Of a DNA stretch of 64,000 bases, positions 1 through 64,000 are shown piece after piece. The translations under genes were made by a program, and so were the position numbers. The notes beneath the pieces were generated by a model. That model worked only from the letters and a program-made list of their open reading frames with translations, did no database searches and was not told where the DNA came from. Position 1 is the stretch's first letter, and each line of letters begins with the position of its first letter. The stretch is from a bacterium (GTDB taxonomy: Bacteria > Electryoneota > Electryoneia > Electryoneales > Electryoneaceae), in NCBI GenBank assembly GCA_020444265.1, contig JAHLLH010000012.1, positions 1 through 64,000 of the forward strand, given 5' to 3'.

Positions 1-115
1 CCTCGCAACAAGATAAGTTGCTTTTCCAAGTGTCCACCAAAACGGGGCAAGCCCACATGAATACACCCGACTTGCAAGCAACTCGGGCCACACTACCCAC
101 ATTTTCTAATTCAGT

Positions 116-2584
116 TTACGCGTGCAACATCTGGTGAATCTGTTCCACAAGTGCGTTGGAACGGAAAGGCTTTGGCAGGAAACCATGCCCTCTGTGGACG
201 GCCTGCTCCAAGCGACTGTTCTCGTCCATGTAGCCAGAAATAAAGACAAATTTCAAATCGGGGTTAAATTCCCAGGCTTTCTCCGCGAAATCAAGACCGC
301 TTAGTCGTGGCATTACCACATCGCTGATCACCAGGTTAATCTCCTGGCATTTTTCACGTACGCAGGCCAGCCCAGCCTCACCATCGGTTTCGTTAAGGAC
401 GGTGAAACCTAGCCGTTCGAGGGTGGAGATAATCATTTCACGGACCGCGATGTCATCCTCGACCACCAGGATGGTTTCTCCTCGTCCCGAAATGAGGGCG
501 GCAGAATGTGCGGTGGATGCGTGTGACTGCACAGCGCCACCATCCTCCTTGATGTAGAAGACAAATTCTGTACCTCTTCCCTCGTCTGAGAGGACTTCCA
601 GGCCGCCTTGGCTTTGTTTGATGATACCGAATACTGTAGAAAGCCCGAGCCCGGTTCCCTTTTCCTTTTCCTTGGTCGTGAAGAAGGGGTCAAAGATTTG
701 GCGACGGACTTCTTCGGACATCCCAATGCCGCTGTCCTTCACTGAGACTCGGACATGATTGCCAGATTCGATCCCCAGCATCTCTGCTTTCTGGTAATCG
801 ACATCTGTATTCGACGTCGAAATAATCAGAGAGCCGCCATCCGGCATGGCATCTCGGGCATTCACAACCAAATTGACAATCACCTGCTCGAACTTCCCTG
901 GGTCAATCTTCGCGTTCCAGAGATTGTCACTGAGGTTGGTGGTCAATGAGATGTCTTCACGGATCAGACGACGCAGCATGCGATCCATGTCGCTGATAAT
1001 AGCGTTGACATTCACCACCTTCGTCTCAAAACTCTGTTTTCGGCTGAAGGTGAGAAGCTGCTTGGTCAGGTTAGAGGCTCGTTCCGCAGCGCGCTGAACC
1101 TCCTGGATATCTCGGGATGCAGGATGATCTTCCTGCAGAGAGAGCATTGCTAAGTCGAGGTGACCGGTGATCGCGGTCAGCAGGTTATTGAAATCGTGCG
1201 CCACTCCCCCAGCAAGGTTGCCGATTGCTTCCATCTTTTGAGAGTGGAAGATTCGTTCTTCCCACTGCTGCTTGAGTTGCTCGGTCCGTTTTCGTTCAGT
1301 AATGTCGCTCAGCGTCCCGGCAAATCGTTTCGCTTGACCGTCCTTGCCACGCTCGATCACCTTACCTCGAGCCAGGATCCAGTGGTAGCCGCCGTCTTTG
1401 TGCAGCAGACGGTACTCGTCCTCATAGGCGAGTGTCTTGTTGTCCAAGTGGTCGCAGAAAACCTGTTCGGCCCGTTCTGCATCATCTTGATGGAGCAGGG
1501 ATTTCCAACCATCGAAGCCAGGCTCGATCTCGTCTATGTCAGAGCCCAACATTTCGTAAAAGCGCTCCGAGAAGAAGAATACTCCTGTCTCAAGATCCCA
1601 GTCTACTATAATGTCCTGTGTTGCGCTCAGGGTGATGTTTAAGCGTTCTTCGCGTGAGCGCAGTTCTTCTTCTGCCTGTTTGCGCTCAATTGCGAGTGCA
1701 ATGTGGTCGGATACGTAAGATAGCAGCTCCAGCTCATCGGCGGTGTAGTCGGTGGACTCGTGGTAACTTTGTACGACGACGACCCCGATTACGCCTGAAG
1801 GTGTTTGCAGGGGAGCGCCCAGCCAGAGAAAGGAGTCCACGCCGACCACATCTGCTTCTCCAGCCTTGATTAGTTTTTCATGGGTGGCAGGATCAACGCG
1901 AATTGGCTCGGCAGTACGACGAACATAATCTGTCAGGCTTCGGTCCATCTGGTAGAAGGACTTGTCATCAACCGTGTCGTACTCATCCACAAAATAAGGG
2001 AAGGAGTATGCCCCTTTCTCACTGTCGTATAAAGCGACAAAGAAGTTGGTCGTATCGATCAGCGAGCCGAGTTCACGATGGATGTTCGCGAGCAATTCTG
2101 TCAGGTTGCGAGTCTCAACCGTCGCTTTGGTTATCTGGTACAGCACGGACTGCACAAGACCGGATTTCTGAGCATCTCTCAGGTCTCGCAGGGTTGCAAC
2201 CGAGTAGGACTTCCCCCCGAATTCTGCCCGTCTCAGCACTAACTCAACCGAAATAATTTCCCCTTTATCATTCTCGATTTCCGTCTTGATTAATGAATCC
2301 GGTTGCTTGCGGTCGGTACGGAAAAAGGAGGGGAGGCTGTGGCGAATAGGTGTGAGCAGCAAGTCTGCCAGCGGTTGACCGCGGAGCTCATCAGCAGTTT
2401 TTCCCGTAATCCTAAGCCCTGCCGAATTGCCATCAATGATGGTCCCTTCTGGTAGGTCCAGCAGGAAGGCAGCATTGTTGTTCAAGTCCAGGAGGGCCCT
2501 GAAGCGCGCGTCTTTCTGGTGGCCATCATGGAGAGGTGCTGATTTCGGACTGTCTGATGTATCCAGTGTCGATTTCTCCGGCAT
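116..2584 (-). CDS. Hybrid sensor histidine kinase (PAS-GAF-PAS-HisKA-HATPase-REC)
   Basis: An 822-residue soluble hybrid kinase with no membrane segment, so it probably senses a cytoplasmic signal. Visible order: PAS-like region about residues 27-140, GAF domain about 150-300, second PAS with PAC about 305-430, then the HisKA domain with phospho-acceptor H463 in GGVAHDFNN. The ATPase domain has an N box near 571-580, DSGIGM at 617-622 and GTGLGLS at 643-649. A C-terminal receiver (about 704-822) carries acidic residues 709-711, phospho-acceptor D755 and K805. It should autophosphorylate on H463 and relay to its own D755. The ATG at 2584 follows AAGGA. It is divergent from the rib operon and has no response-regulator neighbour, so its output partner and ligand are unknown. 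Confidence 0.93.
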   Translation of the reverse strand: MPEKSTLDTSDSPKSAPLHDGHQKDARFRALLDLNNNAAFLLDLPEGTIIDGNSAGLRITGKTADELRGQPLADLLLTPIRHSLPSFFRTDRKQPDSLIKTEIENDKGEIISVELVLRRAEFGGKSYSVATLRDLRDAQKSGLVQSVLYQITKATVETRNLTELLANIHRELGSLIDTTNFFVALYDSEKGAYSFPYFVDEYDTVDDKSFYQMDRSLTDYVRRTAEPIRVDPATHEKLIKAGEADVVGVDSFLWLGAPLQTPSGVIGVVVVQSYHESTDYTADELELLSYVSDHIALAIERKQAEEELRSREERLNITLSATQDIIVDWDLETGVFFFSERFYEMLGSDIDEIEPGFDGWKSLLHQDDAERAEQVFCDHLDNKTLAYEDEYRLLHKDGGYHWILARGKVIERGKDGQAKRFAGTLSDITERKRTEQLKQQWEERIFHSQKMEAIGNLAGGVAHDFNNLLTAITGHLDLAMLSLQEDHPASRDIQEVQRAAERASNLTKQLLTFSRKQSFETKVVNVNAIISDMDRMLRRLIREDISLTTNLSDNLWNAKIDPGKFEQVIVNLVVNARDAMPDGGSLIISTSNTDVDYQKAEMLGIESGNHVRVSVKDSGIGMSEEVRRQIFDPFFTTKEKEKGTGLGLSTVFGIIKQSQGGLEVLSDEGRGTEFVFYIKEDGGAVQSHASTAHSAALISGRGETILVVEDDIAVREMIISTLERLGFTVLNETDGEAGLACVREKCQEINLVISDVVMPRLSGLDFAEKAWEFNPDLKFVFISGYMDENSRLEQAVHRGHGFLPKPFRSNALVEQIHQMLHA

Positions 2585-2854
2585 GTAACGTTCCTTGACC
2601 CAGGCTGCCAGGTTTATGTGTTTTGGAGGGAACTTTAAAATCTACCCGACCGGGCACCCCCAATGTTGCTCTCAGGATACGATATATGAATATCTTTCGA
2701 AATCACAAGAAAACCAAATGTATTCGGAAGTTCGTTCCCCTCGCCTGCTTACCCGAAGAGATAGTTTGGTTGGGAAACCCTTGTCGCGGTTCAAGTTGGA
2801 GGCAGAGCAGCCAGCATATTTGCAGCAGATGCTGGAATGGGGTTATATTTCCCA

Positions 2855-3000
2855 TGCCTTCGGGGCATGGTGCAATTCCAGACCGGCGGATATAGCCCGC
2901 GACCCCCTGACGGATACCAGGTTGGTGATGGTACTTCGACACAGGGGCTGAACCGGTGAAATTCCGGTGCCGACGGTGATAGTCCGGATGAGAGAAGGCA
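2855..3000 (+). promoter_or_regulatory. FMN riboswitch (RFN element)
   Basis: The RFN signature is easy to read. P1 pairs TGCCTT (2855-2860) with AAGGCA (2995-3000). The conserved 5' block CGGGGCATGGTGCAATTCC, the ACCGGCGG / AGCCCGCGA helix, and the 3' block GCCGACGGTGATAGTCCGGATGAGAG follow in the canonical order. It lies ahead of ribD with a terminator between them, so binding of FMN should stop transcription of the riboflavin operon. Confidence 0.95.
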
Positions 3001-3090
3001 GAACCACAGGTCCATACGATCTGCGGTTCAGGTTGGGTGGAGGAATCCAATTTGGATTCATCTCGCTACCCGCTGTCTCCGACTTTTCTG

Positions 3091-3118
3091 CCCCGATGGC
3101 TTTGCCATCGGGGTTTTT
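3091..3118 (+). terminator. Riboswitch expression-platform terminator
   Basis: A perfect 10-bp stem, CCCCGATGGC / GCCATCGGGG with a TTT loop, is followed by five T. It ends 20 bases before the ribD start codon. The position makes the riboswitch a transcription-termination device. A small palindrome (GAATCCA-ATT-TGGATTC, 3043-3059) lies between aptamer and terminator and could take part in the alternative fold. Confidence 0.92.
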
Positions 3119-3137
3119 CTGTTCATGAAGGGGCCTC

Positions 3138-4247
3138 ATGTCTGAGCCGACTTTTGATGAATCGATGATGCGTCGCTGCCTCGTCCTCGCCCGTCGCGGA
3201 CGTGCCTGGGTCGCCCCCAATCCAATGGTGGGTGCGGTTGTGGTACGCGATGGCGAGATTGTCGGCGAAGGATATCATCGACGATTTGGTGGGCATCATG
3301 CCGAGGTGAATGCACTGAAAGCTGCTGCGAAGAAGGCGGACGGTGCTACTCTCTACGTCAGCCTGGAACCCTGCTGTCATCATGGAAAAACTCCCCCGTG
3401 TACGGATCGGATCATTAAATCAGGAATACGCAAAGTTGTTGCGGCGATGGAGGATCCAAACCCGGTCGTTTCGGGTCGTGGTTTTGAACAACTTCGCCAG
3501 GCGGGAATTGAGGTTGAGGTCGGTGTTCTTGCCGATGATGCACGTGAGATGAACCAGCCCTACCTGAAAAAAGCAGCCACCGGAGATGTCTGGGTTACGT
3601 TGAAGATTGCACAGACGCTGGATGGACGGATCGCGTCGATAACCGGCCACAGTCAGTGGATCAGCGGCAAACAGAGCTTGCGCTATGCGCACCTTCTGCG
3701 AGCCACACACGATGGGGTACTCGTCGGTTCTTCCACGGTCCATGAGGATGATCCTTCCTTGACCGTTCGCCATGTGTCTGGACGGAATCCGGTACGGATC
3801 GTGCTCGATACTCATTTTGGCATCCCTGCAGATTGCAAACTGTTGAATACGCCTGATGATGCTGCGACGTGGGTGTTTGGAGCACCACAGGATGGCAAAC
3901 GTCCCGAGTGGGCCGATCGTCCCAATGTCCGGACCTTTATCGTTGAACGAGATGGTGATGGTCGTGTGGACCTGCCTACGGTACTGAAAACTCTCGCAGA
4001 GGAAGGCATCGGGTCGCTGATGGTAGAGGGTGGAAGCCAGATTTGGACGAGTTTCCTGAATCTTAAACTTGTTGATAAAGTTGAAATTGTGGTTGCCCCG
4101 ATCATCCTCGGACATGGCATTGACAGTATCCAGGATCTTGGCATCCTCAAGGTGCATGATGCGATTCAGCTCGAACCGCACCGTTGGCGAAAAATCGGCC
4201 AGGATCTTCACATAGCAGCGCGGATCAAGTCGGGGAGAGATCACTGA
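3138..4247 (+). CDS. ribD: Bifunctional riboflavin biosynthesis deaminase/reductase RibD
   Basis: Deaminates 2,5-diamino-6-ribosylamino-pyrimidinone phosphate and reduces the ribosyl side chain, the second and third steps from GTP to riboflavin. The N-terminal zinc deaminase domain shows HAE at residues 54-56 and PCCHHGKTPPC at 78-88. The C-terminal RibD_C reductase domain (about 150-365) contains VTLKIAQTLDGR and a late MVEGGSQ motif. The length of 369 residues is normal. It is the first gene behind the FMN riboswitch and its stop codon shares a base with the ribE start (TGATG). Confidence 0.97.
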   Translation: MSEPTFDESMMRRCLVLARRGRAWVAPNPMVGAVVVRDGEIVGEGYHRRFGGHHAEVNALKAAAKKADGATLYVSLEPCCHHGKTPPCTDRIIKSGIRKVVAAMEDPNPVVSGRGFEQLRQAGIEVEVGVLADDAREMNQPYLKKAATGDVWVTLKIAQTLDGRIASITGHSQWISGKQSLRYAHLLRATHDGVLVGSSTVHEDDPSLTVRHVSGRNPVRIVLDTHFGIPADCKLLNTPDDAATWVFGAPQDGKRPEWADRPNVRTFIVERDGDGRVDLPTVLKTLAEEGIGSLMVEGGSQIWTSFLNLKLVDKVEIVVAPIILGHGIDSIQDLGILKVHDAIQLEPHRWRKIGQDLHIAARIKSGRDH

Positions 4248-4894
4248 TGTTTACCGGGTTGATCGAAGAAATCGGGACCGTGCAGTCGGTCCGTCCCCGT
4301 GGTGAGGGTGCGACCCTGACCATCAAAGCATCTGAGGTGCTCGAAGGACTTCAACTTGGCGACAGTATCGCTATCGCTGGTCCGTGCCAAACAGTTATCT
4401 CGTTCGATACGACCAGTTTTACCGTTGAAGCGATCCGTGAGACGATGCAACGGACTCGCTACGGAACCTTGAAGAGTGGGGACCGTGTTAATCTTGAACG
4501 TGCGATGCGCCCCAGTGACCGTCTCGGCGGGCATATGGTGCAGGGGCATGTGGATGGCCTGGTCGAAGTTCAATCGATCCAGCAGTTGGCTGGTTCATGG
4601 CGTCTGAGGTTGTCCCTGCCCAAAGAGGGTAGGCCCTATGTGATCGAAAAAGGGTCGATTTCTCTCGATGGTGTCAGCTTGACTGTCGCATCTGTAGCGG
4701 ATAAAGCCTTTGAAGTCGAAGTGATTCCCCACACGTGGAGCCACACAACCCTTTCAGAATTGCGGAAAGGGGACAAGCTGCATGTCGAGTGGGATATGAT
4801 CGCGAAGTATGTCCACCACATGCTGAGCGCTTACACCGGTGGGGACGGTGTGGACATGAACAAACTACTTGCCGCGGGGTTTGGACCGCGGTAA
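4247..4894 (+). CDS. ribE: Riboflavin synthase alpha subunit
   Basis: Catalyses dismutation of two 6,7-dimethyl-8-ribityllumazine molecules to riboflavin and the pyrimidinedione. The 215-residue protein starts MFTGLIEEIG, the family hallmark, and contains the two tandem lumazine-binding barrels; GGHMVQGHVDG opens the second. A longer in-frame start at 4184 lies inside ribD and is rejected, because ATG 4247 overlaps the ribD stop and gives the conserved N terminus. A 127-base gap to ribBA holds one small hairpin (CATCCTG-TTT-CAGGATG, 4976-4992). Confidence 0.97.
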   Translation: MFTGLIEEIGTVQSVRPRGEGATLTIKASEVLEGLQLGDSIAIAGPCQTVISFDTTSFTVEAIRETMQRTRYGTLKSGDRVNLERAMRPSDRLGGHMVQGHVDGLVEVQSIQQLAGSWRLRLSLPKEGRPYVIEKGSISLDGVSLTVASVADKAFEVEVIPHTWSHTTLSELRKGDKLHVEWDMIAKYVHHMLSAYTGGDGVDMNKLLAAGFGPR

Positions 4895-5021
4895 TCAACA
4901 ACCTCCCGGTAACGGAAGGGATAACCACCAGGCGGTAAAACTGGAACGATGATGGCATGGTCTCATCTTGCACTGCATCCTGTTTCAGGATGAACCATCA
5001 CCGCCATGGAGGACAGAGAGC

Positions 5022-6341
5022 ATGGAGCAGGACAAAACATTCCCAAGCTGCACACCTGGAAGTATCGAAGCTCAGCCTGTGGTCGAGCACGAGGGGAACG
5101 GTCACCGGAACGGAGATGTCCTTGACCGCAAGCCCAACAGTGTCTTTCACCCGATTGAGCAGGCGATTGACGATATCCGTAATGGAAAAATGATCATCCT
5201 TGTGGATGATGAGGACCGCGAGAACGAGGGCGACTTCGTGATGGCGGCTGACCTGATTACTCCTGAAGCAGTCAACTTCATGGCGATGAATGGTCGTGGG
5301 ATGATCTGTCTCACCTTGACCGAGGAACGGGCCCATGAACTTGAATTGACCCAGATGGTTTCGGACAATACCGGTCTCCACAAGACCAACTTTACTGTGA
5401 CCATCGACGCGGTCGGTGTCACCACCACGGGTATCTCGGCCCAAGATCGTTCAGCAACCATACGACGCGCTGCGGATCCGACGACAAAGCCTGAAGATTT
5501 CGCCCGACCCGGCCATATTCACCCGATTATTGCAGCACGAGGCGGTGTGCTTCGTCGCGCGGGCCACACAGAGGGTTCCTCTGATCTGGCACGGCTAGCC
5601 GGGTTGACCCCGATGGGGGTGATCTGCGAGATTATGAATGACGATGGTACCATGGCACGTGTTCCGCAACTGGCTGAGATCGCCGAGCAGTTCGATTTAC
5701 GGATGTATACCATCCAGGACCTGATCGAGTACCGTCAGCGGACCGAACGTTTGGTAGAGCGACGCGTTGATGTTCCTTTGCCCTCGAAGTTTGGTGAGTT
5801 TACCCTCGTCCATTTCCGCGAACTGGGCAATTGCAAAGAACACGTGGCCCTGGTCAAAGGGACATGGGAGCCGGATGAACCGGTGTTGGTTCGTGTCCAC
5901 AGCGAATGCCTGACAGGGGATGTGCTTGGCTCGCAGCGTTGCGACTGCGGTGAGCAGAGAGATGCCTCGCTGAAAATGATTGACGATGCAGGCAAAGGGG
6001 TGTTCCTCTACATGCGTCAGGAAGGGAGGGGGATTGGTCTCGAAGCAAAGCTCCATGCCTATCGCCTCCAGGACCAGGGACATGACACGGTCGAGGCGAA
6101 TGTCTTGTTGGGATTCCAGGCGGACTTGCGAAACTATGGTGTCGGGGCCCAGATTCTGAAAGACCTCGGTGTTCGAAATATCCGTCTGATGACGAACAAT
6201 CCGAAGAAAATTGTCGGGTTGCAGGGCTATGGGCTGGAAATTGTGGACCGTGTCCCGATCGAGATCAAACCGAACAACAAGAATCTGGATTACCTGAAGA
6301 CCAAACGCGAGAAGATGGGCCACATGCTCGATCTCGCGTAG
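5022..6341 (+). CDS. ribBA: Bifunctional DHBP synthase / GTP cyclohydrolase II RibBA
   Basis: Makes both riboflavin precursors: 3,4-dihydroxy-2-butanone 4-phosphate from ribulose 5-phosphate (N-terminal half, acidic motif [11 protein letters not shown]) and the diaminopyrimidine from GTP (C-terminal half, zinc ligands in [20 protein letters not shown], then RQEGRGIGL). The 439-residue start at ATG 5022 is chosen because GGAGG at 5008-5012 sits nine bases upstream; the frame is open back to 4968 but without a better site. The first 35 or so residues form a variable extension before the DHBP core. Confidence 0.97.
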
Positions 6342-6368
6342 AAGATTTTGGTTGTTCTGTGGATAGGT

Positions 6369-6394
6369 TCAGTCAAGTCTCCCGACCTGACTGA
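6369..6394 (+). other. Hairpin in the ribBA-ribH gap
   Basis: TCAGTCAAGTC and GACCTGACTGA form an 11-bp stem with one A-C mismatch and a four-base loop. No T run follows, so it is not a normal terminator. It may set differential stability of ribBA and ribH on the common transcript. The function is inferred only from position. Confidence 0.4.
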
Positions 6395-6512
6395 ATCGTC
6401 CGTCGTGTCAGGAGATTTGACGAACAAGAAAGACTGGGGAGAGCCCGGCAGGAACGTTTTACGGGCCTTGAACGTACACGTAACAACGTTGTTTGAAGGG
6501 AGATAGTGGCAG

Positions 6513-6980
6513 ATGCCCCATGTGATCGAGGGTGTCCTCAATGCGGAAGGCCGAAAATTCGGCATCGTGGTAAGTCGTTTCAACGATTTTATCACGAACA
6601 AGTTGCTGGAAGGTGCGTTGGACGGGCTGCGCAGGCTCGGAGCGAAGGATGACGATTTGACCGTCGTCTGGGTGCCTGGATCGTTCGAAATTCCCGCTGT
6701 GGCCCGAAAGCTGGCCGACAGTGGCAAACTCGATGCGGTCATTGGGCTCGGAGCTGTGATCCGTGGCTCGACCAGTCATTACGACTTGGTGACCAACGAG
6801 GTTGCCAAAGGGCTGGCGCAGACCTCACTGGAAGGCAAAGTGCCTGTGATTTTTGGCGTTGTCACAGCAGACACCCTTGAGCAGGCGATTGAGCGGGCGG
6901 GTACGAAGGCTGGCAATCGTGGCTTCCACGCTGCACAAAATGCAGCGGAGCTGGTCAGCCTTTACAGTCACCTCGACTGA
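6513..6980 (+). CDS. ribH: 6,7-dimethyl-8-ribityllumazine synthase
   Basis: Condenses the RibA/RibD product with dihydroxybutanone phosphate to give lumazine. The 155-residue length and motifs fit: [12 protein letters not shown] near the N terminus, WVPGSFEIP, the loop [12 protein letters not shown], and the late [14 protein letters not shown] block that includes substrate contacts. It starts at ATG 6513 after GGGAGA. It is the last rib gene, completing the pathway RibBA, RibD, RibH, RibE in one operon. The nusB gene often found after ribH is absent. Confidence 0.97.
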
Positions 6981-7138
6981 TCCCCTCCACTGGACCATCC
7001 CTGTTTGACCCCTCCGCAACTGCGTTGGGGTCGAACAGTCGTTCCCCGCAGAGTCCGGGAGGCGAACCATCCGCGGAACTTGCACCTTTAGTTCCGTCTC
7101 AATCCCTGGTAACGGGTTCACCGAACTGCGAGGGGCGT

Positions 7139-9502
7139 ATGCGTTTCAAACGTGCAGTAAATCAGACCTGGGCAGCACTCCTGCTTGTCCTGATCACCTC
7201 ATCTGTAGTCCTGGCCGAAACCTGGACTACCATCACATCTGGCTGGAGACCATCGGAAATTGTCGCTGTTGGCAATGAAATTTACGCTGCCTCCGAGGGC
7301 GGGATCCTTCGTGTCAACCAGGAGACAGGTCAGCTCCACGTATTAAACGTGGATGATGGTTTCTCGGCAAACTTTGCAACCACCGTTGCTGTAGACCCGC
7401 AAACTGGATACCTCTGGATTGGGTACGAGGGAGCAGCGCTCGATGTTTACAATCCCACAACACGCAGATTTGTCCAACGGATCACCGATTTCTACAACGA
7501 TCCAGAGACCATCACTGTCTACGATGTCCATTTTTATAATAACCAAGCATTTGTCGCGACCAATCAGGGGTTGTCGCGATTGACCTACTCGGAGGATTAC
7601 GATACGTGGGTCGTTATTGACACTTACCGAGCGTTCGGACCCTGGCCTCGTTCTACTGGGATGCGACGCTCCACCGTCTTCGATGGGAAGATCTTCGCGG
7701 GTGGTGATGATGGTGTGGCGGTGGCAACGCTGGACGATAACCTGATCAATGCAGCGAATTGGCAGGCGCACCGATTTGTGGAAGATATGGGTATTTCATC
7801 TGATGCGAATACCTATACTCGAATGCTGAAAGTGGTCGATGGTCAGCTCTACCTGATTGCTTACAGCCAGGGCTACTATGTCTGGCAGGATGACCACTTT
7901 GTTCCGCTCGGGAATGAGGGCTATGTCTTCGGATTGGCCGAACTTGACGGCGATTTATATGGAGCAACAGGTGCTGGGTTGAAGCGGTACGATGAGGGAA
8001 GTGGCCAATTTTCCCTCGTCGAAACGGATTTTCGCCCGAAACTTTTCGACCTGGCTACCGTTGGCAACAGCCTCTGGCTGGCGATGGATACCAATACTGC
8101 CTACTTCGGTGGAATCGCACGGTGGACAGATGGCGTTTTTGAGCCTTACTACCCAAATACCCCGGGTGGCGATCAGGTGAGCCATATTGAGACAGCACCG
8201 GATGGATCAGTCTGGATGGCAGCAAAAAATACGCTGACATCCGGCTATTATTGTCTCCACGATGGAATCTGGTATCCCTACGCCAAGGCAAATTATCCTG
8301 AGGGTAGTTTCAACCGTGTGATCGGTGTTACAGCCCTCGGGTTTGACAGTCATGGTGATACGTGGGTCGGAACATGGGGTGATGGCTGCTATTACATTAC
8401 CCAGACAGCCGCAGGAACTGATACCCTCCTGATGTTTGATGCAACCAGTTCCAGTCTGCGATCAGTAGGTGATTCAGAAAGTAACTATGTCGTCATCAGT
8501 GGTTTCGCGGTGGATCCTGATGGAGGACTGTGGCTCAGCAATCAGGAAGCGTGGGATGACCATTCCGTCGTCTACATCCCGCCGGACTGGTTCAACACCC
8601 CGCTTGAGTTCAGAAATAGCGACAGTTGGGTCTTTTATGGTCCCCAGCAGGGTGTGATGATTGCCAACGCTGGACCATTGGCAGTAGACAGCCGTGGACG
8701 AGTCTGGATCGAATCTTTAAAGCAGGATTCTACCGATCCGCTTACTGTACTCGATCCCGAAGGGACTCCTGAAGATTTGACCAATCAGGATGTTACTGTC
8801 CTTCGTGTTCCTTCTACGATGGAGGATTACGGTGCTGTTGCGGACATGGTTATCGATGCTGACGGTATCCTCTGGCTTGCAACTCCGCTGGGACTCTTCT
8901 GGTTGGACACAGAACTTGAGGATGTGTCGGACGCGACGTACAACCGTGTTTTTGGCATCCTGGGCGAATCTGTAAACTGCCTTGCCCTCGATCCTATCGG
9001 TCAAGTATGGGTCGGTACGGACTTCGGTGTCTCCGTTGTGGGACGTGACCGATATACGATCGTACGTGAGTATACCTCGGAAGATGGACGTTCGCCCAGC
9101 CCGTTGGTGACAGACAAGATCACTGCACTTGGTGTCGATCCTGCGACCGGTTTTGCTTACATCGGCACCGGGGTTGGAACATCGGTCGTGGCAACACCGT
9201 TCCGTGACTTTGCCGATGAATTGGGCGAGATTGAAGTAGTCCCTCAGCCTTTCCTGATCGGAAAAGGAATGGGGGCAAACCTCCAGTTTAGTACTAATAG
9301 TCTGATCGCTGGTGCGGAGGTGCGGATTTATACGCCTTCCGGCAGATTGGTTCGAGAGTTAAGTTTTGATACTGCCGCCACTGCTGGCTGGGATGGCCGG
9401 ACCGAAGATGGTGACTATGTTGCCAGCGGTGTATATCTGCTGTTAGTGACAGATCCGGGCGGTAATTCGAAATCTGGTAAGGTCGCTGTTGTCCGACGTT
9501 AA
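7139..9502 (+). CDS. Exported beta-propeller protein with FlgD-like C-terminal domain
   Basis: A 787-residue secreted protein. The chosen start at ATG 7139 follows AGGGG and gives a clear signal peptide (basic MRFKR, hydrophobic core, cleavage near VLAE). Most of the chain is a series of propeller blades of the two-component-regulator type, with repeated xxxLWxGTxxG-like strands (for example LWIGYEGA, TWVGTWGDG, WVGTDFGVS). The last ~75 residues form an FlgD/T9SS-tail Ig-like domain (VRIYTPSGRLVREL, GWDGRTEDG, ASGVYLLLVT). Such proteins are usually surface or periplasmic; PorZ-like secretion roles are one possibility. It follows ribH by 158 bases and is closed by a terminator, so it may be a separate unit. 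Confidence 0.88.
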   Translation: MRFKRAVNQTWAALLLVLITSSVVLAETWTTITSGWRPSEIVAVGNEIYAASEGGILRVNQETGQLHVLNVDDGFSANFATTVAVDPQTGYLWIGYEGAALDVYNPTTRRFVQRITDFYNDPETITVYDVHFYNNQAFVATNQGLSRLTYSEDYDTWVVIDTYRAFGPWPRSTGMRRSTVFDGKIFAGGDDGVAVATLDDNLINAANWQAHRFVEDMGISSDANTYTRMLKVVDGQLYLIAYSQGYYVWQDDHFVPLGNEGYVFGLAELDGDLYGATGAGLKRYDEGSGQFSLVETDFRPKLFDLATVGNSLWLAMDTNTAYFGGIARWTDGVFEPYYPNTPGGDQVSHIETAPDGSVWMAAKNTLTSGYYCLHDGIWYPYAKANYPEGSFNRVIGVTALGFDSHGDTWVGTWGDGCYYITQTAAGTDTLLMFDATSSSLRSVGDSESNYVVISGFAVDPDGGLWLSNQEAWDDHSVVYIPPDWFNTPLEFRNSDSWVFYGPQQGVMIANAGPLAVDSRGRVWIESLKQDSTDPLTVLDPEGTPEDLTNQDVTVLRVPSTMEDYGAVADMVIDADGILWLATPLGLFWLDTELEDVSDATYNRVFGILGESVNCLALDPIGQVWVGTDFGVSVVGRDRYTIVREYTSEDGRSPSPLVTDKITALGVDPATGFAYIGTGVGTSVVATPFRDFADELGEIEVVPQPFLIGKGMGANLQFSTNSLIAGAEVRIYTPSGRLVRELSFDTAATAGWDGRTEDGDYVASGVYLLLVTDPGGNSKSGKVAVVRR

Positions 9503-9523
9503 AGCGTATCTGGTTTGTCTGAG

Positions 9524-9560
9524 AGGGTGCCGTGGATCAAACGGCACCCTTTCTGGTTTT
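9524..9560 (+). terminator. Rho-independent terminator after the propeller gene
   Basis: A perfect 10-bp stem AGGGTGCCGT / ACGGCACCCT with a seven-base loop, followed by a T-rich tail (TTCTGGTTTT). It separates the upstream unit from the 12-gene operon starting with ecfT. Confidence 0.85.
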
Positions 9561-9660
9561 CAAGCCCTTGTTAATACGTTGCCTTCTAGGTGGCTTGCAC
9601 TCCCTGGACATATCTGTCACATTGCAGAACACCCAGCCGTCCGAGTATATTCGCACTTCC

Positions 9661-10431
9661 ATGAACCGGTCTGAAGAAAACAGGTTGCGGGGGATTGACC
9701 CACGAGCCCGCTTGCTTGCCGGGGTGGCGCTGATGATTGGTCTACTGCTGCTGCCCTGGGGAGCACCACTCTGGCTTGCCGGCGCCTTGTTGCCTGTTGC
9801 CCTCATGCTGGTACGTCCACCATTCGCCCGTCTCCTCACCGCACTGTTCGCGATTAGCTGGATGATTCTGCTGACATTGCTCGTGCACGCTTTCAGCACC
9901 CCAGGGCATTTGATCTGGGAAGTCCCAGGTGTTGGCTGGGTGATGACGGTGGAAGGGTTGGAACGGGGAGGATTGTTCGCAGGTCGATTAACTGCAATCG
10001 TCCTGCTTGGAGCTGCCGTCTCGCTCAGCATTAACCCGCTGGAAGGAATCCGAGCTGTCGAAACCCTGGCACGCCCGTTAGGACGGATTGGTGTACCAGT
10101 AGGCAGCATCTCGCTGGTCTTTGGTCTGGCGCTTCGTTTCGTCCCCACCCTGTTCGAGGAAGCGAAATCCTTGCGCAATGCCTTGCTGGTCCGTGGCTGG
10201 TCCCCGGGGAAGGGGATGATTGGACGAGTCTTGGCCTGGATTCCCCTGGTGATTCCTCTGCTAGCATCAGGTTTACGCCGCAGTGATGATATTGCGGAAA
10301 CATTGGTACTGCGCGGTTATACTCCGAGTGGTCAGAGGAGTTCGGGGAGATCGTTGAAGTGGGGCTGGAGTGAATCGACGCTAGTCGCTGTCACACTCCT
10401 GCCTTTCGCACTTTTTGTGGTGGTACAATGA
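9661..10431 (+). CDS. ecfT: ECF transporter transmembrane protein (EcfT family)
   Basis: An integral membrane coupling subunit of an energy-coupling-factor transporter, which links ECF ATPases to a vitamin-binding S component. The 256-residue start at ATG 9661 is preferred because upstream in-frame codons fall inside the terminator. Several hydrophobic segments are followed by two RG-type coupling motifs (LLVRGW and LVLRGY) where the ATPases dock in known EcfT proteins. It overlaps truA by ATGA, echoing the ecfT-truA linkage known from Firmicutes. No ECF ATPase or S component is in the window, so partners must be elsewhere. No clear Shine-Dalgarno is seen. Confidence 0.85.
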   Translation: MNRSEENRLRGIDPRARLLAGVALMIGLLLLPWGAPLWLAGALLPVALMLVRPPFARLLTALFAISWMILLTLLVHAFSTPGHLIWEVPGVGWVMTVEGLERGGLFAGRLTAIVLLGAAVSLSINPLEGIRAVETLARPLGRIGVPVGSISLVFGLALRFVPTLFEEAKSLRNALLVRGWSPGKGMIGRVLAWIPLVIPLLASGLRRSDDIAETLVLRGYTPSGQRSSGRSLKWGWSESTLVAVTLLPFALFVVVQ

Positions 10432-11210
10432 CCCGATATCGACTCAATATTGAGTATGACGGCACGTTTTTTCGTGGCTGGCAGATGCAGCCGGACGCAC
10501 CGACGGTGCAGGAAGAGATTGAACGAGCTCTGACGACGCTTTTCGGGGGGCGCGAGATTCGCATCATGGGTTCGGGGCGGACGGATACCGGGGTTCATGC
10601 GGTCGGTCAGGTTGCCCATGCCGAATTACCGGAAGATCGTGACCCGGGGAAACTGTTGCGTGGGTTGGAGGGGCAGCTCCCTGAGGGAGTACGAGTCTGG
10701 CGTGTCGAACCGGTGGGGGAGGAGTTTCATGCTCGATTTGATGCTCGAGAACGGCAGTACGCATACCGAATCCTGAAACGACCGAACTCCTTCCTTGGAC
10801 GATACGGCTGGTTGGTGCCGTACCCAGTCAAGATGGAACAAATCATCGATGCAACCCCGCTGTTGCTGGGAAAGTATAACTTCCGCCCTTTTTCGACGCG
10901 GCCGGATGACGAAGAGAGTACGGACTGCGAGCTGCGCACCCTGGAATGGCGTGAAGACCGCTTCGGCTGGGTGCTTCACCTCGCTGCGGATCGCTACCTC
11001 CGGCGCATGGTGCGCACTCTCGTTGGAACTTTGGTCGAAATTGGAGGTGGGAGACGGGAAGTGGAGACGCTTCAAACCCTTCTGTCACAAGGGATCGGGC
11101 GTGCCGGAGTACCCGCTCCCCCTCAGGGTTTGGCGCTCATGCGTGTTCGTTACGACATTGACGACGCTGAGGATAGCCCGGAACCATCACTTTGGGGAGA
11201 GTTTTCATGA
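10428..11210 (+). CDS. truA: tRNA pseudouridine(38-40) synthase TruA
   Basis: Isomerises uridines 38-40 in the anticodon stem of tRNAs. The 260-residue protein shows the TruA start [17 protein letters not shown] and the catalytic region [14 protein letters not shown] with the active Asp. FLRRMVR-like and late conserved blocks are present ([11 protein letters not shown]). It overlaps ecfT upstream and tal downstream by ATGA, so it is translationally coupled in the long operon. Confidence 0.96.
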
Positions 11211-11851
11211 AGCTGTTCATCGATTCCGCTGACATTAATGAGATCCGCGAAGCAGCGGAAATGGGTGTTCTCGATGGGGTTACTACGAACCCGTCCCTCG
11301 TTGCCAAAACTGGCAAAACGTTCGAAACTGTCGTAAAAGAGATCCTCGAGGTCGTTGATGGTCCCGTCTCGCTCGAGGTGGTGTCGACCGACTTCGAAGG
11401 GATGATGCGTGAAGCGGACGATCTTGTGAAGTACGGCGAGAATGTCGTCATCAAGATTCCGCTGATTCGTGATGGAATTAAAGCGACGAAAGCGTTGTCG
11501 GACAAGGGAGTCAAGGTAAATGTGACTCTCTGCTTCTCTCCGATGCAGGCGCTGATCGCCGCAAAGGCAGGCGCGGCTTACATCAGTCCGTTTGTCGGTC
11601 GTCTTGATGACATCAGTCATGATGGGATGGAGCTGATTCAGCAGATTGTAGACATCTACGGCAACTACATGTTTGACACGGAAGTGCTTGTCGCGAGCGT
11701 TCGGAACCCGATCCACATGCTGGAAGCAGCCCTGATGGGCGCAGATGTCGCGACTGTCCCCTTCAAGGTGATTGGGCAGCTGATTAAACATCCGTTGACC
11801 GATAGTGGCTTGCAGCAGTTCCTGGCTGACTGGGAGAAAGTGCCGAAGTGA
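11207..11851 (+). CDS. tal: Small transaldolase / fructose-6-phosphate aldolase family
   Basis: A 214-residue member of the short transaldolase family (TalC/FSA type), acting in the non-oxidative pentose phosphate pathway or as an F6P aldolase. The start [16 protein letters not shown], the GVTTNPSL motif and the Schiff-base lysine region [14 protein letters not shown] are all present. The start at ATG 11207 overlaps the truA stop; an ATG at 11192 would add five atypical residues. Whether it is a transaldolase or aldolase in vivo cannot be told from sequence. It overlaps htrA by GTGA. Confidence 0.93.
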
Positions 11852-13080
11852 ACGCCCGCGTAATCCGTTGGTTTTTAATAGGTTTGCTTTTGGGTGCCGC
11901 TGGGATGGGTTTGTACCGTCTCGGGGAACAGGCGCAGTATGAGCGTATGCTTGAAGCTCTGCAAACTGATTCCACACGGATCATGCCACCTGCTCTCCAA
12001 ACCCCGCCTGATTCGACACCCACTCTTGAGGCGGATGCGCAGCAGGAGATTGAACATCAACGTCACAATGCAATCACCAGCGCGATTCAAAAAGCTGCAC
12101 CGGCAGTGGTTGGTATCAGTGTGACCCAGTTGAGGCAAGTACGCTCGAGGAACCCGTATGCGGAGGATCCCTTCTTCCGCTACTTTTTCGGAATTCCGGA
12201 TCGGACGATCAAGCGCAAGGTTGAGAACCTCGGTAGTGGCTTTATCATGTCTGCGGATGGCTACGTTGTTACCAACGAGCATGTCGTCCATGAGGCTGAA
12301 GAGATTATGGTCACTATGACCAACGGCCGCTCATTCGAAGCGGAGGTGGTCGGGACGGACTACGATACAGACCTAGCGCTTTTGAAGATCGAAGCAAAGG
12401 ATTTACCATACCTTAGCTTCTCGGATGATGATGAGCTAATCGTTGGTGAATGGGTGATCGCGATTGGTAACCCATTCGGCCTATTTAAGGTCAATGACCA
12501 GCCTTCGGTCAGTGTCGGAGTCATCTCGGCAATGGGTCGCGATTTTGAACGACAGGACGATGGCCGCTTGTACAGCCGCATGATTCAGACAGATGCGGCA
12601 ATTAACCCGGGGAACTCCGGGGGGCCGCTGGTCAACGTTCACGGGCAGGTTATCGGTGTAAATACCTTTATTTTCACGGGGGGCGGTTCTGGCTCAGTAG
12701 GAGTTGGTTTTGCCTTGCCCGCAGATATCTTGCGGGATGTGGTTGAGCAGCTGCGGACTCGTGGTGGGATTGAGCGTGATTTCTGGACGGGTCTTGCCGT
12801 CCAGAACCTGAATCGCCTCGTTGCCATGAGCCTTGGCTATTCAGGAAATGGTGGAGTCATCATCACCGAAGTGGATGAAGAGAGCCCGGGAAAACGAGCC
12901 GGGTTCCTGCCGACCGACATCATCGTTGAGGTGGGTGGTACACCGATCATCAACACGCAGACGATTCGCAACTATTTTGATAACCATGATTTGCGTGTGG
13001 GAGACACCTTGAACTTTATGGTCTTCCGTGATCGTAAATTTGTTGAGCTTACGCTTACGCTGGAGGCAAGACCCAAGTGA
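11848..13080 (+). CDS. HtrA/DegP-type periplasmic serine protease with one PDZ domain
   Basis: An envelope quality-control protease. A GTG start at 11848 overlaps the tal stop. An N-terminal signal anchor (about residues 5-24) places the trypsin-like domain outside the cytoplasm. The catalytic triad is readable: H145 in TNEHVV, D175 in DTDLALLK, S257 in NPGNSGGP. A single C-terminal PDZ domain spans about 315-405, giving a DegS-like layout. The 410-residue length is typical. It is coupled to purB by GTGA overlap. Confidence 0.95.
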
Positions 13081-14387
13081 TTGAGCGGTATACACGCCCG
13101 GAGATGGGGGCAATCTGGACGGAAGAAGCGAAGTTCAACGCCTGGTTGAAAGTCGAGTTGGCCGTTTGTGATGCATGGGTGAAACGTGGGGTCATCCCGG
13201 AGGATGCCCACAAGGAGATCCGTGCGAAAGCGAATTTTGATGTGGCGCGCATCAATGAGATCGAGAAGACCGTTCAGCACGATGTCATTGCCTTTTTAAC
13301 CTCAGTAGCGGAATATGTCGGACCTTCCAGCCGTTTCGTTCACCTCGGCATGACCTCGTCTGATGTCCTCGATTCCGCCCTGGCGATCCAGATTCAGGAC
13401 GCCGGTGCACAGTTGCTGAAAGAGTGTGATCGTCTGCTCGATGCGCTAAAATCGAAAGCCATTGAGTACAAGGATTTACCTGCGGTGGGGCGGACCCACG
13501 GGATCCACGCTGAACCAGTCGCCTTTGGCCTGCGCTTCGCTCGTTTCTACGAGCAGATGTTGCGCACGACCGATCGTCTGCGTGATGCGTGGAAAGTGGC
13601 TAGTGTAGGAAAGATTTCGGGCGCCGTGGGGGTCTATGTTCACCTTGATCCAGAGATGGAAGAAGAGGTGATGGCAAGCCTCGGACTGGGTGTTGCGCCG
13701 ATCAGCTCACAGGTGGTCAGCAGGGACCGTCACGCTGATTTCCTCGGAGCAATTGCTTTGGTTGCGACAGTGCTTGAAAGTATTGCACTCGAAGTACGTC
13801 ACATGCAGCGTACCGAAGTGGGTGAGGCGCGCGAAGGATTCCGGAAGGGGCAGAAAGGCTCCTCGGCGATGCCGCACAAGCGGAATCCAATCAACGCAGA
13901 AAAAATCTGCGGGATGGCTCGTCTGCTGCGAGGCAACATGCACGCCGCCTACGAAAACGTTGCCCTTTGGCATGAACGAGACATTTCACATAGTTCGGTG
14001 GAACGGGTGATCCTTCCCGATTCGACCATTGCACTCGATTATTTACTCAATCTGACGACCCGGATGGTAGAGGGTCTGGTTGTGGATGAAAAGCGTGTTG
14101 AAGATGTACTGAACTTGACTGGTGGAGCTGTCTTTTCCGAGGGTCTGCTACTGGAACTCGTCAAGAATGGCAGAACTCGAGAAGAGAGCTACGCTATCGT
14201 TCAGAAGGTTGCCCACGATGCCCTGGATCGTGGCGTACCTGTGAAAGATGCAGCATTGGACAGCAGTGAATTGACGGATGCGATTGGCGCGGACAGGGTA
14301 AAGCGTGTTTTCGATGCAAAACACGCCCTGCGTCATGTGGATAAGATTTATCAACGGCTTGGGTTGCTACCCAAGGCGGATTCGTAG
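13077..14387 (+). CDS. purB: Adenylosuccinate lyase PurB
   Basis: Cleaves SAICAR and adenylosuccinate, releasing fumarate, in purine synthesis. A GTG start at 13077 overlaps the htrA stop. The fumarase/aspartase signature GSSAMPHKRNP and the HLGMTSSDVLD and TVGRTHG-like (AVGRTHGIHAEP) blocks are present. The length of 436 residues is normal. purC follows 21 bases later. Confidence 0.97.
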   Translation: MIERYTRPEMGAIWTEEAKFNAWLKVELAVCDAWVKRGVIPEDAHKEIRAKANFDVARINEIEKTVQHDVIAFLTSVAEYVGPSSRFVHLGMTSSDVLDSALAIQIQDAGAQLLKECDRLLDALKSKAIEYKDLPAVGRTHGIHAEPVAFGLRFARFYEQMLRTTDRLRDAWKVASVGKISGAVGVYVHLDPEMEEEVMASLGLGVAPISSQVVSRDRHADFLGAIALVATVLESIALEVRHMQRTEVGEAREGFRKGQKGSSAMPHKRNPINAEKICGMARLLRGNMHAAYENVALWHERDISHSSVERVILPDSTIALDYLLNLTTRMVEGLVVDEKRVEDVLNLTGGAVFSEGLLLELVKNGRTREESYAIVQKVAHDALDRGVPVKDAALDSSELTDAIGADRVKRVFDAKHALRHVDKIYQRLGLLPKADS

Positions 14388-14408
14388 CAGATCGAAGGGA
14401 GGCCGAAG

Positions 14409-15119
14409 TTGGAGAAGAAGGACCTGTTGTACGAGGGTAAGGCTAAAATCCTCTACTTGACCGAAGATCCGAATCTCCTGGTCCAGGTGTTCAAGGACGA
14501 CCTCAGCGCGTTCAATGGAACAAAGCGAGGGAAATTCGACGGTAAGGGGGAAGTTTGCAACGCAATAGCGACCTACATGTTCGAATACCTTGAGAACTAC
14601 CATGTACCAACCCATTTCGTGAAAAAGGTCAGCGAAAGCGAAATGGTCGTAAAACGTCTTGAGATGATCCCGATTGAGGTGGTTGTCCGTAATGTTGCGA
14701 CCGCAACATTGGCCAAGACCTACAACCTCGAAGAGGGGAAAGTCCTCAAGTACCCGATCGTCGAATACTTCCTCAAGGATGACCGCCTTGGTGATCCGAT
14801 GATCAACGAGCACCATGCGTTCGCAATGGGCTATGCGACTCCGGAAGAGATGAAGATGATCGGCCGGATCGCTTCCAAAGTGAATGCGATTTTCAAGTCG
14901 TTCTTCGACCGTCGCGGCCTTGTGCTGGTGGACTTCAAGCTCGAGTTTGGCAAGCACGACAAGAGCCTGCTGATTGGCGATGAGATTTCTCCCGATACGT
15001 GCCGTATCTGGGACAAAAAGACCAACAAGAAGATGGATAAGGACCGCTTCCGTTACGATATGGGAGGAGTTGACAAGGTTTACCGCGAGCTGTATGATCG
15101 CATTGTCAGCGCGGCTTAA
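14409..15119 (+). CDS. purC: SAICAR synthetase PurC
   Basis: Joins CAIR and aspartate using ATP to form SAICAR. The 236-residue protein begins with the rare start TTG at 14409, preceded by GGGAGG at 14399-14404; the following LLYEGKAKILY matches the family N terminus exactly, so no other start fits. Later landmarks are FNGTKRG, EVVVRN, FDFKLEFG-like VDFKLEFG and ISPDTCR. psd follows after three bases. Confidence 0.97.
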   Translation: MEKKDLLYEGKAKILYLTEDPNLLVQVFKDDLSAFNGTKRGKFDGKGEVCNAIATYMFEYLENYHVPTHFVKKVSESEMVVKRLEMIPIEVVVRNVATATLAKTYNLEEGKVLKYPIVEYFLKDDRLGDPMINEHHAFAMGYATPEEMKMIGRIASKVNAIFKSFFDRRGLVLVDFKLEFGKHDKSLLIGDEISPDTCRIWDKKTNKKMDKDRFRYDMGGVDKVYRELYDRIVSAA

Positions 15120-15122
15120 TCC

Positions 15123-15800
15123 ATGTTTGCACCCGAAGGCCTCCCATTCCTGGTGGTCCCGGCAATCGTTTTTTTCCTCTTCGCCCTCGCTGGGGTGATT
15201 TGGAAGAAAAAGTATTGGTTTGCATTTTCAGGCGTGGCACTCCTTTTCTGGATTGCCATGCTTGTTTTTTTCCGGGATCCTGTGCGTGTTCTTCCTGAGC
15301 CGGACACGATTGTCGCACCGTCCGACGGGCACGTTGTCGAGATTGAAACTCTACCCAATGGCGCGACTCGCATCGCTGTCTTCTTATCGTTGCTTGATGT
15401 GCACGCGATTCGTGCCCCGATTGCAGGCGAAGTGACAGGCTACGAGTTCGTGCCGGGCTCATTTCTTCGCGCAGACGATCCTGAAGCGGGAAAACGAAAC
15501 CAGCATGCGCGTCTCGACATCGAGTCCGAACATGGACTGGTGCAAATGCGTGCGATCTCAGGTGCCGTGGCAAGACGTGTCCTGGTCCATCCGAGACCAG
15601 GCGATCTGGTCGAACCCGGTCAACGGATTGGCTTTGTGCGCTTCGGTTCCCGATGTGAGATCACTCTACCATCTTCCCTCAAACCTGAAGTAGCTATTGG
15701 ACAAGAGGTTTTTGGCGGAGTAACCATCCTCGCACTTCCCTATGAACCAGCGGTCGAAAAACAGGAAGGGGAGCTTCTCCTGGAGGCGGACGGTGCGTAA
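15123..15800 (+). CDS. psd: Phosphatidylserine decarboxylase, short proenzyme type
   Basis: Converts phosphatidylserine to phosphatidylethanolamine after self-cleavage that creates a pyruvoyl group. At 225 residues it belongs to the short (archaeal/Bacteroidota-like) class. Two membrane segments at about 8-27 and 33-50 anchor it, and the cleavage site is G175-S176 in RFGSRCEI. The catalytic core has FLSLLDVHAIRAP. It sits directly before pssA and the frames overlap by eight bases, so substrate maker and user are co-translated. Confidence 0.94.
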   Translation: MFAPEGLPFLVVPAIVFFLFALAGVIWKKKYWFAFSGVALLFWIAMLVFFRDPVRVLPEPDTIVAPSDGHVVEIETLPNGATRIAVFLSLLDVHAIRAPIAGEVTGYEFVPGSFLRADDPEAGKRNQHARLDIESEHGLVQMRAISGAVARRVLVHPRPGDLVEPGQRIGFVRFGSRCEITLPSSLKPEVAIGQEVFGGVTILALPYEPAVEKQEGELLLEADGA

Positions 15801-16479
15801 TGCTCCCATGCTGTTGACCCTTGGCAACGCTTTGCTCGGTTTGTTCGCCCTGTTCCTCATCCAGAATCATCATTTTGAGGTTGTGATTTACGCAACCGTT
15901 GCGGGTGCGATATTGGATGGGATGGACGGCTGGGCTGCGCGCAAACTTGGAGTGTCCAGCACCCAAGGTGCGAACATCGATATGGTGTCTGACATGATTT
16001 CGTTCGGCATCGTTCCGGCATTTTTTGTCGCTTCCTTAGGTGGATGGCCACTTGGTATCCTCGCCGGGATCCTCTACCTGCTGGCAATTGGTTACCGCCT
16101 GCGACGATTCCGTGTAGGTGAGGGAATAAAAAGAGGATTTATTGGGATGCCATCTCCCTCTACGGCCATGATGGTAGTTTCCCTTACAATTCTGGCAACA
16201 CGTTATATTGAATTCGCTTGGCTGGCTGCGCTGGCAGGAAGCATCTTTGCGATCCTGGCCGCTTCAAGAATCCAGTTTCCCACCTGGGGACATCCTGTCT
16301 TTCTAAAACTTCCGAAAGCCTTCTGGGTCTCGCTCTACTTTACCCATGTGCTTTTCTTTATCTTCCGACCAGTAGAAGCTGTATTGTCCTTCATACTGAT
16401 TTACATGATCCTCGGACCGAGCCTGCTGTACCGGTATCGAGTTAAACAGAACGCCCTGGATGGGGCAGGAGTATCCTGA
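15793..16479 (+). CDS. pssA: CDP-diacylglycerol-serine O-phosphatidyltransferase
   Basis: Makes phosphatidylserine from CDP-diacylglycerol and serine in the membrane. The CDP-alcohol phosphotransferase motif is complete: D45-G-x2-A-R-x8-G-x3-D-x3-D67 in the chosen numbering. GTG 15793 is preferred because GGAGG (15782-15786) lies six bases upstream; ATG 15742 would put 51 extra bases inside psd. Several further hydrophobic segments run to the C terminus. The product is the substrate for the adjacent Psd. Confidence 0.94.
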   Translation: MRNAPMLLTLGNALLGLFALFLIQNHHFEVVIYATVAGAILDGMDGWAARKLGVSSTQGANIDMVSDMISFGIVPAFFVASLGGWPLGILAGILYLLAIGYRLRRFRVGEGIKRGFIGMPSPSTAMMVVSLTILATRYIEFAWLAALAGSIFAILAASRIQFPTWGHPVFLKLPKAFWVSLYFTHVLFFIFRPVEAVLSFILIYMILGPSLLYRYRVKQNALDGAGVS

Positions 16480-16480
16480 A

Positions 16481-16735
16481 ATGGTTGTAATTGTCGAGGT
16501 TATGCCCAAGGAAGGCATCCTTGATCCGCAGGGAGTCGCAGTGCGGAATGCCCTGCATCAGCTTCAGTATGCAGAAGTTCAGCAGGTCAAAGTCGGCAAG
16601 CGAATCATTCTTGAGCTGGACACGAACGATCCGGTTGCTGCAAAATCTCGTGCCGAAGAGATGGCGGAGACCCTGTTGGCCAACGAGAATGTTGAAACGT
16701 TCCGTGTGATTCTACCCGAAGAGGTGAGCGCGTGA
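16481..16735 (+). CDS. purS: FGAM synthetase subunit PurS
   Basis: The small subunit of the three-part FGAM synthetase PurSQL. The 84-residue length and sequence fit: VVIVEVMPKEGILDPQG at the start, VGKRIILEL and a late NVETFRV. ATG 16481 is used rather than 16460, which lies within pssA and adds unrelated residues; AGGAG lies upstream. purQ overlaps by GTGA. The large subunit gene purL is not in the window. Confidence 0.95.
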   Translation: MVVIVEVMPKEGILDPQGVAVRNALHQLQYAEVQQVKVGKRIILELDTNDPVAAKSRAEEMAETLLANENVETFRVILPEEVSA

Positions 16736-17427
16736 AGTGGGGAGTTTTAGTTTTTCCCGGCACCAATCGTGACTACGATGCCTACGATGTGTTCGCACGG
16801 ATTCTCGGGCATGACACTCGGTATATCTGGCACCGGGAGAGGGACCTCGATGGCCTTGATGCCATCATGCTGCCCGGCGGTTTTTCCTATGGTGACTACC
16901 TACGCTGTGGTGCCATCGCACGATTCAGTCCGGTGATGGAAGAACTGATCCGTTTCGCGAATTCCGGACGGACTGTGTTCGGTGTCTGCAATGGGTTCCA
17001 GGTGCTGACCGAATCGGGTCTACTGCCAGGCACATTGTTGCGTAACCGCAGCCTGCGTTTCATCAACGAGGATTGGCCGTTGCGTGTTGAGCGTACGGAT
17101 ACTCGTTTCACCCACCTCTGCAGTGAGGGCCAGGTGATGACGGTACCGATCGCGCACAATGAGGGTAACTACTTCCTCGGTGGCGATGACCTGAAACGGC
17201 TTGAGGACCGAAACGGGGTGCTATTTCGCTACTGCTCGCCTCAGGGTGAGGTCAACGATGCCAGCAATCCAAATGGATCGGTCAACAACATCGCAGGAGT
17301 GATCAACGAGGCGGGTAATGTGCTCGGCATGATGCCGCATCCAGAAAACCGTACTGATCCTCTCATCGGCGGGACCGACGGACTCGTCCTGTTTGAGAGT
17401 ATGGTGGCGGAGTTGAGTCAGGCATGA
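16732..17427 (+). CDS. purQ: FGAM synthetase glutamine amidotransferase subunit PurQ
   Basis: Supplies ammonia from glutamine to PurL. A class I amidotransferase of 231 residues with nucleophile C86 in GVCNGFQ and a late HPENRTDP block. The GTG start overlaps the purS stop and gives the family start KWGVLVFPGTN. It also overlaps tatC by ATGA, so purine and protein-export genes are translationally coupled here. Confidence 0.96.
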   Translation: MKWGVLVFPGTNRDYDAYDVFARILGHDTRYIWHRERDLDGLDAIMLPGGFSYGDYLRCGAIARFSPVMEELIRFANSGRTVFGVCNGFQVLTESGLLPGTLLRNRSLRFINEDWPLRVERTDTRFTHLCSEGQVMTVPIAHNEGNYFLGGDDLKRLEDRNGVLFRYCSPQGEVNDASNPNGSVNNIAGVINEAGNVLGMMPHPENRTDPLIGGTDGLVLFESMVAELSQA

Positions 17428-18305
17428 GCCGCAAGCAGCGCAAAGACCTCAGCGAGATGAATTTTTTCGACCATCTCGATGACTTGCGTGCTGCGATCTT
17501 CCGTGGCCTGGGCGGCCTATTTATCGGCTTGGTCATTGGCTACTACTTCTCCAGCCGTATTCAAGGCCTTCTGACATTGCCCTTTGAGGAGCTGAGCGAC
17601 GCGTCGCTCGCGATCCTGGCACCGGCTGAAGGTTTTCTAGTCCAACTGAAGATCAGCCTCGTTGCAGGTATATTCATCTCAGCACCGTGGATGTTTTACC
17701 AGCTCTGGCGCTTTGTTGCACCGGGACTGTTCAAACACGAACGGAAGATGGTCTTTCCCGTCGTCTTCTTCTCCTCGACCCTCTTCCTGGTTGGTGCGGC
17801 TTTCGGTGTCTGGATTCTGCCGATGGCGACCTCGTTTTTTCTCTCCTTCGCCCAACAAGGGATTGTTAATGTCTGGTCCTTGGGCCGATATGTAGATTTT
17901 GTCCTCCGCATGCTGCTGGCATTCGGTATCGTCTTCGAACTGCCTCTGCTGATCTATTTCCTTGCCCGATTCGGTGTGGTCACACCAAGCTTCCTGCGAA
18001 CTTATCGTCGACACATGTATGTCGTTTTCCTCGTTGGTGCAGCATTGATCACACCTCCGGATGTCTTTACCCAGGTAGTGATGGCCGTTCCGCTTGTTAC
18101 TCTCTATGAGGGTAGCATCCTGCTGGCGGTTGTCGCACGTCGAAAATGGGAGAGCAGAGCTGATGATCGTGAGGAAGAAGAAGAGGAAGCTGAGCAGGAA
18201 CCAGAAGCCCCGGCAGAGACCAAGCAGGATGATCCCGAAGCGGGCAAGCCCAACTGGGCGCGGGATAAGCCCTTGACAGCGGACGATTTGGATGGGGAGG
18301 AGTGA
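17424..18305 (+). CDS. tatC: Sec-independent translocase TatC with acidic tail
   Basis: The receptor of the twin-arginine pathway for folded proteins. The N terminus MNFFDHLDDLRAAIFRG and six membrane segments fit the family; APWMFYQLWRFVAPGL and FGIVFELPL are conserved. The 293-residue protein carries a long C-terminal extension from about residue 240, rich in Glu/Asp/Pro/Lys, which ordinary TatC lacks. It overlaps purQ by ATGA and is followed after one base by tatA. Confidence 0.95.
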   Translation: MSRKQRKDLSEMNFFDHLDDLRAAIFRGLGGLFIGLVIGYYFSSRIQGLLTLPFEELSDASLAILAPAEGFLVQLKISLVAGIFISAPWMFYQLWRFVAPGLFKHERKMVFPVVFFSSTLFLVGAAFGVWILPMATSFFLSFAQQGIVNVWSLGRYVDFVLRMLLAFGIVFELPLLIYFLARFGVVTPSFLRTYRRHMYVVFLVGAALITPPDVFTQVVMAVPLVTLYEGSILLAVVARRKWESRADDREEEEEEAEQEPEAPAETKQDDPEAGKPNWARDKPLTADDLDGEE

Positions 18306-18306
18306 T

Positions 18307-18765
18307 ATGTTGCCCAGTGGCGGCGAACTGCTCATCATTGTCTTTGTCGTCTTCCTCCTTTTCGGAGGACGTGAGCTTCCCAAGATTGCCCGGACGATGG
18401 GGAAGTGGACGGCGATGATGAAACGCTCCCTCAACGATGTGCGCCGTGAGTTCAACCGGATCAGCATCGAAGAGGAGCTGAAGGAATCCACCCAGTCGAT
18501 CCGTGATTTGAAGGATGATCCCCTCGGTCTGAAGAATCTAGCGACACCAGATGAGCTTAAAAAGGAATCGAAGAAGCCTGAAGCGGTTGTTCCCGCCGAG
18601 TCCGAACCGGGGTCAGTAGCAAAGGGATCGAAGGACACTTCGACAGAAGCAGATGTAGATACCGCGCCCGAGTTGAAACCAAGCAGCGGTCGTGTCGCGC
18701 AGGACGAGGCAGAAAAGGCTGATCCTCGCCCTCCCGATGAATCGGGATCAAGCGAGAAAGAGTAG
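18307..18765 (+). CDS. tatA: Twin-arginine translocase TatA/TatB-type protein
   Basis: A 152-residue single-span protein. The N terminus has a hydrophobic helix ending in FGGRELPKIARTMG, then an amphipathic helix (KWTAMMKRSLNDVRREFN), and a long acidic/polar tail. ATG 18307 is chosen over ATG 18292 because GGGAGGAG lies just upstream and the longer frame overlaps tatC. The length is nearer to TatB than TatA, but the FGG-LPK hinge looks TatA-like, so the subtype is left open. It is the last gene of the operon. Confidence 0.9.
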   Translation: MLPSGGELLIIVFVVFLLFGGRELPKIARTMGKWTAMMKRSLNDVRREFNRISIEEELKESTQSIRDLKDDPLGLKNLATPDELKKESKKPEAVVPAESEPGSVAKGSKDTSTEADVDTAPELKPSSGRVAQDEAEKADPRPPDESGSSEKE

Positions 18766-18794
18766 AAAAAGCCCCTGAGAAACAGGGGCTTTTT
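18766..18794. terminator. Bidirectional terminator between tatA and the convergent gene
   Basis: AAAAAGCCCCTG / CAGGGGCTTTTT with loop AGAAA. It has a T run on either strand, so it can end both the 12-gene operon and the gene at 18797-19759. Confidence 0.95.
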
Positions 18795-18796
18795 CG

Positions 18797-19759
18797 TTAC
18801 TGGGTGCTTGTTGAATCACTGCTACTTTGCAGGTTGTCCAGCCTCAAGCTGGCGGGCAAGGGTGGTGGACCGGCCCGTCCGAGTTCGCTGGGCAGGGTAC
18901 CCACCGGCCCCGTTTTACGCTGCGGGTCGCTGTCGACCCTCTCGATGTCCTCATAGCTATCCTCGAACAGGGGTGGCAGGACCCCGCCCTCACCCAGTCG
19001 AGTTGAGGGAATGTCTTCCTGACGTATGGTCTCGGTCCGCATCCCGAGGTCCGCTTTGCTCATCGATCCGACAGGGGCAAAACCTCGTTCTTTACGCCCA
19101 CCCTGTTGAATGAACTGCGTCTGTTGAAGCGATGGATAACGTCCGCTCACGTTGGTTCCATCCATTCCCGCATTCATGTCTAGCTGGTTCCGGTAGTCAC
19201 GTTCCTCGTCCAGCTCCTCGCCCAGATCGGTCACCACATCACGGAAAAAGACGGTGGCCGTTTTCAGGAACTCAGCATTCGGAGAAACCTTCTCGACCCG
19301 GTTGATGCTCCAGTAGACGCGACCAGTAAAGGGGTCCATCAGGCGGATACGCATACCAAGGCGTCCTGATTGACGCCCAAGCAAGGGCAAACCGCCGGTC
19401 CCCTGGTCCCAGAGGTAAATTTCGATGTCGGCGACAGCATCGATCTGGGCGCTGTCACGGACCACCGATTCTGCGCGGATGGTAAAGGCAGTCGCGAGGT
19501 CGAAACGGCGGTCGATCAGGTAGTTTTCGAAGCGAGCCAGGTCCACCACTTCGTATTCGCGCAGCAGTTCAGTTGCGAAGAGCGCGGAGACGGTACGTGG
19601 ATCGACACGGTTCAAACTGCGGCCCATGCTGGCGGGCATAACGATCAGACGTAATTCAATGCGCGGGTCGTAGTCCTGATCGACACGGATATCCCGTGAC
19701 GCCAGCGCGCTCGGAGCCAGCAGGCAAAGCAGCAGCAGGATGGTGATGAGTTGACGCAT
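18797..19759 (-). CDS. Exported protein, CsgG/LpoB-like fold suspected
   Basis: A 320-residue secreted protein of unknown function. ATG 19759 follows GAGGG and gives a signal peptide (MRQLITILLLLCLLAPSALA). The first ~190 residues alternate strands and helices (RLIVMPASMG, VSALFATELLREYEVVDLARFENYL, then DIEIYLWDQGTG, VYWSINRVEK), a pattern seen in CsgG/LpoB-like outer-membrane assembly proteins, but I see no decisive motif and no lipobox. The C-terminal ~120 residues are polar and Pro/Ser-rich, probably disordered. It is convergent with the tat operon. Confidence 0.78.
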   Translation of the reverse strand: MRQLITILLLLCLLAPSALASRDIRVDQDYDPRIELRLIVMPASMGRSLNRVDPRTVSALFATELLREYEVVDLARFENYLIDRRFDLATAFTIRAESVVRDSAQIDAVADIEIYLWDQGTGGLPLLGRQSGRLGMRIRLMDPFTGRVYWSINRVEKVSPNAEFLKTATVFFRDVVTDLGEELDEERDYRNQLDMNAGMDGTNVSGRYPSLQQTQFIQQGGRKERGFAPVGSMSKADLGMRTETIRQEDIPSTRLGEGGVLPPLFEDSYEDIERVDSDPQRKTGPVGTLPSELGRAGPPPLPASLRLDNLQSSSDSTSTQ

Positions 19760-19947
19760 GGATCCCTCACAATCGTTCCTGTTCATCTCTTCGGCATCAG
19801 GTGCAGGAAACTTGAGTCGCTGCTTGAAGTTTGGCTCCGAGATCGAGTCCCCTTGTGTCCGAACCGGCAAGGTCGAGGGGAACAATCCGACGGCTTTTGA
19901 TGTGTACATTGGTAGAAACAAGTTACCTTCATCCCGGAGGAGTGGTT

Positions 19948-20256
19948 GTGGATACTTACGATCGTTCCATGCGTCACCTGTCGAATCGACTTCAGGCTCC
20001 GGAGCGTGCCTATATGACAAGCAACATTTTCTCCAAACTGCTAAGCACTCTGTCGATTGTCCTGGCAGCCCTGATCGCGCCGTTGGCTTGGTTGACTCGT
20101 AAACCTGTTGTCCCTGCATTTCTGGGTACGGCGATTGTGATCATTGAAGGCATTCAACTCGTCTTCCGCTTCAATGACGATCTCGCTTTGCGACGACTTG
20201 CCCGAGAGAAGGCACGTCTCCGAGCCATGCGTGACACCTCACCCCCAAGTGTCTGA
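19948..20256 (+). CDS. Small two-span membrane protein, DUF4231/SLATT-like
   Basis: A 102-residue protein with two membrane helices (about residues 27-46 and 52-71) followed by a basic tail, ALRRLAREKARLRAMR. The topology and the IEGIQLVFRFND block recall the DUF4231/SLATT membrane module, but the protein stops where longer members continue. GTG 19948 is chosen because GGAGGAG (19936-19942) is five bases upstream; the next ATG would lose this site. SLATT-type modules are discussed as pore effectors; whether this one is related is uncertain. Confidence 0.6.
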   Translation: MDTYDRSMRHLSNRLQAPERAYMTSNIFSKLLSTLSIVLAALIAPLAWLTRKPVVPAFLGTAIVIIEGIQLVFRFNDDLALRRLAREKARLRAMRDTSPPSV

Positions 20257-20282
20257 TCCCACAAGAACGGGACGTGTTACCT

Positions 20283-21248
20283 ATGATCCGCTACCAGCTC
20301 GGTGGCCTTGACCTGCTCGATTCCGTTGGCCCTCTTTGGATAAAGCTTAGAAACTACCACGCTGAGCGATCGACCTGGTTTTCAGATGTGTTCCGCACGA
20401 AACCATGGGAAAAACGTCGTCGTGAGCTGAAGGCCAAAGCCGAAAATGGCGGACTGCGCGTCAGCCTTGTAGTCCAAGACGATGCCGACGGTCCGGTCGG
20501 GTACTGTGTCAGTACGCTTGATGGTTCCGGTATCGGGGAAATCGATTCGTTGTATGTCGATCCTGAGCTGCGTGGAGAGGGGATTGCATCGAGCCTGATT
20601 GAGGATCATCTGGCTTGGCTGCGAAACAATACAGCCAACCCGATCCGTCTATATGTAGCAGAGGGAAATGAGGGGGTGATGGAACTGTACCGACGTTTTG
20701 GATTCCGTCACCATTCACTCAGCCTGCAACTAACCGCTGATTGGCAACATCTTCATGAATCGAACGGTCTGATCGATCGCTCCGGCACCCCGGAACTGAT
20801 CTTTGGTGTCGGTTCTCTTGAACGACTACCCGCGATTGAACCGCTATGGCTGGCGCTACGCGAGCACCACATCCGCACATCGCCCCATTTCTCCGACCAG
20901 TTTGTCGAGCGTGACTTCGATCAGGAAAAGCTTGCTCTGATGCACACGCATCGGAAGGGAGCGGTTGCCATTCACACCGTTGCCACTCCAAGCGGTATTC
21001 TGATGGGGTATTGCATTGCTGCAAAGACTGCGACTGGAGTTGGACTGATCGAATCGCTTTACATCCGTCCTGAGATTCGAGGTGTCGGTGCCGGTGTAAA
21101 ATTGATCGTAACTGCCGTACACTGGCTGCAAAATCAGAGATGTGAGAAAATCCGCGTCCGTGTTGCAGTAGGTAATGAAGAATCCGCTGGTGTCTATGAG
21201 AAAGCAGGCTTTCATCTAGCTTCGCATATCATGGAGATCGTGGGCTAG
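20283..21248 (+). CDS. Tandem GNAT acetyltransferase
   Basis: A 321-residue protein with two GNAT domains. Each has an acetyl-CoA-binding region: IDSLYVDPELRGEGIASSLI in the first half and IESLYIRPEIRGVGAGVKLI in the second; each ends with a YRRFGF or YEKAGF block. The domain spacing suggests an internal duplication. The substrate is unknown. ATG 20283 or GTG 20274 are both possible starts; neither has a strong ribosome site. Confidence 0.88.
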   Translation: MIRYQLGGLDLLDSVGPLWIKLRNYHAERSTWFSDVFRTKPWEKRRRELKAKAENGGLRVSLVVQDDADGPVGYCVSTLDGSGIGEIDSLYVDPELRGEGIASSLIEDHLAWLRNNTANPIRLYVAEGNEGVMELYRRFGFRHHSLSLQLTADWQHLHESNGLIDRSGTPELIFGVGSLERLPAIEPLWLALREHHIRTSPHFSDQFVERDFDQEKLALMHTHRKGAVAIHTVATPSGILMGYCIAAKTATGVGLIESLYIRPEIRGVGAGVKLIVTAVHWLQNQRCEKIRVRVAVGNEESAGVYEKAGFHLASHIMEIVG

Positions 21249-21257
21249 CAGCAACTA

Positions 21258-21283
21258 GCCCGAGCAACAATGATTGCCCGGGC
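21258..21283. terminator. Hairpin between the convergent GNAT and leuS genes
   Basis: GCCCG-A-GCAA pairs with TTGC-C-CGGGC around a six-base loop. T runs are weak on both sides. Its place between convergent ends supports a terminator role. Confidence 0.5.
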
Positions 21284-21306
21284 CAAGTTTCGCTCCACTA
21301 GAATTC

Positions 21307-23790
21307 TTATCCCACCACTAAATTCACCAGTTTTCCCGGCACCACAATCGCTTTCCGAAGTGTCTTGCCTTCAATGAAGGATTGGATCTTCTCCGATGCG
21401 AGGGCTATTTCCTTCAGCGCGTCCTGATCGGCATCAGCGGGGGCTTCGATCCGGTCACGGAGCTTGCCATTGACCTGCACCACAAGGGTGATCGTATTGG
21501 CAACCAATGCAGCTTCATCGAAGCTCGGCCACTCCTGGTTGAATACGGATTCCGCACCTCCAAGACGCTGCCAGGCCTCTTCCGAGAAGTGGGGAGCGAA
21601 GGGGGCCATGACTCGGATCAATGCTTTAAGTATGACACGCATCGCGACAGGGTCAACCTTCTCGTCAGGCTCGTCCCCCATCCAGAGATAGAGGGCGTTA
21701 ACCAGTTCCATCATCCGGCTGATGGCGGTGTTGAAGGTGAAGTTCTCCAGGTCCTCGCCGACCATTTTGATCATGCGATGCAGCGTCCGGAAGACCTCTT
21801 CCGGGTAGTACGCTGATTTCGGTTCGCCCTCGGGAAGGGTGCCGTTGGCAAATTTGCCGATGAGACGCCAGACACGATTGAGGAAGCGGTCGATGCCGGT
21901 GATGCCCTCGTCCGACCAGTCCCCGCCCATCCGGTAGTCCCCGGTGAACATCAGGTACATACGGAATACATCGCTGCCGTACTTCTCGACGAAGGCATCC
22001 GGGTTGACCACATTCCCCTTCGATTTCGACATTCGCTGGCCATCTTTGGTAATGATTCCCTGGTGGATCAACCGTTTGGCTGGTTCAGGGACGGGGCAGA
22101 GGCCGATGTCATAGAGGAAACGGGTGATGAAACGGACATAGATCAGGTGACCTGTGCCATGTTCTGGGCCGCCCACGTACGTGTTAACCGGTAGCCAACG
22201 TTTCATCCGTTCCATATGCAATGGCTGATCGTCCTGGTCCGCCGCAAGGTAGCGCAGATGGTAGAAGGAGGAATCGACAAAAGTATCGAGGGTGTCCGGG
22301 TCACGCCGTGCAGGACCACCGCACGAGGGGCATTGAACATTCATCCAGTCGTCGAGTGCACCCAGCGGGCTGGTACCCTTCGGCTTGAATTCCTTGATCT
22401 CGTCAGGAAGTTCAACCGGCAGATCCTTTTGCGGGACAGGCAGGGTGCCGCATTTTTCGCAGTGAATCACCGGGATTGGTGCACCCCAGTACCGTTGACG
22501 GCTGACCGACCAGTCACGAATGCGGTAGGTGATGGATGCCTTTCCGCGTTCTAACTCCTCCAGCTTCCTCGTGACAAGCTTTTTACCCTTGTCACTGGTA
22601 ATCCCGGAATAATCCCCGGAATCAACCATCACACCAGGCTCCTCATAGGCTTCCTCCAGTTCCTCGGCCTCGATCAGGCCGGTTGCCGGACGAATCACCA
22701 CACGGATCGGGAGTTCGAACTTGTTGGCGAATTCGAAGTCACGCTGGTCGTGCGCCGGAACTGCCATCACGGCACCGGTGCCATAGCTGCCTAGCACGTA
22801 GTCCGCCACCCAGACCGGCACCTTTTCACCTGTTAACGGGTGAGTGACATAGGACCCCGTGAAGACACCTGTCTTTTCTCGAGCTGTCGAGGTACGGTCC
22901 ACTTCGCTCATGCGCAGCGATTTCTCGACATAGCTCTTGACATCTTCACGGTTTTTGTCCGTGGTCAGCTCATCAACGAGGTCGTTTTCAGGCGCGAGCA
23001 CAACGTAGGTGACACCGTATAACGTATCCGGCCGAGTGGTAAAGACTTCGATGTCTTGGTCCGGTTTGTCAATACGTGCGAAACGAATCCCCGCACCTTC
23101 GCTGCGACCGATCCAGTTTTCCTGGCGCTTGACCGTACTTTCCGGCCAGTCCACCTCTTTCAGGCCTTCGAGTAGTTTATCCGCGTAATCGGTAATCCGG
23201 ATGTACCACTGGGTCATCTTCCGTTGGATGACACCTGAGCCGCACCGTTCGCAGGAACCGTCCTGCAGGACCTGCTCGTTAGCAAGCACAGTCTGACAGG
23301 AAGGGCACCAGTTGACGAGGCCTTCCTTCTGGTAAGCGAGGTCATTTTCGAGCAGCTTGAGGAAGAGCCACTGGATCCACTTGTAGTAGGAGGGGCGGCT
23401 GGTGACGACTTCCCAGTCCCAATCGTACATCGCACCGATCTGTTTGAGTTGCTCACGGATAAGTCCGATTGATTCCTCGGTGACCTTACGTGGATGGGTA
23501 CCTACCTTGATCGCGTAGTTTTCTGCTGGCAGCCCGAAGGAGTCGAAGCCCATCGGTTCGAAGACATGGTAACCACGCATCCGCATGTATCGTGCATAGC
23601 TATCCGTCGGCCCATAGTTCCACCAGTGGCCGATGTGTAGACGGCTGCTGGAGGGATAGCTGAACATCACAAGGATGTACTGTTTGTCACCCTCAGGGTC
23701 ATCCAGGTCCACATGGTGGACGTCCGAATCCTGCCACTGCTGACGCCAATGCGCTTCTACTTCCGCGAAGGGGTACCGTTCCTCGATCAT
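21307..23790 (-). CDS. leuS: Leucyl-tRNA synthetase
   Basis: Charges tRNA-Leu. The 827-residue class I synthetase has HIGH in LHIGHWWNYGP near residue 48, the Cys4-type zinc region (CPSCQTVL...CERCGSG), a CP1 editing domain with TRPDTLYG, and RMSKSKGN for KMSKS. ATG 23790 follows AGGAAG and gives the usual MIEERYPFAEVE start; a longer frame to 23898 is not needed. It is divergent from fixC. Confidence 0.97.
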   Translation of the reverse strand: MIEERYPFAEVEAHWRQQWQDSDVHHVDLDDPEGDKQYILVMFSYPSSSRLHIGHWWNYGPTDSYARYMRMRGYHVFEPMGFDSFGLPAENYAIKVGTHPRKVTEESIGLIREQLKQIGAMYDWDWEVVTSRPSYYKWIQWLFLKLLENDLAYQKEGLVNWCPSCQTVLANEQVLQDGSCERCGSGVIQRKMTQWYIRITDYADKLLEGLKEVDWPESTVKRQENWIGRSEGAGIRFARIDKPDQDIEVFTTRPDTLYGVTYVVLAPENDLVDELTTDKNREDVKSYVEKSLRMSEVDRTSTAREKTGVFTGSYVTHPLTGEKVPVWVADYVLGSYGTGAVMAVPAHDQRDFEFANKFELPIRVVIRPATGLIEAEELEEAYEEPGVMVDSGDYSGITSDKGKKLVTRKLEELERGKASITYRIRDWSVSRQRYWGAPIPVIHCEKCGTLPVPQKDLPVELPDEIKEFKPKGTSPLGALDDWMNVQCPSCGGPARRDPDTLDTFVDSSFYHLRYLAADQDDQPLHMERMKRWLPVNTYVGGPEHGTGHLIYVRFITRFLYDIGLCPVPEPAKRLIHQGIITKDGQRMSKSKGNVVNPDAFVEKYGSDVFRMYLMFTGDYRMGGDWSDEGITGIDRFLNRVWRLIGKFANGTLPEGEPKSAYYPEEVFRTLHRMIKMVGEDLENFTFNTAISRMMELVNALYLWMGDEPDEKVDPVAMRVILKALIRVMAPFAPHFSEEAWQRLGGAESVFNQEWPSFDEAALVANTITLVVQVNGKLRDRIEAPADADQDALKEIALASEKIQSFIEGKTLRKAIVVPGKLVNLVVG

Positions 23791-24130
23791 GGTCTTCCTG
23801 TCATGCCCTGTGTTGAACCGGGTGGAGTCCCCGGAATGACCGTCTTTTAACCGAACCCGAAAGGTAGTGTCCCCTATGTTGATGGGCAAGGGCGGCAAGG
23901 GCTTGACTGGGGAGGAGAAGGACGTGGCTGGTGGGCTTTCGAGACGGGTTAGGCGATTGCGGTGACTGTCCTGCTTGCTTGACGCTCTATCCCTGAAGCC
24001 CTACATTTTCTACCTTGAGGCATGAGTCCCGAGGGGGGGAAGGTGGTCGATCCGATGGATCGGCTGTTCTTCGGGAATCGATGTCACAACTCGCACCCCA
24101 ACATCCCATCCGCACAGAGGAGCCCGATTC
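23791..24130. other. Divergent leuS / fixC intergenic region
   Basis: 340 bases without a gene. A sigma70-like promoter toward fixC is seen (TTGACG 23979-23984, 17-base spacer, TACATT 24002-24007). Toward leuS only a weak candidate is visible. No other structure was noticed. Confidence 0.6.
23979..24007 (+). promoter_or_regulatory. Sigma70-type promoter for fixCX
   Basis: TTGACG and TACATT at 17-base spacing, about 125 bases ahead of the fixC start codon. Confidence 0.6.
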
Positions 24131-25441
24131 ATGGATGAACAGTTTGAGGTTCTGATCATAGGTGCCGGTCCCGCCGGTATCAGCGCTGCCATCGCCCTTG
24201 CCAAAGCCGGGGTCGAGGTGGTGGTCCTCGAACGTGGGGAATACCCGGGTGCAAAAAATGTCTACGGTGGCATTCTCTTTACCCATCAGCTGGAAAAGTT
24301 GGTCGCCGATCAGATGGAGGATGCTCCGTTCGAACGAGCGGTGACTCGTCGTCGCTTCGGCGCACTTGCCGATGACCGTGAAGTTGCCCTCGACCTGAAG
24401 GTCGGAAGCTGGCGCGAAAAACCTTACAATCACACGGTCACCGCGCTGCGTGGACGATTCGACCGTTGGTTCGCCGAGCAGGCGGAAGCCGCAGGGGCTC
24501 AGGTCTTTTCGGGCTTCATGGTCTCTGACCTGATTGTCGAGGATGGACGGGTTGTCGGGGTGAAGGTGCAACCGGGTGATGAGGAAATGCGTGCCCAGGT
24601 TGTCATTTCCGCTGAAGGTGCCCAGGCGTTCCTCGCACGAAAAGTTGGCTTGATGCAGCCCCAACTGCCGCAGCGCCACATGATCACGAACGTGAAGGAA
24701 GTGATCGGCATGCCGCAGGAGAAGATCGAAGACCGTTTCCTGTGCGAACCCGGCGAAGGGGTCGCGATGGAATATTTTGGCGAGCCGGTCAAGGGATATT
24801 TTGGAATGGGATTTGTCTATACCAATAAGGATTCCATCTCGATTGGGCTTGGGTTGACTGTCCACGACCTCATCCAGTCCAAGCAAACATTGAACGATTT
24901 CCTCGAACATTTCAAAAGCCTGCCTACGATCCGCAAACTGATCGAAGGTGGCGAGTCGATGGAATACGCTGCCCACATGATCCCCGAGTATGGTTACAAC
25001 CATCTACCGAAGATGAGCATGCCTGGTTTGATGCTTGTCGGGGATACAGCGGGTTTGGTGAATGGCAGTGTCTACCACGAGGGCACCAACCTCGCGACCG
25101 GTTCGGGACTCCTGGCCGCAGAGACAATCCTTGAGGCGAAAGAGAAAGGGATGGACTTTGGTACCGGCGAAGCGCTCGCGCCGTATCGTCAGAAACTCGA
25201 AGCCACCTTCGTACTCAAGGACATGAAGAAGTTCCGACGCATGCCTGATTTTTTCAACAAGTATCCGCACATCCTGCGTGACTATCCGACCCATGTCACC
25301 AAATGGATCGCGGACTACTTCACGATTGATGAGACTCCGAAGGAAGATGTCGAGAAGGGTATCCTGAAGAGCATCAAGAAAGATATCGGGATGTGGAAGT
25401 TTGCCACGGAAATGCTACGTATCGGGAGAGCTGTACGATGA
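24131..25441 (+). CDS. fixC: FixC-type electron-transfer flavoprotein:quinone oxidoreductase
   Basis: An FAD enzyme that passes electrons from an electron-transfer flavoprotein (FixAB/EtfAB) to quinone. It starts FEVLIIGAGPAGISAAIALA (GxGxxG about residues 10-15), continues with VVLERGEYPGAKNVYGG, and has a late GDTAGLVNG motif. The 436-residue length is normal. GAGGAG lies nine bases upstream of ATG 24131. fixX overlaps by ATGA. The FixAB flavoprotein genes are not in the window. Confidence 0.93.
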   Translation: MDEQFEVLIIGAGPAGISAAIALAKAGVEVVVLERGEYPGAKNVYGGILFTHQLEKLVADQMEDAPFERAVTRRRFGALADDREVALDLKVGSWREKPYNHTVTALRGRFDRWFAEQAEAAGAQVFSGFMVSDLIVEDGRVVGVKVQPGDEEMRAQVVISAEGAQAFLARKVGLMQPQLPQRHMITNVKEVIGMPQEKIEDRFLCEPGEGVAMEYFGEPVKGYFGMGFVYTNKDSISIGLGLTVHDLIQSKQTLNDFLEHFKSLPTIRKLIEGGESMEYAAHMIPEYGYNHLPKMSMPGLMLVGDTAGLVNGSVYHEGTNLATGSGLLAAETILEAKEKGMDFGTGEALAPYRQKLEATFVLKDMKKFRRMPDFFNKYPHILRDYPTHVTKWIADYFTIDETPKEDVEKGILKSIKKDIGMWKFATEMLRIGRAVR

Positions 25442-25725
25442 GTGACAATCCCAAAACGATTGAAGATAAACTTGGTTTGCTGGCCTACCGATCCGATGAG
25501 AAGTCGCACATTACGGTGGACCAGGAAAAATTCAAGGCCGATCCGGTGAAAGCGATATTGTACGCCTGCCCGGCGAAGGTATATGTGGAAGATCCCCAGA
25601 CCGGGGAATGTATTGTGAACTATGAGAACTGTGTCGAATGTGGCACCTGCCATGTTGTTGCACCGGACTACGTCAATTGGTTTTATCCGGAAGGCGGAAA
25701 AGGTGTCCACTATAAGATGGGATAG
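25438..25725 (+). CDS. fixX: FixX ferredoxin-like protein
   Basis: A 95-residue partner of FixC that holds a 4Fe-4S cluster. Cysteines are in YACPAKVY and ENCVECGTCH, as in the family. ATG 25438 overlaps the fixC stop; the ATG at 25393 is inside fixC and is rejected. Together FixCX form the quinone-reducing end of ETF electron transfer or bifurcation. Confidence 0.93.
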   Translation: MSDNPKTIEDKLGLLAYRSDEKSHITVDQEKFKADPVKAILYACPAKVYVEDPQTGECIVNYENCVECGTCHVVAPDYVNWFYPEGGKGVHYKMG

Positions 25726-26542
25726 GCATGTCAGCCGTGGCATTATCCTCTCGTTCGTGACCCTACTGCTGGTCTGTCCGACCTCTCTGTTCGCACAGAG
25801 TGAGGACCAGCAGGAATTGGCCATTAGCGAGGTTCTCTCCCTCTATCGAACAGGCAGGATAGATCGTGCCGAACTGGAAGCTCTCCGTCTATTGAACCAC
25901 ACCAGTGAACTCAGTGCGGATGATCGATCCCAACTCTACCAGGTACTCGCCTTTATCGCGATCGCACGTGAAGATCCACAACTCGGTCGTGAGTTTTTCC
26001 TCCAGGCCATTCGTGAAAAACCGGACCTCAACCTTGATCGCAACCTGACATCACCGAAGATTCTGTCGGTTTTCGACGAGGCACGAGCCGATTTCAAACG
26101 AGTGCAAATCCGTGAGCAGGATCTCTCCGAAGAGGCGATGCGGGCAGTAAACTTGCGTCTTGAAGGCGCGAAACGATCGTTGGTGCTTCCTGGGTGGGGG
26201 CAGTTCTACAAAGGGAACCGTGAACACGGCTACGCCTTTCTGGGAACCGCAGCCCTGGTTGGTGGTGGACTTGTTTTTTCGCAAATAATGATGACGGATA
26301 AACGTGACGAATACCATGCCAGCAATGACCCGGAAGAGGCTTCTTCGTTGTACGATGAGTACACGTCGGCTTGGGACACACGGAACGGGCTTGCTTGGAC
26401 GCTGGGGATTGTGTGGGCGTTAAATATTGCAGACGCTCTCTGGTTCCCCCCAGAGGTTGATGTTGTGCCAGGATCAAGCACATCGTTCAGACGCAGCGGA
26501 CGTCCTGGAACCCCGATGATTGGGGTCGCGATCCGCTTCTGA
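25703..26542 (+). CDS. Exported DUF5683-like membrane protein
   Basis: A 279-residue protein with a signal peptide when started at GTG 25703 (hydrophobic IILSFVTLLLVC, cleavage near LFAQS). The first half is helical and TPR-like (AISEVLSLYRTGRIDRAELEALRLL). The second half has the DUF5683 hallmark LPGWGQFYKGNREHGYAFLG followed by two hydrophobic stretches. It overlaps the end of fixX by 23 bases. The start is uncertain because no ATG precedes the signal peptide. Function unknown. Confidence 0.75.
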   Translation: MSTIRWDRHVSRGIILSFVTLLLVCPTSLFAQSEDQQELAISEVLSLYRTGRIDRAELEALRLLNHTSELSADDRSQLYQVLAFIAIAREDPQLGREFFLQAIREKPDLNLDRNLTSPKILSVFDEARADFKRVQIREQDLSEEAMRAVNLRLEGAKRSLVLPGWGQFYKGNREHGYAFLGTAALVGGGLVFSQIMMTDKRDEYHASNDPEEASSLYDEYTSAWDTRNGLAWTLGIVWALNIADALWFPPEVDVVPGSSTSFRRSGRPGTPMIGVAIRF

Positions 26543-26675
26543 GTGCAGGAGAGGTACGCGTCTATGCAAATGGTGCATGGTATTGATGAATGGTGCATGG
26601 ATAAGATGCTGAGCGGGCGCGACAAAGAGATTTCGTGTTTTTGTTAAGTAATGCAATAACAAGCATGTGTTCAGG

Positions 26676-26704
26676 AGCGAGCCTCAAAGGGGCTCGCTTT
26701 TCTG
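26676..26704 (+). terminator. Rho-independent terminator
   Basis: AGCGAGCC / GGCTCGCT, eight pairs, loop TCAAAGG, then TTTCT. It lies 134 bases after the DUF5683 gene and probably ends the fixCX unit. Confidence 0.85.
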
Positions 26705-26833
26705 CTCTGGCACACCCGTTGCAACTACAAATGGCAGACGTGCAACCAGTGATTTCCGCGATCTTTGAAACAATGAAGGCTTCTTTCAGTTGTGGACCCC
26801 CTTTTCCTCCAGCACTTCAACGACGGTTTACTA

Positions 26834-26875
26834 GCACTGCAACAGCACGGTTACCACGCACTGCAACAGCACGGT
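26834..26875. repeat. Two 18-bp direct repeats
   Basis: GCACTGCAACAGCACGGT occurs twice with a six-base gap (24-base period). The unit also contains an internal GCAnnnGCA rhythm. Only two copies are seen. Confidence 0.8.
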
Positions 26876-27072
26876 CCTTTTGATTTGATTTGACGTACGG
26901 TTTCTGCACTGAACGCATTGATGGTTCACAGTCCTGGAAGCAGAGGCCTTCATTGTTTTTGCTCGCAAGCACGGGATTCTGTGATGTAGGCTGATGAAGC
27001 TTTTGCGCGGTCTCCTTTGATTTTCAGCCATTCGCGGTTTGCCCACGCAGCGTTTTCCCTGACGCTGTCCCC

Positions 27073-27110
27073 GAAGGCCGAAGTTCCGCACCCACGGAAC
27101 TTCGGCTTTC
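27073..27110. other. Strong hairpin of unknown role
   Basis: GCCGAAGTTCCG / CGGAACTTCGGC, 12 perfect pairs with a six-base loop, extended by GAAG/TTTC to 16 with one G-T pair. The plus-strand tail is TTTCCC, so it could end a short RNA, but no gene is recognised before it. Confidence 0.6.
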
Positions 27111-27257
27111 CCATTTGTGTCGTGACTTTTTTCCCTCTTCAGTGCCCCTGTATCCTTTGAGCGTTCGGCCCAGCCTGTTTTACCGTGACTCTCCATGCAT
27201 GTGAGGGTAATAGCTACATAAAACCCACAGCACGGGAGTCCCAGACCCCCGGACCCG

Positions 27258-27286
27258 TTGACACTTCCGCCCCTCGAGCCTATATT
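27258..27286 (+). promoter_or_regulatory. Promoter of tRNA-Pro
   Basis: TTGACA, 17-base spacer, TATATT. The predicted start is about eight bases before the mature tRNA 5' end. Confidence 0.85.
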
Positions 27287-27300
27287 GCGTGCCGTTCGTT

Positions 27301-27375
<75 letters not shown>

Positions 27376-27379
27376 GAAA

Positions 27380-27419
27380 AAGGCCGTCAGTGGAATTCCA
27401 CTGGCGGCCTTACTTTTTT
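27380..27419 (+). terminator. Terminator of tRNA-Pro
   Basis: AAGGCCGTCAGTGG / CCACTGGCGGCCTT (one G-T pair), loop AATT, then ACTTTTTT. Confidence 0.93.
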
Positions 27420-27523
27420 GCGTTGGGTTGAGGACTTGCTTGCAGGAATTGTTTTAGGGTAGTGGGTGATGGATTCAATTTCTTGTGAGCAGGCATTTTG
27501 CAGGAAGAAAACCGAAAAATGAT

Positions 27524-28027
27524 TCAGGGACAACGTAGGAATGTATCGACAGCTTCGTATAGTCGATCCCTGTACAGCGGGTGATAGCCCATCGTTCTGA
27601 ATACCTCCCTGCCAAGCGTATCGAGCACCACGATCGCTGGTGGAGCGATAACACCCCAGCTCCGAGCAACCTGCCCTGTCGGATCACTCAAGACTGCGAA
27701 ATCGATCTGACGCATGTGCAGCCACGTAGGAAGCCGCTGTAGCGTCCGAGGGCGATCAACGTTCAGACCGAGTACACCGATTCGATCACCGTACTTATCG
27801 CAAGCTTCCACGATGTCCTTTGCAGCCTGTTCGGCTGGTGTGCAGCAGGCTTTGAAGATGAATACAATCCAGGGTCGTCCATCCGGTGGAAATCGAGTAG
27901 CATCTTCGCTGCCAGGGGCTGCGGAGAGCGTGCGAAGTTGCTTGATCAATTCCGCCCGGTCCTGTGCAGAGGCCGTGGTAGCCACCAAGCTGATCAGAAC
28001 CAACGCTGTCAGAATAACCCTCTTCAA
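27524..28027 (-). CDS. Exported thioredoxin-fold protein with Cys-Cys in place of CxxC
   Basis: A 167-residue protein with a signal peptide when started at TTG 28027, one base after the ccdA stop; the ATG at 28069 would add an odd polar leader. The thioredoxin fold is visible: WIVFIFKACC as the active strand, GVLGLNVDRP, then the cis-Pro region GVIAPPAIVVLDTLGREVFR. The usual CxxC is replaced by C61-C62-T-P, with further Cys at 76 and near the C terminus. It could be a peroxiredoxin-like or CcdA-fed thiol protein. It is the third gene of a lipo-thioredoxin/ccdA operon. Confidence 0.82.
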   Translation of the reverse strand: MKRVILTALVLISLVATTASAQDRAELIKQLRTLSAAPGSEDATRFPPDGRPWIVFIFKACCTPAEQAAKDIVEACDKYGDRIGVLGLNVDRPRTLQRLPTWLHMRQIDFAVLSDPTGQVARSWGVIAPPAIVVLDTLGREVFRTMGYHPLYRDRLYEAVDTFLRCP

Positions 28028-28028
28028 G

Positions 28029-28712
28029 CTAGAATCCGACGTTCTTGTAGATGATGTAGATCCCCGCAAAGGTCACCAGCACTCCGAAGATTTTTTTCGT
28101 CCAGATGGAAACACTCATCGCGCCTTTGTTTTCCACGAACCTCTGAACGAATCCCGCTGAAATACCAGCGACAATGATCAATGCTACATGACCGATGGCA
28201 TAGATAAACAGCAACAGCGTCCCGTAGAGAACTTTTCCCTGTGAAGCGACAAAGGTGAGGATGACTACAAGGACAGGTGTGGCACAGGGGGAGGAGGCGA
28301 CACCGAAGAGCAGGCCGAGCAGGAAAGCTCCCAGGGCACCCTTTGTCTTTGGTTGGAATCGTTGCGGCATGGGGATTCGGACGTCAAACAGGCCAATCAT
28401 TGAAAGCCCCATGGCGATGACCAGGGCACCGATGATCCAGTACCATGCAGTTCCAACTTGCCCGAATAGTCGTCCGAAAATGGCTGCGATTGCACCTAGG
28501 ATGGTGAAGGTGATCGAAAGCCCCAGAGCGAAGAGCAGGGAATAAACCACTGATTTTCGCTGGTCCCCTCCGCTTGCTCCGCCGACATAACCGATCACCA
28601 GAGGCAGGATCGCGAGAACGCAGGGGGAACTGGCGGAGAGGAGTCCTCCAAGAAAAACAGCACCCAGGGCGAGAAAGGGATTCCCTTGAACAGCTTCGAG
28701 CAATCCTTCCAT
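28029..28712 (-). CDS. ccdA: CcdA/DsbD-type transmembrane thiol-disulfide transporter
   Basis: A 227-residue membrane protein with about six helices. It carries the paired cysteines that move reducing power from cytoplasmic thioredoxin to the periplasm: C31 in SASSPCVLAILP and C143 in ASSPCATPVLV. The start overlaps the upstream thioredoxin stop (TGATG) and the stop is one base before the next gene, so three redox genes form one operon. Confidence 0.93.
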   Translation of the reverse strand: MEGLLEAVQGNPFLALGAVFLGGLLSASSPCVLAILPLVIGYVGGASGGDQRKSVVYSLLFALGLSITFTILGAIAAIFGRLFGQVGTAWYWIIGALVIAMGLSMIGLFDVRIPMPQRFQPKTKGALGAFLLGLLFGVASSPCATPVLVVILTFVASQGKVLYGTLLLFIYAIGHVALIIVAGISAGFVQRFVENKGAMSVSIWTKKIFGVLVTFAGIYIIYKNVGF

Positions 28713-29134
28713 CAGAGTGCCACCCCCATGTCACGGAACACTTTTTCGATCTCTTCCTTTGGGAAATACCCTTCATGACGGAAAAATTCTTCTCCATCCG
28801 CTTTCAGAAATACCTGGGTGGGGATTAGCCGAATGCTATACTCTTTGGCGATGGCCTGATTCTTTTTAACATCGTGGAACTCGATGTGAATCAGTTCGCC
28901 ATGTTCTTCGGTCAATTGAGCCATGACTGGCTTCATCTTCTCGCAGGGGATGCAACCTTCACTCCCGAGCTCGAGCATGGTCGGAAGGGAGGGGCGTTCC
29001 GAAGCTGCTTGAACGGATTGGGAGGAGTGAGCGTCTCGCTGGAGCTCCTGCCTGCTGCAAGAAGCGACAGTGAAAACAATCACAATCATGAATGCGAGAA
29101 TTGGAAGCGTATCCAGCCGGTGTCTCTTGCTCAT
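28712..29134 (-). CDS. Lipoprotein thioredoxin
   Basis: A 140-residue envelope thioredoxin. From ATG 29134 it has a lipobox-like signal, VASC with C26, placing it on the periplasmic side of a membrane. The redox motif is GCIPC (C61-C64) and IRLIPTQVFLKADG holds the cis-Pro. A frame open to 29290 would add a poor leader across the promoter region. It is the probable first electron acceptor of the adjacent CcdA. It is divergent from arsR. Confidence 0.9.
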   Translation of the reverse strand: MSKRHRLDTLPILAFMIVIVFTVASCSRQELQRDAHSSQSVQAASERPSLPTMLELGSEGCIPCEKMKPVMAQLTEEHGELIHIEFHDVKKNQAIAKEYSIRLIPTQVFLKADGEEFFRHEGYFPKEEIEKVFRDMGVAL

Positions 29135-29237
29135 GTTTTTCTCAACCCGTTTCAAATTTTTACTAACAGGATCAGCGATCCACGGTCCAATTCCTGGCAA
29201 ACCGCGCATCATCAAATTACGATGGGGGGAATGCCTC

Positions 29238-29266
29238 TTGACTTTGTGAATGACGGAACTTAATTT
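29238..29266 (+). promoter_or_regulatory. arsR promoter
   Basis: TTGACT, 17-base spacer, TAATTT. The operator-like palindrome at 29267 begins directly at the -10 edge, so a bound repressor would block initiation. Confidence 0.75.
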
Positions 29267-29282
29267 ATGCATCATCGTGCAT
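29267..29282. promoter_or_regulatory. Probable ArsR operator 1
   Basis: ATGCAT-CATC-GTGCAT, an inverted repeat covering the predicted arsR start site. Its twin lies before the permease gene. Confidence 0.7.
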
Positions 29283-29311
29283 GAAAGCAAGAGACTGGTG
29301 AGAGGTATAGC

Positions 29312-29632
29312 GTGGACCCAAAAAAACTGGAGTTGGAATCCAAGCTCTTCGCTGTTCTTGGACAGCCAACACGCCTGAAGCTCCTATACATGCTTCGGGA
29401 TGGTGAGAAATGTGTATGTGAGATCACCCCCGCGATGAAAGAGGATCAGTCCGTTGTAAGCCGGCACTTGATAAAATTACGGGATATGGGCCTACTGGAG
29501 TGGCGAAAGGAAGGTGTCTCCGTCTACTACTGGATCGCTGAGCAACGCGTCTTCCGGTTGTTAGAGCTGGCGGATGACATCCTTCGGGAAGCTGCCCTGA
29601 AGCAGGCACGGGAAGTCGCCGGTGCACTGTAG
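29312..29632 (+). CDS. arsR: ArsR/SmtB-family metalloregulator
   Basis: A 106-residue winged-helix repressor of the metal-sensing ArsR family. GTG 29312 is the start. C34-V-C36 in EKCVCEIT matches the arsenite/antimonite-binding position known in E. coli-type ArsR. The recognition helix is DQSVVSRHLIKLRDMGLL and the wing region SVYYWIAE. It should repress its own gene and the permease behind it and release them when a thiophilic metalloid binds. Confidence 0.93.
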   Translation: MDPKKLELESKLFAVLGQPTRLKLLYMLRDGEKCVCEITPAMKEDQSVVSRHLIKLRDMGLLEWRKEGVSVYYWIAEQRVFRLLELADDILREAALKQAREVAGAL

Positions 29633-29656
29633 ACGCATTTATTTTTCTTCTCTTCT

Positions 29657-29672
29657 ATGCATAATCATGCAT
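29657..29672. promoter_or_regulatory. Probable ArsR operator 2
   Basis: ATGCAT-AATC-ATGCAT, a near copy of the site at 29267 (14 of 16 bases equal), 13 bases before the permease ATG. It implies a second, separately controlled promoter for the permease. Confidence 0.7.
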
Positions 29673-29685
29673 AAAGGCACGTCTT

Positions 29686-30792
29686 ATGTTTTGGGAACTG
29701 TTGTTGTCGGGTTGGCAGGCGCTTACTGAATACCTTTCAGCCCATGTCCTCACCTGTTTAATTCCGGCATTTTTCATCGCAGGTGCAATTGCTGTTTTTG
29801 TCAGCCAGACAGCGGTGATCCGTTACTTCGGTCCGAAGGCGAAGCGTTGGTTGGCGTATACGGTGGCTTCGCTGTCCGGGGCGATCCTCGCCGTCTGTTC
29901 CTGCACCATTCTTCCCCTGTTCGCGGGTATTCGGCAACGAGGTGCCGGGCTTGGTCCGGCGATAGCCTTTCTCTATTCAGGACCAGCGATCAACGTGCTC
30001 GCGATCATCTATTCCGCACAATTGTTGGGGTTGGACCTGGGAGTTGCACGAGCGACCGGCGCGATCGTCTTCTCCGTCGTGATCGGCTTGATCATGGCGC
30101 TTCTTTTCCGGAAAGAGGAAGAGAAGCTTGTTGAGAAAAACATGGAATGGGCGTACAGCTCGGATGATGATAGCTCGCACCCGCTGAAGCAGATCATCCC
30201 CTATTTCGCCGGGATGGTAATTTTCCTCATTGCGGCTTCATCCATCGGGCTAGTGGTGGAATTGACAAAGACAGATCCGGGTCGCTGGGCGATGGTCTTC
30301 GAGGGGAAACCTGTTCCCGCATTGATTTCGCTGGTCTTTCTGGTAGCCGTCATCGTCATGGCCGTCCGCTGGTATACGGGAGATGAGGTCGCTGAGTGGA
30401 TGCGGGAAACCTGGTCCCTCTTCAAGAAAATTGTGCCGATCCTGCTTGTTGGAGTCTTCATCGCAGGCATAGTCAAGGTTCTGCTGCCTGAACCCGTTGT
30501 GCAGAAATGGGTTGGGGGCAACAGCATTTGGAACAATCTGTTGGCGAGTGTCTTCGGGTCCTTGATGTATTTTTCGACACTCACCGAAGTCCCCATCGTG
30601 CGTGCATTGATGGACCTTGGCATGGGGAAAGGGCCCGCCTTGACCTTGCTGCTGGCCGGTCCATCCCTGAGTCTACCGAACATGATTGTGATTGGCAGGG
30701 TGATGGGTGTGAAACGGACCGCGGTCTATGTTGTCCTCGTGATCGTGCTATCGACGATGGTCGGCATGATCTTTGGGCGATTTGCAGGTTGA
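29686..30792 (+). CDS. ArsP_1-family (DUF318) permease
   Basis: A 368-residue membrane protein with about eight to ten helices. It shows the PF03773 features: AVCSCTILPLFAGIRQRG, then AFLYSGPAINVLAIIY, and a second half-repeat with STLTEVPIVRALMDLG and LLLAGPSLSLPNMIV. Characterised ArsP proteins export trivalent organoarsenicals; other members are untested. The CSC motif and the upstream CVC-type ArsR make a metalloid substrate likely. The small thioredoxin gene follows. Confidence 0.9.
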   Translation: MFWELLLSGWQALTEYLSAHVLTCLIPAFFIAGAIAVFVSQTAVIRYFGPKAKRWLAYTVASLSGAILAVCSCTILPLFAGIRQRGAGLGPAIAFLYSGPAINVLAIIYSAQLLGLDLGVARATGAIVFSVVIGLIMALLFRKEEEKLVEKNMEWAYSSDDDSSHPLKQIIPYFAGMVIFLIAASSIGLVVELTKTDPGRWAMVFEGKPVPALISLVFLVAVIVMAVRWYTGDEVAEWMRETWSLFKKIVPILLVGVFIAGIVKVLLPEPVVQKWVGGNSIWNNLLASVFGSLMYFSTLTEVPIVRALMDLGMGKGPALTLLLAGPSLSLPNMIVIGRVMGVKRTAVYVVLVIVLSTMVGMIFGRFAG

Positions 30793-30853
30793 CCCAGCGA
30801 TCAAGAAAAGCGAGTGTTTGATACTGATAGGTCTACGCAAAAGGAGTAGGATC

Positions 30854-31099
30854 GTGAAGAAGATCGAAGTCCTGGGGATCGGATGCCCCAACTGCAAAAA
30901 GACAGAAGCGATTATCCGTCAGGTAGTCGAGAAAAAGGGCTGGACTGAAGGGCAGGAATACGTCATCGAAAAAGTGACCAATCCCTCGGACATCGCAGCC
31001 CGTGGCATCCTCGCCACCCCCGGTGTCGTGGTAGACGGCGTCGTCAAGCACAGCGGCAAAATCCCATCTCAGAGCATGATCGAGGGGTGGATCGGCTGA
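30854..31099 (+). CDS. Small redox-active disulfide protein (thioredoxin_3)
   Basis: An 81-residue mini-thioredoxin. GTG 30854 follows AGGAGTAGG; the longer frame starts inside the permease. Redox motif CPNC at residues 11-14 after KKIEVLGIG, and cis-Pro in ATPGVVVDG. Such proteins commonly sit beside DUF318 permeases. It probably works in the cytoplasm with the permease or on its substrate. Confidence 0.92.
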   Translation: MKKIEVLGIGCPNCKKTEAIIRQVVEKKGWTEGQEYVIEKVTNPSDIAARGILATPGVVVDGVVKHSGKIPSQSMIEGWIG

Positions 31100-31169
31100 G
31101 GGGAATACACCGTTGTATGTGCAGCACGATTGGGTGATGCTGAGGAATGATCACTCATCGTGACGAACG

Positions 31170-31200
31170 AAGGCCACCCATGGTATCCATGGGTGGCCTT
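31170..31200. terminator. Hairpin between convergent genes
   Basis: AAGGCCACCCATGG / CCATGGGTGGCCTT, 14 perfect pairs, loop TAT. There is no good T run, but it lies between convergent stops. Confidence 0.7.
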
Positions 31201-31217
31201 ACAATAGGTATGGAACT

Positions 31218-33494
31218 CTACTTGAGTACGACAAATTTCCTTGATTCAGCCCCTGAGTCGGTCGATGCTTGCAGAATATAGACACCACTTGCCAAGGATT
31301 CGGCGGAGATGGATATGTGGTGGGAACCAGCGGCTAGTTGTGTAGGATGTGAAGTATAGACCTGTTGTCCCAGCAGGTTAAAGATCCTGTACTCAAAGTT
31401 CGTCGGTGTTGGAAGTGTAACGGTGACCGTTGTCGTGGCATTAAAGGGATTGGGTGCGATTTGCTGAATGCTGAACGTGCTTGGCCGTTCAGGTTCTTCT
31501 GCGACAGAGTTCACGTCAATTGAAAAGAAGTGAAGAGTTGAAGGTGTCGCGGCCAAGATCACATTGTTGTCATAGCTCAAACCAGCCAAGTGCTCAAAAT
31601 CATCAAATTCATAACTATCCTCGATTTGAAGTCCAACTATTGGCGTGTAGCGGAGAGTGATCAGAGCTGAATCTGTCTTGGCGACGATCATATCCGTATC
31701 GGGAATATCAACCGGATAGATTTGATTACAATCAATACTAAGATAACCCAAGTTGACAGGATTTCTTATATCACGAATGTCGATAATTCTAATCGAAGGG
31801 GATTCTAAATATAAGCTCAAGTAGAGTTTATCATCCTTTATAATGAAGTCATTAATATCATCATCATCATATAATGTTTCATGAATTAAGGTTACATTTT
31901 GTGGGTCTTCTACACTATAGAATTGAAGGTGCCCCCCTAACTGATCATGTCTCCAGGCTACGTAGGCTGAATCCCCAAGAACTGCAGTATTATAAGAATG
32001 TAAAGAAGGATCCTCTGTTTCTGACAGCAATACTGGGTTGTATAAATTTGATATATCATAGATGTAGAGAATCTGACCAAAACTAAGATAGAATCGTGTA
32101 TTGGTTATATTTAAACTTGATACGGGATGATTAAGGGGGATTACCGACGCTAACGTTGGATCTATTGGGTTTGTGCAGTCATAAATTCGAATGTCATAGT
32201 CAGAACCCACCGTAACTAGTGCGTTGTCAGAGCTGAATATGTAATTGACACGTTCTTCGTAGTCTTCAAGCTGATTGACCTCTACTGGTTGGGAGGGATC
32301 TGAGAAGTCAACGATGTGAATCGCGCTATCACCTCCAAGGAAGGTGATATAGGCGGTACTACCAATAGAGGTTATCGCGCTGATGTTAGGATTAACTGTA
32401 CGGGTGTAGATCTCCTGGATTCTGTCAAGGTCTGAGATGTCGTAAACCTGAAGTAGCGTATCATTAAAGACGGTTGGACTTTTTACGTACAGTCGTGTAT
32501 CCGTGCTGACAATTGTTTCAATTTCCCGGTTGATTGTGAGGCTATCCAATAGATCGACCTCGTTACTCTCATCAAGAGAAAAAAACTGAATTCCTATTGA
32601 CCAATCAGGATAACCAACAATGAACTGAGCATACAAAAAGTCATCGCCAGCAGCTTGATAAAGATAAGGGCGATAATCGCTAGTGAATGGATTTGTAAAA
32701 GAGGTTAAAGGCGTGAAATTATTTGGGTTTGTATTATCATATATCATAATCTCATCATCATCAGAAAACATAGCATATGTACCAATAAAACCGATATTAC
32801 GGTCGCCATCACCAAATAAAATCCCTTCGTATTCAGGAGTACCTGGGTGGTGAACGACGTTGTAATAATAAGCATATGCTTCATCGAGCTCAAAATCCAC
32901 CTTTACTATATATAAATAGCCACGATTTACTGTGAACTGATATAAATAACTACTATTTGATTGGACGTCTATGGAGTTACTATAAAAAATGCTATCTGGG
33001 TCTGAAAAATTCCAGATATCAATTGTATCTTGATAATTGTCAGTATAAGCAAAGTCATTGAAAAAAGTCATTTCAAGGCCGGTCGAAGGAATGGTGGGAT
33101 CATCGTCGTATTGAAATGTGTCACGAAAGCGTGGGGCCAGGGGGTTATCAAGTTCATACAAGGCTAACCTACCAGAAGGAAGTCTGGCCGTCATATAATT
33201 CTGCTGAACAGCTATAGGTATAAAAAAAAGCGTGTCATTACTCGTATCTTCTATAAAAGTATTCCCATCTTCATAAAATATCGCTAAACCACTACCAGGA
33301 AAGTCGATATAGGCATGACCGTTATAGACAACCATCCCGCGATTTGCGCCCCCGCCATTATAGATCGAACCCAGGTGATTGATTTCCTGCAAGGAGTGAT
33401 CAGCCTGAAAACCTTTGTTCGTTTGGGCAACTGAAAGCAGACACTGCGTCAGGATGAATAACAGGAAGAGCGCGACATTTTTCAGATGTTTCAT
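31218..33494 (-). CDS. Secreted LVIVD-type propeller protein with T9SS C-terminal tail
   Basis: A 758-residue exported protein. The signal peptide is clear (MKHLKNVALFLLFILTQCLLSVAQ) and ATG 33494 follows AGAGG. The body repeats blocks such as IWNFSDPDS, IYDNTNPNN, VYDISDLDR, IVDFSDPSQ, IYDCTNPID and IYDISNLYN, one per propeller blade. The last ~85 residues form a type A T9SS sorting-like domain (APNPFNATTTVTVTLP, YRIFNLLGQQVY, ASGVYILQ). Base composition is distinctly more AT-rich than all neighbours, with many ATA/AAT/TAT codons, which suggests recent transfer. Confidence 0.9.
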   Translation of the reverse strand: MKHLKNVALFLLFILTQCLLSVAQTNKGFQADHSLQEINHLGSIYNGGGANRGMVVYNGHAYIDFPGSGLAIFYEDGNTFIEDTSNDTLFFIPIAVQQNYMTARLPSGRLALYELDNPLAPRFRDTFQYDDDPTIPSTGLEMTFFNDFAYTDNYQDTIDIWNFSDPDSIFYSNSIDVQSNSSYLYQFTVNRGYLYIVKVDFELDEAYAYYYNVVHHPGTPEYEGILFGDGDRNIGFIGTYAMFSDDDEIMIYDNTNPNNFTPLTSFTNPFTSDYRPYLYQAAGDDFLYAQFIVGYPDWSIGIQFFSLDESNEVDLLDSLTINREIETIVSTDTRLYVKSPTVFNDTLLQVYDISDLDRIQEIYTRTVNPNISAITSIGSTAYITFLGGDSAIHIVDFSDPSQPVEVNQLEDYEERVNYIFSSDNALVTVGSDYDIRIYDCTNPIDPTLASVIPLNHPVSSLNITNTRFYLSFGQILYIYDISNLYNPVLLSETEDPSLHSYNTAVLGDSAYVAWRHDQLGGHLQFYSVEDPQNVTLIHETLYDDDDINDFIIKDDKLYLSLYLESPSIRIIDIRDIRNPVNLGYLSIDCNQIYPVDIPDTDMIVAKTDSALITLRYTPIVGLQIEDSYEFDDFEHLAGLSYDNNVILAATPSTLHFFSIDVNSVAEEPERPSTFSIQQIAPNPFNATTTVTVTLPTPTNFEYRIFNLLGQQVYTSHPTQLAAGSHHISISAESLASGVYILQASTDSGAESRKFVVLK

Positions 33495-33612
33495 TTCAAA
33501 CCTCTTGGTTGGTTGATCATAATGTACAATCTTGAAGCTATCCGCCCAAGTATACGGGTGGGTATGCTACGAACTCCAACCTCAAATAGGTCGTGTGACC
33601 GAGAGAGAGTGG

Positions 33613-34302
33613 ATGATCTGTTTCGCACATCGTGGGGCTCGGGGGCATGAGCCTGAGAACACCTTGCGGGCCTTTACCAAGGCTCTCGATTTGGGCGCGC
33701 CCTGGATCGAGGTAGATGTCTACCCAGTTGGCGGTGAGCTGGTGGTGATCCATGATCTGCGTCTGGAACGAACCACCAACGGCACCGGCTATGTCTTTGA
33801 GCAGGAGTTCTCGTACCTGCGGAACCTCGATGCGGGGATGGGGGAGAAAATCCCGACTTTGCGTGAGGTGCTCAACCTTATCGACGGGCAGGCGGGTGTA
33901 AACATCGAGTTGAAGTGGCCGGGCACTGCCGAACCGGTCGCGAAGTTGATCGATACCTGCTGCCGTGAACTTGGCTGGCCTGTAGACCACTTCCTCGTCT
34001 CGTCCTTCATCCACGCGGAACTGCGTCACTTCCACCAACTGCTTCCCGCCATTCGTATCGGCGCCCTTACGGGCGATCTACCACTGAACCTGGCAGCCTT
34101 CGCCGAGGAGTTAGATGCCGATGCCGTCCACGCCAACATTGAATTTGTCAACCAGGATTTCGTTGACGATACTCACCGTCGCGGTATGCAGTTTTACGTC
34201 TACACAGTCAACTATCCCGAGGATATCGCCTGGATGGACCGTCTCGGAGTCGATGGTGTCTTCACCGACTATCCGGAGCGTGTCCTGAGCTACAAGCTGT
34301 AA
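33613..34302 (+). CDS. Glycerophosphodiester phosphodiesterase
   Basis: A 229-residue cytoplasmic GDPD without signal peptide. It hydrolyses glycerophosphodiesters to glycerol 3-phosphate and an alcohol. The catalytic set is present: HRGARGHEPENT at residues 5-16, IEVDVYPVGGELVVIHD, then NIELKWPG. ATG 33613 follows GAGAGAG; the frame is open upstream to a TTG but with a non-family leader. It is followed after 36 bases by the hydrolase::GlpD fusion, which would use its product. Confidence 0.94.
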   Translation: MICFAHRGARGHEPENTLRAFTKALDLGAPWIEVDVYPVGGELVVIHDLRLERTTNGTGYVFEQEFSYLRNLDAGMGEKIPTLREVLNLIDGQAGVNIELKWPGTAEPVAKLIDTCCRELGWPVDHFLVSSFIHAELRHFHQLLPAIRIGALTGDLPLNLAAFAEELDADAVHANIEFVNQDFVDDTHRRGMQFYVYTVNYPEDIAWMDRLGVDGVFTDYPERVLSYKL

Positions 34303-34338
34303 CTTGCTTCCATCCCACAAAGAGGGGGAGGGGAACGC

Positions 34339-36975
34339 ATGCGTCACGTGATCATCGGTATCCACGGTCTTGGCAACAAACCATCTGAACAGCTTTTGCA
34401 AAGCTGGTGGCTGGAGTCGATCAAGGAAGGGTTTGCCCGATCCGGTTTTGAACCACCCGACTTCGATTTTGAACTGGTCTATTGGGCAGATTTACTCCAC
34501 GATCAGCCGAAGGATCCCGATGTAGAGGATCCTGAGGATCCCCTTTATCTCGAAGCTCCTTACAGACCTGCCCCCGACCTGACGGATCGCCATCCGCGCA
34601 AATTCCGTCGCCATGTGCTTGAAGCGATCGAACGAGTGCTCGACCGGCTGATGATGAATGAGGATTTTACACTCAACTACGAGCATATCGCCGATTCCTT
34701 GATCCATCACTATTTCAAGGATCTGGAAGCCTACTATGCCAGCCCCGCAGAAGGGGTGATGGACGATAAACCCTCCGTTAAGATGCTGATCCGTGAACGG
34801 CTGGCGTCACGTCTCCGTGTTCATCGTGACGATCATGTCATGCTGATCGCCCACTCGATGGGCTCGATTGTCGCCTACGATGTCCTCAACCTGAATCCCG
34901 AGCTTAAAGTTGACACGTTTGTTACCATCGGATCGCCCCTGGGGCTGCCAGTGGTGATGGGGAGGATTGCGGCAGAACATCAGAGCGAATCAACCAGCCC
35001 GAAAACCTTGCGTACCCCGCCGACCATCACCAGCGCCTGGCACAATTTCGCCGACCTTGAAGACAAGGTCGCATTCAATTTCACCCTGGCAGATGACTAC
35101 GTCCAGAACATCACCGGTGTGAAACCGGTGGATCATGAGGTGGTCAATGATTATCAGGTGGGTGATGAACGAAACCCGCACAAGGTCTATGGCTATCTGC
35201 GTGCGCCAGAAGTAACCATGTTGTTGCATGGTTTCCTCGCCATGCCACTTCCTAATGGATGGAAGTTGATGCTGCAACGGGTTGGTGAATGGTGGGATCG
35301 GCTCTTCGGTCCCAGGCTTTCGCTACCTGAGCCACCAACTGTTCCACAGGAATCTATCTCGCAGGAAGCTGATTCTGAGTATCTGTTCTCCTCGTTGCCA
35401 GACTCTTTCAGTCGTGAACGGATGATTGTCCAGCTGCGGGCGAACAAAGAGCCGTGGGACATTGTGGTGATTGGTGGTGGCGCAACCGGGATGGGAGTTG
35501 CTGTCGAGGCAGCATCACGTGGCTACAAAACCCTTCTGCTGGAGCAGCATGATTTCGGCAAGGGGACGTCCAGCCGCAGCACCAAGCTGGTGCATGGTGG
35601 CGTACGCTACCTCCAACAGGGGAATGTGTCGTTGGTTCTGGAAGCGTTGCGGGAACGTGCAATCATGCGTGACAATGCTCCCCACCTGGTGTCGGACCTG
35701 CCGTTCATTGTCCCGATCTACGATTGGTGGGAAGGACCCTTCTATGGGATCGGGTTACGTCTCTACGATATGCTGGCGGGGAAACATGGTTTTGGTGATT
35801 CCCGGAATCTGAGCCGGGAGGAAACGATCGAACGTATCCCGGTGATCGAAACAGAGGGGCTGCGTGGTGGAGTGGTCTACCATGATGGTCAATTTGACGA
35901 TTCCCGTCTCGTGATCAACCTCGCCCAGACTGCTGCCGAAGAGGGAGCTGTGCTGCTGAATTACGCGAAGGTGACAGGGCTTAAGCATGTGGATGGGACC
36001 GTGCAAGGGGTGGTCGTCCACGATGAGGAAGCGGGCGAAGAGTTTCATCTCGAGGCACGTGCGGTGATCAATGCGACAGGTGTTTTCACCGATTCGATCC
36101 GCACGCTGGACGATGATCAGGCAGCGCCGGTGATCCAACCGAGCCGAGGCATCCACATTGTCCTCGATCGTTCCTTCCTTGGTGGTGATACCGCGATTAT
36201 GGTCCCGCACACCGATGATGGCCGTGTCCTCTTCGCCATTCCCTGGCACGACAAAGTGATTTTCGGAACAACGGATACTCCTGTTGATGCCCCGGTTTTG
36301 GAACCCCAGGCAAGCCGTGAGGAGTTTGATTTCTTGCTGGAGCATGCTGCACGCTACTTGATCAACGACCCGACGGAAAAAGATGTATTGAGCGTATTCG
36401 CAGGATTGCGCCCCCTGGTAAAGGAAGGGGAGGAGGGTTCGACGGCTGCTATTTCACGTGACCATTCGATCCTCATATCGAGGTCCGGCCTGGTGACGAT
36501 TGCGGGCGGAAAGTGGACGACGTATCGTCACATGGCCGAGGAGACCATTGATCAAGCTGTTGCGGTCGGCCAGCTTCAACAGGTGCCATCGTTGAGCCGT
36601 GATCTTCCCATCCACGGCTGGCATCAACGAGCCGATGACTACCATTCACTTTCGATGTATGGGTCCGATGCTCCTGCACTGCTGCGTATGATCGAGAAGC
36701 ATCCCGGGCAGGGTACGCTGCTCCATTCAGCACTACCAATCACGGAAGCACAGGTGATCTGGGCTGCTCGTGCGGAAATGGCCCGGACGGTAGAGGATGT
36801 GCTGGCGAGACGGACCCGCTGTCTGCTGTTGGGAGCACGTGCCAGCATTGACATTGCACCCAGGGTGGCCTCGATCCTGGCACGAGAACTCGGGTTTGGA
36901 CGGAAATGGCAAGCGGAGCAAGTGGACGCCTACAAAGCGATAGCGCAGGGCTACCTGCCTGAAGGTCTGAAGTAA
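34339..36975 (+). CDS. Fused alpha/beta-hydrolase and FAD glycerol-3-phosphate dehydrogenase
   Basis: An 878-residue two-domain protein in one uninterrupted frame, with a strong GGGGGAGGGG site. Residues 1-330: an alpha/beta-hydrolase of lipase type, with oxyanion region VIIGIHGLGNK, nucleophile S173 in AHSMGS, and late Asp/His candidates (LEDKV; NPHKVYGYL). Residues about 335-370 are a polar linker. Residues 371-878: a full-length GlpD-type dehydrogenase with the FAD motif IVVIGGGATGMG at 375, GTSSRSTKLVHGGVRYLQ, FAGLRPLV and a complete C-terminal helical domain. GlpD oxidises glycerol 3-phosphate to dihydroxyacetone phosphate and reduces quinone. The upstream GDPD makes that substrate. Fusion of these families is unusual to my knowledge; the substrate of the hydrolase part is unknown. 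Confidence 0.93.
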   Translation: MRHVIIGIHGLGNKPSEQLLQSWWLESIKEGFARSGFEPPDFDFELVYWADLLHDQPKDPDVEDPEDPLYLEAPYRPAPDLTDRHPRKFRRHVLEAIERVLDRLMMNEDFTLNYEHIADSLIHHYFKDLEAYYASPAEGVMDDKPSVKMLIRERLASRLRVHRDDHVMLIAHSMGSIVAYDVLNLNPELKVDTFVTIGSPLGLPVVMGRIAAEHQSESTSPKTLRTPPTITSAWHNFADLEDKVAFNFTLADDYVQNITGVKPVDHEVVNDYQVGDERNPHKVYGYLRAPEVTMLLHGFLAMPLPNGWKLMLQRVGEWWDRLFGPRLSLPEPPTVPQESISQEADSEYLFSSLPDSFSRERMIVQLRANKEPWDIVVIGGGATGMGVAVEAASRGYKTLLLEQHDFGKGTSSRSTKLVHGGVRYLQQGNVSLVLEALRERAIMRDNAPHLVSDLPFIVPIYDWWEGPFYGIGLRLYDMLAGKHGFGDSRNLSREETIERIPVIETEGLRGGVVYHDGQFDDSRLVINLAQTAAEEGAVLLNYAKVTGLKHVDGTVQGVVVHDEEAGEEFHLEARAVINATGVFTDSIRTLDDDQAAPVIQPSRGIHIVLDRSFLGGDTAIMVPHTDDGRVLFAIPWHDKVIFGTTDTPVDAPVLEPQASREEFDFLLEHAARYLINDPTEKDVLSVFAGLRPLVKEGEEGSTAAISRDHSILISRSGLVTIAGGKWTTYRHMAEETIDQAVAVGQLQQVPSLSRDLPIHGWHQRADDYHSLSMYGSDAPALLRMIEKHPGQGTLLHSALPITEAQVIWAARAEMARTVEDVLARRTRCLLLGARASIDIAPRVASILARELGFGRKWQAEQVDAYKAIAQGYLPEGLK

Positions 36976-36989
36976 CTGAGGGAGGGCAT

Positions 36990-37352
36990 ATGCCCGGCTA
37001 TTTACTGCAGCGTGATCCGTTTATTGTCCCAACCACCGATGGAAAGTCTATCGCGGAACACTTCGGGCTGGCAAGCCATGAAGTGGGAGAGTTCAGCCTT
37101 GCCCTGATGCATGCCCCTGCCGGATGGTCTGAACCGCACCAGACACCTGAGTTTGATGAAATTACGTTGTTAGTGACCGGGAAGAAACGGGTCGAAGTGG
37201 ATGGCGATACCATCGACCTCGAACCAGGGCAGAGTGTGCTGGTGAAGAAGGGAAGCCGAGTCCGCTACTCGAACCCCTTCGAAGTGGAAGCGGTCTACGT
37301 CTCCCTTTGCCTGCCCGCCTTCACCCCGGACAAGGTTCATCGGGAGGAGTGA
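36990..37352 (+). CDS. Cupin-domain protein
   Basis: A 120-residue single cupin barrel. Motif 1 is reduced (EPHQTPEFDEITLLVTG) and motif 2 is PGQSVLVKKGSRVRYSN, which lacks the usual second histidine; metal binding is therefore doubtful. It starts at ATG 36990 after GGAGGG, 14 bases behind the fusion gene, so it belongs to the same operon. It may be a sensor or small enzyme in the same pathway. Confidence 0.88.
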   Translation: MPGYLLQRDPFIVPTTDGKSIAEHFGLASHEVGEFSLALMHAPAGWSEPHQTPEFDEITLLVTGKKRVEVDGDTIDLEPGQSVLVKKGSRVRYSNPFEVEAVYVSLCLPAFTPDKVHREE

Positions 37353-37361
37353 GTAAAACAC

Positions 37362-37382
37362 CCGGGCAAGAAAATTGCCCGG
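37362..37382. terminator. Terminator between cupin and permease genes
   Basis: CCGGGCAA / TTGCCCGG with loop GAAAA. The minus-strand side is followed by GTGTTTTACT, the plus side by an AT-rich stretch. It serves convergent genes. Confidence 0.75.
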
Positions 37383-37409
37383 ACGTATAAAACAATGTGT
37401 CTACTGGGG

Positions 37410-39833
37410 CTATACTTCCGATCTCAAGGCTGTCGCCGGGTTGGTCCTCGCGGCACGGATCGACTGGAAGGAAACTGTTATCAGGGCTATCAACAGCGCG
37501 CCTAAGCCTGCCAGCAGGAAAGGCTCTACGGTCAGGCTGGTCTTGTAGGTGAATTCATCCAGCCACCTCTTCAGACCAAACCAGCCCAACGGCCACGCAA
37601 TCACATTCGCAATCGCCACCCACTTGAGAAAATCCCACGCCAGCATCGTTACCAACCGTCCCTCACTCGATCCGAGCACCTTGCGTACCGCAATCTCTTT
37701 ACGACGCTGTTCGGTTGCATAAGAGGCCAGTCCAAACAGGCCGAGGCAGGCGATCAGGATCGCCAGACCGGCGAAAATCGCCACATTCCTTGCGAATTGA
37801 CGGTCCCCTCTGAACTGGAAGTCGAAGACGTCATCGAAGAAGTTGCTGTTAAACTGATTGCCCGGGTACAATTCTTCAAACTTGCTTTCGATCCGCTCCA
37901 TCGTTTCAGGGATCGTGCCGGCCTGGATGCGAACCAGCAGCATGTTGAAGTTTTGTGGACCGTAGGTAAACATCAGCGGTTCGATCGATTGACGAGTGGT
38001 CATGAAATGGAAATCATCCACAACTCCGACAATCTCACGGTCCTCAAGGCTGCCATCTGCGTTGACAAGGCTGATGGAGCGTCCCAACGGCTCATCCCAA
38101 CCAATCGCTTTGGCTCCGGTACGGTTGATGATGATGCCCTGCTCGAGGTCTGTCCCAAACTCTTTCGAGAAGTTCCGTCCCTGTTCAACCATGATCTGCA
38201 GCGTCGGGATAAAGCCATCGTCCGCGTACATGCGGTTGAAAATCAGGCCTTTCTCGACATTCTGCTTGCCTTCCGGGCGAATCTCAAATCGTGCCATACC
38301 CCAACCGGGTAGATGGGAGGTACCGCCAACTTTTTCGACACCGGGCAGCTTTTTCAGCTCTTCGGCCAGCAGACCATAGGTATCGAATCCACGTTGCCCC
38401 GCTACCTGCCAAAGGGGAACAGTCAGGACCTGGTCACGGTTGTAGCCCATGTTCCGATTGCGCAGATAATCGAGTTGCTGGATGATCACCAGCACCGCGA
38501 CCACCAATGCAATCGAGATAGCAAACTGGGAAACAACGAGGAACTGTCGAAGCGATACACCCTTTTTCCCAGCGCGGAATTCGCCTTTGAGCACGGACGC
38601 TGGTTGGAAATTGGTCAGAACGAGAGCCGGGTAAACTCCGGACAAAAGGCCGACCAGGATCGCGGCTACAAACATCAGCACGCTGAGAATGGGAGTATTG
38701 AGGAGCGTATAGACAGGAGAACGATCAAAAATCTGGGGCAGAACGGGCATGAGAAGCTGCACGCCCACCAGTGCTATCACCATCGACAACATCGTCATCA
38801 GGATCGATTCACCGAGGAATTGCCGTGCCAGCTGGCCACGTTCCGCGCCCACAACCTTACGCAATCCAACCTCTTTGGCACGTTTCGCTGCTCGCGCGCT
38901 TGAAAGGTTGATAAAGTTGATCGATGCGATCAGCAGTACCATGGCGGCGATGACACCCAGCATCGTCGCACGCGTCTTGTCTCCGGGGTTGATATTGATC
39001 CAGTCGTACGATAGCTCGTTAGAACCGAGATGGATATCACCCAGAGGCTGGAGATAGGGGATATAGAGGCCATCCCCGAATTCATTCGCTTCCGCCAATC
39101 CCTGGATTTTCCGCTCTGCGGTAGCCTTGTCGACCCCTTCCTGGAGCAGTACATAGCCCATTCCAGCAACGTTCGACCAGTGGTCCCACCAGTCTTCACG
39201 GCCCGGCATGATTTCAAGTGCGACCAGCAGATCGGCACGCATGTGTGAGTTGACTGGCATATCCTCGAAGACACCGTTGACCGTGTAGACAAGGTTTCTA
39301 CCAAATTGAACCTGCTGGCCGAGAGCATTGCCATCGCCAAAAAATCGTTCCGCGGCGCGACGTGAGATAATGCAGGTGTTAGGGATGTGGAGCATCTGGT
39401 TGTAATCGCCCTGGAGGACGGGGAAATCGAAGACATCAAAGAAGGTGGAATCCGCAACAATACCACGTGCCTGCAATCCGGGATCATCCGGGTCGGCGGT
39501 GCCATTGGGTGCCGCACGCAGTACATTATTGCCGAAGCTGAACATGCGAACGGAAGATTTGACCTCCGGGATCTCGTCCTTGACCGTTTTAACGAGACGT
39601 CCAGATGTCACTGCGTACATCCCATTGGTATCCTGGGTTGTATCGCTGGTGATCAGACGGTAAATCCGGTCGCCCTTGTGATGGAGGGAGTCGAAAGAGA
39701 GATCGTCAATCACATAGAGGCTGATGATAACCGATACCGCTAGTCCGAGCGCGAAACCGATGATATTGATCGCGGAATAGATACGGTTACGTGCAAGTTG
39801 GCGCAGTGCGATTTTCAGGTAGTTCAGAAACAT
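37410..39833 (-). CDS. ABC transporter permease, double MacB_PCD/FtsX type (copy 1)
   Basis: An 807-residue membrane protein. ATG 39833 follows GGGAG and gives the family start MFLNYLKIALRQLARNRIY, with a first membrane helix. It has two halves, each with a periplasmic MacB-type domain and a three-helix FtsX domain; coupling motifs are AKEVGLRKVVGA (middle) and RRKEIAVRKVLGS (near the end). Such proteins work with a MacB-like ATPase in lipoprotein, peptide or lipid traffic, or as mechanotransmission devices. No ATPase gene is adjacent. It is closely related to the next gene. Confidence 0.92.
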   Translation of the reverse strand: MFLNYLKIALRQLARNRIYSAINIIGFALGLAVSVIISLYVIDDLSFDSLHHKGDRIYRLITSDTTQDTNGMYAVTSGRLVKTVKDEIPEVKSSVRMFSFGNNVLRAAPNGTADPDDPGLQARGIVADSTFFDVFDFPVLQGDYNQMLHIPNTCIISRRAAERFFGDGNALGQQVQFGRNLVYTVNGVFEDMPVNSHMRADLLVALEIMPGREDWWDHWSNVAGMGYVLLQEGVDKATAERKIQGLAEANEFGDGLYIPYLQPLGDIHLGSNELSYDWININPGDKTRATMLGVIAAMVLLIASINFINLSSARAAKRAKEVGLRKVVGAERGQLARQFLGESILMTMLSMVIALVGVQLLMPVLPQIFDRSPVYTLLNTPILSVLMFVAAILVGLLSGVYPALVLTNFQPASVLKGEFRAGKKGVSLRQFLVVSQFAISIALVVAVLVIIQQLDYLRNRNMGYNRDQVLTVPLWQVAGQRGFDTYGLLAEELKKLPGVEKVGGTSHLPGWGMARFEIRPEGKQNVEKGLIFNRMYADDGFIPTLQIMVEQGRNFSKEFGTDLEQGIIINRTGAKAIGWDEPLGRSISLVNADGSLEDREIVGVVDDFHFMTTRQSIEPLMFTYGPQNFNMLLVRIQAGTIPETMERIESKFEELYPGNQFNSNFFDDVFDFQFRGDRQFARNVAIFAGLAILIACLGLFGLASYATEQRRKEIAVRKVLGSSEGRLVTMLAWDFLKWVAIANVIAWPLGWFGLKRWLDEFTYKTSLTVEPFLLAGLGALLIALITVSFQSIRAARTNPATALRSEV

Positions 39834-39997
39834 GAAGATCTCCCACCGTGTGTATCGCATGGGCCGGCTCATCTGTCGGACATCGACAGGCGGGATAAGT
39901 TACTACTCCCTAACTTGCAAAAACATGCGATGCAGTGAAGGGAAAAGTAGTCATTGGAGTCAGCCGTGTGGGCACTCGGGGGTGTTCTCCCGGACTT

Positions 39998-42385
39998 TTA
40001 CAATTCCTGTCGGAGCGCCTCCGCAGGATTGGTTCGCGCGGCACGCATCGACTGTGCGCTGACAGTCAGCAGCGCAATCAGCAGAGCAGCAAGGGTTGCA
40101 CCCAGAAATGGAACGACATTCAGGTCGACACGGTAGATGAAATCGTTGAGCCATTCGCGCATTGCGAACCAGGCAATCGGCCAGGCGATCACATTGGCTA
40201 AAAGCACCCACTTAAGGAAGTCGGATGCCAGCATCATCACAATTTGACCTTCGCCACTGCCGAGGACTTTACGGACAGCGATTTCTTTGCGACGCTGTTC
40301 GGTTGTATACGATGCCAGTCCAAAGAGACCGAGACAGGCGATGAGAACCGCCAGGATGGAGAAGGTACTCACCACTTGGGCAAACGTCTTGTCGCTACGA
40401 TACTGCTCGTTGAACTCATCATCCATAAAGCTGAATTCGAAGGGTCGCGACGGAAACACTTCATTCCACGCCTGTTCAATTTTCCGCATGGTGGGTTGAA
40501 GCGATCCGGCTTGGATGCGCACGCTCATCAGCCCGCCCGGAGTAGGATCGTAATAGAACATCAAGGGTTCGATCTGGTGACGGACGGTCGCAAAGTGATA
40601 ATCTTCGACCACTCCTACCACGTTCAGGAAGTTCTCCGTGTCGGGTCCGCCGACATTGACCCTTTTGCCCAATGGTTCTTCCCAACCGAGGGAACGTGCC
40701 ATTGCCTGGTTGATGATCACCGCGAGGGAATCATCGGTGCCGAATTCCGGTGAGAAGTTGCGTCCCTCGACAATCTCGATCCCCAGGTTGGGCAGGAAAT
40801 GCTCATCGATTGTATTCACACTGACAATCCAGGGACGGTCCTCGTCCAACCCCTCTGGACGGACACCATTTCGCCCGTGCAGACGGCCTGGCACATTGGA
40901 GCTATTGCCAATACCGGCAACTTCCGGCATTTCACGTAGTTTGTCACGCAGTATCGAGAAAGGTTCCTCCACACCAGGGAAGAAGAGGCTGAGCAGGAGG
41001 ACCTGGTCACGGTCATAGCCGGGGTCCATGGTCGTGATGTAGCGAAGCTGATTGGAGACTACCAACGTTCCCACAATCAGGGCAATCGAGATGGCAAACT
41101 GGCCAATGACCAGAATGCGCCGCGTCAGGATACCCTGCTTGCTTCCCTTGAATTCACCTTTTAACACTACGGCGGGGTTAAAGCCTGAGAGTACGAGGGC
41201 TGGATAGAGGCCAGATAGCGTACCAACAACCAGCACAGTCGCCAGCAGGCCCAGGATCATCTGCGGCGACCCGGCGAGGTTCAGCACCATACTTTTGTCG
41301 GTCAGGTTGTTGACATAGGGCAGCATCGCTTCGACCAGCACGACCGCGAACACAGTGGCGATGAAGGTCAGCAGGACCGATTCGCTGAGGAATTGCCAGG
41401 TCATCTGGTGACGGCCCGCGCCCACAACCTTCCGGAGGCCAACCTCTTTCGCGCGACGAGATGCGCGTGCTGTCGAGAGGTTCATGAAGTTGACCGATGC
41501 GATAATCAGTACAAAAATGGCGATGATTCCCAACGCCCGAACCTGGCTGGCATCACTCTTGGAACTGTTCAAATCGTAGAGCATGTGGCTGGCATGCAGA
41601 TGCAGGTCAAGGATCGGCTGGATTTGAGGTGTAAAGTATTCCGGAACACCGTTGTCCCGCGCCAGTCGAATCGCCTTTGCCTGTACCGTATCAGTATTCG
41701 CCCCTTCTGCCAATTTGATATAGCTGACCATCGACAGGCTGCCCCAGGAATCCCAGTATTGCTCGTTTTGTTCATTACGGACCATCGCGAAGAGGGCATC
41801 GAACTGGAGGTGGGAGGTGGAGGGCGGCGCTTCGATGATGCCGGTTACCTTCGATTCATAGGGCGATCCCTCAACCGCCAGTGCCTGACCAATGGGGTCC
41901 TCGTCGCCAAAAATGCGGTTCGCCAGTTCAGGTGTGAGCAGCACATTGCCCGGGGAGTCGAGGACAGTTTTCTCGTCGCCACGCAGCAGCTTGAAGCCAA
42001 AGATCTCGAGAAAGCTCTGCTGCACACCGAACATCGATTCAGTTCGGACCTGATGCAGGTTCTCACCGACCAGCACTTCGCCAAAATTGGAGAGCTTGAC
42101 CGAGTTTTCCACCTCGGGGACATTGTTTTTCAGTGCTTCTGCCATTGCAGGCATGGTGATGCCGACATACGAGCTGCTGACCCCGCGTGCGCTGTCGATC
42201 GTGTACACCCGGTAGATACGATCCGCATCGGGATTGAACCGGTCAAAGCTGAGATCATCCTGGATATAAAGGAAAATCAGCAGGCAGACGGCGAGTCCGA
42301 TGGCGAACCCTGCGATGTTGATCAGGGAATAGAGGCGATTTCGTGTGAGGTTCCGCAGGGCGACAACGAGATAATTCTTGAACAT
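39998..42385 (-). CDS. ABC transporter permease, double MacB_PCD/FtsX type (copy 2)
   Basis: A 795-residue paralogue of the preceding protein with the same layout and the same motifs (AKEVGLRKVVGA, RRKEIAVRKVLGS, ARTNPAEALRQEL at the end). ATG 42385 follows GGAG; a longer frame to 42484 is rejected as lacking family character. The two genes are in tandem with 164 bases between them. The pair could form a heterodimeric channel. No signal peptide besides the first helix is needed. Confidence 0.92.
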   Translation of the reverse strand: MFKNYLVVALRNLTRNRLYSLINIAGFAIGLAVCLLIFLYIQDDLSFDRFNPDADRIYRVYTIDSARGVSSSYVGITMPAMAEALKNNVPEVENSVKLSNFGEVLVGENLHQVRTESMFGVQQSFLEIFGFKLLRGDEKTVLDSPGNVLLTPELANRIFGDEDPIGQALAVEGSPYESKVTGIIEAPPSTSHLQFDALFAMVRNEQNEQYWDSWGSLSMVSYIKLAEGANTDTVQAKAIRLARDNGVPEYFTPQIQPILDLHLHASHMLYDLNSSKSDASQVRALGIIAIFVLIIASVNFMNLSTARASRRAKEVGLRKVVGAGRHQMTWQFLSESVLLTFIATVFAVVLVEAMLPYVNNLTDKSMVLNLAGSPQMILGLLATVLVVGTLSGLYPALVLSGFNPAVVLKGEFKGSKQGILTRRILVIGQFAISIALIVGTLVVSNQLRYITTMDPGYDRDQVLLLSLFFPGVEEPFSILRDKLREMPEVAGIGNSSNVPGRLHGRNGVRPEGLDEDRPWIVSVNTIDEHFLPNLGIEIVEGRNFSPEFGTDDSLAVIINQAMARSLGWEEPLGKRVNVGGPDTENFLNVVGVVEDYHFATVRHQIEPLMFYYDPTPGGLMSVRIQAGSLQPTMRKIEQAWNEVFPSRPFEFSFMDDEFNEQYRSDKTFAQVVSTFSILAVLIACLGLFGLASYTTEQRRKEIAVRKVLGSGEGQIVMMLASDFLKWVLLANVIAWPIAWFAMREWLNDFIYRVDLNVVPFLGATLAALLIALLTVSAQSMRAARTNPAEALRQEL

Positions 42386-42726
42386 GGGGAAGCTCCATCT
42401 GCGATCTGTCCGGCTGACAGGGTCGAATCCAATCCAACCATGATTTGCAAGCCATGTGCCAGCGGGATGGAACAGAGAAGCCATTGGAAAAGCAGTGGGT
42501 TGGAACGATCACGGTCCAGACGCATGTGTACGATTATGAACAGTGAACGTTCCCCTGCGTGCACTCTGGTCTTTCTGGACGGCACGATAACCCATTGTCC
42601 AAGCCCAGATGTCAGCTTTTCCACCTGCCCCTTGTTCGTTGTGTCGACTCGTTGGAAATGGTATCTTAGTTCAGTAAACTGGCATTCCAGCACCTGTACC
42701 GATCAACGAAGGAAGCCTTCCAGACC
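42386..42726. other. Divergent intergenic region
   Basis: 341 bases without a gene between the permease and response-regulator starts. A candidate promoter toward the regulator is TTGTGT (42639-42644), 17-base spacer, TATCTT (42662-42667). No other clear structure was seen. Confidence 0.5.
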
Positions 42727-43497
42727 GTGAGCGATCAGGATTCGACCACGCCGACCGTCCCCGACGAATCGGCAATGCAAGCGCAGCAACCGGACGATAT
42801 GCTTGTCCTGATTGTTGACGATGAACCACTCGCCCTCGACATCGCGCAAATGTCACTGACACGGCACGGTTACAAGACGGAGACGGCGCGAAACGGGGAG
42901 GAGGGGTGGTCGAAGGTGCTGGAGCTCGCACCCTCTATTGTCCTGCTTGACATCACGATGCCGGACATTGACGGCTTCGAAGTATTCGAGCGTATTCGTT
43001 CCCACCCTGCCACCGAAGCGCTACCGGTTATCTTTGTCACTGCACGTGATGACCTCGACCACAAGGTGCGCGGCCTCGAACTGGGTGCCATTGACTACAT
43101 CACCAAGCCCTACAACCCAAATGAGCTCGTGGCACGAGTGCGCACCACCCTCCGCCTGCAGCGTCTGGAACGGGAAGCACGCGTCCGGGAACGGGAAGAA
43201 GAACGCCGCAGAGCGGTGGAAGCCCTGCTGATAACGCTCTCCCACTACATCAACAACGCCATCGCCGCGATCCAGGGCCATGTAGCAGTCACCCCGCCGG
43301 ACAACCCGGAGTTGGTGAAGCAGATGATGAAGGTGATCAAACGTCAGAGCCTGATTGTCACCACCACCATCGACGCCATCGAGGAGATGCTCGAAGAAGT
43401 TCGCCTCGAAACCACCAAATACATCATGGGCGATGCTGAAATTCTCGATGTCGAGGAGATGATTCGGAGAAGGTTGGATGAGTTGGACAAGGAGTAA
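42727..43497 (+). CDS. Response regulator with C-terminal DHp-like helical domain
   Basis: A 256-residue protein from GTG 42727. The receiver (about residues 26-142) has VDDEP, phospho-acceptor D in LLDITMPDIDG, FVTARD and K in ITKPYNP. A charged helix follows (REARVREREEERRRAVEA), then ITLSHYINNAIAAIQGH, which resembles a kinase H box, and another helix. There is no ATPase domain. It may act as a phosphotransfer or dimerising platform rather than as a DNA-binding regulator. Family members of this kind are seen as truncated kinases; the role here is inferred. Confidence 0.85.
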   Translation: MSDQDSTTPTVPDESAMQAQQPDDMLVLIVDDEPLALDIAQMSLTRHGYKTETARNGEEGWSKVLELAPSIVLLDITMPDIDGFEVFERIRSHPATEALPVIFVTARDDLDHKVRGLELGAIDYITKPYNPNELVARVRTTLRLQRLEREARVREREEERRRAVEALLITLSHYINNAIAAIQGHVAVTPPDNPELVKQMMKVIKRQSLIVTTTIDAIEEMLEEVRLETTKYIMGDAEILDVEEMIRRRLDELDKE

Positions 43498-43540
43498 AAC
43501 TGCAAACGATAGAAAAGAATAGAATGTATTCCCGATATTG

Positions 43541-43566
43541 AAAAAGGCTTCGCAAATGCGAAGCCT
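43541..43566 (-). terminator. Terminator shared by convergent regulator genes
   Basis: AGGCTTCGC / GCGAAGCCT with loop AAAT. On the minus strand it is followed by TTTTT, ending the gene at 43577-44008. Confidence 0.88.
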
Positions 43567-43576
43567 ATTCAGTTCG

Positions 43577-44008
43577 TCACTTCTTTCCCGGTATCCAGAA
43601 GATCCGCCCATCCTGTTTGATAGGACGTTTGGGGATGAGAAAGTCGCACTTGTAAAGGGAGCCGAGGAAGAAGCGGTTGAAGAGGAAGCCGAGTTTGGTG
43701 TCGAGGCCGGTGGTGGCGCAGACGACGAGCCTCTTACTGTCGCCCTTGTGGGCTTCACGCAGTACCTTCAACCCGGAAATCTGGGTTTCCATCGAGATGT
43801 CGGTGACGACGGTATCGATGGAATCGCCGTCCTCGCGCAGCTTTTCGACCGCCGAGGCGGCATCGAAAACACGAATAATTTCCGTCGCCCCGCGTTTCCG
43901 CAGGTCATGGGTGAGTGCCTCGGCGTACCGGTCATTGTCATCCGCCAGCAACACACGCCTGATTCGTCCGTCTTGCGGCCCGTTGCCCGCCTGAGTACCT
44001 TCGGCCAT
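43577..44008 (-). CDS. Stand-alone response regulator receiver
   Basis: A 143-residue protein. Receiver motifs: VLLADDND, acceptor D in VVTDISMET, and VVCATTG. The region after that is unusual: the family lysine is uncertain (IPKRP near the end) and the last third is basic and aromatic. No output domain. Start codons ATG 44008 (or TTG 44014) overlap the start of the divergent glycosyltransferase. It is convergent with the other response regulator, and the two may share a phosphorelay. Confidence 0.8.
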   Translation of the reverse strand: MAEGTQAGNGPQDGRIRRVLLADDNDRYAEALTHDLRKRGATEIIRVFDAASAVEKLREDGDSIDTVVTDISMETQISGLKVLREAHKGDSKRLVVCATTGLDTKLGFLFNRFFLGSLYKCDFLIPKRPIKQDGRIFWIPGKK

Positions 44009-45593
44009 GATCAATCATCCTTCGTTGTCCCCGCCATCGATCCTGCGGGATCACTTCGCCCAGCGTCTGCTGGTCCTCTCCATCGTCGCACGTGCCATTG
44101 CGGCGTCGCTGATCGGTCCCGGGTTCGACGAAGCCTACTATGCCCTCTTCGCCAAACACCTCGCGTGGGGCTATTTCGACCATCCGCCGATGGTTGCCTG
44201 GTCCGCAGGACTCGGCTACCTGATCACCGGCCTCTGGACTCCGCTGACCCTGCGGGTCGGCTCGATCCTGCTGTTTACCGTTGCGCTGGTTGGCTTTTAC
44301 ACGCTTGCGGGACGAATATACGGCTTGAGAGCGGCCCGTTTGGCGATTCTTTTGCCGCACGCGGCTCCTTACTTCGCTGTTGGCGCGGGAGCCTTTGTCA
44401 TTCCAGACAACGGCTTGATCGCCGTCTGGATCTGGTCGCTGGTGGTCGCCTGGCGTCTGCGAGAAGGCTCGATTCAACGGACCTGGGGCTTTGTCGCATT
44501 AGGCATTCTGGCCGGTCTGGGGATGCTCGCTAAGTACCATGCCGTGCTCTTGCCCGCCTCGCTGGTGGTCGCCAGCATCTACGACCGGGAACTGCGCTCC
44601 TGGTGGGCTGATTGGCGTCTCTACCTGGCTCTCCTCGTAGCGGGAATCGTCTTCCTGCCCTGTATAATCTGGAACGCGAACAACGAATGGATCAGCCTCG
44701 CTCTCCAATTCGGAAAGAGTACTTCTGGCGGGTTCCGTTTGCGTTTTGACCTGCTCGGGCAGGCTGTCGGTGGCCAGCTCGGTTACCTCACTCCGTGGCT
44801 GGCGGTTTTCCTCTGGATCGGAGCCATCCGTCAGGCGAAGCAGGCCGAGTCGCAACGATGGTTGCTCGCCTTTTTCCTCGTACCCGTCGTCGGCATGACC
44901 CTGATTGGCCTGACCCGGGGCATCCTGCCGCACTGGACCATGCCCGGCTATGTCGCCGCTGTGATCCTCACTGCTGGCTTTTATCATGAGGGACCTCGCA
45001 CAAATCAGTTGACAGGGTGGGGCATGGTGGTCAACGGCTTACTTGTCGCCATCGTACTGCTCCAGGCGAATGTTGGCATCTTCAACTTGAACCCGAAGAG
45101 CGACCCAACCCTCGACCCGCTGGGGTGGGAGGAAACGGTGGAAGCAGCGGAACGATCCGGCGACCTCAACGCTGGGGATGTTCTCTTCGCCCATCGTTGG
45201 TTCTCCGCCGCTGAGCTTTCCTGGGCGGTGGGGAAGCGCTACCCGGTGGTCCTGATCGGAGATCGACCCCACATGTTCGCCTGGTGGGCTCCTGAAGAGT
45301 CGTATCGTGGACGTAGTGGTCTGTTGATCGAGCAGGCACGCTACGGTATCAACCTCGAGAAGGTCTTGCTGCCTCGTTTCGAGGAGGTCAGCCCAGTCGC
45401 GATTGATACAGTCCAAAGCCGAGCTCGAAGGATTGGGATGACCGTCTGGCGTGTCGAAAACCTCGAGCATCCTCAAGCGCCACCGTACGGCCCCCTCGCG
45501 GCACGCTCCATCGCCTCCATTGAGCGAGATGTTGTGATGGAAGAGGAAGCGGCAGAACTCGCTGGAGAGACGATAGAGCAAGCTCAAGAGTAA
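44007..45593 (+). CDS. GT39-family (PMT/ArnT-like) membrane glycosyltransferase
   Basis: A 528-residue polytopic protein. The first loop holds the acidic motif FDEAYYALFAKHLAWGYFDHPP expected of lipid-phosphate-sugar-dependent GT39/GT83 enzymes (quoted in part: DEAYYALFAKH). Around ten hydrophobic helices follow, then a soluble C-terminal domain of about 170 residues. It probably transfers a sugar from a polyprenyl-phosphate donor to lipid or protein on the outer face of the inner membrane. No ribosome site is obvious and the start overlaps the divergent receiver gene. Confidence 0.88.
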   Translation: MINHPSLSPPSILRDHFAQRLLVLSIVARAIAASLIGPGFDEAYYALFAKHLAWGYFDHPPMVAWSAGLGYLITGLWTPLTLRVGSILLFTVALVGFYTLAGRIYGLRAARLAILLPHAAPYFAVGAGAFVIPDNGLIAVWIWSLVVAWRLREGSIQRTWGFVALGILAGLGMLAKYHAVLLPASLVVASIYDRELRSWWADWRLYLALLVAGIVFLPCIIWNANNEWISLALQFGKSTSGGFRLRFDLLGQAVGGQLGYLTPWLAVFLWIGAIRQAKQAESQRWLLAFFLVPVVGMTLIGLTRGILPHWTMPGYVAAVILTAGFYHEGPRTNQLTGWGMVVNGLLVAIVLLQANVGIFNLNPKSDPTLDPLGWEETVEAAERSGDLNAGDVLFAHRWFSAAELSWAVGKRYPVVLIGDRPHMFAWWAPEESYRGRSGLLIEQARYGINLEKVLLPRFEEVSPVAIDTVQSRARRIGMTVWRVENLEHPQAPPYGPLAARSIASIERDVVMEEEAAELAGETIEQAQE

Positions 45594-45750
45594 CAGTTCT
45601 TTTCAACGGTGTAGAGCTACTGTGATAACCTGCTGTCTCCGATAAAGGGTCCCACCCATTGCACCCCTCGAACCCGCCATCCAGAGTGGTTATATTTCCA
45701 TAAGTATCTTGTGTACAACAGGTTTGGTACATTTTTCACATAGAGGACAC

Positions 45751-46902
45751 ATGTCCATCATCCAGCGTGAAAATGAGGTTCTTGAAGTTCGTTGGAACCC
45801 GGAAAAACCAATCGAGGATGTCACCCGGATGGGGGATCCGGCAACTCCTGTTGAAGTGATTGAAGAGATTCAAGATCTACGCGCAAAACTCGGATCGGAC
45901 CTGGTCCTGCTGGGGCATCATTACCAGCGTGACGAGGTCATCCAGTTTGCAGATCAACGGGGGGATTCCCTGGCGTTGAGCCAGTATGCCGCAAAGATGG
46001 AGGGGGCGAAATATGTGGTTTTCCTCGGCGTACATTTTATGGCTGAAACCGCCGATATGCTGACACCGGACGAGGTCTCGGTCATCCTGCCTGACAAACG
46101 GGCCGGGTGCACGATGGCCGACATGGCGGACATTGTCGACCTCGAGGATGCCTGGGAGCAACTCGGACGGATTACCGACACCGAGAAAATTGTCCCGGTC
46201 ACCTACATCAATTCGACCGCTGCAGTCAAGGCGTTTGTCGGACGGCACGGCGGTACGATCTGTACCTCCTCCAATGCACACAAGGTCTTGTCCTGGGCGC
46301 TGTCACGTGGCGAGAAGGTCTTCTTCTTCCCGGATCAGCACCTCGGACGGAATACTGGTGTGGACCTGGAAGTACCCCTCGACAAGATGATTGTCTGGGA
46401 CCCGGAAGAGCCCCTCGGCGGACATCAGCAGCAGGAAGTGCTCGATGCACGGATTCTGCTCTGGCGAGGCCACTGCAGTGTCCACCAGCATTTCCAGCCC
46501 GAGCACGCCGATGTCTGGCGTCAGAGGATTCCGGACATTAAGGTAATCGTCCACCCGGAATGCAGCCATGAGGTCGTGCTGAAAGCAGATGACGCTGGCT
46601 CAACGTCGCATATCCTGAAGACCATCAAAGCTGCTGAACCCGGCACAAAATGGGCCGTTGGCACCGAGAACCATCTCGTGTCACGCCTGGGTCAGGAAGT
46701 AGCCGCCGAGGGTAAAGAGGTCTATAGCCTGGCACCCTACGCTTGCCTCTGTTCCACCATGTTCCGCATCAGCCCGGAAGCCCTGCGTGACACCCTGCGC
46801 AATCTGGTCGAGGGAAAGGTGAAGGGACAGGTCACCGTGGACAAGGAAACCGCCGACGAAGCAAACCTCGCTCTGAGCCGAATGTTCGAGATCACCGGGT
46901 AG
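45751..46902 (+). CDS. nadA: Quinolinate synthase NadA
   Basis: Condenses iminoaspartate and dihydroxyacetone phosphate to quinolinate for NAD synthesis, using a 4Fe-4S cluster. The 383-residue length is of the longer NadA type. Cluster cysteines are C120 (AGCTMADM), C271 (HPECSHEV) and C332/C334 (YACLCSTM). LGHHYQRDEV and FFPDQHLGRNT are conserved. ATG 45751 is chosen since AGAGGAC precedes it; the frame open to 45709 adds a non-family leader. nadB and nadC are not in view. Confidence 0.96.
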   Translation: MSIIQRENEVLEVRWNPEKPIEDVTRMGDPATPVEVIEEIQDLRAKLGSDLVLLGHHYQRDEVIQFADQRGDSLALSQYAAKMEGAKYVVFLGVHFMAETADMLTPDEVSVILPDKRAGCTMADMADIVDLEDAWEQLGRITDTEKIVPVTYINSTAAVKAFVGRHGGTICTSSNAHKVLSWALSRGEKVFFFPDQHLGRNTGVDLEVPLDKMIVWDPEEPLGGHQQQEVLDARILLWRGHCSVHQHFQPEHADVWRQRIPDIKVIVHPECSHEVVLKADDAGSTSHILKTIKAAEPGTKWAVGTENHLVSRLGQEVAAEGKEVYSLAPYACLCSTMFRISPEALRDTLRNLVEGKVKGQVTVDKETADEANLALSRMFEITG

Positions 46903-46923
46903 GAAGGGTTCTGAATGATCCAG

Positions 46924-46952
46924 AACGCCGGGCCTTCAGGCTCGGCGTTTTT
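46924..46952 (+). terminator. Terminator of nadA
   Basis: AACGCCGGGCC / GGCTCGGCGTT with one G-T pair, loop TTCA, T run of five. Confidence 0.93.
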
Positions 46953-47075
46953 CTTGACGTCCAGCTTTTCACCCTCGCCTCCCGGGGGACAAAATAACCT
47001 CGCAGAGTGGATTGGAGTGTGCTCGAGGGGTCGGTGGTACTTGTCGTGAGGCAGTGGTTGGCCTACCTTCAGCTC

Positions 47076-48071
47076 ATGGCACGACCCGTCCGGATTCACA
47101 TCCCACACGCGACCTACCTGGTACAGCTGCGAGCAAAGCCGGGCGAGGTGCTATTTGCAGACGAATCAGAGCGTTCGCGCTTCCTCGACAGCCTTGGAGA
47201 AGCGGTAACTGCAGGTCAGGTTCAGGTCTATGCCTATTCTCTCCTCGATACGTCAGCCTTGATCTTTTTGCGTGCCGGAGTGCTTCCTCTTTCCGGGATT
47301 ATTCACCGCGCACAGGCAGGATACTTCAACCGTTTACGTGTAGCAGTTGATCGGGCACGGCCCCTGCTGCGTGACCGTCACCGTGCCATCCTGGTCGAAG
47401 AAGGTGATCTTTTCCTCGACGTGGTCCGTCGAGTTCATCTCGCTCCGATCATCGGGGGGCACTGGTCCAACGAGAGCGAGGGCAGGAAGTGGGGAGAGGT
47501 TAGTACAAACCGCTGGACCTCTTTCCCAATCTATACCGCCAAGCAGGACTGCCCCGGCTGGTTTAACCGTCCTGCTGTTTTGGCACGATTCAGCGAGTTC
47601 CACCCGAAAAAGCCGGAGGAAGGGTTTTATCGCTACATCATTGATGGAGTGAAGCGGAGCGGGGAAGATGTCCTCGACCAGGTAGTAGCGATGTCCCTGT
47701 TGGGCAGCGCTGAGTTTGTCGAGCGGTACTACGAGGGCGCGAAGGGGCGTCGGCGGATGCATCAGCCCACCGTGCTTAGGGGAAGCACTATCTCGTTTGA
47801 GACTATTTGCAAAGTGGTGGCAGAAGCCTTCGAGCTTGATCCGGGTGAACTGTTAAAGCCACGGTCTCGTCACCCCGCTCGCAAGTACCTGGTCGAACTA
47901 TCGCTGCGCTATGCTCTGGATGAGGACGGGGTGAAAGGGCTTGGCGAGAAACTGAATGTTAGCGGAAGTGCCCTTGCTCACCTGAGACGAACGTTCCGTA
48001 AGCAATGCAGCGAGAATCCCGAAGCACAGAAGCTGCTACAGACCCTGGATGATCATATCACCATCGGCTGA
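47076..48071 (+). CDS. Degenerate RAYT-like (Y1_Tnp) protein with DnaA-type C-terminal helix-turn-helix
   Basis: A 331-residue protein whose first ~130 residues follow REP-associated tyrosine transposases: start ARPVRIHIPHATYLV, then LFADESERSRFLDSL, the AYSLL strand, a helix with Y83 in AGYFNRL and RHRAILVEE. The HUH motif expected after AYSLL (NHxH) is replaced by DTSALIF at about 58-64, so both catalytic histidines are lost while Y83 remains. Residues about 240-310 form a DnaA-domain-IV-like HTH (ETICKVVAEAFELDPGELL, then ARKYLVELSLRYA). It is probably domesticated as a DNA-binding protein. The start is uncertain: GTG 47007 is also in frame and no good ribosome site is seen. Confidence 0.82.
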   Translation: MARPVRIHIPHATYLVQLRAKPGEVLFADESERSRFLDSLGEAVTAGQVQVYAYSLLDTSALIFLRAGVLPLSGIIHRAQAGYFNRLRVAVDRARPLLRDRHRAILVEEGDLFLDVVRRVHLAPIIGGHWSNESEGRKWGEVSTNRWTSFPIYTAKQDCPGWFNRPAVLARFSEFHPKKPEEGFYRYIIDGVKRSGEDVLDQVVAMSLLGSAEFVERYYEGAKGRRRMHQPTVLRGSTISFETICKVVAEAFELDPGELLKPRSRHPARKYLVELSLRYALDEDGVKGLGEKLNVSGSALAHLRRTFRKQCSENPEAQKLLQTLDDHITIG

Positions 48072-48106
48072 AAACGAATTGCACACACGTGATAGCCATA
48101 CAAAAA

Positions 48107-48135
48107 AACGCCGCACCCCATTGGGGTACGGCGTT
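48107..48135 (-). terminator. Bidirectional terminator, strong on the minus strand
   Basis: AACGCCG-C-ACCCC / GGGGT-A-CGGCGTT with loop ATT. On the minus strand it is followed by seven T, ending the small gene at 48159. Confidence 0.9.
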
Positions 48136-48158
48136 GACGTTCTAGTTTGCCTGGAAAA

Positions 48159-48503
48159 TCACGCAGCGAGGCTGGGGACGGCTTCCGGCAGACGCTCTTC
48201 CATGCGCAAGGCAAGGGAGGGTCCGTAGGTCAGAAGTTGACGGTGCATGCGACGCGCACGGAAAGCGGCGTTGTCCATCGGATCAGCACCGCGCGCCTTG
48301 CAGGCGAGAAGGTGGATCCAGGTCTCAGCAACCAGCTTGCGAAGGAACTTGGCGGTGGACATGGCCAGGTCACGCTGCTCCGGCTCGGCCCACGGAATAC
48401 GCTCCGCCCAGCTGTTGATACGCTGCTGCCAATTTTCAACATCGGTCTCAATTTCATCGAGACTGGGCATCTTGTGTTCGAACATGTCGACTGTCGGGCT
48501 CAT
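48159..48503 (-). CDS. Small helical hypothetical protein
   Basis: A 114-residue soluble protein that I do not recognise. It is strongly helical, with many Trp, Glu, Arg and Ala (WQQRINSWAERIPWAEPEQ, then FLRKLVAETWIHLLACKARG). It has a well-formed unit: a consensus promoter at 48599-48627, GAGGAG before ATG 48503, and a strong terminator. The gene is therefore probably real and well expressed. A role in regulation or protein binding is possible but not shown. Confidence 0.8.
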   Translation of the reverse strand: MSPTVDMFEHKMPSLDEIETDVENWQQRINSWAERIPWAEPEQRDLAMSTAKFLRKLVAETWIHLLACKARGADPMDNAAFRARRMHRQLLTYGPSLALRMEERLPEAVPSLAA

Positions 48504-48598
48504 TGTAAACTCCTCACGTCCTGTGACGTTATCTAAAATCCACGTAGCGTTCTGACTCCAGCTCCGGCGGGGACCTGTACCCCTTCCGAAGGGCGGGA

Positions 48599-48627
48599 AG
48601 TATACTGATTAGATCCCGGATTGTCAA
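48599..48627 (-). promoter_or_regulatory. Consensus promoter of the small helical gene
   Basis: On the minus strand TTGACA (48627-48622), 17-base spacer, TATACT (48604-48599). It is one of the best sigma70 matches in the window. Confidence 0.88.
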
Positions 48628-49134
48628 GGCCTAGCTCTAAGAGGCCAAAATATCAATCTTGTTGAAAGTTCAGGGTTTAGCTTTTTTCGTGTCTCTGAGG
48701 GCAGTCAAGTTAACCTGTGTTAAGTTTACGTAAGGAAGGGTAGAAATTCCTAACTTTTTGTGTCACGCGGAATACAAATACAAGTTCCATGCCTTGACTC
48801 CGGCTCCCGGAGCAATTCCCTTCAACTTCTGTTGACAGCAGGATTTCAGAACTTCTCAGCCTGTCTCCACTTCCGGAGCACCTGTGCATTCTGTGCCACA
48901 CTGGCATACATGTGTTGCACATTTAGACAGAAACTCCTGCCAACTTGTATCAGATTCGAACGCTCACCTCTTTTTCTGATCAGGGTTGACGCACCTTTCC
49001 GCCAATCGTTCGGAATCCCTATCCTTTCTATGTTCTGTCACACGTGGCAGTCTTCGAAGTTCCATCCAGTCTCCGAGGGGAGCGGAATGACCCTCTCTGT
49101 AAACAAATGCAATCATCTGAAGCACCTATTATCA

Positions 49135-49164
49135 TTGACTTTCATACACTTTAAAGTGTATCCT
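49135..49164 (+). promoter_or_regulatory. Promoter with embedded 18-bp palindrome
   Basis: TTGACT at 49135-49140 and TATCCT at 49159-49164 (18-base spacer). ATACACTTTAAAGTGTAT at 49144-49161 is a perfect palindrome lying in the spacer and -10, as expected for a repressor site. The downstream gene is the GNAT at 49332. Confidence 0.65.
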
Positions 49165-49331
49165 TCAACAGGCAATGGTATTTCGTGCCCGCCACACTCC
49201 TCCTGGTAATCTGGCAGTTCACCCTCCATTGGCTGCCATACCCGGACCGATCATGCGAACGTTCTGGTTTTCCTTACCACCTGGAGTGGATTGCAGGAGA
49301 TGTGTCTTTGACAAACAGGAAGGGGGGTCGT

Positions 49332-49931
49332 ATGACCAGGAAAAGCCGTTACCCGGTTGAGGTAACCTGCCGTAAGAGAATGAAAGTTGTGATCAAGCCA
49401 TTGGCCATCGAGGACATTGATGCACAGATGACCTTTTTTAAAGCCCTCCCGGACCGTGACCTGATCCGCTTGCCCCACAACGTGCTCGAACCGAACTACC
49501 CTAAAAAGATGAAGCGTCAGATTGAGGATGGACGTGTCCATCGTCTCGTCGCCTGGAACGGGGACCGTATTGTCGGTTCACTCGCTCTCTATCGTGGCTC
49601 ATCGAGATGGATCGAGCACACCGGCTCGGTTGTTGTCGCAACTCATCCGGAGGTTCGACGCTATGGCGTGGGGACCGTCCTGTTTGATGAGATGATCCCC
49701 CTCGCGGAATCGTTGAAGATCGAGAAGATCTACGCGAACCTGCTGGAAGAACACAAGGAAGCGATCAAGCTTTTCAAGACTTTCGGCTTCCAGCGTGAAG
49801 CGCTGTTGCATCACCACATCAAGGACAGTTACGGTCGCTACCGCAATTTGCGCATCTACTCCATCGACCTCGAACATGCGCACAAGGCGATGGAAGACCT
49901 GATGAGCGGATTCAGCGACTACTCAGGGTAA
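49332..49931 (+). CDS. GNAT-family acetyltransferase
   Basis: A 199-residue protein with one GNAT domain. The acetyl-CoA loop is VVVATHPEVRRYGVGTVLFDEM and the C-terminal block LFKTFGFQREALL. ATG 49332 follows AGGGGGG; in-frame codons upstream to 49185 lack a site. A basic leader (TRKSRYPVEVTCRKRMK) precedes the domain. Substrate unknown. The operator-like palindrome upstream suggests regulated expression. Confidence 0.9.
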   Translation: MTRKSRYPVEVTCRKRMKVVIKPLAIEDIDAQMTFFKALPDRDLIRLPHNVLEPNYPKKMKRQIEDGRVHRLVAWNGDRIVGSLALYRGSSRWIEHTGSVVVATHPEVRRYGVGTVLFDEMIPLAESLKIEKIYANLLEEHKEAIKLFKTFGFQREALLHHHIKDSYGRYRNLRIYSIDLEHAHKAMEDLMSGFSDYSG

Positions 49932-49978
49932 AACGGGCGGTACGCTCCATCTGACAAAACCTCCCTTTCGAGATTTGC

Positions 49979-50016
49979 AACACGGGCAAGGCGCATTGTG
50001 ACGCCTTGCCCGTGTT
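49979..50016. terminator. Large hairpin between the GNAT gene and recN
   Basis: AACACGGGCAAGGCG / CGCCTTGCCCGTGTT, 15 perfect pairs with an eight-base loop. There is no T run. It may separate the two units or shape the recN leader; a TATATT at 50021 lies just after it. Confidence 0.6.
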
Positions 50017-50073
50017 GATGTATATTCGAACCGTTCCGTCCATTGATCTGACACCCCGGCAGGGAGACGCCGC

Positions 50074-51717
50074 ATGCTGAAGCAGCTCGCCATCCGTAAT
50101 GTTGCCCTGGTCGATGAACTCGAGCTGACGTTCGGGCCTGGCCTGAATGTAATTACGGGGGAGACGGGTGCCGGGAAATCCATTTTAATCGGGGCGATTA
50201 GCCTCGCCCTGGGCGACCGTGCCCACCCCGATGTCGTTAAGGATGCTACCGCCGAAGTTGAAGCGACTCTCGATCATCAAGGCATTGCACGAACCCTGAA
50301 GCGAGAAGTTCGTCTCGATGGACGGACCCGTGCATGGATCGATGGCTCGAGCACCACCATCGGCGCGCTGAAAGACGAAGCCGCCCTCTGGGTCGAGCTG
50401 ACCGCACAGCGTGAAGGTGCGACCTTGCTGGATGCCGACAGCCACTTGCCGCACCTCGACCGTTTCGCAGGCCTGACACGCGACTCCGAACACCTCGCCG
50501 AATTGCACGCCACCTGGCAGACCTTGACCGCCCGACTCGGTTCAGTCGAGGCGAAGCTGAAACGGCTTGCCGAGAGCGAAGAACTCGCCGCCTTCCAATT
50601 GAACGAAATCGAATCCCTCGACCCGCAACCGGGCGAAGAGGAGGAGCTTGAGAAGGAAATCCGTCTGCTCGAAGGTGCGGAGACATTGATCAATGGCCTG
50701 GGGCAGACGGTCGATTTGCTCGACCAGGGCGAGGAACCGGTGTCGGATCGCCTCGCGGTCGCGCTGGAGGAGCTGAAAGCCCTCGCACGGATTGATGGCG
50801 AGTTGAAACCCACCGTCGAGCTGCTGGATGGGGCGTTGGAGGCGATCCGTCAGGCGGCGCTCGATCTGGGCAACCGTCGTGATGACATTTCGCTCGACCC
50901 GGAACGGTTGGAAGAGGTAAGGTCGCGTCACGGCCAACTGATCCGCCTGATGCGCAAGTACGGCGGCTCGATGACGGCCCTGTTGCAGACCCTCGATGAT
51001 CTACGGAACCGTCAGAGCGGCGCAGGCGACCTCGAGAACGAGAGGGCGCAACTCAAGAGAGAGATTGCCCAGCACTTGGCATCGTGGGAAAAAGAGCTGG
51101 AACGAGTCTCGAAGAAGCGGCACGCCATAGCTTCCTCCTTCAACGAGAAGATGGAGGAGGGACTGACCTCGGTCGGGGTCCAGCACCCGAAATTTGTCGT
51201 TACGTGGCAGGAAGAAGAGGGTGACCGTGTCGTGTTTCCGGGTGGGGAGCGACGCGTGCAGCCGAACGGCTGGGACCGGATCGAATTCCACATCTCCTTC
51301 AACCCGGGCCACGAACCGAAACCGATCCAACGTGTCGCATCCGGCGGTGAACTATCGCGTGTCATGTTGCTGCTGAAAGGGATGGGCCCGCCGCAAGGTA
51401 ATCCACCCGTCCTCATCTTCGACGAGATCGACACAGGCATCTCCGGACGCACCGCCCGTCAAGTCGGCCTGCGGCTGAAGGCCTTGTCCGAAGTGCGCCA
51501 GGTCCTGCTGGTCACCCACCTTCCCCAGATCGCCAGCTTGGCCGACCATCATGTCGTCGTCGAGAAAGAGACCGACGCCACCAGCACACAAGTCGTGATG
51601 CGCGAGGTCCCCATCGGAGGCCCCGAACAGATCGACGAGATCGCGCGCCTGCTCGGCGGCGAAGCCATCACCGATGCGACGAGGGCGACAGCACAGGAAT
51701 TGATCGAGGGGAAATAA
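50074..51717 (+). CDS. recN: DNA repair protein RecN
   Basis: An SMC-like ATPase for double-strand-break repair. The 547-residue protein has Walker A GETGAGKS at 29-36, long coiled-coil arms in the middle (many Glu/Leu/Ala heptads), the signature region ASGGELSRVMLLLK and Walker B VLIFDEIDTGISG. The start ATG 50074 follows AGGGAG. No LexA box of the type found before lexA is seen upstream. Confidence 0.96.
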   Translation: MLKQLAIRNVALVDELELTFGPGLNVITGETGAGKSILIGAISLALGDRAHPDVVKDATAEVEATLDHQGIARTLKREVRLDGRTRAWIDGSSTTIGALKDEAALWVELTAQREGATLLDADSHLPHLDRFAGLTRDSEHLAELHATWQTLTARLGSVEAKLKRLAESEELAAFQLNEIESLDPQPGEEEELEKEIRLLEGAETLINGLGQTVDLLDQGEEPVSDRLAVALEELKALARIDGELKPTVELLDGALEAIRQAALDLGNRRDDISLDPERLEEVRSRHGQLIRLMRKYGGSMTALLQTLDDLRNRQSGAGDLENERAQLKREIAQHLASWEKELERVSKKRHAIASSFNEKMEEGLTSVGVQHPKFVVTWQEEEGDRVVFPGGERRVQPNGWDRIEFHISFNPGHEPKPIQRVASGGELSRVMLLLKGMGPPQGNPPVLIFDEIDTGISGRTARQVGLRLKALSEVRQVLLVTHLPQIASLADHHVVVEKETDATSTQVVMREVPIGGPEQIDEIARLLGGEAITDATRATAQELIEGK

Positions 51718-51724
51718 GAAGCCT

Positions 51725-51746
51725 AATTCGGTGCTGACACCGAATT
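51725..51746 (+). terminator. Hairpin after recN
   Basis: AATTCGGTG / CACCGAATT, nine perfect pairs, loop CTGA, tail CTTCCTC. A weak terminator or part of the repeat region that follows. Confidence 0.6.
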
Positions 51747-51760
51747 CTTCCTCGCAGCGA

Positions 51761-51922
51761 GGGTGTCGTTGCGAATCCGCGAAGCGTGGTGAAGCAATCT
51801 CTTATCGCTCAACTGGCTTTCCTGCGCGCGAGGCGCGCAGCCGCTACGGGAGGTGAGTGATTCGAGACTGCTTCGTTATCCGGCTTCGTTTTACTTCGCC
51901 GCGATTCCTCGCAGCGACACCC
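51761..51922. repeat. MITE/REP-like element with terminal inverted repeats
   Basis: About 162 bases. The left end reads GGGTGTCGTTGCGA and continues to GAAGCAATCTC; the right end, read on the other strand, begins GGGTGTCGCTGCGAGGA and continues to GAAGCAGTCTC. A central hairpin CTGCGCGC-GAG-GCGCGCAG (51822-51840) is present. The pattern resembles the widespread intergenic GTCATTGCGA...GAAGCAATCTC repeats found in many environmental bacteria. No coding capacity. Confidence 0.7.
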
Positions 51923-52001
51923 GGCCCCCTTTCCTGAGCGACTGAAATGCCCCATCTTTGCCACAGGCACACCCCAACCCAAAAAACCTGGAACTCAACT
52001 C

Positions 52002-53255
52002 ATGGACAAGCTGGTCATTGAAGGCGGAGTGGAACTGCAGGGCGATGTGAAAATCGCCGGGGCGAAAAATGCGGCGTTGCCGTTGATGGCGGCGGCGGTG
52101 TTGGCCGAGGGGAAGTCGGTCATCAGCAACATGCCCCAGCTCGCCGATGTACGGACCATGGGACGTGTGCTGGCGCAGCTCGGAGTGAAGGTGGAAGGCG
52201 AGGGGGAGGTCTATGCCCTCGATGCGACCAGCATCACCAGCGACACCGCGCCGTATGAGCTGGTCAAGACGATGCGTGCCTCGTTTTATACGCTTGGCGC
52301 TCTGGTGGGGCGATTGGGACGCGCCAAGGTCTCCCTGCCGGGGGGCTGTGCCTGGGGGCCGAGACCGGTGGACATCCACATCAAAGGGCTCGAAGCACTT
52401 GGCGCGAAGGTCGAGCTTGAAGGCGGCTACATTATCGCCGATGGGGCAAAGCTGCGTGGGAATCGCTTTGTCCTGGGCTTCCCGTCAGTCGGAGCGACGG
52501 TCAACATCCTGCTCGCCGCAGTCGCGGCAGAAGGCGAATCGATGCTCGACAATGTGGCGCGTGAGCCGGAAATCACTGCTCTCGTGCGCATGCTGAACCA
52601 GATGGGGGCTCGGATCGATGGTGCGGGGACGGGCACGTTGCGTATCCAGGGCGGCTTACCGCTCCATGCCACCGATGTCGCGGTCATTCCCGACCGGATC
52701 GAAGCGGGCACCTACCTCGCGGCAGCGGGGTTGGCGGGGGGTGATGTTACCCTGCGTGGCGCCGACCCCGAACACCTCACCATGATCCTTGCCAAGGCGG
52801 CGGAGGCGGGGTTGCGGATTACGGTCACCACCGATGGCATCCGTGTGCAGAAAAATGGCGGGATGCGTCCGGTGGATGTAGAGACGGCCGTCTACCCCGG
52901 CTTTGCCACCGACATGCAGGCGCAGTGGATCGCGCTGATGACCGGGGCGGAGGGGTCCAGCTTCATCACCGATACCATCTACCCGGACCGTTTTACGCAT
53001 GTCGCCGAACTGGTTCGTCTGGGTGCGCGGGTTACAATGAAAGAGAACGTGGCGCGAGTCACCGGGCCATCCGCGCTCACTGGCGCCCCGGTGATGTCCA
53101 CCGACCTGCGTGCATCAGCAAGCCTTGTGATTGCCGGATTGGCGGCAAAGGGAACCACCGAGATCAGCCGGATTTACCACCTTGATCGCGGCTATGAGAA
53201 CCTCGAAGCGAAGCTGACCGCTCTCGGGGCGCGCGTCCGCCGAGAGCGCGATTAG
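52002..53255 (+). CDS. murA: UDP-N-acetylglucosamine 1-carboxyvinyltransferase MurA
   Basis: The first committed step of peptidoglycan synthesis: transfer of enolpyruvate to UDP-GlcNAc. The 417-residue protein starts MDKLVIEGGVELQGDVKIAGAKNA (quoted in part: ELQGDVKIAGAKNAALP). Active-site C116 is present in PGGCAWGPRPVD, so it should be fosfomycin-sensitive in principle. Late MSTDLRASASLVIAGL is conserved. No ribosome site is obvious. Repeat regions flank the gene on both sides. Confidence 0.97.
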   Translation: MDKLVIEGGVELQGDVKIAGAKNAALPLMAAAVLAEGKSVISNMPQLADVRTMGRVLAQLGVKVEGEGEVYALDATSITSDTAPYELVKTMRASFYTLGALVGRLGRAKVSLPGGCAWGPRPVDIHIKGLEALGAKVELEGGYIIADGAKLRGNRFVLGFPSVGATVNILLAAVAAEGESMLDNVAREPEITALVRMLNQMGARIDGAGTGTLRIQGGLPLHATDVAVIPDRIEAGTYLAAAGLAGGDVTLRGADPEHLTMILAKAAEAGLRITVTTDGIRVQKNGGMRPVDVETAVYPGFATDMQAQWIALMTGAEGSSFITDTIYPDRFTHVAELVRLGARVTMKENVARVTGPSALTGAPVMSTDLRASASLVIAGLAAKGTTEISRIYHLDRGYENLEAKLTALGARVRRERD

Positions 53256-53868
53256 GGACTCGCATCACCCCCTCGATGTCGCTATACTTCCTGAGTACCT
53301 TTGAAAAGAACGGGCTTCGGGAAGTTCTTGTAAATGCGCAAATTAGCGTAAGTTATTGATCTTCTTACTTGTCCGTTTCGGGACAAACTCTCCCACTTGG
53401 AAAACAGGTGCAAATTGTTGTGTCAGATCCTCAGATCTGACACACGATTCGCGCCTTTGGCGCGATGCACGGGCAGGATACCCGTGCTACCCCGTCAGGT
53501 CTCCGCTTCGCTAAGGACCTGACGGAACAAGAGAACCAGACGGAACCTGGAAAGTGGCTTGGGTGCCCCGTCACCCAAGCGTGCATGTCCGTACCGGAAG
53601 GTTTGGACAGAGATACCGCGCCTTTGGCGCGATGCAAGGGCAGGATGCCCGTGCTACACTCCGTCAGGTCTCCGCTTCGCTAAGGAGCTGACGGAACGAG
53701 TGTCGGGCTGCCAGGTTGTGTCAGACGCCCACGTCTGACACCTCAGGTCGCGCGCCTGGCGCGCGAATCACCGTCAGACTCAGGGGTCTGACGGGACAAC
53801 ACTTGGACCTGACGGAACATCAAAGAAAAACGTACCATCCCCCCTTTGCTGCAGAACGGAGTCGCTGG
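53256..53868. other. Intergenic region before dnaE
   Basis: 613 bases without a gene. 53256-53418 show nothing clear; 53419-53794 hold the hairpin cluster; the last 75 bases are the dnaE leader. Confidence 0.7.
53419..53794. repeat. Cluster of REP-like hairpin repeats
   Basis: At least ten hairpins in 376 bases. Two copies of a ~79-base composite unit (53451-53528 and 53618-53697) each hold GCGCC-TTT-GGCGC, a second stem with CGGG/GGG...CCCG, and CCGTCAGGTC...GACCTGACGG with spacer TCCGCTTCGCTAAG. Single palindromes lie around them: TGTGTCAGATC/GATCTGACACA (53419-53444), GCTTGGGTG/CACCCAAGC (53557-53580), TGTCAGACG/CGTCTGACA (53719-53740), CGCGCGCC/GGCGCGCG (53749-53765), CCGTCAGAC/GTCTGACGG (53771-53794). 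No reading frame of note. Confidence 0.88.
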
Positions 53869-56800
53869 ATGAGTTTTGTACATCTCCACAACCATACCGA
53901 TTACAGCTTCCTCGATGGAGCATCCAAGGTCAAGGATCTCGTCAAGGAAGCAAAGCGGCTGGGCATGCCCGGGATCGCGATCACCGATCATGGCAACATG
54001 TGCGGGGCGGTCGATTTTTACAATGCAGCGATCAAAGAAGGCATCAAGCCGATCATCGGGTGCGAGTTGTACATGACCGCAGGTAGCCGTTTTGAAAAGT
54101 CGGTCGATGCCTATGGCAAGCAGCCGAAACGGTACCACCAGATCCTGATCGCAAAAAATGAGATCGGTTGGAAAAATCTCTCCAAACTCTCCAGTATCGG
54201 CTACATCGAGGGATTCTACACGAAGCCGCGCATTGACTACGATGCTCTTCACGATCATCGTGAAGGGTTGATTTGCCTTTCAGGCTGTCCGCAGAGCCAC
54301 CTGAACCAGACGGTTCTGAGCGGGGAAGAAAAAGAGGCGATGCACATCGCCGGAAAGTTGCAGGATCTGTTCGGCGAGGACTTTTACCTCGAGCTGCAGC
54401 AGCACCACCTCGATATTGAGGTGCCGATTATCTCGTCGGCAATGAAATTTGCAAAGCAAATCAATGCCAAGCTGGTTGCGACCAACGATACCCACTATCT
54501 CAAGGCGGAGCACTGGGATCCGCATGATTGTCTGCTATGTGTACAGACACGAGCAGATCGTAACGATCCCAACCGGATGAGGTTTGATGGACGTGAGTAC
54601 TACTTGAAGACCGAGCAGGAAATGCGTGAGCTCTTTAAGGAAGTGCCACAAGCGTGCGACAACACCAACGAAGTGCTCGAAAAAGTGGAGTTCGAAATGA
54701 ACTTCAACGAGAAGCACTTCCCGGAGTTTACGCTCCCTATCGACACCACCGCCAAAACCGACTTCGAGTACCTGCAGCAGCTTTGCGAAGAGGGATTACC
54801 GAGTCGGTATGACGAGGATACACCCGAGATTCGTGAGCGTCTCGAACTCGAGCTGTCCATCATCCAGATGAAGCACCTCGCCTCCTACTTCCTGATCGTG
54901 CGTGACTTCATCCAGTTTGCGAGGGATAACGACATCCCTGTGGGTCCGGGACGTGGTTCTGCTGCCGGTTCGCTGGTCTCCTACCTGATCGGGATTACCA
55001 ACATTGATCCCTTGCGATATGGTCTTCTTTTTGAACGATTCATCAACCCGGAACGTGAATCCTACCCCGATATCGATGTCGATTTTGCCGATACTCGTCG
55101 TGGGGAGGTTATCGAGTATGTCCGCAAGAAGTATGGCGAGGATTGCGTCAGCCAGATCATCACCTTCGGTAGAATGCTCTCAAAGCAAGTGATCAAAGAT
55201 GTGGGCCGCGTGATGGGTGTTCCGCTGCCCGATGTGGAAAGCATCACCAAGCTGATTCCCGATCCGCAGCAGGGACGTACAGCGAAGCTCGCCGATGCGA
55301 TGCAGGACAAGGAATTGTCCGAACTGATCAACAGCCGGATGGATTTCCGTGAGTTGATGGACAAAGCACTTGTGCTGGAAGGGACCATCCGAAATGCAGG
55401 GGTTCACGCTGCCGGAGTGGTGATTACGCCCGAACCGATTGGCAATTTTGTCCCCTTGATGGTCACCAAGGATAAAAATGTCGTCACCCAGTTCGATATG
55501 GGGCATGTCGAAACCCTCGGCTTGCTCAAGGTGGATTTTCTCGGCCTGAAAACCCTCTCTATTCTCGAGCACACGATCTCCTTGATCGAGAAACGTGGAA
55601 TCAAGATTGTCCTCGATGAAATCCCGGTGGACGACAAGGCGACTTTCGAACTGTTCGGTCAAGGGTCGACGGTCGGCATCTTCCAGTTCGAATCAGGCGG
55701 CATGCGTGAAAACCTGCGTAAGCTGAAGCCGGAACGTCTCGAAGACCTGATCGCCATGAATGCGCTCTATCGGCCGGGTCCGATGAGCAACATCGACGAT
55801 TTTATTGCCCGTAAACATGGCAAGCAGAAAATCACTTACCTGCACCCGATGCTTGGCAACATCCTGGATGAGACCTATGGGATTATCGTCTACCAGGAAC
55901 AGGTGATGCAGATCGCGAACCAGCTTGCGGGCATGAGCCTTGGACGAGCCGATGAGCTGCGCCGAGCGATGGGGAAGAAGAAGCAAGCCCTGATGGACCA
56001 GATGAAGCCGGAATTTGTTGAGGGGTGCGGTAAAAATGGCCTCGATGCGAAGAAGGCAACCGAACTTTGGGACTTGATCGACAAATTCGCGAGCTATGGT
56101 TTCAATAAGTCGCATGCGGCCGGGTATGCGCTGGTCGCCTACCAGACAGGCTATCTTAAGACTCACTATCCTGCCGAATTTATGGCGGCCTCGATGACCA
56201 CTCGAAAGGACAACACGGACGAACTCGTGCTCTTCCTCGAAGAGTGCCGGAAGATGAACATCAAGGTTGTCGCCCCGGATGTGAATGTCTGTGATGTTGA
56301 CTTTACCGTCAACGAGGAAGGCGAGGTGCTGTTCGGGTTGTCCGCGATCAAGGGTGTCGGCACCTCCGCGATCCTGAACATCCTGGGGGAGCGAGATACG
56401 GCGGGCAATTTCGAGGATATCTACGATCTGGCTGGCCGTGTTGATGGAAGGCTGGTCAATAAACGGGTCCTCGAGAACCTTGTCTATGCAGGGGCTACCG
56501 ATGCTTTGACTGGTCACCGTGCCCAGCAGCTTCATGTCCTCGAACAAGCCATTGCCTATGGTCAGCAGATGCAGCGGGAACGGGCCAATGGTCAGGTTTC
56601 GATTTTTGGCGGAGGGGAGGATGATTCGTCCTCGCTGCCACGCCCAGAACTGCCTCCCGTCCCCGAGATGAAAGGGCGTGACAAGTTGCGCGAGGAACGT
56701 GAACGACTTGGCTTCTATTTCTCCGGTCATCCCTTATTGCGCTTCCGTCGTGAAGTCGAAAGCATAAGTAGCATGAGCACGGCTGATCTTTCGGAGGGGA

Positions 56801-57309
56801 CGGATGGGATGAGTGTTCGCATCGCTGGCCTGCTCAATTCTGTGGAACGTCGTCCCACTCGTACCGGAAACATCATGGGACGTGCTCGACTCGAGGATCT
56901 TAGCGGCTTTGTCCCTGTCATCATGTTCCCGAAGACCTACGAGAAGCTCAAGGACAAAATCGAGGAAGATGCGCCCGCGTTGCTGATGGGTCGTTTGCAG
57001 GTGCGTGACCAGCAAGTCGAGATCATTGTCGAAGAGATCGAGCCGTTGGAAAATGCTGTCCGTCGCATGATCCGTGGAGTGCAAATTATTGTAAGTGATT
57101 CCGTTCGTGGCCAGGAAGTACTTGGTCTGGAAGAGGAGTTCCGCAAATTCCCGGGCAATGCGAAGGTAAAATTTGTCTTCCGCAACGCCGACGGTGAAAC
57201 CTGGCGTTTGGCCAGCACTCGTTTTAGTGTTAACCCGGTTCGCGAATTCCTCGACAAGGCAGAAGAACTGCTCGGAGCGGATGCTGTCAGACTTGATGTG
57301 GCTGGGTAA
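53869..57309 (+). CDS. dnaE: DNA polymerase III alpha subunit DnaE
   Basis: The replicative polymerase. From ATG 53869 (site ACGGAG) it has 1146 residues: PHP domain at the start ([18 protein letters not shown]), palm with catalytic D401 and D403 in PDIDVDF, fingers with the [12 protein letters not shown] block, HhH region and an OB fold near the end ([15 protein letters not shown]). The frame is open back to 53716, but that part lies in the repeat cluster. dtd follows after two bases. Confidence 0.97.
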
Positions 57310-57311
57310 CC

Positions 57312-57761
57312 ATGCGTGTACTACTCCAGAGAGTCAGCGAAGCGTCGGTCACGGTCAAGGGGCAGGAAGTCTCCAGGATCGGGAAGGGATACCTGCTTCT
57401 TGTTGGGGTGACCGATGGGGACACTGCGGCCGAAGCAGAATGGTTGGCTCGGAAGGTCAGCGGCCTGCGCGTCTTCGAAGATGACGATGACAAAATGAAC
57501 CTTGCCCTTGCTGATGTTGGTGGTGAGGTGCTGGTGGTCAGTCAGTTTACCCTCTACGGCGATACCCGCAAGGGACGCCGTCCTTCCTTTGTTTCCGCCG
57601 CTCGTCCCGATGTGGCGGAACCCCTCTGTTCACGGTTTGCAGAGCTGTTGCGTGCCAATGGTTTGACGGTACGTGAAGGAGTTTTTGGTGCAACCATGCA
57701 GGTTCAGCTTGTCAATGATGGTCCTGTGACCCTCCTGCTTGAACGCGAAGTTTCCCCTTGA
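57312..57761 (+). CDS. dtd: D-aminoacyl-tRNA deacylase
   Basis: Removes D-amino acids (and glycine from tRNA-Ala) from mischarged tRNAs. The 149-residue protein starts [13 protein letters not shown] and shows both signature sites, SQFTLYGDT and [10 protein letters not shown]. It lies two bases behind dnaE and is therefore co-transcribed. Its 3' end overlaps the -35 region of lexA. Confidence 0.97.
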
Positions 57762-57786
57762 CAGGGAACCTCTGTTCACTTTACTT
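57758..57786 (+). promoter_or_regulatory. lexA promoter
   Basis: TTGACA, 17-base spacer, TTACTT, beginning at the last codon of dtd. The LexA box lies within the spacer. Confidence 0.78.
57766..57777. promoter_or_regulatory. LexA box (GAAC-N4-GTTC)
   Basis: GAACCTCTGTTC, the Gram-positive-type SOS operator, between -35 and -10 of lexA. It supports self-repression. Confidence 0.8.
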
Positions 57787-57918
57787 TTGTTCAGTATACG
57801 AGACCCGATCCGAGAAGAAGCTCAGTCTAGAAATGCGCTTCTTGTTGGAAGAAGAGCTGAACACGGTGCCAGGCTGGGTGGCCTACACCCCTGGGATGCA
57901 CCAACGGAGATTCAGGAC

Positions 57919-58629
57919 ATGGCTGACACTTTAACCGATCGACAGCGCTCGGTATTGATGCGCATCGGCGAGGGCATCCGGAGCCACGGCTACCCGCCCA
58001 CCTTTCGTGAAATCGGCGAAAAGGAAGGCATCCAGTCAACCAATGGCGTTCGTAGCATCCTTGATGCGCTCGAAAAAAAGGGCTATATCACACGCCATCG
58101 TTACCGCAGTCGAGCTATTGAGCTAACCCAGATTGCACGCCATCTGGTGCTTGAACCCTATATCGGCAGCGAGGAGGTGGAACCGCATGAGGGTGGCGCG
58201 AAGACCATTGAGTTGAGCGAAATGGTCTACACGTCCGAACGAGTTATTTCGATCCCGATCTATGGCGAAGCGGTCGCGGCGGGACAGCCCTTGCTGGCCG
58301 AGAACAACATTCGTGGCCATATCGCGATTGACGCTGACTACGCGCCCAAGGGGGAGACCTTCGCACTGCGAGTTAAAGGGCAGTCGATGATTGAAGCTGG
58401 CATCCACGATGGCGATGTCGTCTTCTGCCGCAAGCAGGATGAAGCGACCCCCGGCGACATCATAGTCGCCTTGATCGGGGAAGAGGCTACCGTCAAGTAT
58501 TACCACCCGGAAAAGGGACGAATCATCCTCAAACCAGCCAACGAGTATATGGGTCCGATCATTGTCGATGAGAATGTCGATGAGTTCCGTATCCTGGGCA
58601 AAGTTGTCAGCCTTTTCCGTCGCTACTGA
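57919..58629 (+). CDS. lexA: SOS repressor LexA
   Basis: Represses DNA-damage genes and self-cleaves when RecA is active. From ATG 57919 it has 236 residues. HTH domain: LTDRQRSVLMRIGEGI, then GYPPTFREIGEKEGIQS. Cleavage site A121-G122 in AVAAGQP, catalytic S156 in KGQSMIEAG and K193 in ATVKYYH. The linker between domains is longer than in the 202-residue E. coli protein. ATG 57919 is used rather than the upstream frame from 57739, which would span the promoter and operator. Confidence 0.97.
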   Translation: MADTLTDRQRSVLMRIGEGIRSHGYPPTFREIGEKEGIQSTNGVRSILDALEKKGYITRHRYRSRAIELTQIARHLVLEPYIGSEEVEPHEGGAKTIELSEMVYTSERVISIPIYGEAVAAGQPLLAENNIRGHIAIDADYAPKGETFALRVKGQSMIEAGIHDGDVVFCRKQDEATPGDIIVALIGEEATVKYYHPEKGRIILKPANEYMGPIIVDENVDEFRILGKVVSLFRRY

Positions 58630-58654
58630 TAGCTATCAGCCGAGAACCTGTTCA

Positions 58655-58694
58655 CGTGTTCGCGTGGGATTCGGCCCATGCGGACACGTTTTTT
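58655..58694 (+). terminator. Terminator of lexA
   Basis: CGTGTTCGCGTGGG / CCCATGCGGACACG (14 pairs with G-T pairs), loop ATTCGG, then six T. Confidence 0.93.
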
Positions 58695-58738
58695 AGTCCC
58701 AGGGCGGCTCAAACAAGCCCTGCAACCCCGATGGTTTC

Positions 58739-58768
58739 TTGACACTTCTTTTGGGGACGGGGTATATT
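58739..58768 (+). promoter_or_regulatory. Promoter of the BFN-UVR gene
   Basis: TTGACA, 18-base spacer, TATATT; about 70 bases before ATG 58840. Confidence 0.8.
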
Positions 58769-58839
58769 GGCTTTGCTGACTGGCGTTTTCCAGCGTCTGG
58801 AAACCTGGCCTGCTGAAACGTTGATCCGAGGAGTAGTTG

Positions 58840-59409
58840 ATGATTCCCGTAGAAGTAACCGGCATCTCGATAAGCCCGCCCTACCAGGGGTATGTCGTCA
58901 TTCTGAAGGAGAAGGACGGTGAGCAGTGGCTTCCGATTTTCATCGGTGCAACCGAAGCTCATACCATCTCCTTGTTGCTGCAAGGTCTGAAATATGTCCG
59001 TCCCTTGACCTACGATCTCTTCCATAACCTGCTGAATGCGGCCAATGGGAGGGTGAATCGTGTCGAAGTGACCGAGCTGAAGGAAAACACCTTCTACGCC
59101 TTGGTGTATATCGATACGGTAGATGGGGAGCGTCAAGTGGATGCGCGTCCCAGTGATGCCATCGCCCTCGCGTTAAAGACGGAAGCTCCGATCTTCGTCT
59201 CACCTGATGTCTTCACCGAAGCAGGAATGAAGGGTGAAGTCGTTCAGACCGAAACCTCGATTCCCACGACAGAAGACCGTCTGCTCGAGCTGAATCGTCA
59301 GCTGAAAGAAGCGGTAGAGAAGGAAGAGTACGAGGTTGCTGCGAAGCTGCGTGACGAGATCAAGAACCTCGAGAAGGTGAAGGACGAGGAGCAGGAGAAT
59401 CCTTCCTGA
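58840..59409 (+). CDS. Bifunctional-nuclease domain protein with UVR motif
   Basis: A 189-residue protein. Residues 1-125 form the BFN (DUF151) domain (IPVEVTGISISPPYQGYVVIL, LPIFIGATEAHTISLLLQG, RPSDAIALALKTEAPIFV). Residues about 142-180 hold a UvrB/UvrC-type UVR helix pair (LNRQLKEAVEKEEYEVAAKL). BFN proteins are reported to have nuclease activity in plants and thermophiles; in most bacteria the role is unclear. ATG 58840 directly follows a TTG and the site GAGGAG. Confidence 0.93.
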   Translation: MIPVEVTGISISPPYQGYVVILKEKDGEQWLPIFIGATEAHTISLLLQGLKYVRPLTYDLFHNLLNAANGRVNRVEVTELKENTFYALVYIDTVDGERQVDARPSDAIALALKTEAPIFVSPDVFTEAGMKGEVVQTETSIPTTEDRLLELNRQLKEAVEKEEYEVAAKLRDEIKNLEKVKDEEQENPS

Positions 59410-59430
59410 GCTGATGTCAATTTGATTGTC

Positions 59431-59461
59431 AACGCCTCGGTCTGGTGACCGGGGCGTTTTT
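59431..59461 (+). terminator. Terminator of the BFN-UVR gene
   Basis: AACGCCTCGGTC / GACCGGGGCGTT with one G-T pair, loop TGGT, then T run. Confidence 0.93.
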
Positions 59462-59701
59462 AGTGTTATCGGAATTCCGACCTATGCTTTCGCGCTTTTT
59501 GTGCGAACCCTGCTCGCCAGCCTTGCCGCTCCTGGAAAATCCTGCCGCTCCGAAGGGATTTCTTTTCTCAGTACAGATCCGGCGTAAATCAAGTATAAAC
59601 ATGTATTAGGTTTTGATGCAGCTTTCCAGGTTCCGAGGCATGCACTTTGCTTTTGGAAAGAGTACACAAAAGGGATAGCTCTGCCCAACAAAGGCCGGTC
59701 C

Positions 59702-61711
59702 ATGGCACCGATCAAACTCAACAACCCGGTTCGACTCCATCCGAATGCGGCGTGGGAGAAAATGGCCAACCCCCGTCTTTCTGTGATTCTGCCTTGCTAC
59801 AACTACTCCAGTTACCTGCCGGAAGCAGTGGCGAGCGTGTTCGATCAGGGGGTCGAGGATGTTGAACTGATCATCATTAATGACGGCAGCACGGATGATT
59901 CCCTCGACGTGGCACTGAATTTGGCCTCGCTCTTCGAGAATCAGGCCGTGCTGGTGATCGACCAGGAGAATCAGGGGCAGCCAGCGATCAGTCGCAACAA
60001 TGCCATCCACCATGCGCGCGGCAGCTACATCCTGCCGTTGGACGCGGACGATGTTTTTGCGGAAAATGCCTTCATCGCCATGCTCAGTTCGATGGAGAAG
60101 AGTGACAAGAAGTGGACCATTGTCACCGCCTCGATGCAGCGCTTTGGTACGGATGATGACCGTTGGACCGTCGTTCCATTTGATTCGAACAACATGTTGC
60201 GACGGAATCAGATACCTTACTGCGCCATGTACCCGAAGGCGCTGTGGGAGAAACTGGGTGGCTACAACACGAACGTACCTGGCTATGAGGACTGGGACTT
60301 CTGGATCGGCGCCCTCACAGAAGGTGCCCATTTCCTGATCCTGCCAATGGTGCATCTGTTGTACCGCGAAACCAGCGTTAATTCAATGATGGACCGTGGC
60401 GTATCCAAACATGAATACAACATCGCCGGGATCATCTGCAATCATCCACATGCCTACGAGGATGATGAGGTCGAATGGGCGTTGCGATTCCGAACCCTGT
60501 TTCCGAAACATCCCAGCAAACGCGGATTCTATGGTCTGGATAAAGAGTTCCCGCGAGTGGCGGCCTTACTGATACTCTTTTACCCAAAATATTTCCCGGA
60601 AGAGCAGGTCCGATGGTGTGAGCAGTATATCCAGGAGAATCCGCTGATCCTCGATCGCGGTGTCAAAGCATCACCGCGGATGCAGCCAGTCCAGGCGGAT
60701 TCGCCCAACGAGATGCCTGTTGCGACCTTCCTCGAGGGGTATCAAGCGGTATTGGATGGCGAGCTCGACCAGGCGGACCAGTGGAAGGCAGAGTACCAGA
60801 AAAATCTGCCCTACAAGGCACTGCGCCGAGAAGATCATCGTGACAGCGGACCTACACCAACTGTCTCTGTGGTGATTGTCGCCTACAACACAAAGCAGGA
60901 CCTGATCACCTGTATTGAGTCGCTCGAGAAACAGCAGGATCAGGACTTTGAGGTCCTGGTGGTGGATAACGGTGGCAACGATGATGTGTGGGACCAGCTG
61001 CGCACAAAAAAACTGCTGCACATCATCAATCCAGCAAACCTCATCCTTTCCGAAGGACGCAATATCGGTGCATTTTTCGCTCGAGGACAAATTCTCGCGA
61101 TGCTGGATGATGATGCCGTAGTACCGTCCAACTACATCGCCTCAATCAAGCAGGCCTTTGCCACCTATGACATCGATGCCTTGCGGGGCAGGATCTCACC
61201 AAAGAGCGACAGCCCGAATAATCGCCATGCGCAGCACTATGACTTCGGTCCAGTCCCCTTCCCGTCACCGATTGATACCGAGGGCAATTCAGCCTGGCGT
61301 GCCGATGTCTACCGTGAGATGGGTGGGATGAATCCACTCCTGTTTGGGCACGAGGGCACAGAACTCTCCTTCCGCATTGCGGCGGCTCGAGGTGCCGAAC
61401 GGCTGATTTACTGGCCCGAGACGGTTATCCTGCACGATTATGCAGTGACTGATACAAAGCTGGGCGAGAAGAGCAGACGGCACCAGGCGATGAAGGAGTA
61501 CCTGCACCACCTACACCCGGAGATCGAGCAATTCATCGCTGTCATGCGTCAACCGCTCTACAAGCAGGGGGGACGTGAAGCTGCAAGTCAGTTGATTCCC
61601 CGTATCGAAGGAAAAAGACTGCAGGCTTCGAGCGGGAATCCCGATTTGATTCGACGTTCCAACCGTATGACTCCGGATCACACCGAACGGAAACAACAAG
61701 TTCTCCGCTAG
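59702..61711 (+). CDS. Double-domain GT2 glycosyltransferase
   Basis: A 669-residue cytoplasmic enzyme with two GT-A domains. The first starts at about residue 26 (LSVILPCYNYSSYLP), with DGSTDDS and DADD. The second starts at about 388 (TVSVVIVAYNTKQDLITC), with VVDNGGND and the metal site LDDDA. The middle ~100 residues are a spacer. Such enzymes often build repeated glycan chains. ATG 59762 (site GGGAG, short spacing) is an alternative start. The following sulfotransferase may modify its product. Confidence 0.9.
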   Translation: MAPIKLNNPVRLHPNAAWEKMANPRLSVILPCYNYSSYLPEAVASVFDQGVEDVELIIINDGSTDDSLDVALNLASLFENQAVLVIDQENQGQPAISRNNAIHHARGSYILPLDADDVFAENAFIAMLSSMEKSDKKWTIVTASMQRFGTDDDRWTVVPFDSNNMLRRNQIPYCAMYPKALWEKLGGYNTNVPGYEDWDFWIGALTEGAHFLILPMVHLLYRETSVNSMMDRGVSKHEYNIAGIICNHPHAYEDDEVEWALRFRTLFPKHPSKRGFYGLDKEFPRVAALLILFYPKYFPEEQVRWCEQYIQENPLILDRGVKASPRMQPVQADSPNEMPVATFLEGYQAVLDGELDQADQWKAEYQKNLPYKALRREDHRDSGPTPTVSVVIVAYNTKQDLITCIESLEKQQDQDFEVLVVDNGGNDDVWDQLRTKKLLHIINPANLILSEGRNIGAFFARGQILAMLDDDAVVPSNYIASIKQAFATYDIDALRGRISPKSDSPNNRHAQHYDFGPVPFPSPIDTEGNSAWRADVYREMGGMNPLLFGHEGTELSFRIAAARGAERLIYWPETVILHDYAVTDTKLGEKSRRHQAMKEYLHHLHPEIEQFIAVMRQPLYKQGGREAASQLIPRIEGKRLQASSGNPDLIRRSNRMTPDHTERKQQVLR

Positions 61712-61736
61712 CAATTTTAGCTTGAAGATCTAAGTT

Positions 61737-61781
61737 CCATCCCCTCTACTCCCGTGATGAGTGGAGGGGATGGTTTTTTTT
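61737..61781 (+). terminator. Terminator of the GT2 gene
   Basis: CCATCCCCTCTACTC / GAGTGGAGGGGATGG with one G-T pair, seven-base loop, then eight T. One of the strongest in the window. Confidence 0.95.
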
Positions 61782-61854
61782 GCCGTTTCACTGTGCATGT
61801 CAACGCCCTATCTTTGTGATCTGTGAGTATCAACAACACGTATCAGGACTCGCC

Positions 61855-62667
61855 ATGCATCCGCTCATCTTCCGCCTTCGTCGACTCTTTCGACCGCTGG
61901 CTTATGCCCTGGGGTATCATCGGGCCAAAATGAATGCCTTGCATGATGGCCTGAAGGAATCAGATTTCTTTGTTGGGTGCTATGTTCGTTCCGGTAGTAC
62001 TTGGCTGGAATGTATGCTCTACGAGCTGATTACAGGTGAGACGATCGATTTTGATACAATGAAAACGGCCATGCCGATGGTGGGCACCCACGAGGAGGAT
62101 ACACCTCTTGCCTGGCAAGGCCATTCACGGATTCTGAAAACCCATTTTCCGTTTCGGAAAGAGTACAAACGCGGGATCTACCTGATGCGTGATCCCCGTG
62201 ATGTGGCAGTCTCCGAGTTCAAGTACCACAAACTGTATGATCGATTTCCATTCGATCTGGACCACTTCATTCAGGATTTCGCATCGGGTGCCTTACATGG
62301 GGAAGGCTCCTGGGCGGATCATGTTCAGACGTGGATTCGTGCAGCGCAGCAACCGGAGAATGACATTTTTGTCCTGAAGTACGAGGACCTGAAGGATGAT
62401 CCAGTAGCTGTCCTGCGGAAAATCACTGCGAGATTCGACATACCCGCTACAGATGAACAACTTGAGAAGGTTGTCGAGGACAACACGATTGAACAGATGC
62501 GGAAACGAGAGGATTCGAGAAATATCCGGAAACTGCCTGAGAATAGTCCTCTTCGTGTCGTCAATAAGGGAAAGACTGGCGGGTATCGAACAACCTTGAG
62601 TGAGAATCATTTAGCCACCTTGCAGAAGTACATGGGGGCGACAATGGAAGAGCTGGGCTATCATTGA
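61855..62667 (+). CDS. PAPS-dependent sulfotransferase
   Basis: A 270-residue protein of the Sulfotransfer_1 family, moving sulfate from PAPS to a hydroxyl acceptor. The 5'-phosphosulfate loop is VRSGSTWLECML (usual form YPKSGTTWL), the 3'-phosphate site YLMRDPRDVAVSEFKY, and GKTGGYR stands for the late KGxxGDW motif. ATG 61855 follows CAGGA; the frame open to 61780 begins in the preceding terminator. The acceptor is unknown; the GT2 neighbour suggests a glycan or glycolipid. Confidence 0.9.
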   Translation: MHPLIFRLRRLFRPLAYALGYHRAKMNALHDGLKESDFFVGCYVRSGSTWLECMLYELITGETIDFDTMKTAMPMVGTHEEDTPLAWQGHSRILKTHFPFRKEYKRGIYLMRDPRDVAVSEFKYHKLYDRFPFDLDHFIQDFASGALHGEGSWADHVQTWIRAAQQPENDIFVLKYEDLKDDPVAVLRKITARFDIPATDEQLEKVVEDNTIEQMRKREDSRNIRKLPENSPLRVVNKGKTGGYRTTLSENHLATLQKYMGATMEELGYH

Positions 62668-62690
62668 TCCAGCGTCAAAAGAGACAAAAA

Positions 62691-62719
62691 CAGGGCGTCG
62701 GAAGTTATCCGGCGCCCTG
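62691..62719 (-). terminator. Terminator between sulfotransferase and AKR genes
   Basis: CAGGGCGTCGG / CCGGCGCCCTG (one G-T pair), seven-base loop. The minus-strand tail is five T, ending the AKR gene. Confidence 0.88.
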
Positions 62720-62739
62720 ATCTGTTTACCACGGACAAT

Positions 62740-63726
62740 CTATCGATTGACTGCTCCCATCGCTGCTTCGGGGTACCGTAGGCCGGCAGCGACCCCCTTT
62801 GGTGCAAGGGCATCCAGTTCCTTCAGCTCTTCCCCGGTCAGCTTCACCTCCGCAGCACCCGCATTCTGCTCCAGGTAGGTGCGACGTTTTGTGCCGGGAA
62901 TCGGAATGATGTCATCGCCCTGTGCCATCACCCATGCCAAGGCCAACTGCGCAGGAGTGCATCCCTTATCCTCAGCCCAGGCCTGGATCTGTTTGACAAG
63001 ATCGAGGTTTTTCTGGAAGTTATCACCCTGGAATCGTGGGCTGATGCGACGGAAATCATCCTTTGCGAAATCATCGGGCGATTGAATCGCCCCCGTCAGA
63101 AAGCCACGGCCCAGTGGGCTGTATGCGACTAATGCAATACCCAGCTCACGCATGGTCTTCAGGTTGTCATCTTCGACATCACGTGTCCAGAGGCTGTATT
63201 CAGTCTGGACAGCGGCGATGGGGTGGACCTTGTGCGCGCGACGGATCGTTTCGGACGAAGCCTCAGACAGACCGAGGTGACGGACTTTGCCCTCTTGAAC
63301 CAGTTCGGCCATCGCGCCGACGGTTTCTTCGATAGGGACAGTCGGGTCGACACGGTGCTGGTAGTAGAGGTCGATGGTGTCAATACCGAGCCGTTGCAGG
63401 CTACGGTTACAAGCGGCTTTCAGGTAGTCGGGCGATCCATCCAGACCTCGATTTGAGGTCCCCGGCTCACGCACGACACCAAATTTGGTGGCGAGGAAAA
63501 CAAGGTGACGGTTTCCCTTGAGGAATTTTCCAACCAGCTTCTCGTTCTCGCCCATGCCGTACATGTCAGCCGTGTCAAAGAAGGTGACTCCGAGGTCGAC
63601 CGCACGTTCCATTGTCGCGAGTGATTCCGCCTCATCACCCGGTCCATAAAACTCAGACATCCCCATGCAGCCAAGCCCGATTGCGGAGACCGCAGGGCCA
63701 TTATCTCCAAGTTTTCTTGTTTCCAT
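62740..63726 (-). CDS. Aldo/keto reductase (AKR13-like)
   Basis: A 328-residue NADPH-dependent oxidoreductase. Start [22 protein letters not shown], catalytic Asp/Tyr in [13 protein letters not shown], Lys in LATKFG and His in YYQHRVDP; cofactor region [18 protein letters not shown] 63726 follows GGGAGAG; an upstream ATG at 63765 adds 13 residues. The substrate is not known. It is convergent with the sulfotransferase gene. Confidence 0.95.
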
Positions 63727-63856
63727 CTGTGTCTCTCCCGGTAATAGGTACATCGAATGGTACAAAAGAATGATGCTCCGTGTTAGCAGAGCGTTTCAGT
63801 TTCGGGAGAAGGTTACAGGGAGAGGATTAATTAGTCTTTTGCCGCGGCGAATAGCA

Positions 63857-63886
63857 ATCGCCCCGACCAATGCTGGCCGGGGCGAT
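63857..63886. terminator. Hairpin following the tRNA-Ser fragment
   Basis: ATCGCCCCG-A-CCA / TGG-C-CGGGGCGAT with a four-base loop. On the minus strand it lies 15 bases after the tRNA 3' end, as a tRNA terminator would. Confidence 0.65.
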
Positions 63887-63899
63887 CTCGCTTCTATCC

Positions 63900-63956
<57 letters not shown>

Positions 63957-64000
63957 ATAGGTTCCCTGTGGATGAAGAAAATTAGATATAGCCAAGAAAT

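Follow-up and report, generated by a model that had tools for sequence, protein, structure and literature searches.

A conserved, apparently undescribed fusion of an alpha/beta-hydrolase with glycerol-3-phosphate dehydrogenase and its linkage to GDPD genes in bacteria

Results

The fused gene and its surroundings

The stretch of DNA analyzed here (the window) spans positions 1 to 64,000 of contig JAHLLH010000012.1 (assembly GCA_020444265.1), from a bacterium of the Electryoneaceae. On its forward strand, a single uninterrupted frame of 878 codons (34339 to 36975) starts with ATG, contains no internal stop, and is preceded by a strong Shine-Dalgarno-like run, aagagggggaggggaacgcATG. The encoded protein is composed of an alpha/beta-hydrolase domain (residues ~1 to 303), a disordered linker (319 to 351), and a complete FAD-dependent GlpD domain (~357 to 878), and the gene is the only one of its kind in the 4.3-Mb genome (Table 1). 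A sequence-only reading of the window had proposed such a frame, joining a hydrolase to a complete GlpD through a linker of ~35 residues. The uninterrupted frame and the detection of both DAO and DAO_C by Pfam bear this out, and structure modeling of the hydrolase domain and of the full-length protein, suggested there as a check, gave two domains with a disordered, low-confidence stretch at 319 to 351 between them, in agreement with the proposed linker length. An internal start at M362, which would give a separate GlpD product, was rejected, there being no clear Shine-Dalgarno sequence ahead of it.

Table 1. Features of the fused gene and the adjoining GDPD gene (positions in the window)
Feature	Residues	Position	Strand	Basis or remark
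GDPD, UgpQ-like		33613..34302 (ORF opens TTG 33532)	+	PF03009, E 2.9e-37
Fused alpha/beta-hydrolase-GlpD protein		34339..36975	+	878 aa; single copy in genome
Alpha/beta-hydrolase domain	1-303	34339..35247	+	AlphaFold model, VIA Z, weak Pfam matches
Ser173, presumed nucleophile (AHSMGS)	173	34855..34857	+	Invariant in 22 homologues
Asp242, presumed catalytic acid (ADLEDKVA region)	242	35062..35064	+	Invariant in 22 homologues
His281, presumed catalytic histidine (RNPHK)	281	35179..35181	+	Invariant in 22 homologues
Amphipathic helix (NGWKLMLQRVGEWWDRL)	306-322	35254..35304	+	Moment calculation, net charge of tails
Disordered linker	319-351	35293..35391	+	pLDDT under 50 in full-length model
GlpD domain	357-878	35407..36972	+	Alignment, Foldseek
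DAO_C (PF16901), GlpD/GlpO C-terminal domain	766-854	36634..36900	+	E 9.6e-21, above gathering score

Just upstream lies the GDPD gene, as the earlier reading had also noted (ORF 33532 to 34302). PF03009 covers residues 33 to 249 of the long ORF and positions 1 to 243 of the 244 in the profile, a full-length domain. Since homologues align from residue 28, the true start is probably the ATG at 33613, ahead of which a Shine-Dalgarno-like gagagag is found; no signal peptide was apparent in the protein. The match to NCBIfam PRK09454 (E 8.5e-36) reached 123.6 bits against an equivalog cut-off of 264, and the protein is therefore called UgpQ-like only.

Further upstream, an ArsP_1-type permease gene is followed by one for a thioredoxin_3 protein (29686 to 31099, forward strand), likely as a pair, and a 758-residue repeat protein whose C-terminal sorting tail is of the Por secretion (type IX) kind is encoded on the reverse strand (31218 to 33494), divergently from the GDPD gene. 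A small cupin gene (36990 to 37352, forward strand) begins 14 bases past the fusion stop and was not found beside the relatives of the fusion. It is followed on the reverse strand by genes for two tandem related proteins (37410 to 39872 and 39998 to 42484) that by eye resemble FtsX/MacB-type ABC permeases.

The GlpD half

The GlpD domain starts at a position that in the alignment matches the start (M-x-R) of separate GlpD proteins. Foldseek matched it to the GlpD structures of Bacillus halodurans (3da1, E 4e-37) and Escherichia coli (2qcu, E 2e-32), and DAO (PF01266) was detected above its gathering score at residues 374 to 730 (E 1e-61). The FAD dinucleotide motif is G379-G-G-A-T-G384, and the domain starts at about residue 374, close to the 375 given for the Rossmann motif in the sequence-only reading. 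Residues H419, R423, Y424, R691, R707, and K725 align with H50, R54, Y55, R317, R332, and K354 of E. coli GlpD, which we take from its structure to be substrate-site residues. The GlpD half lacks the oxidase-type insert: when it is aligned with streptococcal GlpO (2rgo), the match is broken in the region of that insert, in agreement with quinone as the probable electron acceptor. Because the scores fell below the NCBIfam cut-offs (PRK12266, 296.6 of 360 bits; PRK13369, 281.1 of 352; NF033461, type 1 GlpO, 313.9 of 840), the GlpD half is called a divergent GlpD subfamily rather than one of those equivalogs. GlpK and GpsA are encoded at other places in the genome, and no second GlpD-type gene was found there at E 1e-3; as the only GlpD-type dehydrogenase found, the fused one would serve glycerol breakdown too.

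The hydrolase half

The AlphaFold model of the hydrolase domain had a pLDDT of 81 and a pTM of 0.84. Its nucleophile elbow is A171-H-S173-M-G-S176, with the serine where the sequence-only reading had put it, and is followed by a conserved Asp and His, as in serine alpha/beta-hydrolases. Ser173, Asp242, and His281 were invariant in all 22 aligned hydrolases, among them a distant one at 29%, and their surroundings were conserved. Profile matches were weak: PF07819 (PGAP1) scored 24.4 bits with the domain alone against a gathering score of 24.3, and 23.1 bits (E 7e-5) with the whole protein, and weak PGAP1/LCAT matches recurred in 20 to 21 of the 22 homologues. No curated name for this bacterial family was found in the libraries searched.

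Among solved structures, the top match of the model was lysosomal phospholipase A2 (VIA Z 12.7 over 186 residues at 3.5 A), followed by the DDHD domains of Nir1 and Nir2 (Z 12.2 to 12.5; Nir1, 12.5), with LCAT (Z 11.0) and Tle3 (Z 10.7) lower. Many other esterases and thioesterases, acyl-protein thioesterases among them, lay at Z 11 to 12, near the top scores (12.7, 12.5, 12.3). The model thus suggests a phospholipase A/LCAT/DDHD-like serine hydrolase; with the top scores nearly tied, a phospholipase is suggested by the fold, not proven.

An amphipathic, mostly basic tail ends the hydrolase in nearly all members and forms the C-terminal tail of the separate hydrolases. In the window protein a helix at 308 to 322 is present in the model at low confidence. 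The tail may be in contact with the membrane. No signal peptide was apparent in the hydrolase.

Occurrence in other genomes

A species-genome search gave 80 loci, to which relatives of the window's genome were added, and frames were read locus by locus. The same architecture, which the earlier reading had proposed to look for, was found in five further assemblies, making six with an in-frame fusion. Besides the window, they are Candidatus Electryonea clarkiae (L002), a member of another genus of the window's family (G003), two Krumholzibacteriia metagenome-assembled genomes (MAGs; L008 and L051, the latter cut by a contig end), and a Desulfobacterales MAG (L003). The linkers lie in a similar place and differ in sequence. 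An assembly chimera or a frameshift in the linker, the artifacts that the sequence-only reading had named, was rejected on the strength of these five in-frame fusions.

At 15 other loci the hydrolase and GlpD are separate adjacent genes that overlap or have no more than 59 bases between them; at a further two loci (L022 and L027) the contig ends cut the pair. The separate pair occurs in about ten other phyla, its carriers including Bacteroidota (Plebeiobacterium), Ignavibacteriota (Melioribacter), Calditrichota (Caldithrix), Latescibacterota, Fidelibacterota/Neomarinimicrobiota, a Desulfobacterales MAG, and a member of the window's phylum (G031). Of the 39 genomes of that phylum, only 3 carry the fusion and a single one has the two genes as separate neighbors, and four genomes of the window's family have no GlpD of this kind at all. 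Next to the G031 GDPD-hydrolase-GlpD operon, genes for a MATCAP-like protein (tyrosine carboxypeptidase) and a glutathione-synthetase-like ATP-grasp protein were observed (L142, 3500 to 5999).

The hydrolase is a separate gene in most carrier genomes, and most close GlpD relatives have no adjoining hydrolase. Among the loci fetched with GlpD, the hydrolase profile matched only beside GlpD; a broader scan of 386 genomes yielded five strong hits (E below 1e-136), of which four lie with GlpD. The fifth (G182; L141, 5100 to 6836) immediately follows a gene for a CDP-alcohol phosphatidyltransferase, again a phospholipid setting, in a genome where no GlpD of this family was found.

Linkage to GDPD

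A GDPD gene lies directly upstream at 16 of the 21 hydrolase/GlpD loci, compared with 2 of 54 loci of close GlpD relatives without hydrolase that had enough flank (Fisher test, p 3e-10, with no correction for kinship). The same position is occupied by two deeply separate GDPD groups, about 26% alike, and that a GDPD of either type stands there is the best indication that the genes share a pathway. The grouping of GDPD with the hydrolase and GlpD in one module, proposed from the window alone, therefore gains from a gene order kept in many phyla. Both Krumholzibacteriia fusion loci are without an adjoining GDPD. At two other loci (L058 and L066), GDPD genes of different types directly precede GlpD without the hydrolase.

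Origin of the fusion

In the hydrolase tree, a single branch (97/93) set all the fused forms apart, and they likewise grouped together in the GDPD tree (92/93). In the GlpD tree, five fused forms were grouped (99; 100/99 without the partial L051), and the Desulfobacterales form L003, from an 8.6-kb MAG contig, was placed among separate-gene GlpDs; the AU test left a single clade unrejected (p 0.27). A single fusion origin is likely. The fusion, which in the trees lies within or next to the separate pairs, is most simply explained as the derived state of an older pair of neighboring genes, a direction that we infer, the trees being unrooted. As the unfused genes overlap or nearly touch, fusion through stop loss would be easy.

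Discussion

Our preferred reading, held at a probability of about 0.6, is a cytoplasmic, membrane-associated module for glycerophospholipid recycling (acyl-ester hydrolase, GDPD, and GlpD) whose first and last enzymes have been joined. The N-terminal serine hydrolase would strip acyl chains from a (lyso)glycerophospholipid, its presumed substrate, at the inner membrane face; the GDPD encoded upstream would cut the resulting glycerophosphodiester to glycerol 3-phosphate and an alcohol; and the GlpD domain would convert glycerol 3-phosphate to DHAP, passing electrons presumably to quinone. The sequence-only reading had suggested the same succession of deacylation, phosphodiester cleavage, and glycerol 3-phosphate oxidation, and it is supported in part. 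The GDPD and GlpD reactions are established biochemistry, and E. coli GlpD is a monotopic (peripheral) membrane enzyme. Linked to such a GlpD, the hydrolase would act at the same membrane surface, where the flexible linker would tether the two, and in this tethering the benefit of the fusion may lie. Since the same enzymes are adjacent in about ten phyla, usually behind a GDPD, they look like a small undescribed unit for membrane-lipid recycling.

A weakness of the recycling module is that the joined enzymes catalyze steps one and three, which are not consecutive. It vanishes if the hydrolase acts on lysophosphatidate (1-acyl-glycerol-3-phosphate), in which case the fusion would yield DHAP without GDPD, and GDPD would merely be a second source of glycerol 3-phosphate. 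Such direct coupling, which we consider rather unlikely, would explain why the hydrolase is fused to GlpD and not to GDPD and why the Krumholzibacteriia keep the fusion without an adjoining GDPD; it also suits the structural match to Nir1/Nir2, since DDHD-type proteins include phosphatidate-preferring phospholipases. The adjoining GDPD at 16 of 21 loci speaks against it. Also rather unlikely, as a tentative proposal, is a single membrane-associated polypeptide that takes carbon from lysophosphatidate or lysophospholipid to DHAP and reduced quinone, derived from an undescribed GDPD-hydrolase-GlpD operon of about ten phyla. If true, it would be a direct lipid-to-respiration enzyme.

An unrelated esterase or thioesterase might instead share only an operon and its regulation with GlpD, without functional coupling. 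The near contact of the unfused genes, which makes fusion through stop loss easy, and the acyl-protein thioesterases among the structural neighbors fit such a chance join. We hold it improbable: that the pairing has been kept over about ten phyla at deep divergence (40 to 50% identity) and that one and the same position is filled by either GDPD type favor a shared pathway. Far less credible still is a hydrolase without catalytic activity that binds lipid and thereby recruits GlpD to the membrane; recruitment of GlpD to lipid was the other role considered in the sequence-only reading. Although the amphipathic, mostly basic tail after the hydrolase core would suit it, this role is weakened by the invariant Ser-Asp-His in 22 homologues and by the separate hydrolase genes of most genomes, in one case without a GlpD of this family; moreover, GlpD is already a peripheral membrane enzyme. 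An assembly or frameshift artifact is negligible, with no point found in its support and the same in-frame fusion in six assemblies from separate organisms.

The fusion is real, conserved, and apparently an undescribed combination of domains from known enzyme families. A limited search of open-licence papers returned no description of a hydrolase-GlpD fusion and nothing on bifunctional phosphatase-type glycerol-3-phosphate dehydrogenases, and a paper on the Electryoneota (PMC10439189) makes no mention of glycerol, lipid, or lipase. Its main interest is that a hydrolase family without a name gains a role open to testing, and owing to the gene linkage the substrate of the hydrolase can be tested directly. 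To our knowledge, many bacteria have no assigned enzyme for complete cytoplasmic phospholipid deacylation, and the present findings point to a candidate acyl hydrolase for that step ahead of GDPD and GlpD. The fused protein is also a ready-made tool, since both activities would be expected from a single purified protein.

Compared with known systems, the window protein has in common with the GlpD of E. coli (2qcu) and B. halodurans (3da1) the catalytic and C-terminal domains, the FAD motif, the substrate-site residues, and the fold; unlike them, it carries an N-terminal alpha/beta-hydrolase and scores under the NCBIfam equivalog cut-offs. The window GDPD has PF03009, the HR..PENT motif, and a PRK09454 match in common with cytoplasmic GDPD of the UgpQ type, but is encoded with a hydrolase and GlpD rather than with an uptake system, and it too stays under the equivalog cut-off. 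The hydrolase half resembles lysosomal phospholipase A2/LCAT, the DDHD/Nir domains, and the PGAP1-like clan in its fold, its Ser-Asp-His order, its best structural matches, and its weak profile matches, whereas identity is ~15% and the family is bacterial, with no signal peptide apparent. Other multidomain glycerol-3-phosphate dehydrogenases are the algal phosphatase fusions and mitochondrial GPD2 with its EF-hands. These resemble the fusion in joining a second domain to the dehydrogenase, but the partner differs from the hydrolase, and the algal proteins use an NAD-type dehydrogenase.
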